24,558 nucleotides of DNA from a virus. Within the stretch, counting starts at the first letter, position 1. Every line of letters starts with the position of its first letter. The translations under genes were made by a program, and so were the position numbers. Below are positions 1 through 24,558 of the stretch, in pieces. The stretch spans positions 1 through 24,558 of IMG/VR virus record IMGVR_UViG_3300024999_000379; one strand, given 5' to 3'. The notes under the pieces were generated by a model, which saw only the letters and a list, made by a program, of their open reading frames with translations, was not told where the DNA came from and ran no database searches.

Positions 1-14
1 GTTAATTTTCTCAC
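1..14 (-). CDS. Start of a gene running out of the window
   Basis: Only the first codons are visible. A GTG at 14-12 on the minus strand follows a strong GGAGGT at 26-21 with good spacing and reads MRKLN before the window edge. It lies just downstream of the methyltransferase-like gene in the same orientation, so it probably continues the leftward operon. Nothing can be said about function. Confidence 0.4.
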
Positions 15-26
15 GCTGATACCTCC

Positions 27-620
27 TTATTGGTTAGCTTTGAAAAAGGCTTGAGCGAATCCAGGGGGAGTTATGCTTCTCATTTCCTTCGTGTGTGCTG
101 ACTTGCCACCATACATGGACCACAACTTGCTTCCCTCCGTTGGTTCAACTGGATTCTTTACTAACTCATTGAAATTTCCCCATAATAGAGTCTTCTTTGT
201 GTATGTGTCGCCATAATCGCAAGGATGAAAACTCATCCGGGGTGGTCCTATCCATTTTCTTAGTTTTCCAACTGGATTCTCTAATGCCCAAAAGGTAGGT
301 TTGACCGTGTTGATTATTCGCAGGCAAGCATCAACCAAACTAAGCGCTTCTAGTATCTGCTTATCTGTTCTTGGGTGCTTTGCCCCACTACCTGAGAAGT
401 AGGTACACACCGGGGCCGCTAATACCCCATAAACATTACCTATATATTCAGCTATGTCACTGAACTCGCTAGGCAGACGTGGGGTCTTACTTGGTTGCGA
501 AGGGAATAATCTAGCGTCATTATCGGGTAGCGTTACGAGTCTTACGTCATAACCATTTTCCAAGTAGGGTCTACTCCAACTTCCGGTCCCGCCACAGAGA
601 TCCAGAATTATCTTAGACAT
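27..620 (-). CDS. Short C5-cytosine methyltransferase-like protein
   Basis: The 197-residue product resembles the catalytic half of DNA (cytosine-5) methyltransferases, which transfer a methyl group from S-adenosylmethionine to cytosine. Visible motifs in order: SAM-binding motif I DLCGGTGSWS (residues 7-16), a motif IV-like APVCTYFS with the candidate nucleophile Cys72, and a motif VI-like ALENP (113-116). Typical C5 enzymes exceed 300 residues and carry a target recognition domain; this protein has little room for one. PVC replaces the usual PPC at the active site. It overlaps the end of the Spo0A-like gene by 13 bases, so the two are translationally coupled. It may be an active small phage enzyme protecting against restriction, or a relative with another substrate. 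Family confident, activity uncertain. Confidence 0.72.
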   Translation of the reverse strand: MSKIILDLCGGTGSWSRPYLENGYDVRLVTLPDNDARLFPSQPSKTPRLPSEFSDIAEYIGNVYGVLAAPVCTYFSGSGAKHPRTDKQILEALSLVDACLRIINTVKPTFWALENPVGKLRKWIGPPRMSFHPCDYGDTYTKKTLLWGNFNELVKNPVEPTEGSKLWSMYGGKSAHTKEMRSITPPGFAQAFFKANQ

Positions 621-958
621 TCATTCTCCTTATCTGCCAACCGAATCACAATCACTCGATGCAATGTTGCCAAAAATTCCGCACTTCCCAGCTCATAATT
701 AGTGCCAAGCACATCCTTCTGTACATGGAAATCTGTCTTAGCGCATTGCAGAGCATGATAGATATTACCCTCTACTGTGCGAGGTGAACAGTTGTGTATT
801 TCTCCTGTTTTGGTATATAACTTGATCATTTTCTGAATGTACATAGGATTAGAGTTGATTAGATCCATTGAGGTGGTGATGAGCTTGAACCCCTTCATAT
901 GTTGAGGTATTTGGAGAGTGTTGAGGATTGACAGTGTTTCTGCTTCAAATGTGGTCAT
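608..958 (-). CDS. Spo0A C-terminal (DNA-binding) domain protein without receiver domain
   Basis: The start chosen is the ATG at 958 (MTTFEAE), preceded by AAAGGAG at proper spacing; an upstream in-frame start would lack that site. Residues about 10-75 match the effector domain of the sporulation master regulator Spo0A: IPQHMKGFKLI aligns with the IPAHIKGYQYL helix of Spo0A, and CSPRTVEGNIYHAL (57-70) with its recognition helix TTASRVERAIRHAI. The N-terminal phosphoacceptor domain of Spo0A is absent, so phosphorylation would not control it. The 45-residue tail is unfamiliar. It overlaps both neighbours by a few bases in the leftward early operon. It could bind 0A-box-like sites, compete with host Spo0A, or regulate phage genes. 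The domain match is by eye but strong. Confidence 0.75.
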   Translation of the reverse strand: MTTFEAETLSILNTLQIPQHMKGFKLITTSMDLINSNPMYIQKMIKLYTKTGEIHNCSPRTVEGNIYHALQCAKTDFHVQKDVLGTNYELGSAEFLATLHRVIVIRLADKENECLR

Positions 959-1286
959 GGCGTTTGCTCCTTTCTCCCCACACAATGCTATCTGCTCTGC
1001 TGAACACCGGATTAAACGGTTCCTGCCCTTTCATGCCCCACCCAACATAATCGACCACTACAGCCTTCATACTGCCATCCTCCTTATCATCGCTCCACAA
1101 ACTACCTCCCGACTTCATTAGACTCTTCCAGTCATCCTTATTCCGTTGCAACCTCTCAATAGTGGCTTGCTTTTCCTGCCTATTTTTGTAAGCTTCTACC
1201 TCATTGCGAAACCATTCAAACTTGATTAGCTGATTGCCGATTACTTCACAGAGTTTCTTGCTGATTGCCTTGAGTTTGCTTTGCAT
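945..1286 (-). CDS. Hypothetical phage protein, N-terminal coiled-coil-like
   Basis: This 113-residue protein begins at ATG 1286, which overlaps the TAA of the upstream gene (TAATG), with AAGGAGGG just upstream. The first 55 residues are charged and helical (Lys/Glu/Gln-rich, coiled-coil-like); the rest carries a Trp/Gly-rich stretch (VDYVGWGMKG) and an acidic patch. No known family is recognised. Tight overlaps on both sides show it belongs to the leftward operon. Confidence 0.8.
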   Translation of the reverse strand: MQSKLKAISKKLCEVIGNQLIKFEWFRNEVEAYKNRQEKQATIERLQRNKDDWKSLMKSGGSLWSDDKEDGSMKAVVVDYVGWGMKGQEPFNPVFSRADSIVWGERSKRHDHI

Positions 1287-1591
1287 TACGACTTGCCCTC
1301 CTTTATAAGCTTGTCAGTGCATTCGTGAACTTTCCTAAAGATATCTTCCGCTAATTTAGGGTTCTCGTGTCTTACGCTCTGAATATAGGCCCTAGCGGCC
1401 GCCCTAGCGTGTGGGTCGGTGTCCAATCGAAGAACAAAATAAGTTGCCTTTTTATCCACTTCCATTAACTTGACTTCTCCGTCACAAGCCATTCCGCAAT
1501 CTGTTTTACTAGAGTCGCAAGCCGTACATGTCACCTTAGTTGGCTTAAATATGACGTACTTCTCTTTCCAGCCGCCATTTTTGTAACTCAT
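1286..1591 (-). CDS. Hypothetical phage protein with four-cysteine cluster
   Basis: The 101-residue product has a compact cysteine cluster near the N-terminus (CTAC at 22-25, then two more Cys within ten residues) that could bind zinc, followed by a helical C-terminal half. Start and stop both overlap neighbouring genes by four to six bases, so translation is coupled. Not recognised as a named family; a small zinc-binding phage accessory protein is the most that can be inferred. Confidence 0.78.
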   Translation of the reverse strand: MSYKNGGWKEKYVIFKPTKVTCTACDSSKTDCGMACDGEVKLMEVDKKATYFVLRLDTDPHARAAARAYIQSVRHENPKLAEDIFRKVHECTDKLIKEGKS

Positions 1592-1806
1592 TTCATCCCC
1601 GCCTTCCTCTTCCTCTTATTTCTAACCCTCGGCATTGTTAAGTTTTTAATTTGTGGTTCAAACGATAAATTGAGATTCGTGAACCATACTCCACTGCTGC
1701 TGATTTCCCATATTCTCTCGCAGGAGCAAACGCACTTGATTTCACCGCATGGGAAACTCATTTCTTTACCGCAGATACAGGTTTGAGTTGGCTGCTTGAC
1801 GACCAT
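1588..1806 (-). CDS. Small zinc-ribbon-like protein
   Basis: A 72-residue protein with ATG 1806 preceded by AAGGAGG. The N-terminal half carries CICGKEMSFPCGEIKCVCSC, a dense set of Cys pairs consistent with a zinc ribbon; the C-terminus is strongly basic (RVRNKRKRKAGMK). The combination suggests nucleic-acid binding, but no specific family is recognised. It overlaps the next gene by four bases (ATGA). Confidence 0.75.
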   Translation of the reverse strand: MVVKQPTQTCICGKEMSFPCGEIKCVCSCERIWEISSSGVWFTNLNLSFEPQIKNLTMPRVRNKRKRKAGMK

Positions 1807-1818
1807 GCTTGTTCCTCC

Positions 1819-2205
1819 TTACTTATTCAGATACCCCTTACCGCTACAGCACTCGCATATTTTCCATGGTTCGCATTTTTCTAAATCGACAAACCATCCT
1901 TCTAGAGTCTCGGCTAACTGCATCCCCGAACCCTTCACGAAAACATCTTCGATTGGTTTTGGGCAAGTATCCTCTTCACACTCGTCGCACTCCTCGCATG
2001 GATTAAATAAGGGCATCTTTTCCCATGAAATAGATTCAATAGTAGGTATTACTTTTTGCTCCATGAATATTTGATGAGATTTGCACTCAAACAGAATAAT
2101 TGGTTTAGCACCATCACATTGTCCAAATGCTGGACCCCAGTATAAATGAGTTGGACCTCCATCAAATTCCTCGATTACTCTTGGATAATTGATCTCACTG
2201 GTCAT
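1819..2205 (-). CDS. Hypothetical phage protein with zinc-knuckle-like Cys motifs
   Basis: The 128-residue product starts at ATG 2205 after AAGGAGGGG. Its middle holds CEECDECEEDTC and its end CECCSGKGYL, the latter resembling half of a DnaJ-type CxxCxGxG zinc motif. The N-terminal 60 residues are hydrophobic/aromatic and probably globular. No function is recognised; it is part of the leftward early operon. Confidence 0.75.
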   Translation of the reverse strand: MTSEINYPRVIEEFDGGPTHLYWGPAFGQCDGAKPIILFECKSHQIFMEQKVIPTIESISWEKMPLFNPCEECDECEEDTCPKPIEDVFVKGSGMQLAETLEGWFVDLEKCEPWKICECCSGKGYLNK

Positions 2206-2219
2206 TAATATTCCCCTCC

Positions 2220-2486
2220 TTAAATATCCAACAACTCCATAAGTTCCTTCTTGAATTGGCGAACCTCTTCAAGTAACTCCTTAAACGTAGTAGCATCCGA
2301 TACCCTAACCTTGCGGTCGATTAAGAATTTAGCACATTGTGGAAGGTTTTTAAGATAAGCCAATGGTACGAGAGTTTCTTGACCGAAGTTCTTGCTATCT
2401 TCCTTTTGGACGGTACGCTTTTCGTTGACTGTGATTTGATCCGCATCAGATGTAAGACAGATTTCCTTGTTAATGTCGATTCTCAT
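2220..2486 (-). CDS. Hypothetical small phage protein
   Basis: An 88-residue acidic protein starting at ATG 2486 after AAAGGAAG. The sequence begins with a beta-rich stretch (MRIDINKEICLTSDADQ) and ends in an amphipathic helix (FKELLEEVRQFKKELMELL). The layout is like that of small phage proteins of the DUF5405 type, but the match is too weak to name. It is co-directional with its neighbours. Confidence 0.7.
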   Translation of the reverse strand: MRIDINKEICLTSDADQITVNEKRTVQKEDSKNFGQETLVPLAYLKNLPQCAKFLIDRKVRVSDATTFKELLEEVRQFKKELMELLDI

Positions 2487-2504
2487 ACTGCACTTCCTTT
2501 TCGT

Positions 2505-2699
2505 TTATTTGATAAGTTTGGATAAATAGCTTTTGACCTGTCCTTCAGATAATTCAATCCGGCCGAACCACTTGCTCCGAATGATTTTTGAATCCTTGGT
2601 AACTTGCTGATCTAGTTGTTGCTTCGCTTGATATTGCAGCCGTCTTTTCTGGTCCTTTCTCACCTGATTACCTGCTTTCTGGTGTTGCGTTGGAATCAC
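2505..2699 (-). CDS. Small basic hypothetical protein
   Basis: A 64-residue, Lys/Gln-rich protein with a GTG start at 2699 that directly follows the TAG of the 35-codon gene upstream. No good ribosome site of its own is present, so it is probably translated by coupling. The first 45 residues are highly charged and helical; the C-terminus (ELSEGQVKSYLSKLIK) looks like a short helix-turn-helix-like piece. Function unknown. Confidence 0.6.
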   Translation of the reverse strand: MIPTQHQKAGNQVRKDQKRRLQYQAKQQLDQQVTKDSKIIRSKWFGRIELSEGQVKSYLSKLIK

Positions 2700-2807
2700 C
2701 TACTTTTTCAAAGCTGCATTGAATAATTGAACATTGCGCGGGTCGCTATCCTTTCCCACAATCACCTTGGCTCCGTTTTGACCTACATAGACAACTTGCT
2801 TTTTCAT
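2700..2807 (-). CDS. Very small hypothetical protein (35 aa)
   Basis: ATG at 2807, preceded by GCGAGGA, encodes 35 residues beginning MKKQVVYVGQNGAKVIVG and ending at a TAG that touches the GTG of the next gene. The composition (alternating hydrophobic and polar, then an amphipathic end) is protein-like, and the gene fills the gap between two operon members. No family recognised. Confidence 0.55.
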   Translation of the reverse strand: MKKQVVYVGQNGAKVIVGKDSDPRNVQLFNAALKK

Positions 2808-2829
2808 TTAATTTTCCTCGCTTTCATTT

Positions 2830-3501
2830 TTAATTTGATTGTGCAGTTATTGGTAAGCTCAGGTTTAGTTTTCGATTGAATTGCGTAGTTAGCATTTGTT
2901 TCCTCTGTTGAAAGTCGGGGATCGCCAGAATTAGTCCAATGTCGATTCGCTGAAGATTCTTAATCGATTCAGCTTGATTTGGTTTTAGATATGGTCTAAT
3001 TGACGGAACCTTGCCAAGATTATGAGTTTCCTTGAATTGTTTCGTTGACATTCCTAAAACAATCCTATTAATCATGTCGAGTTCGTTCGAGAAATGATAA
3101 TGTTTTGGTTCTTCGTGCTGATCCATGATCGCTTGAGTAAATTCAGGAAAATCAGATTTAGCTTCGAGAAGATTCTTAATGAAGGTTTCCATATCATTAA
3201 AGCGACTAATGTATACTTCTTTAAATTGGGATGCTTTCTTGCCTCGATACCCCATGACCATGAAAACGAATCCATCCTTAGTCATTAGGAATTCAGGCTG
3301 TTTTTTACCTTGCTCGTTTTTATAGGTTGACTCCTGAAAGTTTAGGAGTCTAAACCGGTTACTACAATCTAAGTTTCTTAAATCCTGAAGAACGTTATCA
3401 TGTCGTTTCTCGAATTCTTCAGCCACTTGCCGGCTACTACAAAAGGCTTGTCCACTTCGTTCATAGAGATTGAATTCAGGGTTTAGCATTAATTTACTCA
3501 C
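2830..3501 (-). CDS. rha: Rha family phage regulatory protein
   Basis: The 223-residue protein matches the Rha family throughout residues 15-115: SSRQVAEEFEKRHDNVLQDL, then STYKNEQGKKQPEFLMTKDG and FVFMVMGYRGKKASQFKEVY, a highly conserved signature. Rha proteins are phage regulators, described in lambdoid phages as interfering with growth in some hosts; the exact activity is not settled. The C-terminal 100 residues are more variable. The start is GTG 3501 with GGGAGGG upstream, overlapping the end of the HTH gene by eight bases. It is in the leftward early operon controlled by the Cro-like protein. Confidence 0.9.
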   Translation of the reverse strand: MSKLMLNPEFNLYERSGQAFCSSRQVAEEFEKRHDNVLQDLRNLDCSNRFRLLNFQESTYKNEQGKKQPEFLMTKDGFVFMVMGYRGKKASQFKEVYISRFNDMETFIKNLLEAKSDFPEFTQAIMDQHEEPKHYHFSNELDMINRIVLGMSTKQFKETHNLGKVPSIRPYLKPNQAESIKNLQRIDIGLILAIPDFQQRKQMLTTQFNRKLNLSLPITAQSN

Positions 3502-3829
3502 AATCGCTGCCCTCCCCGTTCGTTACGCTTTCCCCAATGCTGACTCGCAGAACTTCCAATTCCCTAACTTGTTCCTTCAGTACTGAAATCTTTTCTCCGA
3601 TCATCGAATTAAGGAAGAAAGCTGAACTTGCTTTATAAGTTAATGAGTGGTTATTTAGAGCTTGGTGTACGAACTGCCGACTAACACCATACTTTTCGGC
3701 CACATCTCCGCCGTTGTAACCCGTCAATCGCTTGAACTCTTTTACTAATTCTTTTTCCGTTTCTTTCCCCTCCTTGACGAAAACCTTGAAAAACATTCTA
3801 AATGAGGATAGTTTTTGCAAATTTGTCAC
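3494..3829 (-). CDS. Helix-turn-helix phage protein
   Basis: The 111-residue product contains a clear helix-turn-helix at residues about 41-60 (GDVAEKYGVSRQFVHQALNN) followed by a leucine-rich helical tail (EKISVLKEQVRELEVLR) that could dimerise. It overlaps the start of rha. The start is uncertain: the GTG at 3829 lacks a visible Shine-Dalgarno, and a later in-frame ATG (MFFKVF) is no better. It is probably a DNA-binding regulator or recombination accessory factor of the early operon. Confidence 0.72.
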   Translation of the reverse strand: MTNLQKLSSFRMFFKVFVKEGKETEKELVKEFKRLTGYNGGDVAEKYGVSRQFVHQALNNHSLTYKASSAFFLNSMIGEKISVLKEQVRELEVLRVSIGESVTNGEGSDCE

Positions 3830-3838
3830 AATACCCTA

Positions 3839-3867
3839 TTTACAAGCTGTTGCTCATAGTGTAGAAT
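3839..3867 (+). promoter_or_regulatory. Sigma-70-type promoter, rightward
   Basis: TTTACA (3839-3844), a 17-base spacer, then TAGAAT (3862-3867): five of six matches in both boxes. Predicted start is near 3874. It points into the structured, apparently non-coding stretch 3874-4177, against the direction of the surrounding operon. Confidence 0.55.
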
Positions 3868-3873
3868 GAACAC

Positions 3874-4177
3874 AGTTAAACCAAAGCGTAGCAAACAAAC
3901 CCCTTGGGCTACGGTAGTGTTTGATCTAGCCACTGGAAATGGCTAATCGTTCTGTGGTGGGACGAATTACTCAGAGCAAATTGCTCGGCTGGGGCATACT
4001 CTCGTTCTAACAATGCTGGTAACATTGCTGAAATGGGAGTGTGTCAAACTAGTAATTAAATGGAATAAGATCAGCCTTCCCCTTCTTGCCTGGTAAGCAT
4101 TAAGGGGTTCGTTGAGGTTTACTGGTTTTCTAGTAGCGTGAATAAAATAATGTGCTAGGGTTGGTATCCTAGCTTTT
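3874..4177 (+). ncRNA. Candidate structured RNA, antisense to the early operon
   Basis: Downstream of the promoter at 3839-3867 the sequence holds a series of hairpins: CGTAGC with GCTACG (about 3886-3912), TAGCCA with TGGCTA (3927-3945), TCGTTC with GGACGA, GAGCAA with TTGCTC (3974-3986), CATACTC with GAGTGTG enclosing CAATG/CATTG (about 3995-4042), CCCCTT with AAGGGG (4079-4107), and finally GCTAGG with CCTAGC followed by TTTT (4154-4177), which could be a terminator. The RNA would be about 300 bases and antisense to the leader region of the HTH and rha genes. No known RNA family was recognised. The competing interpretation is a minus-strand protein at 3967-4212. Confidence 0.4.
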
Positions 4178-4212
4178 AACCTACTCTCGCTTATTGGCCT
4201 AGTGTTTTCCAT
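3967..4212 (-). CDS. Doubtful small protein overlapping the structured region
   Basis: An 81-codon frame starts at ATG 4212 with a good upstream GGAGG, 20 bases after the HNH gene ends, so it could be an operon member. Its sequence is basic and Ser/Thr/Arg-rich without a clear fold, and it covers most of the hairpins listed for the plus-strand RNA candidate. Either the ribosome site is real and the hairpins incidental, or the frame is a shadow. No family recognised. Confidence 0.3.
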   Translation of the reverse strand: MENTRPISESRLKARIPTLAHYFIHATRKPVNLNEPLNAYQARRGRLILFHLITSLTHSHFSNVTSIVRTRVCPSRAICSE

Positions 4213-4232
4213 TATTCCTCCGTTTAGATAAT

Positions 4233-5024
4233 TCAGTATGATAATGATAACTGCTGAGTTCCTTTCTCGTATCCTAAGTGACTAAGTATTTTCACTTCAC
4301 GGTTTTTATCATAATACTTATATCTTGGATACCATTGCGAGAACATGGTTGCGCTCTTGCTTGAATTACAACTATTGCAGGCGGGTATAATGTTTTCTGC
4401 TGTGTACCCACCACCTTTTGATAATGGGATAAAATGTTCTTGAGCCAATGGTTTCTCTTTACCACAATAGGAACATCTATTACCAAACTCTTGCTTAATA
4501 AATTCCCATTGTTCTACCGTAAGAGTTGCTACTAATTGGAGTTTCATTGCCTCGCGTCTTTGCTCATTTACCCTTCTCCTAACCGGGTTACGTTCGCGAT
4601 AATTTCTATCACTCTCTTTCTTTTTATCCCTATTTTCTTCATAGTACCTCCTAACGCGTTGACATACATTCTTTTTGTTTCTTTCGTAGATGCTTTTTAA
4701 CCTTTCCTTATTTTCTTCATGCCAGCGTTTGTGGCGTTGGCTAAATTCCTCTTTGTGCTCTATGTAGTACCGCTTTCTTTGCAGACTTATCTCCGCCCTA
4801 TTTTCCTTGTAACGCTCCATGGATCGCCGGTTTTTTTCCTCTTTGTTTTTTTCATAATGTTCCTTACTGCACTTTCTCATTCTTTCCTTGTTATTTTTGC
4901 AGTATTCCTTAGAACATTGCTTGCAGCAAAAGAATAAACCATCTTTTGAACTCTTGCTCTTATGGAACATATCAAAAGGTAACTCCCTACTACACTTTGA
5001 ACACATCTTGGTCGTAGCGTTCAA
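4233..5024 (-). CDS. HNH endonuclease with N-terminal zinc ribbon and charged repeats
   Basis: The 263-residue protein has three parts. Residues 8-37 carry Cys8, Cys11, Cys33/34 and Cys37, a zinc-ribbon pattern. Residues 45-160 are repeats of about 12-14 residues with the pattern Y-x-E/K-N-x-E/K, highly charged and helical. Residues 181-225 are an HNH nuclease: Cys184, Cys187, EHFIPLSKGG with His197, then NIIPACNSCNSSK with Asn211, Cys216 and Cys219. The start is TTG 5024, with AAGGAGG lying inside the last codons of the Cro-like gene. It is probably a free-standing homing-type endonuclease. It sits beside the structured stretch 3874-4232, but no intron was recognised there. Confidence 0.85.
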   Translation of the reverse strand: MNATTKMCSKCSRELPFDMFHKSKSSKDGLFFCCKQCSKEYCKNNKERMRKCSKEHYEKNKEEKNRRSMERYKENRAEISLQRKRYYIEHKEEFSQRHKRWHEENKERLKSIYERNKKNVCQRVRRYYEENRDKKKESDRNYRERNPVRRRVNEQRREAMKLQLVATLTVEQWEFIKQEFGNRCSYCGKEKPLAQEHFIPLSKGGGYTAENIIPACNSCNSSKSATMFSQWYPRYKYYDKNREVKILSHLGYEKGTQQLSLSY

Positions 5025-5028
5025 CGTC

Positions 5029-5247
5029 TCAGTCCTCCTTGAATAAATCTGCCATACTACATCCGAGAGCTTTTGCTAACTTTTCCAGAAACTTCACCGT
5101 CGGCATTTTCTTTCCCCTAATAATGTCGCTGATCGGAGGATTGGATACTCCTGCTAGTTTAGCTAATTCAAATTGCTTCAAACCTCTTTGGTCCATGTAT
5201 TTTTTTACATTCTTACTTACCGCTGCCGAGGCTACTAATGTTTGCAT
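5029..5247 (-). CDS. Cro-like XRE repressor, first gene of the leftward operon
   Basis: The ATG at 5247 is chosen because AGGTGGTGAT lies seven bases upstream; a GTG 15 bases earlier would sit inside that site. The 72-residue protein is almost entirely an HTH_3 domain: LKQFELAKLAGVSNPPISDIIRGKK (residues 23-47) contains the recognition helix. Short single-domain XRE proteins at the head of an early operon are typically Cro or a second repressor. It faces the CI-like gene across 160 bases of operators and is driven by the promoter at 5328-5356, whose spacer contains an operator half-site, so autoregulation is likely. Confidence 0.82.
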   Translation of the reverse strand: MQTLVASAAVSKNVKKYMDQRGLKQFELAKLAGVSNPPISDIIRGKKMPTVKFLEKLAKALGCSMADLFKED

Positions 5248-5276
5248 GTTTATAATCACCACCTATCTATTATCTG

Positions 5277-5341
5277 TTAGCGAACAACTATTTAAAGGAT
5301 ATGGCTTGTTCGCATGTCCATGATTACATTATATTCGCTAA
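5277..5341. repeat. Operator half-sites of the immunity region
   Basis: Three related elements are spread over 65 bases: TTAGCGAACAA (5277-5287), TTGTTCGC (5306-5313, exact inverse of GCGAACAA) and TTCGCTAA (5334-5341, exact inverse of TTAGCGAA). The last lies between the -35 and -10 boxes of the leftward promoter. This arrangement is what CI/Cro-type repressors bind. Confidence 0.7.
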
Positions 5342-5356
5342 TGGATAATTAGTCAA
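5328..5356 (-). promoter_or_regulatory. Strong leftward early promoter
   Basis: On the minus strand TTGACT (5356-5351), exactly 17 bases, then TATAAT (5333-5328); predicted start near 5321. It drives the Cro-like gene and the early operon behind it. The TTCGCTAA operator lies in its spacer. A direct repeat AATGGATA flanks the -35 box. Confidence 0.85.
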
Positions 5357-5423
5357 TGGATATTATATTCTTACTAAGAAATAAATATACTGGTTATATT
5401 ATATATAATAAGGGGGACTAAAG

Positions 5424-5804
5424 ATGAATGTCGGAGAGAAAATTAGATACATCCGAGGTATACGCGGTTATTCGTTAACTAAACTTTCGGAGATAAGTAA
5501 TGTGTCCTTGCCCTACCTAAGCGAAATAGAGAATGGAGTAAAATATCCTTCAAATAAAGCCTTGACCAAGATTGCCCAAGCGTTAAAGGCTAATACCTGG
5601 TTCTTTCTTGATGATAACGCTCTTAGTTTTGAGGAAATGATAAAGCTATCTGATTATGAGCCACCAGAAGACATTGTGGAATTCTTTGCCACGCGAGAGA
5701 GTCTACCGTATGCCGTCCTTGCCCGAGATTTAGCAGCAGAACAGATTGACCCCACATTTCTCCGAGAACTCCTAGAATCAATCAAGAAGATGAAAATGAA
5801 ATAG
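5424..5804 (+). CDS. CI-like XRE repressor
   Basis: The 126-residue protein has an N-terminal helix-turn-helix (YSLTKLSEISNVSLPYLSEI, residues 16-35) of the SinR/Xre type and a helical C-terminal half that may dimerise. There is no LexA-like protease domain or Ser-Lys pair, so RecA-stimulated self-cleavage is unlikely; induction would need an antirepressor or another signal. The start is ATG 5424 after AAGGGGG. It diverges from the Cro-like gene and ends at a terminator (5820-5866), so it is probably a single-gene lysogeny unit. The rightward promoter is not certain; AT-rich -10-like boxes lie at about 5390-5410. Confidence 0.82.
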   Translation: MNVGEKIRYIRGIRGYSLTKLSEISNVSLPYLSEIENGVKYPSNKALTKIAQALKANTWFFLDDNALSFEEMIKLSDYEPPEDIVEFFATRESLPYAVLARDLAAEQIDPTFLRELLESIKKMKMK

Positions 5805-5819
5805 TATCAAGATTCGCAT

Positions 5820-5866
5820 TAGGTATTCGGCTATTAAATCATAATTAGTCGAATGCCTACCTTTTT
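5820..5866 (+). terminator. Rho-independent terminator after the CI-like gene
   Basis: TAGGTATTCG (5820-5829) pairs over ten positions, one G-U, with CGAATGCCTA (5850-5859); the loop itself can pair further (CTATTA with TAATTAG). CTTTTT follows at 5861-5866. Confidence 0.8.
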
Positions 5867-5871
5867 GTGCG

Positions 5872-5919
5872 TTAACGTGAGTATTAAAGAGATTATATAG
5901 GACAAAAGTCCTGTTATAT
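5872..5919 (+). promoter_or_regulatory. Weak rightward promoter with downstream dyad
   Basis: TTAACG (5872-5877), 16 bases, TATATA (5894-5899) could start the replicon transcript near 5906. The region overlaps a dyad: ATATAGGAC, four A, GTCCT, three bases, ATAT. A Rep or other regulator may bind here; the promoter boxes are only moderate. Confidence 0.35.
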
Positions 5920-5990
5920 ATTAGAGGATTGTGCAATTATTTGGAGAAATCATAAGATACACTTATTTGTGCAGAAAGGAAGAAAAGCGC

Positions 5991-6209
5991 GTGGTAATAG
6001 AAAAGGATTTAGGGGGGTATCTCAAGTATGTTATAGTGGACGATGATCTGGCTGTAGTTGATCCGAGGTATATGAAGGATTACGAATTATCGCTAAAACC
6101 AAGGGTTGGGAGCTTAAGGTTGCGTTATCCAAGGTTACTAAAGGTGGCGTTATATATATATTTTTCTGGTGTAGTAATGCATGTTTTACTAAAGACTATT
6201 GCAGGATAA
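5991..6209 (+). CDS. Small protein with C-terminal membrane segment
   Basis: The GTG at 5991 is preferred because AAAGGAAG lies eight to nine bases upstream; an earlier GTG at 5931 in the same frame has a poorly spaced AGAGG and would add 20 residues. The 72-residue product starts MVIEKDLGGYLKYVIVDDDL, continues as a mixed domain and ends in one hydrophobic segment (VALYIYFSGVVMHVLLKTI) consistent with a membrane anchor. It is the first gene of the replicon unit, upstream of the rep leader. It could be a membrane-associated replication accessory or copy-control protein, but no family is recognised. Confidence 0.6.
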   Translation: MVIEKDLGGYLKYVIVDDDLAVVDPRYMKDYELSLKPRVGSLRLRYPRLLKVALYIYFSGVVMHVLLKTIAG

Positions 6210-6243
6210 TAGAAATCTCCTGTCGAATTAGGAGGAAAAGGAT

Positions 6244-6288
6244 ATGGAAAAACCCTTCAGAATTCCCACCGCCAAAGTGATATTCTAA
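6244..6288 (+). CDS. 14-residue leader peptide of rep
   Basis: ATG 6244 follows a strong AGGAGG (6230-6235) at normal spacing and encodes MEKPFRIPTAKVIF, ending at TAA 6286-6288. It lies between the left arm of the inverted repeat and the rep gene and is completely covered by the predicted antisense RNA on the other strand. Such short frames precede rep in several antisense-controlled plasmids, where their translation alters mRNA folding. A ribosome starting here would cover the left arm. Protein function is unlikely; the act of translation is the probable role. Confidence 0.6.
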   Translation: MEKPFRIPTAKVIF

Positions 6289-6323
6289 AGGGCCACGCCA
6301 AGACAGGAATTTATTTATTTGTT
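6247..6323 (-). ncRNA. Predicted antisense RNA (countertranscript) of the rep leader
   Basis: A minus-strand transcript of about 77 bases would start near 6323 (promoter 6330-6358) and end at an intrinsic terminator. The stem is 11 base pairs, CCCTTTAGAAT with ATTCTGAAGGG (6292-6282 and 6263-6253), followed by TTTTT (6252-6248). One pair is G-U on this strand but a C-A mismatch on the opposite strand, so the hairpin is better on the antisense strand. An upper TCAC/GTGG helix closes a seven-base loop, TTTGGCG, containing UUGGCG, the U-turn (YUNR) loop known from ColIb-P9 Inc RNA and R1 CopA. It covers the leader peptide and the middle GACAGGA element. It should lower Rep synthesis and thus copy number. 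Confidence 0.72.
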
Positions 6324-6329
6324 ACTAGC

Positions 6330-6358
6330 ATTATAGAACAATTAAAAACTCTTGTCTA
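6330..6358 (-). promoter_or_regulatory. Promoter of the antisense RNA
   Basis: On the minus strand TAGACA (6358-6353), exactly 17 bases, then TATAAT (6335-6330). The boxes match consensus at five and six of six positions. It is stronger than the presumed sense promoter, as usual for copy-control antisense RNAs. Confidence 0.75.
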
Positions 6359-6394
6359 GATTTCCTTTAATCGAAATTTGACAGGAGATTTTTT
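6349..6394 (+). promoter_or_regulatory. Attenuator-like hairpin at the rep start
   Basis: CTCTTGTC (6349-6356) pairs with GACAGGAG (6380-6387), and AGATTTC (6358-6364) with GAAATTT (6373-6379), around an eight-base loop. TTTTTT follows (6389-6394). The hairpin hides the rep Shine-Dalgarno and resembles a terminator. The 5' arm can instead pair with the upstream GACAGGA (6302-6308), which lies inside the antisense target, giving an antiterminator alternative as in pT181 and pIP501. Confidence 0.6.
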
Positions 6395-6395
6395 G

Positions 6396-6797
6396 ATGCA
6401 AGAGAAGATGCCTAAAATGTCCAACGAGTTCCAATCCAACTTACTTATACACGATGGTCACTTAGTTGTTATTCAGGAGAGGCTAGTGAAGGTTCTGGGG
6501 CTTGATAAAGCCGTCTTCGTGCAGAAGTTACACTATTGGCTTAACACGGAGTCAGGGATAGTTATAGAGCGTAGGAGATGGGTTTATAATACCTACGAAC
6601 AATGGCGTAAGCAATCGCCTTGGTGGTCGGCTAGGACAATTAGAAGAATAGTGAAAGACCTAGAGTATTTAAAGGTTATAGTGAGCGTTGAACTTAACGC
6701 AGATAAGGGAGATCATACCAAGTGGTATACCATTGATTATGGAGTTTTAAATAAGCTATGGAGTGAGTATCTAGATGAAAATAGTGAGCATTTATAG
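6396..6797 (+). CDS. Winged-helix plasmid-type replication initiator (Rep)
   Basis: The ATG at 6396 is chosen because AGGAG (6383-6387) sits eight bases upstream; an upstream TTG in the frame would place that site inside the gene. The 133-residue protein reads as a winged helix: LGLDKAVFVQKLHYWL, then WVYNTYEQWRKQSPWWSART and IRRIVKDLEYLKVI, the layout of phage and plasmid initiators. It resembles the N-terminal half of the protein at 14335-15102. Its gene ends 30 bases before three iterons and sits behind an antisense-controlled leader, which points to origin binding. It is shorter than most initiators and no ATPase or nuclease is visible, so it would recruit host proteins. Confidence 0.68.
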   Translation: MQEKMPKMSNEFQSNLLIHDGHLVVIQERLVKVLGLDKAVFVQKLHYWLNTESGIVIERRRWVYNTYEQWRKQSPWWSARTIRRIVKDLEYLKVIVSVELNADKGDHTKWYTIDYGVLNKLWSEYLDENSEHL

Positions 6798-6809
6798 GCT
6801 ATTCGAGAC

Positions 6810-6978
6810 TTATCCACAGGGGGGAAGGTGCCTGTCCATTTTGGCCACACGCGCCTGTCCAGAATGACCATACGCGCCTGTCCATTTTGGACACATCTAC
6901 ATATACATAAACAACACGTCATAAATAACTTTACATATTATCCTATTAATAGGTTATCCACAGATAAGTTATCCACAG
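6810..6978. other. Predicted replication origin (iterons, AT-rich tract, DnaA boxes)
   Basis: Three perfect DnaA boxes TTATCCACAG lie at 6810-6819, 6954-6963 and 6969-6978, all in the same orientation. Between the first and second are three tandem 23-base iterons (6828-6896) and a 57-base AT-rich tract (about 6897-6953) that could melt, including the palindrome CCTATTAATAGG (6942-6953). This combination, next to a rep gene, is the standard architecture of an iteron plasmid origin. Confidence 0.85.
6828..6896. repeat. Three tandem 23-bp iterons
   Basis: Perfectly phased copies at 6828-6850, 6851-6873 and 6874-6896 share G(C/T)GCCTGTCCA at the left end and an A-C-A-C-like right end. Copies 1 and 3 are nearly identical; copy 2 differs in the middle. 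The CCTGTC core also occurs in the inverted repeat around the rep leader, suggesting that Rep binds both. Confidence 0.88.
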
Positions 6979-6993
6979 AAAGGAGATAGGTAC

Positions 6994-7521
6994 ATGTCCT
7001 ACGCATTCAAACAATGTGCAAAACTAGCCGGAATAGGAGAAAGCTTGGCTAGATTTTATAAGGATCGCTATGAAGAGTACTTCATCGTATCCTCGGGAGA
7101 GGGAAGGAACCGAAGATACTCTCAGCAAACCGTAGATACGCTTAAGTTCATTTCAAGATGCTATAACGACAAAAGGGATCACTCAGAGATAGTAGAAGCC
7201 TTAGACAGCCTCTATGGAGTCCCGATTGAGAACACAACAACGGAAATAATAGAAAACAGCAAAACAAAAGCAATGCAACAGGAAGATTTAGCGCATAGTC
7301 TGCACCTTATTTATGAAGAACTCCAAAGGCGAGGCAGTGTCATCCTTGAATTACAAGAAGAACTCGAAGGTATAAGGCGAACACTAGCAGAACAAGATAA
7401 GAGGGCGGAGGATAGGGCTAGGGACTCCGAGAACAGGGATGAAGAGATAATACACATGATGAGAGCAACGCAACAACAACGCAATAAACCATGGTGGAAA
7501 AGGTTGTTTAACTCGGAGTGA
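6994..7521 (+). CDS. MerR-like HTH plus coiled-coil protein, possible segregation factor
   Basis: The start is ATG 6994 after AAAGGAGAT, 15 bases past the last DnaA box. The 175-residue protein has a MerR-like winged helix (about residues 4-70, with FKQCAKLAGIGESLARFYKD and RRYSQQTVDTLKFISRCY), a long coiled coil (about 90-160) and the tail NKPWWKRLF, common in Gram-positive DUF3967-type proteins. HTH plus coiled coil is the plan of the single-protein partition factor Par of pSK1 and of RacA. Its place directly after the origin fits a role in segregation or origin binding, by analogy only. A terminator overlaps its stop codon. Confidence 0.72.
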   Translation: MSYAFKQCAKLAGIGESLARFYKDRYEEYFIVSSGEGRNRRYSQQTVDTLKFISRCYNDKRDHSEIVEALDSLYGVPIENTTTEIIENSKTKAMQQEDLAHSLHLIYEELQRRGSVILELQEELEGIRRTLAEQDKRAEDRARDSENRDEEIIHMMRATQQQRNKPWWKRLFNSE

Positions 7522-7539
7522 TATCCGGGTTATTTTTTT
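7510..7539 (+). terminator. Terminator overlapping the stop codon of the MerR-like gene
   Basis: AACTCGGA (7510-7517) pairs with TCCGGGTT (7524-7531), one G-U, around a six-base loop holding the TGA stop, followed by ATTTTTTT. It separates the MerR-like gene from the ATPase gene. Confidence 0.72.
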
Positions 7540-7619
7540 GCTCAAATTTGGCAGGAATAATGGACAGACAATGAGGCATATCTTCCACCATGAAGAGGTT
7601 CGCGAAGGGGGAATAAGCA

Positions 7620-9008
7620 ATGACCGTCAAACCTGATCCTATCTGGTTATTCTCAGACACTCTAGTCATGGTCGGACGTTTTGTTTTCAACCGTATCCAC
7701 TTAAATAAAGATTCTCACCCGAGTAAAATCATGCAAAACTGGAAGCGCAATGATGTCTGTGTAGAAACTAAGGAGCGTGGAAAGGACCATGTAACAAGGG
7801 AGTACCCCAAACTCATCAGCAAAAGTTGGAAAGGGCACAATCGAGTTTTTAAGTACAGCATACCTAATGGCCTGAAATATGAGAAACTTATCAAATCTAT
7901 CAACGATATTGTGTTTAGCCTAAAAAGTGAGGTTTTATTTAAAAGGTTGGAGAATGACCCAAAAGCTCATTTTAGCCTGACTGTTTTATCTGGTAAGCTT
8001 TTAGACCTTGTCAACTACACAAACGAAGCAGAGACTATGCCAAAGAAAGTAGGTTTATGGATACCGATCGGATGGTCGAGAAGAGGATTGGAGCAGGTTA
8101 ATTTAGCCGATAACTCGTCCAGCCATCTCCTTGTTGGCGGCTCAACGGGTGGAGGAAAGAGCATATTAGGTAGGTTAATCCTAGCATCCTTACACATACG
8201 GTACACGAGGGATGAGTGCAGGTTGTGGCTAGGGGACCTAAAACACGGGAATGGCACTGCATTATTAGGAGAAGATCCCCTATTGGTAGACAGGGTTATT
8301 ACAAGCCCCGGAGAAGTCGATGGAATGATGGATGATTTAAACGTAATCATCAGTGAACGGTATGCCCTATTCAAAAAGTATAAGTGCGATGACTTAGAAG
8401 CGTTTAATGAGGAATATCCATCTATGAAGTTACCTAGAATCATTGTTTATTTTGATGAGTATACAAAAATGGAAGGAAAGGAACTGAAACATGTAAGGGA
8501 TAAGGTTACAAAGGTTACGGGTGAATCTAGGGGTGCCGGTGTGAATTTCATAATCTCATGTCACCGTCCAACTGCAAACCTTGTTAGCGGAACTATGAAA
8601 AATAACTTTAGTGCCGTGGTAGCCTTTAGATGTAATCCCGTGTCAGCGCGCGTCTTATTGGGGGAAGACGAATGGGAAGGTTCCATGATGATAGATAGGG
8701 ATATCGAAGGTCGCGCATTATTTAAGTTCAAAGATGATGTATTGGTGCAAGTCCCATTCATTGACAATAAACTAATCAAGTCCATTATGTCAGCCTACCA
8801 AAAGCCACAAAGCGCACAAGCAGAGGTTGTGAACAAGATAACCAAGTCGCCTAAAAATATTATAAAGAAGGATGAAGATAAAAAAATAATGGATATAGAG
8901 CACTTATTACCCGAGCAATCAAGTGGACACCAACCGCAACATGCCAAATTATGTTTAGTCCAACCATTGGGCACGAATACCGAAGTGAGTAAGAAAGCGA
9001 GGGAGTGA
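7620..9008 (+). CDS. FtsK/SpoIIIE-type DNA translocase ATPase
   Basis: The 462-residue protein contains a P-loop GGSTGGGKS (residues 173-181), a Walker B strand IIVYFDEY (274-281) and the following SRGAGVNFIISCHRP segment, which matches the RAAGIHLILATQRP motif of FtsK/SpoIIIE/TcpA motors that pump double-stranded DNA. No transmembrane segment is evident, unlike FtsK or conjugative coupling proteins, and no gamma domain. The start is ATG 7620 after AAGGGGG. The gene is followed eight bases later by a replication-relaxation protein. This pair is found on Gram-positive plasmids and integrative elements; possible roles are plasmid maintenance or transfer. Terminal packaging is unlikely because this is not a terminase. 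Confidence 0.85.
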   Translation: MTVKPDPIWLFSDTLVMVGRFVFNRIHLNKDSHPSKIMQNWKRNDVCVETKERGKDHVTREYPKLISKSWKGHNRVFKYSIPNGLKYEKLIKSINDIVFSLKSEVLFKRLENDPKAHFSLTVLSGKLLDLVNYTNEAETMPKKVGLWIPIGWSRRGLEQVNLADNSSSHLLVGGSTGGGKSILGRLILASLHIRYTRDECRLWLGDLKHGNGTALLGEDPLLVDRVITSPGEVDGMMDDLNVIISERYALFKKYKCDDLEAFNEEYPSMKLPRIIVYFDEYTKMEGKELKHVRDKVTKVTGESRGAGVNFIISCHRPTANLVSGTMKNNFSAVVAFRCNPVSARVLLGEDEWEGSMMIDRDIEGRALFKFKDDVLVQVPFIDNKLIKSIMSAYQKPQSAQAEVVNKITKSPKNIIKKDEDKKIMDIEHLLPEQSSGHQPQHAKLCLVQPLGTNTEVSKKARE

Positions 9009-9015
9009 GAGAACA

Positions 9016-9684
9016 GTGGACGAGTCACTACAACGCTTCAGGGGGACAAACTGCGTGGCCTACGGTAAGAGCAGGGATGAACACATTACCAAGCTTATAC
9101 GGTCAGGTACAGCCTTTACGCGGCAACAGATTGAACAAGTTATATTCCCCAAACGCAAATCATCTAAGCGAATAGCCCAATATGCCTTAGCTAGACTTTG
9201 TAAGCAGGAAAGAATCAAGAAGTGGATTCGCGCGCCACAATTACCAACGATTTATTACTTAAGGAAACCTCGGCAGCTTGACCACGTTTTGCTTATCAAT
9301 GAAGTTTACTGCGCCTTACTCACTCAGAAAAAGTCCTGGCATGTGGTTGAATGGAAATGGTCCTACTCAATCCTTAATGGAATGGTATTCGCCGATGCTA
9401 TGGCTAATATCTATACCGAACCGGATCGCCAGGGCCGCAGGGTTATCTTTATTGAGGTTGAGCGAAATCCAAGCAAGAGGTTCAATAAACCCGAGCAATA
9501 TCAGAAGGTTTATGATGCCGATTGGGTGCAGGAAGAATGGTCTGTGATTAAAGATAGAACCGCCATATTCCCCACAATCCTTATCGTGACCGATGATGCT
9601 CCGGCCATTAAGAGTGAATTAAACTTCGTTGTAGCATCTATTGAAGATGTCAAGAAAGATGTTTACTCGATTTTAAGGAGGTAG
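9016..9684 (+). CDS. Replication-relaxation family protein
   Basis: The 222-residue protein begins with a winged helix (TRQQIEQVIFPKRKSSKRIA, then LARLCKQERIKKWI) and continues with a region containing FADAMANIY and VIFIEVERNPSKRF, an Asp...Glu-x-Glu layout resembling the Replic_Relax family and reminiscent of PD-(D/E)xK folds. Members are reported in plasmid replication and relaxation. GTG 9016 starts seven bases past the ATPase stop with GGGAG upstream, so the two are co-expressed. A DNA-processing partner of the ATPase is the natural inference; an enzymatic activity is not proven. Confidence 0.72.
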   Translation: MDESLQRFRGTNCVAYGKSRDEHITKLIRSGTAFTRQQIEQVIFPKRKSSKRIAQYALARLCKQERIKKWIRAPQLPTIYYLRKPRQLDHVLLINEVYCALLTQKKSWHVVEWKWSYSILNGMVFADAMANIYTEPDRQGRRVIFIEVERNPSKRFNKPEQYQKVYDADWVQEEWSVIKDRTAIFPTILIVTDDAPAIKSELNFVVASIEDVKKDVYSILRR

Positions 9685-9686
9685 CT

Positions 9687-9905
9687 ATGGGTAAAACAGG
9701 AAAGACGGTCACAAAAGTAACCTATGGAATCCTAAACCTTGCCATGAAACCAATCTACGAGCGAATGAAGGAAGATCGAAAGGAAGAAGTTCGAAGAGAA
9801 AATGAGTCGCTAAATAGGGCTTCTATAGATGCAATAGTGGAAGCGAGAAGATTTGAAGTGCATCAGCCACTAGATTCCATAGTTTTCCATAAATCTATTT
9901 GGTAA
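9687..9905 (+). CDS. Small basic hypothetical protein
   Basis: The 72-residue product starts at ATG 9687, two bases after the previous stop, with AAGGAGG inside the end of the preceding gene. Residues 20-45 are highly charged and helical (MKPIYERMKEDRKEEVRREN). No family recognised. It is the last gene of the rightward replicon unit and ends one base before the convergent YdjM-like gene; no terminator is seen between them. Confidence 0.7.
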   Translation: MGKTGKTVTKVTYGILNLAMKPIYERMKEDRKEEVRRENESLNRASIDAIVEARRFEVHQPLDSIVFHKSIW

Positions 9906-10244
9906 TCACCATACTTTTATCTTAAACTTCCACTTACCAGGAAACGAAGAAGATATTCTATCAGCCACAAGATGTCCGATACATGCAATAAAAACAAGTG
10001 CGAAGATGTTTATATCGAACATCAGGAAGGGCAATGCGAGAAGGGCTGAACCTATAATGCTATGGCAATGTCCTCTGTGAGACATTAATCTTGCGAAAAC
10101 ACAATATTTTCCGTATAAAGAGTACGGATGATCTATATCGGGTAAAGGACTCGCTGCAACTACAATGATGGTGTAAAGGGGGTCGAGGTTAGTGATTGCA
10201 GCACCGAGTAAACCGCCAAAAATCATGTGCCCGGTTGCCTTGAT
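9906..10244 (-). CDS. YdjM-like membrane-bound metal-dependent hydrolase
   Basis: The family signature is clear: GGLLGAAI, then PDIDHPYSLYGK, SHRGHCHS and GHLVAD supply the conserved His/Asp ligands, and hydrophobic segments alternate with them as in membrane-embedded YdjM/LexA-regulated hydrolases. The first ATG (10226) would cut off KATGH, which fits the family's conserved N-terminal His before GG. In this frame a TGA lies ten codons further upstream and no ATG, GTG or TTG occurs between; the only plausible start is ATC at 10244, ten bases after GAGG. Coordinates follow that longer form (112 residues). Substrate unknown; phospholipid-like or membrane substrates are possible. Confidence 0.75.
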   Translation of the reverse strand: MKATGHMIFGGLLGAAITNLDPLYTIIVVAASPLPDIDHPYSLYGKYCVFARLMSHRGHCHSIIGSALLALPFLMFDINIFALVFIACIGHLVADRISSSFPGKWKFKIKVW

Positions 10245-10248
10245 AGAA

Positions 10249-10359
10249 TCACATCCTCATAACTGCACAATGGACATTGTTAAGAATCGTTTTATATTTA
10301 ACATTCTTAGCTTGATCAAGCTTATTATCGCATTCAGGACATATTCCGTATTCCGTCAT
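10249..10359 (-). CDS. 36-residue zinc-ribbon-like protein
   Basis: ATG 10359 follows AGGAGG at ideal spacing and encodes 36 residues with ICPECDNKL and a late NNVHCAV. One CxxC pair plus His/Cys suggests a small metal-binding peptide. Its TGA (10251-10249) lies immediately upstream of the YdjM-like start, so the two are probably translationally coupled. No family recognised. Confidence 0.6.
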   Translation of the reverse strand: MTEYGICPECDNKLDQAKNVKYKTILNNVHCAVMRM

Positions 10360-10414
10360 AGTTTAGTCCTCCTCATTCTTTTGTCTCTGAATCTAAAATG
10401 CCCATATTGCATAG

Positions 10415-10450
10415 AAAAATACCGCCAAACTCATTGAGCAAGACGGTATT
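10415..10450 (-). terminator. Terminator of the leftward operon ahead of the YdjM-like unit
   Basis: On the minus strand AATACCG (10450-10444) pairs with CGGTATT (10424-10418) and is followed by TTTT. The 19-base loop has inner pairing (CTCA with TGAG). It ends the operon that finishes with the Lar-like gene. Confidence 0.7.
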
Positions 10451-10462
10451 ATTTCTATTTAT

Positions 10463-10876
10463 TTATGATTCATAAGACAACCCGCTACTTTCGCATTTCG
10501 GACACTGACTGAAATATCCTCCGCATTTATCGCTTATGATATAGCCGCCCTCCATGTTCAACTTAAAGGCTAAATCCTTCATCGGCATTGCACCTGTTTC
10601 ATAATCGCATCTTTCGCAATATGCACGTGCTGATTTTATTCCTTGTGCATAAATCCATTCAGGAGTAAAAGGTGTTTCAAGAGCAATCGACATGCGCCGA
10701 TATTCTTCAACGCGATTATTCCAATCATCTACGGCTAACCCCTTGGTTTTTTTCCAATTTCCGCATGATGCATGGGCTCCGCAGAAATATTTCATACTTT
10801 GATGCTCAGGTTCTAAGGAAACTAAATTTGGTTGCCCTCCGCATTCGGGACAAGGTAATAAATTTTCCATTCTCAT
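10463..10876 (-). CDS. Lar-like zinc-ribbon protein
   Basis: The start MRMENLL at 10876 is chosen because GGAGG sits five bases upstream and its ATG overlaps the previous TGA (ATGA). The 137-residue protein begins LLPCPECGGQPNLV and continues to YFCGAHASCGNWKKT with AVDDWNNRV, matching the Lar (restriction alleviation) zinc-ribbon pattern of two CxxC-type knuckles followed by A-x-x-x-WN-x-R. A second Cys set (YCERCDYETG, CPKCESSG) makes up the C-terminal half, so two zinc modules are fused. Lar of Rac modulates type I restriction; whether this protein does so is unknown. Confidence 0.7.
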   Translation of the reverse strand: MRMENLLPCPECGGQPNLVSLEPEHQSMKYFCGAHASCGNWKKTKGLAVDDWNNRVEEYRRMSIALETPFTPEWIYAQGIKSARAYCERCDYETGAMPMKDLAFKLNMEGGYIISDKCGGYFSQCPKCESSGLSYES

Positions 10877-11142
10877 CCATTCCTCCCACACTTCTTCAAT
10901 AGATCGTTCATGTAGTTTTCTTTATCTTCGCCAGGCCATTTTCCTTTCATCGTCTTTACCTCCCTAAACCTCGGCACTCTATCTCCATCAACTACAACAT
11001 CTCCAAAGAACATATCGTGTGGTCGAGCGAATACCTCGCCTTTATCATTCTGATATACGACAAGATCATCTCCTGTCTCAGTATGTTGGGCAAAAGTTAT
11101 GATAGTGTATATGCCACCTTTGCAGTGTTGATATTTAGTCAT
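10873..11142 (-). CDS. DUF1653 family protein
   Basis: The 89-residue protein matches the DUF1653 pattern: YQHCKGGIYTII, HTETGDDLVVYQN, a phage-type VFARPHDMFFGDVVVDG and the terminal VPRFR. The family is widespread in bacteria and phages, small and beta-rich, with no established function. It is translationally coupled to the Lar-like gene. Confidence 0.82.
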   Translation of the reverse strand: MTKYQHCKGGIYTIITFAQHTETGDDLVVYQNDKGEVFARPHDMFFGDVVVDGDRVPRFREVKTMKGKWPGEDKENYMNDLLKKCGRNG

Positions 11143-11173
11143 TTGCTACCTACCCTTCTCTTCAGCCAAAAAT

Positions 11174-11440
11174 CTAAGTTATCTTCTTACATTTTATAAA
11201 TATCCTAGTTTTCTTATTAATGCCCCCGTGGTTGTCGTGGGCCATATAATTGTATTCAATGCCAGTTACAAGGAATACCCCGTTAGGAACAGGGGAGTCG
11301 TATTCATTTAATTCATAAGGAGTAAATGATATCTTTGATCCGATTTGTGGGATTATTATATCCCAATTATACCTAATCACGGTTTTACTGCTCTCATCCG
11401 TAAAAAATATATTAATTTCATCAGTCTCTATTCTGCTCAT
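11174..11440 (-). CDS. Hypothetical phage protein
   Basis: An 88-residue, beta-rich protein (MSRIETDEINIFFTDESS...; later GIEYNYMAHDNHGG) without recognised motif. It is co-directional with flanking genes: the upstream HTH/zinc gene ends three bases before it and the DUF1653 gene starts 31 bases after. Its start ATG lies inside the AGGAGG-rich end of the upstream gene. Confidence 0.7.
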   Translation of the reverse strand: MSRIETDEINIFFTDESSKTVIRYNWDIIIPQIGSKISFTPYELNEYDSPVPNGVFLVTGIEYNYMAHDNHGGINKKTRIFIKCKKIT

Positions 11441-11443
11441 GAT

Positions 11444-11815
11444 TCATTCCTCCTCCCTGTTTTCCCTAAAAACCTCATTAATTCTATCCGCCATCTCCAC
11501 AGGCAGTGCAACTCTGCACATCTCATAATTGCTATAATCAGAAGGAGAAATACCGAGCAACTTAGCCATCTTAAAAGTAGTAATCAGCAATTCCCTCCTT
11601 TGCATCTTTACCCTCTCCATGGATATGCCAATTTTAGCATTTTCGATAATAACATTATTTCTGTTTTCTTCTGAATAATTAGTTTCCCTAACTCTGTTTT
11701 GTTTTATTTTGCATTTGTAATTGCGGCAGTCGCACAATATCCCATGTGCCCCGCCTTTGCCATCCCATAATCCTGTGATGTATTTAGTTGGATCGTTGCA
11801 TGTTTGGCAATTCAT
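11444..11815 (-). CDS. Zinc-ribbon plus XRE-like HTH protein
   Basis: The 123-residue product starts with CQTCND and ILCDCRNYKC, two Cys pairs of a probable zinc ribbon. It ends with an XRE-like helix-turn-helix (FKMAKLLGISPSDYSNYEMC, residues about 81-100, followed by VALPVEMADRIN). Similar two-part proteins are common in Gram-positive phage early regions and are probably DNA-binding regulators. It is in the second leftward operon. Confidence 0.7.
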   Translation of the reverse strand: MNCQTCNDPTKYITGLWDGKGGAHGILCDCRNYKCKIKQNRVRETNYSEENRNNVIIENAKIGISMERVKMQRRELLITTFKMAKLLGISPSDYSNYEMCRVALPVEMADRINEVFRENREEE

Positions 11816-11827
11816 TTGGTTTCCCCC

Positions 11828-12136
11828 TTATCCCTTATAACTCTTAAGCAACCTCTCTGCCGCCCTAACTCCCCACTCATGATCAATAAACTGCATCCCT
11901 GTGCACCTATCATAATCCCTAAAGTCCTCACTAAAAACAGCCACATCGCATAACTTGGGATACTCTTCCTGCATCTTCGCCAAACGATTGCAGAGTTGAT
12001 CATAGTCCGAATTCTCGATTATATTGCGGTTGAATCTGTAGTAAATGACAGAATGTATTATGACATTTCTGCGGAGACGGTTGAGGATGGCTAGTTGGTC
12101 GGTGTTATCCCACATGGGTAGAGGTTTGCTTCTCAA
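11828..12136 (-). CDS. LigA-related phage protein
   Basis: The 102-residue protein resembles the N-terminal helical (Ia) part of NAD-dependent DNA ligase: VIIHSVIYYRFNRNIIENSD followed by YDQLCNRLAKMQEEYP parallels the HSYLYYVLDRPEISDAEYDAL pattern, and FRDYDRCTGMQ is typical of phage LigA-related proteins. The adenylation, OB and BRCT domains are absent, so it is not a ligase; a role in NAD binding or ligase modulation is speculative. The TTG start at 12136 overlaps the YopX gene; ATG 12115 (MWDN) is an alternative. Neither has a good ribosome site. Confidence 0.7.
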   Translation of the reverse strand: MRSKPLPMWDNTDQLAILNRLRRNVIIHSVIYYRFNRNIIENSDYDQLCNRLAKMQEEYPKLCDVAVFSEDFRDYDRCTGMQFIDHEWGVRAAERLLKSYKG

Positions 12137-12599
12137 TCGTTAATAACTCGGGATTGTCATGGACGTTTCCAATAACCACTCCCCATTTAGCGGGTACGAT
12201 CAACCCTTTTTGATTACTTCCAACTACAATACTTTTACTTCTCAACACCTTGCATCCCCATTCATCATCAAACCACTTAACAAGCTTATATGTTGTGTCA
12301 TATTGCCCTGTTCTAGTTTTTCCGAAATTAGTTAAGAGTTCTGATGTGATATCTAAAATATCATCTTCATATATTTCTTTACCATTTTTATCCCTAAGTC
12401 CCGTGAATTCTCCGACTGATTCAGGTGTAACCTCCCATTCCTCGACTACTTCACTATTGGCATAAGCAACTTGATTAATGGGAGCTATAAAGCATCTTAC
12501 TTTATTTTTAGGGTTACTCTCGTAGTTGAAATAATACAAACATCCATAAACAAAGTCCCCATTATCAACTCTTTTGCCCCTAAACCTAATTTCACGCAT
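12105..12599 (-). CDS. YopX family protein
   Basis: The 164-residue protein begins MREIRFRGKRVDNGDFVYGC, has VGEFTGLRDKNGKEIYEDDI in the middle and ends with VIGNVHDNPELL, the full YopX signature first named in SPbeta. The family is small, beta-barrel-like and of unknown function, near replication genes in many Gram-positive phages. It overlaps the LigA-related gene. Confidence 0.92.
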   Translation of the reverse strand: MREIRFRGKRVDNGDFVYGCLYYFNYESNPKNKVRCFIAPINQVAYANSEVVEEWEVTPESVGEFTGLRDKNGKEIYEDDILDITSELLTNFGKTRTGQYDTTYKLVKWFDDEWGCKVLRSKSIVVGSNQKGLIVPAKWGVVIGNVHDNPELLTIEKQTSTHVG

Positions 12600-12601
12600 C
12601 C

Positions 12602-12877
12602 TTATTTTCCACCTTTCTTATTACTTACTCCCCATCGGTATTCCTCACACCACTTTTTAGCATCCTCAATATCCACCCACCATAGGTTATTCCATAGTGA
12701 ATTGTGTCTCTTGTCACTTTTTAATCCGGTTACACAAGCGTACCAACCTAAGTGGTCCATTCCCCACCCTTGAGTGTAGTCATCTATTGTAAATACCGAG
12801 TCATTCTTGCGCCCCTTTACCCCTGTTAATGTTTTCGAGTAAGGTTCCCTTTCCTGATTAGTCCACTTCATCCTCAT
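12602..12877 (-). CDS. Hypothetical Trp-rich phage protein
   Basis: The 91-residue product starts at ATG 12877 in a GGGGGG-rich leader that is duplicated in front of the next gene upstream. It is unusually rich in Trp (about ten), with a middle segment DHLGWYACVTGLKSDKRHN. No family recognised. It directly precedes the YopX gene. Confidence 0.68.
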   Translation of the reverse strand: MRMKWTNQEREPYSKTLTGVKGRKNDSVFTIDDYTQGWGMDHLGWYACVTGLKSDKRHNSLWNNLWWVDIEDAKKWCEEYRWGVSNKKGGK

Positions 12878-12906
12878 CTACCCCCCATTCAATTGTTCTT
12901 GCCTAT
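12867..12906. repeat. Duplicated translation-start module, copy 1
   Basis: This 40-base segment recurs at 13141-13178, differing by two single-base indels (one G in the G-run, one T). It contains the G-run ribosome site and the ATGAGGATGAA start of the 91-residue gene. Confidence 0.85.
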
Positions 12907-13151
12907 TTTAAGACCGATTTTCGCCAAGGAACCTTTCTGAGAATTATGTTCTTGCCATAGCGTTTCCTTAAATCATCCAACTCATATTTATGCGCCCACC
13001 AATCGCAAGGTTTGCCATCAATCCAGACGTAGTACCAAGCTCTAAAATCCAAGTGCCTCCATCTAAAGGAGAGAGAAGGTATCTTTATTAATCTGTTCCT
13101 TACCCATTGTTCCCTTGAGTTAGTAAAGCTTTGAAGGATGTTCATCCTCAT
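12903..13151 (-). CDS. Hypothetical basic phage protein
   Basis: The 82-residue, Arg/Trp-rich protein starts at ATG 13151 inside the second copy of the duplicated leader, with GGGGG just upstream. Its middle reads FRAWYYVWIDGKPCDWWAHK. The first three residues (MRM) are the same as in the 91-residue neighbour because the start module was copied; the rest is unrelated. No function recognised. Confidence 0.68.
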   Translation of the reverse strand: MRMNILQSFTNSREQWVRNRLIKIPSLSFRWRHLDFRAWYYVWIDGKPCDWWAHKYELDDLRKRYGKNIILRKVPWRKSVLK

Positions 13152-13178
13152 CTACCCCCATTCAATTGTTCTGCCTAT
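13141..13178. repeat. Duplicated translation-start module, copy 2
   Basis: 38-base copy of 12867-12906, in direct orientation 274 bases apart, covering the ribosome site and start of the 82-residue gene. Confidence 0.85.
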
Positions 13179-13188
13179 ACAGTGCGGA

Positions 13189-13317
13189 TTAGTCCCAACT
13201 ATTGCTATTGTAATCTCCGAGCAACATTTCGCTAACTTCCTTACCGCATGAACTACATTTGTATACTCCTAATGTTATCTGTTTCAAATTAGAGTCACCG
13301 CAATTAGGACACTTCAT
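13189..13317 (-). CDS. 42-residue zinc-ribbon protein
   Basis: ATG 13317 follows GGGAGG at good spacing and encodes KCPNCGDSNLKQI and YKCSSCGKEV: two CxxC pairs 15 residues apart, a textbook zinc ribbon. The C-terminus is short and acidic. Small ribbons like this are common phage accessory proteins. The 89 bases between it and the radical SAM gene hold no other frame; CAGTG and CACTG (about 13353-13396) form a weak dyad. Confidence 0.75.
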   Translation of the reverse strand: MKCPNCGDSNLKQITLGVYKCSSCGKEVSEMLLGDYNSNSWD

Positions 13318-13406
13318 ATCTTTATTACCTCCCATTTATTTAATAATGTTTGCCTTAATACAGTGCCTTTAGGTTCCACCTTGGTTCACACACTGTAAAA
13401 GATATT

Positions 13407-14318
13407 TCAGGAAACTTCCTTCGTTCTCTTTTTATAATCAGGCCATGCTACAGATTTAAAAGTTGGCTTGAAGTTTACCCATCTTGCAAAATCTGCTTGA
13501 TGTGGATCCTTTTTATCGTATGGCATAACGAATGGATTAACACCTAAACTCTTTAACATTTCTACTCTATATAGATCCTCATCAACCGTTGTGTCGTACC
13601 CTATTAAAACATAGAACATCAATTTGTCCGGAACTATATACTTTGTTAAAATACTTATTCCCTCTAAAACGATCTGTTCTAAGTCCATTGAGTCCCAAGC
13701 GAATCTCAAATAGCCCTTTTTAGTCAACCTACTCCTTCTGAATAACCGAACCCTTGAGAGTCTTTTTGCCTTATCGTCATCAACTAGCCTAATATCTAAG
13801 CCTTGACTAAAATCTGTTCTTATTTTGTGCTTAATCACTTGTCCAACTATTAAATTAAAGTGATCTGGATCCCCTGTTAGGTTATTATCCATTATCATAA
13901 TGTGTTCTTGTCCTTGCCAGAACTGATGTATATCTGCTACTGGGTGCAGTCGCCCCTCCTTAATGGGAACGATACAGAAAGAGCAACTACGATTGCATCC
14001 GCGACTACAAAAACCAGAAGCGATATTCGTATTGTATAGCGAATAGTCAGGGCATAGCTTTTCTACTTCATCAGGTAGTTCAGTAGTTAGGTCAAGCCCA
14101 CTTCCACCTTGGATTATTTCGCAATCTGGATAATATAGGTACTTAGGGGAATCCTTGAAAACCTTTGAGGAATAGATTCTGTCAGGTTTATCCGACTTAA
14201 TATCAAACATTGGGTCGAACATCTTGACTGTATCTCCCAGACCTTTATGGTAATTGGAGAGTTTCATCAAGGCTAAGTTAGGCATTTTGCTATCGACATC
14301 GACTAATCCTATTTTCAA
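13407..14318 (-). CDS. Radical SAM enzyme with B12-binding-like N-terminus
   Basis: The 303-residue protein carries the iron-sulfur motif C108-NRS-C112-SF-C115, embedded in GFCSRGCNRSCSFCIVPIKE as in MiaB-like radical SAM enzymes. Residues 1-90 (KIGLVDVDSKMPNLALMKLS) resemble the Rossmann-like cobalamin-binding fold but lack DxHxxG, so cofactor binding is doubtful. Later segments (MIMDNNLTGDPDHFN, DFSQGLDIRLV, MFYVLIGYDTT) fit the barrel. Radical SAM enzymes use a reduced 4Fe-4S cluster to cleave SAM. Substrate unknown; modification of nucleic acid or a host metabolite is possible. The gene lies between small phage genes and a replication protein. Confidence 0.85.
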   Translation of the reverse strand: MKIGLVDVDSKMPNLALMKLSNYHKGLGDTVKMFDPMFDIKSDKPDRIYSSKVFKDSPKYLYYPDCEIIQGGSGLDLTTELPDEVEKLCPDYSLYNTNIASGFCSRGCNRSCSFCIVPIKEGRLHPVADIHQFWQGQEHIMIMDNNLTGDPDHFNLIVGQVIKHKIRTDFSQGLDIRLVDDDKAKRLSRVRLFRRSRLTKKGYLRFAWDSMDLEQIVLEGISILTKYIVPDKLMFYVLIGYDTTVDEDLYRVEMLKSLGVNPFVMPYDKKDPHQADFARWVNFKPTFKSVAWPDYKKRTKEVS

Positions 14319-14334
14319 TTATTACTTCATCCTT

Positions 14335-15102
14335 TCAATAATAACTTATTTGTCTATCAAAATTTCGCCTTGATGCTTTCAGAAATGCTAGTATGTTCCC
14401 GTTATTTGTTTTAGCAAGAGTATTGAAATGTTCCCTTACTCCATCCGTAAATTCTTCCACATCGACTCCTGCTTCTATTAATTCATCTACAGCACCAGTT
14501 GCTATGGTCATATTAGGTTCTGATAACTTCATATGTTTCTTCTTGAACTTTCTGTAGAAGAACTCCCCGTAAATCTTAAAGAAAGAATTATATCCGTCAG
14601 TTGGCAAACTGATGTATATATCTTTTATTACCTTAGGATTATTGGACTTAGTATTATTTGCTCTCCCATATAGAGTTTTTGTTTCTGCTACTTTGGTTCC
14701 TTTAATTCCTCCCATAAGACGTAATTGGGCTGTGGCAAGGGTTTCAGCTTGCTTGATCTTGCCTTTTACTAGTAAGTCTTTCAGGAGAGGTTCGTTGTCT
14801 AAAATAGTAAAATGTCTTTTAGGAGGCATTCCTCTTCTATCAATATCTATTAGTCCTAATGATTCCAGACTCTTAATTGCGGTCCTTTGCGCCTTCTCTC
14901 CCAAGCCTGTTCCTGATTGTAAGTCACTGATAGTATTGTAGAAGTAACCGTCTCCTGTTAGGTTTTCCCTGTCTGAGAAATAGTTGAACCTTGATACTAA
15001 TTCGGCATAGATAATGGATTCGTGTAACCCAATGGCGAAGATCAAATTCTTGTTAATGACTATGCTTCCATCTGCCCTGAGTAGGTCATAAATGGGATTC
15101 AT
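14335..15102 (-). CDS. Phage replication initiation protein (winged helix)
   Basis: The 255-residue product has an N-terminal winged helix: VINKNLIFAIGLHESIIYAE, YFYNTISDLQSGTGLGEKAQ, then RTAIKSLESLGLIDIDRRGM. This is the layout of phage replisome organisers and plasmid RepA-N-like proteins. The C-terminal 110 residues (from about 150) are helical and may contact DnaD or a helicase loader. The N-terminal domain parallels the 133-residue Rep at 6396-6797. It starts at ATG 15102, overlapping the antitoxin stop by four bases. It is probably the lytic replication initiator; no helicase gene is visible in the window. Confidence 0.75.
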   Translation of the reverse strand: MNPIYDLLRADGSIVINKNLIFAIGLHESIIYAELVSRFNYFSDRENLTGDGYFYNTISDLQSGTGLGEKAQRTAIKSLESLGLIDIDRRGMPPKRHFTILDNEPLLKDLLVKGKIKQAETLATAQLRLMGGIKGTKVAETKTLYGRANNTKSNNPKVIKDIYISLPTDGYNSFFKIYGEFFYRKFKKKHMKLSEPNMTIATGAVDELIEAGVDVEEFTDGVREHFNTLAKTNNGNILAFLKASRRNFDRQISYY

Positions 15103-15293
15103 TTCCCTTTCATCTCCCTACTAAGTAATCTCCGGTACTCGTCAATGTTTAAAATAACAAATTGTACCTCTTGTTCCCTTTGGATGAATATTGGATTTTT
15201 TCTTGCCGAATCCAATTGTTGAGATAAATTCCTTACTAGGTAAGAACTAGTTACTAGTTGATATGGGGAAAACTTAACTGGATCTTCTATCAT
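15099..15293 (-). CDS. Phd/YefM-like antitoxin without a toxin
   Basis: The 64-residue protein fits the Phd/YefM plan: LVTSSYLVRNLSQQLDSARK (N-terminal DNA-binding and dimer part), then NPIFIQREQEVQFVILNIDE and YRRLLS. The usual C-terminal toxin-binding tail is very short. No Doc, RelE or YoeB gene follows; the next gene is the replication protein. It probably acts as a DNA-binding autoregulator of this operon or as an antidote to a host toxin. It starts at ATG 15293 after AAGGAGG and has its own promoter with a palindromic operator. Confidence 0.78.
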   Translation of the reverse strand: MIEDPVKFSPYQLVTSSYLVRNLSQQLDSARKNPIFIQREQEVQFVILNIDEYRRLLSREMKGK

Positions 15294-15316
15294 TTATTCA
15301 CACCTCCTTACTTCAT

Positions 15317-15345
15317 ATTATACTACATACAGTATGTATATACAA
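15317..15345 (-). promoter_or_regulatory. Promoter with palindromic operator for the Phd-like operon
   Basis: TTGTAT (15345-15340), 17 bases, TATAAT (15322-15317). The spacer is filled by the perfect 15-base dyad TACATAC-A-GTATGTA (15324-15338), so a bound dimer would cover the promoter. The position fits autorepression by the Phd-like product. Confidence 0.8.
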
Positions 15346-15371
15346 GCTTTATTTTCCATATTTGAACAAAT

Positions 15372-15399
15372 AAAAAAGCCCCTCCATTACAGAGAGGCT
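15372..15399 (-). terminator. Terminator of the tRNA-like RNA
   Basis: On the minus strand AGCCTCTC (15399-15392) pairs with GAGGGGCT (15384-15377), one G-T, followed by TTTTTT. It ends transcripts starting at 15546 and those of the lysis genes above. Confidence 0.8.
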
Positions 15400-15424
15400 T
15401 AGTCGGCCATGAAAATGACCCCTA

Positions 15425-15546
15425 TGTGTAGGTAGAGATTTGCACTCTACATGTCGTTGCACTTTAATCTCCCTGGCCAAGAGGAGGCATATTTCGACTC
15501 GGATAAATCTCCTTAGAGAAGCGGTTACCTATTTCGCCACTACACA
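15425..15546 (-). ncRNA. tRNA-like RNA with expanded anticodon domain
   Basis: The first and last seven bases (TGTGTAG, CTACACA) form a perfect acceptor stem. T8, a D-arm GCG...CGC with A14, G18, G19 and A21, and a T-arm with a seven-base loop TGCAAAT (T54, C56, A58 kept; G instead of T55; stem six pairs) are all as in class II tRNAs. The middle 70 bases do not form a normal anticodon arm. One fold pairs TCTC (28-31 of the RNA) with GAGA (76-79) around AGGAG/CTCCT; another gives a seven-base loop CTTGGCC with U33 and UGG on a bulged stem. At 122 bases it is about 35 longer than tRNA-Leu. No CCA is encoded. A promoter ends seven bases before it. Confidence 0.65.
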
Positions 15547-15552
15547 TTTAAT

Positions 15553-15561
15553 ATTATACCA
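15553..15561 (-). promoter_or_regulatory. Extended -10 promoter of the tRNA-like RNA
   Basis: TGGTATAAT on the minus strand is a perfect extended -10 (TGnTATAAT). The predicted start, about 15546, is the first base of the tRNA-like fold. No good -35 is present. Confidence 0.72.
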
Positions 15562-15589
15562 TATTGCGCAGACAAGCAAAATGGTCTGT

Positions 15590-15787
15590 CTATTCCACTT
15601 TATCCGTAGGCTTTAACGTAGTAGACCCAATGTAGCCACCTGCAGCGAATCCGATCAATCCTGTTATAGCCATCTTAACAGTTTCCGTATCTAACGCTTG
15701 TCCCGTAAATATGGATGAAGCAATAACTCCGACAGTGATTGTCACTACACCAGCTACAGCTAACATAGTCGCATTATCTCTTTGCAT
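15590..15787 (-). CDS. Small two-helix membrane protein, holin-like
   Basis: The ATG at 15787 is used because AAAGGA lies nine bases upstream; an earlier in-frame ATG abuts that site. The 65-residue protein has two hydrophobic helices (residues 8-27 and 38-57, Gly/Ala-rich) and a charged C-terminus, the plan of small phage holins. It lies directly downstream of the amidase gene in the late operon. Holins permeabilise the membrane to release the endolysin. The assignment rests on size, helices and context. Confidence 0.65.
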   Translation of the reverse strand: MQRDNATMLAVAGVVTITVGVIASSIFTGQALDTETVKMAITGLIGFAAGGYIGSTTLKPTDKVE

Positions 15788-15807
15788 GTTTATCATTCCT
15801 TTCTATT

Positions 15808-15873
15808 GGTTTACTAAAAGTTTACTTGTATACCTAAGTAAACCCTGCATTATAAGGGGGTCTAAGGTTTACC
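15808..15873. repeat. Cluster of GTTTAC repeats
   Basis: Four GTTTAC elements occur in 66 bases: 15809-15814, 15820-15825, 15838-15843 (inverted) and 15867-15872. The second and third form an eight-pair dyad GTTTACTT/AAGTAAAC. A TATAAT on the minus strand (15854-15849) lies among them without a clear -35. They may be operators or an mRNA hairpin between endolysin and holin. Confidence 0.6.
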
Positions 15874-16550
15874 TATGCTAAGGGCATCCGCATAGTCGCA
15901 TAGCCTAAGCCAATAATTTGCTTTACTAGGACATCTGCTTTTGAGTCGAGAACACGAACGGATAAGTATACGTCGTGATCTTGCGCAGAAGCAACAGAAA
16001 GGGTCGCTACAGGCGCGATAATCAATGCCTCATACGAATACCCCAGATAATCGCAAACACCCATGTAAAGTCTCTTGGCGATCGTCTCATGGTTATACGC
16101 GATCCATGTTGCATCCTTTTGTTCATCATGAAACGCCAATTCAATCAAAACTGAAGTAGCATTCACAAGGTTTCCTACCTCGATAAGCGCGGGATTATAC
16201 TTAACCCCCCGGTCACCCCCTGGGCTAAGAGGGGCTACCTGATCATATAAAGATTTGCCTAACTTCTCAGAGTTGGTGTTCTTGCCGTAGGTATAGACTT
16301 CTGTGCCTACTCCGCCGCCCGCATTGCTGTGAATTGCGATATGGATGCTAGCATTAAAGTTGTTGGAATCCTCGGCCATTTCATAGACGTTCATAGATGG
16401 AGTGTTGCGCTTGACGGTGAATCTTCCATCCTTGACCAATAGAGGAACAAGCATATCTGCAATTCGATTCATTTCTGCTTCTTCAGTTTCAAATGGAGAT
16501 AGGCCTTGGTTTTCTTCTTGTGAGCTAGGGCTTATATATATCCTTTGCAT
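15873..16550 (-). CDS. N-acetylmuramoyl-L-alanine amidase (endolysin)
   Basis: The ATG at 16550 (MQRIYIS) is preferred, since AGGTGGG precedes it. The 225-residue protein has an Amidase_3 catalytic domain (about 1-170): IAIHSNAGGGVGTEVY with ligand His74, and SVLIELAFHDEQ with catalytic Glu138. The first zinc-ligand position, usually the His of a DPGHGG-like motif, reads YISPSSQEENQG here, as in one phage subgroup. The C-terminal 50 residues (YLSVRVLDSKADVLVKQIIG) resemble a cell-wall-binding SPOR-like repeat. It cleaves peptidoglycan at host lysis. It overlaps xhlA in the lysis cassette. Confidence 0.85.
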   Translation of the reverse strand: MQRIYISPSSQEENQGLSPFETEEAEMNRIADMLVPLLVKDGRFTVKRNTPSMNVYEMAEDSNNFNASIHIAIHSNAGGGVGTEVYTYGKNTNSEKLGKSLYDQVAPLSPGGDRGVKYNPALIEVGNLVNATSVLIELAFHDEQKDATWIAYNHETIAKRLYMGVCDYLGYSYEALIIAPVATLSVASAQDHDVYLSVRVLDSKADVLVKQIIGLGYATMRMPLA

Positions 16551-16552
16551 AC

Positions 16553-16861
16553 TCAACCCACCTTTATCTGCAAATTAAGTAATTGTTGAATGAGCCAACT
16601 AACTAAGGCAATGACAGCAGCTAATGCAGACCAGAACACTTTCTTTTGTCCGGCCTGTATTTCCTTGAACCGCGCTTCATAGTCAATATGTTTGACTTCA
16701 CATTCGGATTTGCTCATACCCTCATGTTTTAGGTTGATGATGGATGTTTTTACTTCGTATACGAGTTCCATGAGCTTGTCGATTTTGTTGCCTTGATTGG
16801 AGATGTCTTTTACCTTTTCTTCGAGCGTTGCTACTCGTTCGTCAAGTTGTAATTCTGACAT
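16553..16861 (-). CDS. xhlA: XhlA-like hemolysin/holin-associated protein
   Basis: The 102-residue protein has an N-terminal coiled coil (VATLEEKVKDISNQGNKIDK), a linker and a single C-terminal transmembrane helix (residues 75-95, VFWSALAAVIALVSWLI), the arrangement of XhlA of PBSX-type phages, which works with a holin and amidase. It is placed just before the amidase gene. ATG 16861 follows AGAGGG. A structured RNA with a terminator lies directly upstream (16893-17028), so its expression may be attenuated. Confidence 0.82.
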   Translation of the reverse strand: MSELQLDERVATLEEKVKDISNQGNKIDKLMELVYEVKTSIINLKHEGMSKSECEVKHIDYEARFKEIQAGQKKVFWSALAAVIALVSWLIQQLLNLQIKVG

Positions 16862-16892
16862 TTAGCACCCTCTTTCTGGCTTTTGCCAATAG

Positions 16893-17028
16893 AAAAAGAC
16901 GCTAGATTTCTCTAACGCCTTAGTGGTGCAGATTAACACCCCTGCCCATGGGTTGCCTAGTTAATACCGAGTGCAGCGTTAGGCAAACACATTTGTCGAG
17001 GATTAATTACTTCCTCCAAGCACTCGGT
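16893..17028 (-). ncRNA. Structured small RNA or leader upstream of xhlA
   Basis: The predicted transcript starts at 17028 with a nine-pair stem (ACCGAGTGC 17028-17020 with GCACTCGGT 16974-16966) enclosing two hairpins, GAGGA/TCCTC (17016-16998) and CAAA/TTTG (16995-16984). ATTAAC/GTTAAT and ACCC/GGGT pairings follow. It ends with a terminator: GCGTTAGA, GAAA, TCTAGCGT (16918-16899) and TTTTT (16897-16893). TTGCCTA (16986-16980) can pair with TAGGCAA (16959-16953), and CTAACGC (16982-16976) with the terminator arm GCGTTAG (16918-16912); the two overlap, as in a switch. No known riboswitch class was recognised. Confidence 0.65.
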
Positions 17029-17034
17029 TTGGTA

Positions 17035-17062
17035 ATAATAACATAAAGATTAGTTTACGCAA
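17035..17062 (-). promoter_or_regulatory. Promoter of the structured RNA
   Basis: TTGCGT (17062-17057), 16 bases, TATTAT (17040-17035). The predicted start at 17028 coincides with the first base of the main stem. The -35 is weak. Confidence 0.5.
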
Positions 17063-17104
17063 AGACAATTACTGGATATGTCTAATAATGCATCTTATTC
17101 AACA

Positions 17105-17239
17105 CTAGACTATCAAGTCCTGATACCCATCTGTAATCAATATATCGTCTATTCCAACCTTGAACTGTGGGTACAGGGTAGTAACTGCCACGTAGTCCAG
17201 TTTTCCGTTTTCAATTCTCATTGCTAAGTATGCGACCAT
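17105..17239 (-). CDS. 44-residue conserved-type phage protein near the tail genes
   Basis: ATG 17239 follows GGGAGG and encodes MVAYLAMRIENGKLDYVAV, then YPQFKVGIDDILITDG and the end YQDLIV. Very short proteins of this pattern occur between tail-fibre and lysis genes of clostridial phages, in the position of XkdX. It ends 77 bases before the structured RNA. Function unknown. Confidence 0.72.
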   Translation of the reverse strand: MVAYLAMRIENGKLDYVAVTTLYPQFKVGIDDILITDGYQDLIV

Positions 17240-17240
17240 T

Positions 17241-17546
17241 TTATATACCTCCCATTATTAAAAAGTCTAACGCCTCTTGACTGACCTCTAGCTTACCCTG
17301 AGTTGCCATAATCAGTGCTGCTAAATATTCGATCTTTTGTTCAATTGTTTGCTCGTTAATAATATTTTCCCTCATTGCGGATATCTCTAACTGGGTTAGG
17401 CCTTCGATCCATTTAGTGCCATCCCATTTAGGATTACAAAACCCATCAGGGCAAGGGGTCTTGATGGTAAATTCAGTCAATACATCCACAAATCCGTCTT
17501 CTAGAAACGTACCGTTTTCGTCAATAAACCTTACAAACATCTTCAT
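17241..17546 (-). CDS. Tail fibre-associated protein (XkdW-like)
   Basis: The 101-residue product contains the GFCNPKWDGTKWIEGLTQLE segment typical of small proteins encoded after tail fibres (XkdW/DUF2977-like), with a helical C-terminus. Its start at 17546 overlaps the stop of the fibre gene by one base. It probably assists fibre folding or is part of the tip; the role is by position. Confidence 0.62.
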   Translation of the reverse strand: MKMFVRFIDENGTFLEDGFVDVLTEFTIKTPCPDGFCNPKWDGTKWIEGLTQLEISAMRENIINEQTIEQKIEYLAALIMATQGKLEVSQEALDFLIMGGI

Positions 17547-17926
17547 CAGCCCTCCGCTCTAAATGTTATTGTCGCTAATGATGCCCAGGTTGAGACTTCA
17601 GCGCTAACTGCACCCGCCGATGATATTTGAAAATAATCTGATCCAGAAAAGTTTATATATAAATCTCCCGAAGGTCTATACCCAATAGGTAAGGCAAATG
17701 CAACTGGTGATGTTTTGTTAGTAGGACTTAATGCTCCACGAAAGTGTATAATACCTAACTGATCTCTGAAATATTGGGGTATTCCATTTGTGCCAACCCA
17801 TCCATTTATTAGCGTTGGGGTTATCCAATCTTCTTGGAGTTTATCGGCTTTTGAGTCAAATAATGACGCAGTATCTACCTTAGCCGCACTAATCTGACCC
17901 CTAGCTACCTTATCAACTACACTCAT
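17546..17926 (-). CDS. Tail fibre or receptor-binding protein
   Basis: The 126-residue protein begins with a helical segment (DKVARGQISAAKVDTASLFD), then WITPTLINGWV and a beta-rich region GIIHFRGALSPTNKTSPVAF with LPIGYRP, the pattern of fibre tip domains in Gram-positive phages. The start overlaps the preceding gene by one base. It is likely a short fibre or tip subunit contacting the host surface. Confidence 0.72.
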   Translation of the reverse strand: MSVVDKVARGQISAAKVDTASLFDSKADKLQEDWITPTLINGWVGTNGIPQYFRDQLGIIHFRGALSPTNKTSPVAFALPIGYRPSGDLYINFSGSDYFQISSAGAVSAEVSTWASLATITFRAEG

Positions 17927-18345
17927 TATTGCGCCACCGCCGATCCTGATATATCAACATTACCCCCCGCTATAGCAGATACCCTAGCCCTAAAGCTGTA
18001 GTTAGCAGGGATATCCGCTTCCCATGATTCGGGAGCAGCGGTTGAACCACCTGTTGTTTGCGTGGCAGCAGTATAGGTTGTGTCACCAATCTTATATCCG
18101 GGATGAGCTTGGTAAACTCCTTTTGGTCCTGCTAATTCAAAGATGATTGTTCGAGATGTGCTTGTGCCCGTTATCTCGAAGGTGAGAGTTTGTGGAGATG
18201 TTGGTTTATATGAAGTTCCATTACTTGCGCTTGTTGCACCTGCTTGCAAGATTACTGCACTTGCCAAACTGCTAACCATCTTCATTGGCACAGGATTACT
18301 CGAATTGTACTCGTTGCCGGATTCATCACCTAAATGCATTGTCAT
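17926..18345 (-). CDS. Tail or virion surface protein
   Basis: The 139-residue protein is Ser/Thr/Gly-rich and beta-structured (LTFEITGTSTSRTIIFELAG, ESWEADIPANYSFRARVSAI). It lacks a signal peptide or Cys, as for virion surface proteins, and it is linked by a one-base overlap to the fibre gene. No named family recognised; a fibre or baseplate decoration is inferred. Confidence 0.65.
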   Translation of the reverse strand: MTMHLGDESGNEYNSSNPVPMKMVSSLASAVILQAGATSASNGTSYKPTSPQTLTFEITGTSTSRTIIFELAGPKGVYQAHPGYKIGDTTYTAATQTTGGSTAAPESWEADIPANYSFRARVSAIAGGNVDISGSAVAQ

Positions 18346-18575
18346 TGTTGGGTCCCCCTTTTTATTCTTTGCTCGACTGTCTTTTTAGATGGAGTGCGCT
18401 TTACTATTTTTGGCGGATCAGGTTTTGGGGTTGATAGGAGTTTGATTATGTCTTTTAGCAGGGAGTTTTGTTCTTTTAGGTCGGTGAGGAGGGAGGATTG
18501 GGTGCGTAGTTCGGCTAGGATTGCATTGCGATAGCGTTGTTCTGGTCCTGCTGAGTTGTCGAAGTGATCTTGCAT
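18342..18575 (-). CDS. Small coiled-coil phage protein
   Basis: The 77-residue product has a helical coiled-coil region (RNAILAELRTQSSLLTDLKE, then QNSLLKDIIKLL) and a basic, Pro-rich tail (PKPDPPKIVKRTPSKKTVEQ). ATG 18575 follows GGAGG. It overlaps the next gene by four bases. It is probably a small structural or assembly protein; no family recognised. Confidence 0.68.
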   Translation of the reverse strand: MQDHFDNSAGPEQRYRNAILAELRTQSSLLTDLKEQNSLLKDIIKLLSTPKPDPPKIVKRTPSKKTVEQRIKRGTQQ

Positions 18576-18593
18576 TTAGTGAGTACCTCCAAT

Positions 18594-18618
18594 AAAAAAT
18601 ACTTCCCGAAGAGGAAGT
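18594..18618 (-). terminator. Hairpin with T-run, terminator or operator
   Basis: On the minus strand ACTTCC (18618-18613), six bases, GGAAGT (18606-18601) and a T-rich run to 18594. It would stop leftward transcripts crossing the moron. The dyad also sits in the -35 region of the moron promoter and may be an operator. Confidence 0.6.
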
Positions 18619-18623
18619 TAAGA

Positions 18624-18632
18624 TGTTATAAT
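18624..18632 (+). promoter_or_regulatory. Extended -10 promoter of the moron
   Basis: TGTTATAAT is a perfect extended -10; predicted start near 18639, eight bases before AAGGAGG (18647-18653). The transcript would be independent of the leftward late genes. Confidence 0.75.
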
Positions 18633-18660
18633 ATGTTAAAAATTTGAAGGAGGAGATCTA

Positions 18661-19068
18661 GTGAGAAAAATTATCAAATCATTACTCCTATCTATGACGA
18701 TGGCGTTGGTGTTCGCGTTGCCGGTATTAGCTGAGGGACCACCTGCTATTTCAGCTGACGTTGCCACCGTATCGCAACAAATTACAAATCTCAGGGAATT
18801 AGAACTACCGTTTAGGAACAATCCATCAATTACGCTTAATGGCAGGATATTCGATCTAACGGTTGAGTTACAAATTCATAAACTTAAATTCGAGTCTGAG
18901 GCTACGTTTAGTGATATAGCGAAAGCTACAATGATTCCAGTGATTGACAATTCCACACTAACGCTGAAGGGCAGGCATTTTAATAGTATTGCGCTCATGG
19001 CTTCGTATGGATTCATAAGTGACGATGACGCAATAGACCAGTTGCAGGCATTAATCATGGTGCAGTAA
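18661..19068 (+). CDS. Secreted protein with two internal repeats (moron)
   Basis: GTG 18661 follows AAGGAGG. The 135-residue precursor has a classic signal peptide (basic start, hydrophobic MTMALVFALPVLA, cleavage probably after residue 24). The mature part contains two related stretches of about 35 residues: ITLNGRIFDLTVELQ... and LTLKGRHFNSIALMA..., each followed by a helix with F-S/I-D-x-A. The gene is on the opposite strand to all late neighbours and has its own promoter and terminator, the definition of a moron. It probably acts at the cell surface of the lysogen, for instance in superinfection exclusion or host fitness; no family recognised. Confidence 0.8.
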   Translation: MRKIIKSLLLSMTMALVFALPVLAEGPPAISADVATVSQQITNLRELELPFRNNPSITLNGRIFDLTVELQIHKLKFESEATFSDIAKATMIPVIDNSTLTLKGRHFNSIALMASYGFISDDDAIDQLQALIMVQ

Positions 19069-19083
19069 GCAAGCGAACGAGAA

Positions 19084-19113
19084 AGAGCAGGAAATTAATC
19101 CTGCTCTTTTATT
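19084..19113 (+). terminator. Terminator of the moron
   Basis: AGAGCAGGA (19084-19092), loop AATTAA, TCCTGCTCT (19099-19107), nine perfect pairs, then TTTATTTTA. It overlaps the stop codon of the convergent 1611-residue gene and may act weakly in that direction too. Confidence 0.88.
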
Positions 19114-22100
19114 TTATGAAAAACTTTTTGGAATAAGTTTCTACCCGTTGCATTTCCTTTGCATCCTTAGCTGAATTAGCCTTCATGGTCAGTTGTAACA
19201 TCTGAGTCTTGATAGTGTTAATCTTGGATTCCTTGTCAGGATCAGAGCTAGCCTGAATTTTGTTTATCTGCTTAGTTCCCCTGCTTAACGCCGCGCTTAC
19301 GCCAACCATAGAGTTCTTAATATCTTCCTCTTTGGTTAACTTTTTAGCAGGTATCTTCTCAATGATGTTCTTGTCCACAGCGGCAGCAGAAAGTTTATCC
19401 AACTTATCATAAAAGTCTGTAGTCGCTTGATTACTGAACTTGGGGTCTGACGAGAATTGGGTTGACAGAACTTTGCCGGGACTTCCGCCCGGAACCAATA
19501 AAGGAGTTCCGAACTGACCGATTACCCCACTATACGACTTGACTAAATAGTCCAATTGCTTTGGAGATATTCCACTGGGTAGACCTGGAATGTCGGTGCT
19601 TAATTTTCCTATCTCTTTGGCAATTTGCGTGGTCTTATCATCGTACTGAAGATACTTTGAACGCTTATCCATAAGCATACCTTGTGGAACGATTGCCCGA
19701 TTAGCGAAATCGCGATTCGTTGCAATGTTCCAGGTCGCAGGAGAGAAGAAGTTGCTGTCGATTGGATTGGCAGGACTGAAATTAGTAGCTACAGTATTTC
19801 TGAAGCCTTTAAGGGGTTCCTTCTGTCCTTCTGCTGCCCTCATACTTCTCTCGAATAAGGACCCAAACAATACGCCCAACTCTCTTGATTTGGGGACTTT
19901 AATAAACGTTTTTCCACCTTCCTTCGGTATCAGAAAGTAGCTATCCTTGGTTCGATTATCCAACGCTTGATAATTAGGATTGTCCCTATTTATCATATAG
20001 AGAGCAACGTCAGGGACAGTAATGGCAACCCCTGCCTTAGCCATTGTCGCAAGTGCAACCTTGGGAGAGGAAAACCCCCTAAAGAAGCGGTCAAGCCCTT
20101 GGACCCCGGCGTTGGCGTACGGTGTAATTTTATCCACATTCTTTGTGATGTTTCCACCCCTAGAGAAATTGACAGTCACGTCGTTCGCCGAATAAAGAGC
20201 TTTTGTAATATCGTTTGTCTTATCCAGAACCCTATTAAACTCCGCCAAACGCGGTATGGTTTCCGTAAGAGTGTTAAATGATTCGATAGCCTTAATAGGT
20301 TTCATTGCAATTTTCTTAACCATGCTTCCTTTGTCCATCAATTCGGCAGCCGATTTTGTAACATCACCATTCGAAAAGAAGTTTCCGCCACCGCCGCCTA
20401 CCGCCTTGTACTTCTGTAAGCGCGGGCTATTGGTTAGAACGTCTTTTCCTGCACTAAGAAGACCTTTACCAAATTTAAATGGATTTGACTCCGACCCGTA
20501 CACGTAGGATGTAGGAATATCCCTGAAAATGTTTCTAATGGCAAATAATGGATTCTTTTGAGTTATCAGACTTTTGAATCCATTCGTCAATGTACTGAGA
20601 ATCGGAATATTACCTATCGACTTAGGTAATCCATTCATTGCGTCCAGAAGCATCTTGTCGTTGATCTTCAGGTAAACAGGTTTACCATCTTCAAGAACGG
20701 TGATGATGTTGTCCAAATTACTGAACATTCCATCCTTCGTAGGAATAACCTCAGCAAGTGGATTAAGCTTTTCAGGTGCCTCCCTGACTGAACTCAGCAA
20801 GCTTTGTCCAACTTCATTATATTTTGCCGTTCTAATTGTTCGGTCAACTAAATTCATAATGTTTTCAATCGGGTCCTTGATGTCGCGTTCTGAACCTGAC
20901 ATCTTGCGAATAGGCGTGCGTTGATTAGCGAACTTCTGCGAGACGTTATCAGAAATAGACTTTTCGAGTTCGCTGAAATCCCTTTGAGTCGGGAAATAAC
21001 TCTTATACGTTTTTCTTAATCCCGCGTAAATTTCCTTGTTAACGATACCCGTATCGACGCCCCATGTGTTCATGAAGGAATCCAACCATTTAACAATGCC
21101 ATCCCCAATAGCTTTATACTCAGGATTATCTCTCTCTGCAATTCTTACCGCATCCCTAGACATCTTAGATGTATAGTTAGCCTGAACTGGTGTAGGCTTC
21201 TTGTCGATAACCTTGTCATAAACTTGATTTCCATCCTTATTTTTGACTAAGAAACCTTGCTTATCCACCTTGGGGACTTGATGGCTAACCTCTGCAGCCC
21301 TATCAATATTATGGCGCTGTGACATATAGGTCCAGAACTTTTCTTCCTGCCCATTGGGGATAGCTTCCACAGTTGACTTTAAGGATTCCCCAACTTTATT
21401 ACCCCGCTTATCAACTAATGCTGTCAAGAAGTTGTGGTCAATAATACCGCTAACATTCTTCGTATTGCTTGCCAACTTTCCTATATCCGACCCAGTAACC
21501 TTGGCAGCATTAGCAATAGGTTGTTGAGTATTAACAATGGCTGTATAGAATTTATCCCAAGCGTTTTTAAAGTTTATTTTTTCCTTTTGCTTGCCGATAA
21601 TTATCTTACTTTGCGGTTCAGGAAGAATAGGATCTGCTGAAGCACCGAACATCTGCAAGTTCATTTTTAGCCTGACTTCCTTAGCCATCTCAGGTGGTAG
21701 CTCATCAATGCTAACCTTTCCCGACTTAATACCTTCCTGCAAAGATGGAATGTCGCCTTGCCATTTGGATTCCGACTTGACCTTATTCCAGAAGATATTC
21801 TCGTTAACTATTTTTCTAGAAGCCACCAACTTCGGATCCATTACAACCCCATCAGCCTTAGTGGTACCTAGTTTCTCCCTGATAGGGCTAACATCTTGAT
21901 AGCCTAATGCTAAGCCAAGCTCCCTTTGTTTTAATGGGGAATAATCATTATTAGTAATAGCTTTGGCCACCTTATTAAAGGATTCCGTATCCCTTGCCAC
22001 AAGCCCCACCATGTTACCCGTCTGTGTTCGAACTTTTCCAATAGGTAAGTTATGATCTTTTGCGAAAATTTCCATTTCAGGAGTTAGTGAATTTTCTAGA

Positions 22101-23944
22101 TAGGCAGGCTTTCCGTTTAATATTTGTGACATTTCCCATTGTTTTGAAGGTCCTAATATTTTTTCCCACTCAGCTATATGAGCTTGCCGACTCTCAGGAG
22201 TTGGGTATTTTTGATGAAATTCATCCATAGACTTTCTGTATGGATTTTGCTCAAGATACTGATTATAAGTTCCCCACTCTTCCTTATAACCCCTACGATT
22301 TATTCCTTTGTTATCACCAACTCTGGCAATCTCCAACTTACTAGGAACATCAACCCTCTTCGGAATCTCCCCACTCTTAACTGGTTTATTTACTACAGGT
22401 ATACCTTCCTTATTCGTCCATGTCAAAGGTTTCCCCCTGACTGAAGTAGGAATTGGAGCATCCATAACTTCCTGCGGAACCATACTCGTCCATGATTTTC
22501 TAGGTGCTAAATCAGGGATAATGCCTGCCGCCCTACCCATACTACGTTCCTGTGGAGCCATTACGTTCTTTGTCGATTGTGCCTTTTCCCATTTTGAAAT
22601 TAGTTCAGGAAGATTAACTCCCGTATTCTTGGCTATATCGTCATACGCTTGAGAAATGGTTGTGCCTTGCGGATACCCTGCCAATACGTCAGTATGTCCA
22701 ATGTAGTTTTGCGCGGCTTGTATGCCATCCTGAAGCTCACTCATAGCCCTTTGTTCGCTAGTAGTAAAGGAATACTTTCCTTGGTTTGGCAGGTCGTTAA
22801 ATAGTTTTTGTAATTCACCCTGCTTAGTATTGCGAACTGAATCAGGGATAGGATTAATAACGCTTGGGGTTTTATCAACCCCTGCATCATATTTTACCGC
22901 ACTCTTCCGTAATTCTTCGGATTTTATGTTTTCAAGAGTAGGAGGTTTATAAGCGTTCTGCACATCCTCAAGAGGATTAACCTTTACCCCATTTGCCTTA
23001 ATAGCCGCCGATAGCTTTGCTCCTTGCTCAAGAGTAAGTGCATCATTCGACTTAAGTGGTCCTAATCCAGTTTTGCGTTGGACATTGTAGGAGGGACGCA
23101 TAGGACCGTATGGTTCAGCAGGGACACCGAGAGGCTTGACTAATGACTTAACACCACTTATTCCTTCTCCAATCCCCTTAAATGCCCCTCTTGCTACTGC
23201 CCCACCTAATGCAATGGTCGGAACCTGTTTTTCCCTATTAATAAGGTCCTGCCAAGTTCCATTCTGCTGAATATTTTCTACGGGAGATACTACTCCAGAG
23301 TACGTCGCGGCATCCGTCAGCCCACCCTTGATAAAGCTAGGTATTTTAGAACCGACCTTATTAGCCGTCGAAGCAAGAGCAGGGGATAATTTACTCAATC
23401 CTTTACCCAAGACTCCCACAGCACCTTCGCCCGCCATCCACAATGGTATTTGAGGAACCTGTTCACCGAGCATGGCAGGAAATGAATTAACCGGATTTGC
23501 TTCTAAATAACTCTTACTAGCCTGTATTCCTGTTAATTGCTGTTTCCCTAAGTCAGCCATACCAGGTAACGGATTCTTTGTTAGCATATTGGCAATATCA
23601 GCATTTTGCTTAACTGCACCAGTTCTCGACAATCCATGAGCTAGCCCTAACCCAACCTGACCAGGCAAGCCTTTAATATCCCCTGCTTTTATCTGGTCCC
23701 ATGTTGAGGGTTGAGTAGGTTGAGCAATAGGCACACTCACAGCATGTGAAGTAGTCAAGTATTTTGAGAAGTCAGTGGAAGTGTCTTCGTGGAACTCAGG
23801 TTGCGTGGTGGCGAGGGAACTAGCTTGAACAGGAGGCTTCTCTAATCCAAAGAATGAATATGGGTCGCTCTCCTTCTGAGTAATTGTTTTTTTCTTCTCA
23901 TTCGGATCATCTATCCCAAAATAACTGTATGCACTCCCCATCAT
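19109..23944 (-). CDS. Large LPD38-type virion protein
   Basis: The 1611-residue protein starts at ATG 23944 after AAGGGGG. It begins with two copies of Y-S-x-F-G-(I/L)-(D/E) (YSYFGIDD at 7-14 and YSFFGLEK) and is Pro/Ser-rich up to about residue 200. The C-terminal third has PYANAGVQGLDRFFRGFSSP and FLIPKEGGKTFIKVP, as in large polyvalent proteins with the LPD38 domain, found in podovirus-like phages. Ala/Gly-rich hydrophobic helices (KVALATMAKAGVAITVP) could interact with membranes. With the adjacent transglycosylase it is likely an internal, ejected protein that helps genome entry. Very large for a single gene; no break seen. Confidence 0.72.
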   Translation of the reverse strand: MMGSAYSYFGIDDPNEKKKTITQKESDPYSFFGLEKPPVQASSLATTQPEFHEDTSTDFSKYLTTSHAVSVPIAQPTQPSTWDQIKAGDIKGLPGQVGLGLAHGLSRTGAVKQNADIANMLTKNPLPGMADLGKQQLTGIQASKSYLEANPVNSFPAMLGEQVPQIPLWMAGEGAVGVLGKGLSKLSPALASTANKVGSKIPSFIKGGLTDAATYSGVVSPVENIQQNGTWQDLINREKQVPTIALGGAVARGAFKGIGEGISGVKSLVKPLGVPAEPYGPMRPSYNVQRKTGLGPLKSNDALTLEQGAKLSAAIKANGVKVNPLEDVQNAYKPPTLENIKSEELRKSAVKYDAGVDKTPSVINPIPDSVRNTKQGELQKLFNDLPNQGKYSFTTSEQRAMSELQDGIQAAQNYIGHTDVLAGYPQGTTISQAYDDIAKNTGVNLPELISKWEKAQSTKNVMAPQERSMGRAAGIIPDLAPRKSWTSMVPQEVMDAPIPTSVRGKPLTWTNKEGIPVVNKPVKSGEIPKRVDVPSKLEIARVGDNKGINRRGYKEEWGTYNQYLEQNPYRKSMDEFHQKYPTPESRQAHIAEWEKILGPSKQWEMSQILNGKPAYLENSLTPEMEIFAKDHNLPIGKVRTQTGNMVGLVARDTESFNKVAKAITNNDYSPLKQRELGLALGYQDVSPIREKLGTTKADGVVMDPKLVASRKIVNENIFWNKVKSESKWQGDIPSLQEGIKSGKVSIDELPPEMAKEVRLKMNLQMFGASADPILPEPQSKIIIGKQKEKINFKNAWDKFYTAIVNTQQPIANAAKVTGSDIGKLASNTKNVSGIIDHNFLTALVDKRGNKVGESLKSTVEAIPNGQEEKFWTYMSQRHNIDRAAEVSHQVPKVDKQGFLVKNKDGNQVYDKVIDKKPTPVQANYTSKMSRDAVRIAERDNPEYKAIGDGIVKWLDSFMNTWGVDTGIVNKEIYAGLRKTYKSYFPTQRDFSELEKSISDNVSQKFANQRTPIRKMSGSERDIKDPIENIMNLVDRTIRTAKYNEVGQSLLSSVREAPEKLNPLAEVIPTKDGMFSNLDNIITVLEDGKPVYLKINDKMLLDAMNGLPKSIGNIPILSTLTNGFKSLITQKNPLFAIRNIFRDIPTSYVYGSESNPFKFGKGLLSAGKDVLTNSPRLQKYKAVGGGGGNFFSNGDVTKSAAELMDKGSMVKKIAMKPIKAIESFNTLTETIPRLAEFNRVLDKTNDITKALYSANDVTVNFSRGGNITKNVDKITPYANAGVQGLDRFFRGFSSPKVALATMAKAGVAITVPDVALYMINRDNPNYQALDNRTKDSYFLIPKEGGKTFIKVPKSRELGVLFGSLFERSMRAAEGQKEPLKGFRNTVATNFSPANPIDSNFFSPATWNIATNRDFANRAIVPQGMLMDKRSKYLQYDDKTTQIAKEIGKLSTDIPGLPSGISPKQLDYLVKSYSGVIGQFGTPLLVPGGSPGKVLSTQFSSDPKFSNQATTDFYDKLDKLSAAAVDKNIIEKIPAKKLTKEEDIKNSMVGVSAALSRGTKQINKIQASSDPDKESKINTIKTQMLQLTMKANSAKDAKEMQRVETYSKKFFIK

Positions 23945-23953
23945 TCCACCCCC

Positions 23954-24558
23954 TTATTCCGGTTCATATCCAGGGTACCTTCTCTTTGTGATGTAGTCAT
24001 GTAAGCTTTGTATATCAGCGCCCTTATCGGCAAACTTAGAGGCATTAGCATTAATGAAGTTTAAGATTTCTGCTTCACCCTTGCCTTGCGAATCCATGCT
24101 ATTAATAATCGCAATGGCTTGATTCTGAGCTATCTTGGCATCTTGCGCTGTAATGGGAGTTGCTTTATCTGACTTAACCTTGCTTCCCTCGCTCACGGTG
24201 TAGTTCTTGGCCTTATCCAATACTCTTTGCAGATATTCATTAGTGCCCTCCCCGTAGCCGAGGATACCACCCTCTAGCGAGCCCGCCTGCTTTGCCCTAA
24301 TCGCTAGATACTTGGCCGCCGCATAGATACTTGATTTAGCATCAGACCTATTTGTTAACCCTTGTTCATCTGCTGTTGTCTTTAAGAATTGACCTAATCC
24401 CGTTGCTCCTGATGTTTTATTTACAGCGTTAGGGTTCCAGCTAGACTCTGCCTCTAGTAACCCTGCAAGAATAGCAGGAGGTATTCCGTTTTTAGCAGCA
24501 GCATCATTAACGAAATTGGCATATTCGAGAGGCATACTACCACCACTAATAACTCCAC
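23954..24558 (-). CDS. Lytic transglycosylase (SLT domain), 5' end possibly outside
   Basis: The SLT goose-lysozyme-like motif is visible: LLEAESSWNPNAV with the catalytic Glu (residue 30 from ATG 24535), then SGATGLGQF and AAKYL. These enzymes cleave the glycan strand of peptidoglycan; in virions they open the wall for DNA entry. ATG 24535 has only a weak GGTGG upstream, and the frame stays open to the window edge (GVISGGS), so the real start may lie outside. The C-terminal 100 residues are helical. It precedes the LPD38-type gene by nine bases, forming a pair typical of ejection complexes. Confidence 0.78.
   Translation of the reverse strand, partial: GVISGGSMPLEYANFVNDAAAKNGIPPAILAGLLEAESSWNPNAVNKTSGATGLGQFLKTTADEQGLTNRSDAKSSIYAAAKYLAIRAKQAGSLEGGILGYGEGTNEYLQRVLDKAKNYTVSEGSKVKSDKATPITAQDAKIAQNQAIAIINSMDSQGKGEAEILNFINANASKFADKGADIQSLHDYITKRRYPGYEPE

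Follow-up and report, generated by a model that had tools for sequence, protein, structure and literature searches.

The window, by which we mean the whole 24,558-nucleotide stretch analyzed here, is a 24.6-kb virus fragment that carries lysis and internal virion-type genes together with a replication gene, rep, and its leader. The features of this region, with their strands, are:

5424 to 5804, plus: Xre-type repressor gene (PF01381, E 7e-10), upstream of the leader
6215 to 6229, plus: arm 0, near-invariant CCTGTCGAATTA, a 15-nt complement of arm C (6375 to 6389)
6252 to 6292, plus: target hairpin I of the sense leader, with loop CGCCAAA
6301 to 6308, plus: arm A (pre-emptor), predicted to pair with arm B at 6350 to 6357 and lying inside the antisense-covered stretch
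6323 to 6247, minus: predicted antisense RNA of about 77 nt, whose 3′ hairpin (6292 to 6252) and U-run form its own terminator
6358 to 6330, minus: putative antisense promoter TAGACA-17-TATAAT (-35-like 6358 to 6353, -10-like 6335 to 6330; score 11/12)
6349 to 6394, plus: putative attenuator, a 15-bp terminator hairpin and U-run immediately upstream of rep (arm B 6349 to 6364, arm C 6373 to 6387, U-run 6388 to 6394)
6396 to 6797, plus: rep, encoding a 133-aa winged-helix initiator (DnaD-like / replication initiation protein; phrog_6493, E 1.8e-28; phrog_428, E 2e-15)
6830 to 6895, plus: three 20-nt iterons at 23-bp spacing (GCCTGTCCATTTTGGCCACA), downstream of rep
6954 to 6977, plus: two TTATCCACA DnaA boxes beside the iterons
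6994 to 7521, plus: gene for a MerR-like HTH and coiled-coil protein (PF13411, E 1.5e-4)
7620 to 9684, plus: genes of this module for an FtsK-like ATPase and a replication-relaxation protein (PF01580, E 9e-12; PF13814, E 2.2e-9)

Judging from these sequences, the iteron and DnaA-box region is probably the origin, and the Xre-type gene is a candidate Cop-like regulator; ORFs similar to it occur in G002 and G010. The MerR-like product is a candidate maintenance or partition protein, and in one relative (L057) a ParA gene (PF13614, E 2.5e-56) directly follows rep in its place. The MerR-like protein ends in a PWWKRLF C-terminus, and we presume that it may be a single-protein partition system resembling pSK1 Par. 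Elsewhere in the window, the minus-strand region 19109 to 24535 holds a 1611-aa LPD38 protein of internal virion or ejection type beside a transglycosylase, LPD38 being common to relative G002, and 13407 to 14318 (minus) gives a weak, below-cutoff radical SAM match, an odd cargo for a phage.

On the minus strand of the leader, a sequence-only reading had picked out the TAGACA-17-TATAAT promoter and a 77-base RNA with an 11-pair terminator stem and a seven-base UUUGGCG loop, and both are borne out. The promoter is the top-scoring sigma-70-like site within 5500 to 8000, and the 77-nt RNA is predicted to fold (-21.9 kcal/mol) into an 11-bp stem (13 bp if two basal G-U pairs are counted), an inner CAC/GUG stem and the UUUGGCG loop, followed by GGGUUUUUC. 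When we scanned for a promoter of at least 10/12 with a 10-bp, GC-containing hairpin and U-run 45 to 110 nt on, the combination occurred once in the whole window, at this site, and not at all in 60 dinucleotide shuffles. A search of Rfam 15 gave no described RNA family above gathering score.

We gathered relatives from IMG/VR by Rep searches, followed by loop and arm 0 sequence patterns, and aligned 18 distinct leaders including that of the window (alignment A2). The Rep searches returned relatives with the same initiator (67 to 88% identical), and the loop and arm 0 patterns returned further leaders ahead of other genes. These leaders are akin, the majority having been recovered from a single group of metagenomes, and counts across them are therefore not independent. 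The layout is the same in all 18, and each has an antisense promoter-like site and terminator hairpin. Between arms A and B, the only invariant columns are 6330, 6334 and 6335, which are positions -7, -11 and -12 of the antisense -10 box, and 6340, a spacer base.

In the window's stem, as had been seen from the letters alone, the sole weak pair is G-U for the antisense RNA but C-A for the sense strand, and the suggestion that the structure is tuned for the antisense strand gains support from the relatives. Across the leaders, the outer stem of this hairpin has 21 wobbles that are valid only in the antisense and none valid only in the sense strand; leaving out the outermost pairs, the counts are about 14 and 0, the sense counterpart being C-A. 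Several helix positions switch between C-G and U-A across many sequences. In alignment A3, both sides of the antisense hairpin are changed in 29 cells, against 10.3 in shuffled alignments, with 0 of 500 shuffles reaching 29, and for the antisense hairpin and the sense terminator alike the covariation score lies above that of every one of the 500 shuffles and of every slid control; since the aligned rows are kin, these comparisons are not to be read as probabilities.

The plus strand carries a terminator and an antiterminator (6301 to 6394), which the sequence-only reading had missed. In the window the B:C terminator has a predicted energy of -16.1 kcal/mol (z -4.96; z -3.4 to -6.7 in five relatives), and the A:B hairpin, a pairing also seen in relatives, has -15.4 kcal/mol (z -4.46). 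Both use arm B, and in the window their energies are nearly balanced. RNAalifold, run on the full leader alignment, recovers the antisense hairpin and the terminator helix unprompted. By strand-neutral scoring, wobbles in the terminator helix favor the sense strand 36 to 3, and the bias of A:B is mild (17 to 10), weaker than in the other helices. With the antisense-covered stretch blocked, B:C is predicted in most leaders, the exceptions being the window, L002, L086 and L110, where the lowest-energy fold pairs arm C with arm 0 and not with arm B; by ungapped score, B:C is weak in L003 and L009. Comparative sequence analysis thus demonstrates the predicted antisense promoter and terminator hairpin, the putative sense terminator and its A:B alternative. 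The sequence has the parts expected of a countertranscript-driven attenuator of the pT181/pIP501 kind: an antisense promoter and self-terminating RNA within the rep leader, a terminator with U-run ahead of rep, and, in the stretch that the antisense RNA covers, a pre-emptor that can pair instead with the terminator's 5′ arm.

No other part of the leader is as conserved as arm 0, which is near-invariant in all leaders except L009 and its twin L010. Pairing of arm 0 with arm C, as modeled, would hide the rep Shine-Dalgarno sequence, and this is not explained by a simple on/off attenuator model; arm 0 may belong to the switch itself, act as an operator or form an inactivating fold at a late stage. 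We considered arm 0 as an iteron-like Rep operator (CCTGTCGAATTAGG compared with iteron CCTGTCCATTTTGG), but such iterons were found only in the window and L002 and arm 0 is near-invariant almost everywhere, so the likeness is probably due to chance. A leader peptide running through arm 0 (CTG TCG AAT TAG) was dropped, as its start codons are not conserved. A small ORF (5931 to 6209; 92 aa in the window, with a hydrophobic C-terminus and no family match) ends just before arm 0; similar reading frames exist in most relatives and could influence the leader by translation. We recognised no sense promoter.

Taken as a whole, these sequence features make it quite probable, in our view, that the replication initiator belongs to a phage-plasmid and is controlled by transcription attenuation driven by an antisense RNA. 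We propose that the minus-strand RNA (6323 to 6247) would use its U-rich YUNR loop to form a kissing contact with hairpin I as the rep leader emerges, and would then pair along the leader until arm A is covered. Arm B, freed from arm A, would pair with arm C to form an intrinsic terminator just before rep, and because transcription would end ahead of the gene, Rep would not be made. At few copies there would be little antisense RNA, A:B would form, the terminator would fail and rep would be transcribed, allowing Rep to start replication at the putative iteron/DnaA-box origin downstream. The loop sequence would determine which elements cross-regulate. In this scheme we infer that both strands are transcribed, that attenuation takes place in vivo, and that copy number and incompatibility are affected.

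The pT181 RNAI/repC attenuator of Staphylococcus is alike in having a countertranscript against the rep leader, a pre-emptor arm, and a terminator with a ribosome-binding site immediately before the start codon; there, the antisense RNA induces the terminator that contains this site and the pre-emptor opposes it (PMC5703833). It differs in that the pT181 initiator (Rep_trans, rolling circle) is unrelated, and in that the phage leader has a single antisense hairpin with a 5′ tail, the extra conserved arm 0 and a phage as carrier. The similarly arranged pSK41 acts by translational control (PMC5703833), and in the window the rep Shine-Dalgarno sequence lies within arm C, so the antisense RNA could instead cause B:C to fold and hide this sequence without any termination. 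We regard this as unlikely, given that a U-run follows the terminator stem in 18/18 leaders and is invariant at 6389 to 6392 and 6394, which would be needless for sequestration alone. Termination and Shine-Dalgarno sequestration may also act together, as noted for pT181.

The leader-bearing contigs are podovirus-like, and a large terminase (TerL) is found in 7 of 13. In the 65,756-bp relative G010, a 127-bp repeat at the ends and a terminase gene spanning the junction show that the molecule is circular or circularly permuted. A tyrosine integrase is absent from 13/15 records and a serine recombinase from all 15, the tyrosine integrase accompanying the leader in L009 and L010. Virion genes together with plasmid replication or partition genes and no integration genes are found for the group, not for the fragment alone; the window's own phage probably lives as a plasmid. 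The most diverged leader, L018 (G006) and G007, which is without arm 0, sits in contigs with a tyrosine integrase; the RNA module may therefore not depend on a strictly plasmid way of life. In another relative (L156; G002 62414 to 66041), the terminase region is broken by an intein-like or homing segment (ending ...GGLIVHNS). The closest portal proteins, at 23 to 31% identity, are those of Paenibacillus podoviruses API480 and SV21 and of Paenibacillus phage-like plasmids, which makes the phylum Bacillota the likely host; of the tailed phage of Bacillota originally proposed, the tailed phage stands and the phylum is likely from these portal relatives.

Premature termination upstream of a replication gene is also familiar from the phage-plasmid P4, whose CI RNA is a small RNA that is cut from the same strand, rather than being a countertranscript, and serves immunity. 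The RNA described here could likewise act on an immunity or lytic switch, with rep as a lytic replication gene and no role in copy control; the initiators are phage-type O/DnaD-like proteins, and Cro/CI-like and Rha-like regulators lie near the leader region of the window. Against this stand the iterons and DnaA boxes, the ParA gene after rep in L057, the FtsK-like and replication-relaxation genes, the 13/15 records lacking an integrase, and what look, on inspection of the ORF list, like separate DnaB-like and SSB-like replication genes elsewhere in complete relatives, and we give the immunity reading little chance.

An antisense RNA against a phage rep leader had been put forward from the outset, and as a kind of element it holds by sequence; the prototype chosen for it does not. 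The UUGGCG loop is known from ColIb-P9 Inc RNA and R1 CopA, each of which folds as one hairpin serving also as its terminator, and CopA controls translation via a leader peptide. The resemblance is limited to UUGGCG in one loop allele and to the single self-terminating hairpin: among the leaders there are six loop types, of which UUGGCG is only one, and in place of a conserved leader peptide, pseudoknot or loop hexamer there is a conserved intrinsic terminator. The YUNR motif, by comparison, is present in every loop, being a loose motif that is frequent in U-rich loops. Such U-turns enhance loop-loop RNA pairing in systems of this type (PMC4485353). An IncI/IncB-type mechanism, in which the antisense RNA would block translation of a leader peptide and a pseudoknot needed for rep translation, could draw on the window's UUGGCG loop and on a 14-codon ORF with a Shine-Dalgarno sequence that spans the hairpin (6244 to 6288), but it is highly improbable and has failed on comparative sequence grounds, as an ORF starts at the hairpin in only 4/18 leaders, the loop has no 6-nt pseudoknot partner downstream in 15/18 (the window included), and the loop hexamer is not conserved.

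Returning to the attenuator, the leader family reaches beyond a single initiator. Four initiator types stand behind the leader (DnaD-like, Phage_rep_O-like and two HTH_36 types), and leaders 93 to 96% identical precede unlike initiators in L002/L086, L005/L041 and L041/L046; conversely, a single initiator type can stand behind different loop types. A covariance model recovers every member and finds no other convincing site in 0.5 Mb. Distant Rep homologues in other phages are without the leader or antisense RNA, two Paenibacillus phage-like plasmids are without the antisense RNA, and neither a Rep-pattern scan of 84,980 species genomes nor a nucleotide search of phage and plasmid records gave a relative. 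At the level of sequence comparison, strand specificity, conservation and reuse with different rep genes are thus evident for this predicted module. More tentatively, and somewhat short of probable, the leader could be a portable control cassette that moves among phage-plasmids with different initiators, with its loop alleles, of which six were seen, defining incompatibility or superinfection groups at the RNA level that would settle which phages may share a cell.

Antisense attenuators are a classic plasmid copy-counting device. The RNAIII systems of the Inc18 plasmids pIP501, pAMbeta1 and pSM19035 share with this locus an Xre-type gene upstream, a long leader with the antisense promoter inside it, inverted repeats and poly-T before rep, and an origin downstream of rep (PMC4981023, PMC5703833). 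They differ in that their initiator is unrelated, no RepR/RepE-type protein being found among the DnaD-like, Phage_rep_O-like and HTH_36 initiators here, in that the antisense RNA is 77 nt here versus 136 nt, and in that the Xre gene is only a candidate CopR. Tailed phages that persist as plasmids under RNA-level control include the extrachromosomal mycobacteriophages RedRock and Alma, which have RNA-based origins and no Rep protein; there, however, a noncoding RNA is required for initiation and is not an antisense attenuator (PMC7157519). A search mostly of literature outside subscription found no antisense attenuator controlling Rep of a tailed phage. The mechanism is of a known kind. What is new is the setting, together with the unrelated initiators, module swapping and loop alleles.

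If the attenuator is real, the copy number and compatibility of these prophage-plasmids would be set by a system legible in the sequence, and from the loop types one could predict which phages exclude one another. The swapping of one leader among four initiator types would mean that copy control is a unit evolving independently of the initiator, and the leader family would offer natural alternative attenuator loops for comparison.

Follow-up and report, generated by a model that had tools for sequence, protein, structure and literature searches.

The window analysed here, the whole stretch of viral DNA that was examined, is one complete linear IMG/VR record of 24,558 bases and probably a genome fragment. 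Between a repressor gene and an FtsK-like gene it carries a structured leader, a short initiator gene (rep), a stretch of repeats and DnaA boxes, and a gene for a MerR-like protein. The features are as follows.

5424-5804, + strand: cI-like repressor (HTH_3, E 7e-10), left border of the exchangeable slot
6214-6394, + strand: leader of the rep mRNA, with four alternating blocks A-D (z -6.7; both alternative hairpins predicted)
6219-6224, + strand: leader block A, CCTGTC
6302-6307, + strand: block B, GACAGG, pairing with C in the pre-emptor hairpin
6351-6356, + strand: block C, CTTGTC, pairing with B or D
6380-6387, + strand: block D, GACAGGAG followed by T6, pairing with C as terminator
6209-6358, - strand: predicted antisense RNA running leftwards over B and A, its 3' end uncertain
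6358-6353 (-35, TAGACA) and 6335-6330 (-10, TATAAT), - strand: antisense promoter, spacer 17, 11/12 consensus
6396-6797, + strand: rep, a 133-aa O-like winged-helix initiator (phrog_6493, E 1.6e-28), with ATG at 6396 and an internal ATG at 6408
6810-6818, + strand: DnaA box 1, exact TTATCCACA, kept in 5/5 lineages
6830-6895, + strand: three candidate Rep iterons of 23-bp period, pseudo-palindromes TGTCCA-NNN-TGNNCA whose half-site varies with Rep residue 76
6897-6953, + strand: AT-rich tract, candidate unwinding element, 75% AT, strongly conserved
6954-6962, + strand: DnaA box 2, exact TTATCCACA, kept in 5/5 lineages
6969-6977, + strand: DnaA box 3, exact TTATCCACA, in the window only among five related origins
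6994-7521, + strand: MerR-type wHTH, long helix and short C-terminal helix KPWWKRLF (MerR_1, E 1.5e-4, a weak match)
7620-9008, + strand: FtsK/HerA-like ATPase (FtsK_SpoIIIE, E 9e-12), right border of the slot and outside the replicon
9016-9684, + strand: Replic_Relax-family protein (PF13814, E 2.2e-9), not specific to the plasmid form

An earlier sequence-only reading had described the stretch at 6810-6978 as an origin, and its anatomy is as claimed. Three phased 23-base iterons begin at 6830, 6853 and 6876 (spacing 23 and 23); the repeats are 75-95% identical to the first copy, and each contains one pseudo-palindrome TGTCCA-NNN-TGNNCA (6833-6847, 6856-6870 and 6879-6893). The three perfect same-strand DnaA boxes, TTATCCACA at 6810, 6954 and 6969, are all on the + strand, the 57-base AT-rich tract at 6897-6953 is 75% A+T, and the whole does lie just after rep, the stop codon of which is at 6797. 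The best equally spaced repeat triple scores 41, against a maximum of 33 in 2000 dinucleotide shuffles of the intergenic stretch and at most 34 in all other tiles of the window. Three TTATCCACA(G) boxes on one strand within 169 bases occurred in 0/2000 shuffles of the window, and the A+T content of the tract is attained by about 1% of 57-base windows. The phased direct repeats adjoining rep are thus above chance in their phasing, and they are conserved in five lineages. Close Rep homologues (78-89% identity) occur in seven viral contigs, which represent four lineages besides the window, and all four have the order rep, DnaA box, three or four repeats, AT-rich tract, DnaA box and MerR-like gene. 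The conserved words of the tract read ATCTAC..ATACATAAA.AAC..CATAAATAAC..TACATATTATC.

What kind of initiator is Rep? The protein aligns with positions 5-116 of the 261 in the phrog_6493 profile and stops there, so that the C-terminal helicase-loader part is absent, with the same end in the four other lineages. Structure prediction confidently gives a winged helix (pLDDT 84). A Pfam scan gave no family at E up to 1, the RepA_N model included. The top structural matches of the model include the RepA_N N-terminal folds 4pql, 4pt7, 5kbj and 4pta (Z 9.4-10.1 over 110-118 residues, rmsd 5.4-6.1, 10-12% identity), with unrelated winged helices also at Z 8.4-10. Among the more distant relatives, full-length O-like initiators (225-440 aa) predominate. 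In 33/39 full-length O-like genes the gene itself contains an array with the period seen in the window, mostly right after the winged-helix part and outscoring each of the 20 codon shuffles; the repeats in or after the O-like winged helix of phages are 21-25 bp long. Since the arrays sit at this point of the O-like genes, the window, as judged by this comparison, carries the first half of such a gene together with the origin repeats; a stop codon precedes the repeats, and the rest of the gene is missing. The O-like and DnaD-like phage initiators (phrog_6493, phrog_428, Phage_rep_O) have a homologous winged helix with repeats directly after it, whereas the window gene ends before the repeats, lacks the loader part and has DnaA boxes added.

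The winged helix also has matches on plasmids of Lactobacillus gasseri, L. johnsonii, Bandiella, Selenomonas and L. plantarum; these initiators are longer, and most have their repeats within the gene and no DnaA boxes. Three L. gasseri/L. johnsonii plasmids of 75-127 kb (L168, L169, L172) encode full-length O-like initiators with in-gene 23-bp repeats. On a Candidatus Bandiella plasmid (L170), a 443-aa Rep-related winged-helix protein at 2363-3694 lies beside parA/parB and is a candidate plasmid initiator in Alphaproteobacteria.

The repeats are near-uniform inside one genome and divergent between genomes, with half-sites of TGTCCA in the window and G001, TGATCA in G002 and G004, and TGTTCA in G007. 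Among Reps with recognition helices of the form S-x-x-T-[IV]-[RK]-R, residue 76 is R with a TG[TG]CCA half-site (5/5) and M or S with T at half-site position 4 (16/16). Because residue 76 and the half-site change together, the repeats are probably Rep sites. This co-variation is strong evidence that Rep binds its repeats, though short of formal proof, since other recognition-helix types (TLKR, TIIR) go with different sites and common descent links the sequences counted.

DnaA boxes flank all 5/5 origins of Reps that consist of the winged helix only, but perfect boxes are found within -400 to +600 of only 2/39 full-length O-like genes. The contrast would fit a shift from Rep-borne to DnaA-borne helicase loading. 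Considering that Rep, an O-like winged helix, has no loader domain, helicase loading is probably supplied via the DnaA boxes. Origins with HTH_36 Reps (see below) have no perfect DnaA box, and hence DnaA is not essential to the class.

The sequence-only reading had gone from iterons and DnaA boxes, with no integrase in view, to a phage-plasmid lifestyle. That conclusion is well supported, but the reason given for it is weak by itself, because integrating phages carry such repeats, beside a winged helix, inside O-like genes. Iterons next to rep were accordingly rejected as proof of a plasmid, the same repeats occurring in the O-like genes of ordinary phages. The support comes from three other observations, namely the exchange of the cassette with integrase in one slot, the plasmid-type leader on rep, and a likely partition gene that can be replaced by ParA.

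The 200 nt upstream of rep fold far better than shuffled sequences (z -6.7). Within the leader of about 180 nt, the C:D hairpin and its T run stop one or a few bases ahead of the start codon, and the terminator covers the Shine-Dalgarno sequence. The B:C hairpin is predicted to compete with C:D, and the antisense promoter lies inside the B:C loop, pointing left. Terminator, pre-emptor hairpin and antisense promoter are all predicted in 16/16 distinct leaders, the promoter at the equivalent place with 9-11/12 consensus bases; conservation of its -35 is not independent, because it overlaps the conserved arm C. Single-leader z-scores span -1.9 to -6.5, L154 and L164 reaching just -1.9. Models of the leader (a covariance model and an HMM) reached strong scores in Rep records only, and not in the integrase records or in about 70 other phage loci. 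The leader has no Rfam match, and neither it nor the cassette has DNA similarity to named phages or plasmids. The A-B loop, at about 6266-6280 of the window, reads CCGCCAAAG in most leaders; the antisense copy includes UUUGGCGG, which resembles the UUGGCG loop motif of plasmid antisense RNAs.

Searches with the MerR-like protein and with leader patterns revealed that this one leader precedes four initiator types. The first is the winged helix of the window. The second is a 128-aa Phage_rep_O-like protein with different repeats, CCCCGAAAGAATCTT, again flanked by DnaA boxes. The third, an HTH_36 protein of 167-173 aa, has its repeats inside the gene and lacks a DnaA box; the fourth is a second HTH_36 protein of 169 aa.

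Several of the closest known systems are plasmids. In pT181, a terminator containing the ribosome site is combined with a pre-emptor and a counter-transcript (PMC5703833), and pIP501 uses RNAIII attenuation (PMC4981023). The window leader is predicted to share with these the terminator at the rep start codon with its ribosome site, the pre-emptor pairing and the counter-transcribed RNA. No sequence relation was found, by Rfam or by plasmid matches, and unlike those leaders it controls phage-type initiators, with no CopR-like gene identified. The Reps of the RepA_N plasmids pSK41 and pSK1 have an N-terminal winged-helix domain; these plasmids have semi-palindromic repeats that converge on an A tract, with rep under antisense control, and pSK1 has a MerR-type single-protein partition system (PMC5703833, PMC7145576). 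Winged helix, semi-palindromic repeats and (as predicted here) antisense control recur in the window; however, RepA_N Reps have a C-terminal domain and the window Rep lacks a Pfam RepA_N match. DnaA boxes were not detected in the staphylococcal plasmids, one of which, pPR9, has its N-terminal domain and origin exchanged for a phage-like HTH_36 domain under a constant control region, a precedent for initiator exchange under one leader (PMC5703833). Judged by its predicted pairings, the leader has the build of a plasmid-type antisense/attenuator, which would control rep by copy number.

The second line of support comes from relatives that share the FtsK region, collected via the FtsK-like gene to the right of the cassette. 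Ten lineages bear a tyrosine or serine integrase. The integrase upstream of FtsK is of the tyrosine type in G008, G012, L132 and L133 and of the serine type in G009, G011, G013/L138, G015 and L140/L141. Every relative with a visible upstream region and no Rep has an integrase there. The record of G014 (57,887 bases) opens with FtsK and closes with a serine recombinase, which is what a cut between the two in a circular or permuted genome would give. The gene order in G015 and L132 is repressor, recombinase, FtsK; L132 is a prophage within a 400-kb contig of Desulfosporosinus nitroreducens, where Replic_Relax follows FtsK. Wherever the region is visible, a homologue of the cI-like repressor stands ahead of the leader in the other Rep lineages; in G015 one precedes the serine recombinase. 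As gene order indicates, the Rep cassette and integrase exchange at the same position among relatives.

The remark of the sequence-only reading that no integrase was in view carries little weight alone in a linear record that is probably a fragment. More telling is the larger set: PF00589 and PF00239, the two Pfam models that defined the search (recombinases of other types being outside its scope), matched 0/24 records with the Rep cassette or MerR-like gene, among which, although records may be incomplete, are some of 67.7, 66.5, 65.8, 59.9 and 57.9 kb. The Mu-type rve transposase was absent from the first set of Rep/MerR-like records. All records are linear and metagenomic, without a circular form or end repeats, and G005 terminates within the head-gene block. 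Rep was not found in bacterial genome contigs, and 73 genomes of the Desulfosporosinus order contained only three distant, longer proteins.

Exchange of this kind has precedents. Cluster A mycobacteriophages such as RedRock and Miko carry parABS, and some RepA, where close relatives have tyrosine or serine integrases, and they are extrachromosomal; here likewise a replication cassette with a candidate partition gene takes the integrase place. The initiators differ, the partition system is ParABS and the origin mostly RNA-based, with no repeats near repA and DnaA unmentioned in that report (PMC7157519). Among P1-like elements, phage-plasmids have been converted into integrative prophages (PMC10879196).

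The phage nature of the family is evident from a lysin and a virion-type transglycosylase in the window, terminase in G005 and G007, and portal and major head protein in G007. Further window genes, all on the - strand, encode a DNA methyltransferase-like protein (27-620; phrog_757, 6e-46), a phage radical SAM family protein (13407-14318; phrog_9298, 1.2e-75), and a 1611-aa protein (19109-23944) that adjoins the virion transglycosylase, matches only families of mostly unknown function and is possibly an injected internal virion protein. A second O-like initiator of 255 aa, without clear in-gene iterons, is encoded at 14335-15102 (-) and has a homologue in L181 (57%). This gene, and a primase/helicase gene in G005, may serve lytic replication.

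The third line of support is the MerR-like gene. The modelled protein has a 75-residue helix (89-163), a short helix (167-172) and a basic/aromatic C-terminus. Like pSK1 Par, RacA and RocS, it combines an N-terminal MerR-type wHTH with a coiled coil, and its short C-terminal helix is reminiscent of the amphipathic one in RocS and Par, but there is no significant sequence match to these proteins (PMC11500499). The best fold matches are MerR regulators (Z up to 10.9), the RacA DNA-binding domain scoring 8.6; pSK1 Par (8csh) is not among the structure matches listed, and no DUF536 match is listed for the coiled coil in Pfam scans, where an HMM may miss distant members. The gene was seen in integrase-less records only. 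In L188, ParA (PF13614, 2.5e-56; phrog_164) and a 152-aa ORF replace it between Rep and FtsK; PF13614 found no ParA in the first 20 records. The 152-aa ORF (7431-7889, -) follows ParA, has no family match and is a candidate ParB-like partner.

The RacA/Par/RocS-like architecture, the restriction to integrase-less records and the ParA replacement suggest partition as the likeliest role. Perhaps the protein is instead a transcription regulator, or excisionase-like, with the replicon otherwise as described. This is a possibility of some weight, though the less probable one: the model fits MerR regulators equally well, and phage Xis is among the weak Foldseek matches, but against it stand the confinement to integrase-less records, the long helix with its basic/aromatic C-terminal helix, and the substitution by ParA.

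Taken together, the stretch is very probably the origin of a replicon of plasmid type, by means of which the prophage stays extrachromosomal. Could it be a lambda-type lytic origin, with Rep and iterons starting vegetative replication only and the prophage integrating by some unrecognised means? Ordinary phages do have the same iteron type in an O-like gene right after the winged helix, and the initiator families here are phage-type. On the other hand, rep is on the cI strand and in the integrase slot, the predicted attenuator/antisense control suits low-copy upkeep, the second O-like gene and the primase/helicase gene of G005 sit elsewhere, and neither integrase family nor rve was found, so that we consider a purely lytic origin unlikely. 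It is quite improbable that the three repeats are a centromere or operator of the MerR-like protein and not Rep sites. MerR-type proteins bind palindromic sites, and the repeats sit between rep and the MerR-like gene; yet the same repeat type occurs inside the O-like genes of other phages, varying with the Rep recognition helix, and in L162 and L165, where the Rep type changes, the repeats change too while the MerR-like gene stays. Finally, there is very little chance that FtsK and Replic_Relax are signs of a mobilisable plasmid and form its actual replication or transfer module. The Replic_Relax family is plasmid-associated and FtsK has relatives on plasmids; yet the two genes are also carried by integrase phages of this family, and in G004/G005, which retain the Rep cassette, neither gene could be detected. 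They were rejected as the replicon.

How might the extrachromosomal replicon work? Anatomy and conservation, integrase exchange, Rep/iteron co-variation, attenuator pairings and MerR-like/ParA replacement are results of sequence comparison; from them we infer the activity of each part, the DnaA role, the partition function and low copy number. During lysogeny, RNA polymerase would transcribe rep from the cI strand and, where the B:C hairpin forms, would read through to the gene. Antisense RNA from inside that hairpin would pair with B and A, freeing C for D, and C:D pairing would end transcription at the rep start codon, so that more copies would mean less rep output. The winged-helix Rep would bind the three palindromic iterons. 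Because it lacks the C-terminal part of full-length O-like initiators, we propose that the task of opening the AT-rich tract and recruiting the host helicase probably falls to DnaA, bound at the flanking boxes. The MerR-type coiled-coil protein would then segregate the copies.

A broader reading, to which we give about even odds, is that of a phage-plasmid family built of interchangeable parts. One leader would drive at least four short initiators (about 128-173 aa), reduced to little beyond the DNA-binding half; for two of the types, an origin that lay inside the gene in lambda style would have moved out of it and become DnaA-dependent through added boxes; a new MerR-type single-protein partition family would be replaceable by ParA; and the whole cassette would swap with tyrosine or serine integrases at one site. 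Integrase-for-replicon exchange itself is already known from the cluster A mycobacteriophages (PMC7157519). New here are the way these parts are combined, initiators that are shortened and accompanied by DnaA boxes, the leader common to four initiators and the putative partition family.

Related phages that differ in one cassette form a natural series, in which the choice between an integrated and a plasmid prophage could be tested by exchange. The family suggests a route from a phage lytic origin to a DnaA-assisted plasmid origin, and it offers Rep residue 76 as a testable candidate for Rep-iteron specificity. It is also a source of candidate parts for copy control and partition, apparently in anaerobic hosts of the Desulfosporosinus type.

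Follow-up and report, generated by a model that had tools for sequence, protein, structure and literature searches.

The window analysed here, that is, the whole 24,558-base stretch of a phage record from IMG/VR, carries on its minus strand a tRNA-like RNA of 122 nt (15425-15546). This RNA sits 3' of a small gene named as holin-like by reading (15796-15590, minus strand), and a Phd-like antitoxin gene, with a Pfam score below the cut-off, lies downstream of it (15293-15099, minus strand). The holin-like protein had no family match, and a search for its relatives gave none. Elsewhere in the window, the gene at 608-985 (minus strand) encodes a phage protein whose DNA-binding domain is the C-terminal one of Spo0A (Pfam, 3.5e-9), which suggests a spore-forming host, and the one at 13407-14318 (minus strand) encodes a radical-SAM-like phage protein (PHROG 9298, 1.2e-75) with relatives in Bacteroides and Methanomassiliicoccales phages. 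A radical SAM gene likewise stands beside the tRNA-like RNA of phage LP-114.

All parts of the RNA are read on the minus strand. The acceptor stem is formed by seven pairs between UGUGUAG (15540-15546) and CUACACA (15425-15431), with CCA not encoded, and is followed by U8 and G9. The D arm, GCGAAAUAGGUAACCGC (15521-15537), has a 3-bp stem (GCG/CGC), carries A14, A15, G18, G19 and A21, and is common in sequence to the D arms of tRNA-Leu. The T arm (15432-15450) consists of a stem of six pairs, not five (GUAGAG/CUCUAC), and the loop UGCAAAU, which keeps U54, C56 and A58 and has G at position 55. The discriminator (position 73) is U; a 6-bp reading of the acceptor would make it A. The first-pass annotation had described a tRNA-shaped RNA with the acceptor stem, U8, A14/G18/G19/A21 of the D loop and U54/C56/A58 of the T loop kept, and all of these can be read in the window; G55 went unmentioned there.

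Between these arms lies a domain of 70 nt (15451-15520), 91% identical to that of the close relative L001, that replaces the anticodon and variable arms. A 5-bp stem with a 7-nt loop is not found there; the two-sequence consensus fold instead places a short hairpin, UCUC-UAAG-GAGA (15508-15519; 4 bp, 4-nt loop), without variation between the two sequences, where the anticodon arm would be. A long arm closed by GUCG/CGAC (15453-15498) occupies the variable-arm position and contains one double change, U-A to C-G, between the window and L001. The annotated excess of about 35 bases in the anticodon region proved right, because the class II tRNA-like genes of the same loci measure 77-104 nt and mostly 81-88.

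The signals reported around the RNA were also recovered. An extended -10 element, TGGTATAAT (15553-15561, minus strand), ends 6 nt before the first acceptor base; a consensus promoter scan of the window did not list it because it has no -35 box. L001 and L026 carry TGATATACT and TGGTACAAT, respectively, at the same distance. A -10 element at fixed distance was rejected as a general feature of the family, being present only in the clade of the window and a few others. Downstream, an intrinsic-terminator-like hairpin followed by U6 (15376-15400, minus strand) appears in the thermodynamic fold as well, and the scan for such elements found 2 against 0.2 expected in shuffles.

Standard tools do not recognise this RNA. 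Thermodynamic folding alone gave an MFE z of -1.76 and a different fold that does not favour the tRNA shape. ARAGORN reported no tRNA gene and no tmRNA in the window, nor any gene at the RNA positions or any tmRNA in L001, L005, L022, L026, L028 and L036. The window matched none of 4227 Rfam models, and Rfam 15 at gathering score placed no family at the RNA positions of the window and 32 loci. The match of the window RNA to covariance model R1 (83.8 bits, E 2.0e-21) is to be read as that of a founding member of the model. Two candidates were dropped as members: L004, which is coding, and L024, which is tRNA-like with a displaced arm and matches RF00005. Rfam calls the latter (5742-5846, minus strand) a tRNA gene at 40.6 bits, and ARAGORN misses it; its variable arm is long, four additional bases precede the anticodon stem, and the loop reads GUCGCAA.

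Relatives provide the evidence that the pairing is real. An exact 25-base piece of the 5' part led to two IMG/VR contigs whose RNA differs from that of the window at 10 of 122 positions, the T stem having two double changes and the GUCG/CGAC helix of the middle one, with four more changes at single positions. The D arm alone (18 bases) retrieved 24 stretches, most of which have a different acceptor stem and a different middle, together with a T arm built on UGCAAAU. Two broader patterns combining D arm and T loop yielded 5 and 36 stretches, and a further pair yielded 8 and 16, of which three were new. The 41 stretches of the first two broader patterns, chosen by D arm and T loop without demanding pairing, constitute the unbiased test: 35 form the acceptor (7/7) and the T stem (6/6) at the expected places, compared with 0 of 240 slid controls. 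The other six comprise one cut locus, L034 and L044 with an acceptor of 5/7 and a T stem of 6/6, and three tRNA-Leu genes (L035, L038 and L043, tRNA-Leu-like by reading, with a T-loop match by chance).

In an alignment of 22 members, 98.3% of 352 core cells are paired (34-47% in slid versions), a figure that is partly circular since some members were found by a pairing filter, which itself gave 5 false matches when run on 3.5 Mb of shuffled sequence. This circularity does not extend to the variety of pair types: double changes occur in 12 of 16 core pairs, that is, in 6 of 7 acceptor, 2 of 3 D-stem and 4 of 6 T-stem pairs, and covariation scores 0.771 versus 0.205 in shuffles, with 0 of 500 reaching the observed value. 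Covariation in homologues had been proposed as a check on the annotation, and it strongly supports the replacement of the anticodon arm; the seven-base T loop and the elbow residues are likewise kept across the family.

A wider detector run over all loci yielded a strict set of 51 distinct RNAs, for which a 6-bp T stem and a TGCAAA loop were fixed by the selection itself. All 51 have TGCAAAT, and all 51 have U48 right before the T stem, where it can pair with A15. Of the other 79 RNAs from this detector, 76 have a T stem of 5 bp, and in 74 of these the loop carries UUC, the form of ordinary tRNAs, so that the 6-bp stem and the UGCAAAU loop separate the family from the 74 ordinary tRNAs of the same loci. 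The remaining three have 6 bp and belong to the family by length and D arm, with the loops TGTAAAT (L127) and TTCAAAT (L172, L177); G55 is not universal, as the last two attest. Relatives left out of the 51-RNA count and of the 26 end types discussed below are L034 and L044 (acceptor 5/7), L046/A511 (degenerate) and L102 (D arm lost). The anatomy and the existence of the family can be regarded as nearly certain. Sequence comparison shows a tRNA-like core made up of the acceptor, D and T arms, with the D- and T-loop residues that an elbow requires; the anticodon domain is missing, an additional T-stem pair lengthens the acceptor/T stack to 13 bp, and nearly all members have G at position 55.

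The closest canonical counterpart is class II tRNA-Leu. The family shares with it the 7-bp acceptor, U8, the 3-bp D stem, the D-loop sequence, the A15/U48 pair and U54/C56/A58, its D arm (GGCGGAAUAGGUAGACGC and variants) being that of tRNA-Leu; in contrast, it has no 5-bp/7-nt anticodon arm, a T stem of six rather than five pairs, G55 instead of U55 and a middle of 30-137 nt. Such resemblance raises the question of whether LeuRS, ignoring the anticodon, charges the RNA as AlaRS charges tmRNA. The kept D arm and A15/U48 would suit this enzyme, and in E. coli, according to PMC9976931, LeuRS needs A73 and elbow pairs, G18:U55 among those listed as important, and not the anticodon or the variable arm. 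Across the 26 end types, however, the discriminator is A in only 16 (U in 7, G in 2, C in 1), CCA follows position 73 immediately in just one (L022, as ACCA), and G55 would break G18:U55. Aminoacylation as a general rule is weakened by G55 and the loose discriminator, and we consider it distinctly improbable.

Resemblance to tmRNA, proposed in the first-pass annotation, holds only for the layout, in which tRNA-like ends surround a different RNA domain. The family has a D stem, ARAGORN finds no tmRNA, and a tag frame is not conserved: the middle of the window has a short ATG frame that is interrupted by a stop in L001 (by eye).

The most distinctive property of the family concerns what the core carries. 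The 26 end types are matched by 26 distinct middles (similarity cut 0.6); ends follow the host group and middles are exchanged. A single Listeria end type, ATACTCG/GCAAGG, bears five unrelated middles, or six in another grouping that includes degenerate members and merged PSA and L150, perhaps wrongly. It is carried by phages unrelated to one another, namely PSA, LP-101, B025, B054, vB_LmoS_188 and LP-114, and in degenerate form by A511/P100/List-36; we take the first five to be temperate, and LP-114 and A511/P100/List-36 to be virulent. Three other end types have two unrelated middles each. The window and L001 share their acceptor and T arm with L026, the middle of which is unrelated, and in L022 two copies separated by 426 nt have the same ends but unrelated middles. 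In the 148-kb phage G017, eight model matches were found at E <= 0.01, at least four of them well-formed copies. The suggestion of a tRNA with an insert is contradicted by these same ends carrying unrelated middles and by a T stem of 6 bp with UGCAAAU, unlike ordinary tRNAs.

Within a type, the middle is held about as tightly as the core. Between the window and L001, identity is 92% for the RNA and 91% for the middle but 55-56% for the 100-nt flanks (random, 53% by the same measure), and in a group of nine chromosomal copies it is 97%, 96% and 68-70%, respectively; the notion of a relic is at odds with the strong constraint on this chromosomal group. Compared with random segments drawn from the same loci, middles have the more stable folds (mean z -1.02, n = 24, versus -0.32, n = 48; p = 0.005); the weak folding of L001, L130 and L155 (z > 0) counts against a functional payload. 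Double changes inside middles are few (A4, 5 of 47 pairs; A3, 2 of 31, one in the acceptor; A5, 3 of 33, two in the T stem), so the middle structures are provisional. These comparisons show a core that stays constant within each host group and a middle that is swapped as a module, conserved and partly structured within each type.

The main rival explanation is that of an enzyme decoy or sink, in which function would reside in the tRNA-like core alone and any sequence displacing the anticodon could serve as the middle. Its candidate targets are RNase P and RNase Z, the enzymes that add CCA or modify tRNAs, or a defence protein that attacks tRNAs and recognises the elbow or the acceptor. The core is indeed the sole part common to all members, with its elbow residues kept and middles unrelated. 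Mere filler should drift, however, and within each type the middles are instead conserved; their folding is also better than that of controls, and acceptor sequences vary between host groups. We therefore regard a decoy for tRNA enzymes as rather unlikely. The narrower idea of a decoy for anticodon nucleases finds no support because no anticodon loop is kept.

Three further observations concern the middles. A palindromic kissing loop was rejected as a general feature, as 6-nt palindromes number 24 in the 26 middles versus 32.4 +/- 5.8 in shuffles, and yet UGGCCA in the window corresponds to UAGCUA in L001, the palindrome being kept by two changes. In one Listeria-type member, the inner hairpin of the middle is the reverse complement of that of its relatives (L149 1501-1634 versus L098 2402-2531), as if the inner part had been inverted between the stem arms. 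The middles of L027 (459-577) and L094 (2042-2196) hold, by eye, a second T-arm-like hairpin (CACGG-UUCGAUC-CCGUG and GUGG-UUCGACU-CCAC, respectively).

The architecture recurs in the Listeria phages PSA, B025, B054, LP-101, LP-114 and A511/P100, in SPbeta-like Bacillus phages, in Brochothrix, in many Lactobacillales genomes and in metagenomic phages. Model R1 matched in 24 of 24 records tried, most of which hold founding members or near relatives. In the order of a Brochothrix genome, 38 of 395 genomes matched at E <= 1e-8, and 32 of these (counted from the list) reached 60 bits, compared with 50.6 bits for the best ordinary tRNA-Leu met. Among 398 Bacillota genomes, 4 matched at 1e-12 (centre included). 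The order to which an Alkalihalobacillus genome belongs gave 4 matches in 249 genomes; one class reached from a Clostridia genome (291 genomes) and the phylum that includes an Enterovibrio genome (249 genomes) gave none. These counts are to be read with the proviso that genome sets may overlap and strict filters miss weak matches. In the genome collection, a pattern with both arms, its validity checked, gave 0 matches, and the D arm alone gave 45 stretches with one member (L056), the others being by reading genes that resemble tRNA-Leu, of which one is truncated by the end of its contig, or coding or chance matches. No members were found in Lactobacillus A2, phig1e or Enterococcus phiFL1A, nor in the first 50,000 of the 131,522 bases of LP65, a part that leaves most of the tRNA cluster outside.

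Among individual lineages, the Pecentumvirus copy is present in 53 Listeria phage records (BLAST) and, in the records inspected, lies inside the tRNA cluster before tRNA-Asn; in A511/P100 it is flanked there by tRNA-Ser and tRNA-Asn. The L031 type covers at least 80% of the query in five SPbeta-like records, and two more match only its downstream flank. Some members are degenerate, in the D loop in List-36/A511 and by loss of the D arm in LP-P111, which indicates that the RNA can decay. Nine Lactobacillales genomes carry the RNA downstream of azlC-azlD as read (neighbours seen for seven of the nine), and these copies are taken as chromosomal on account of such neighbours. By eye, they have a promoter-like sequence 5' and a hairpin with a U run 3' that differs in sequence and not in form, and they read as a separate unit of promoter, RNA and terminator; a link to branched-chain amino acids through azlCD may be a matter of chance.

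Gene order also bears on whether the RNA is a cis-acting leader of a late operon, for which the 6S RNA of lambda at pR' offers a comparison. In Listeria temperate phages, the RNA lies between the late activator (RinA, DUF722, sigma-like) and the HNH/terminase genes, and Lactobacillales prophages have a similar order by reading. Other placements do not suit a leader: the Pecentumvirus copy within its tRNA cluster, the copies of the window and L001 after a holin-like gene, those of SPbeta-like phages after a small gene, and the chromosomal ones behind azlCD-like genes. A role of this kind is hardly credible for the family. In Listeria-type loci, an Rfam mcrA RNA was noted within about 150 nt after the tRNA-like RNA (L008 2195-2245, L148 1779-1829 and L149 1733-1783).

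Bacterial Y RNAs (YrlA) are also small stable RNAs with a tRNA-like module, and Ro-like proteins occur in some of the same phages; the family differs in keeping true acceptor ends and in its varying middle, and Ro genes are mostly absent. A scaffold of this type would have a Ro-like (TROVE/DUF2828) protein bind the middle while the tRNA-like part docks a nuclease. What makes the idea attractive is the P100-like Listeria phage CKA15, whose very abundant noncoding RNAs, made close to the tRNA genes, were proposed to be Y RNAs, and which encodes a Ro-like virion protein, CKA15_055, said to resemble Ro/Rsr (PMC12282133, where it is also cited that Y RNAs of bacteria mimic tRNAs). In A511, gp57 (L182 9452-10972; 506 aa, DUF2828/DUF7788), encoded downstream of the tRNA cluster, is the likely counterpart of CKA15_055 by position and size, and in phage G011, DUF2828 lies about 0.7 kb downstream of the tRNA-like RNA. 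The Ro-binding motif, which we take to be GNCGAAN0-1G, occurs in 4 of 26 middles versus 0.86 in shuffles (3 of 500 shuffles reach 4). It is nevertheless absent from the other 22, the window and L001 matching only GNCGAA; TROVE (PF05731) was found in 0 of 24 family-bearing records and DUF2828 in 2 of 24, several of these records being fragments; and the A511 RNA lies about 3 kb upstream of gp57, not in the region of CKA15_059-061 (a placement inferred from gene order and size). A Y-RNA-like role is accordingly judged improbable.

Other RNAs offer partial parallels. RnaC (species 1) and rnaD (species 2) of phage T4 are stable RNAs of a tRNA cluster, rnaC having a T arm near its 3' end, but the T loop is UUCGAAU on a 5-bp stem; T4 species 1 RNA (L104) gave no R1 match at E <= 1, and kinship was rejected as unsupported. 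The pseudo-tRNA tRNAOther of Bacillus cereus is likewise a tRNA-like RNA outside translation, although PMC3399842 describes it as keeping a Trp anticodon and as part of larger transcripts. GOLLD and ROOL are phage RNAs of unassigned function often near tRNA islands; unlike the family, GOLLD often exceeds 800 nt and both form RNA cages (PMC12286853). Members have no match to either in Rfam. Searches of the open-licence PMC literature gave no description of the RNA, and subscription journals could hold one. As a kind, it is a tRNA mimic; as a family, no precedent was found.

A constant chassis, a middle that is constrained and yet exchanged, and copies with several middles in one phage are best accommodated by action in trans through the middle. 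We accordingly favour, at a probability of about 0.5, a family of small phage RNAs that would use a tRNA-Leu chassis to present a phage-specific domain as payload. The RNA would be made from its own promoter or within late or tRNA operons and would fold like a tRNA, so that host enzymes might trim and protect it as one. Lack of an anticodon, the 13-bp stack and G55 would keep it out of aminoacylation and the ribosome. The chassis would provide stability and a common host contact, and the exchangeable domain would bind a different target in each phage type, presumably RNA or protein of the host or of a rival phage. That such targets are defence-related is plausible but doubtful. In its broadest form, which we offer tentatively, this proposal would define a hitherto undescribed RNA class of Bacilli viruses in which a chassis fixed by host group and standing outside translation carries interchangeable RNA warheads against host or rival functions, is copied within genomes (up to eight model matches in the 148-kb phage) and has at least once become a conserved chromosomal gene.

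Mimics of tRNA are known one at a time, as tmRNA, Y RNA and pseudo-tRNAs; if the proposal is true, the mimic would itself be a reusable chassis, the remainder being swapped between phages. The family is visible in well-studied Listeria and SPbeta-like phages and yet unannotated there. Presence/absence pairs among Bacillus subtilis phages, together with the conserved chromosomal gene, make an accessible test system: SPBc2, the SPbeta phage of B. subtilis 168, has homologous flanks without the RNA that its sibling phages possess, which implies that the RNA is not essential in the laboratory. Carriers of the RNA include SPbetaL1, L4, L6, L7 and BUCT083. Near the site of the tRNA-like RNA, an Rfam DUF3800-VIII RNA was observed in L031 (2099-2164) and in SPBc2 (NC_001884; L194 9409-9474), where it falls between yonN and yonK in 1.7 kb devoid of annotated genes.
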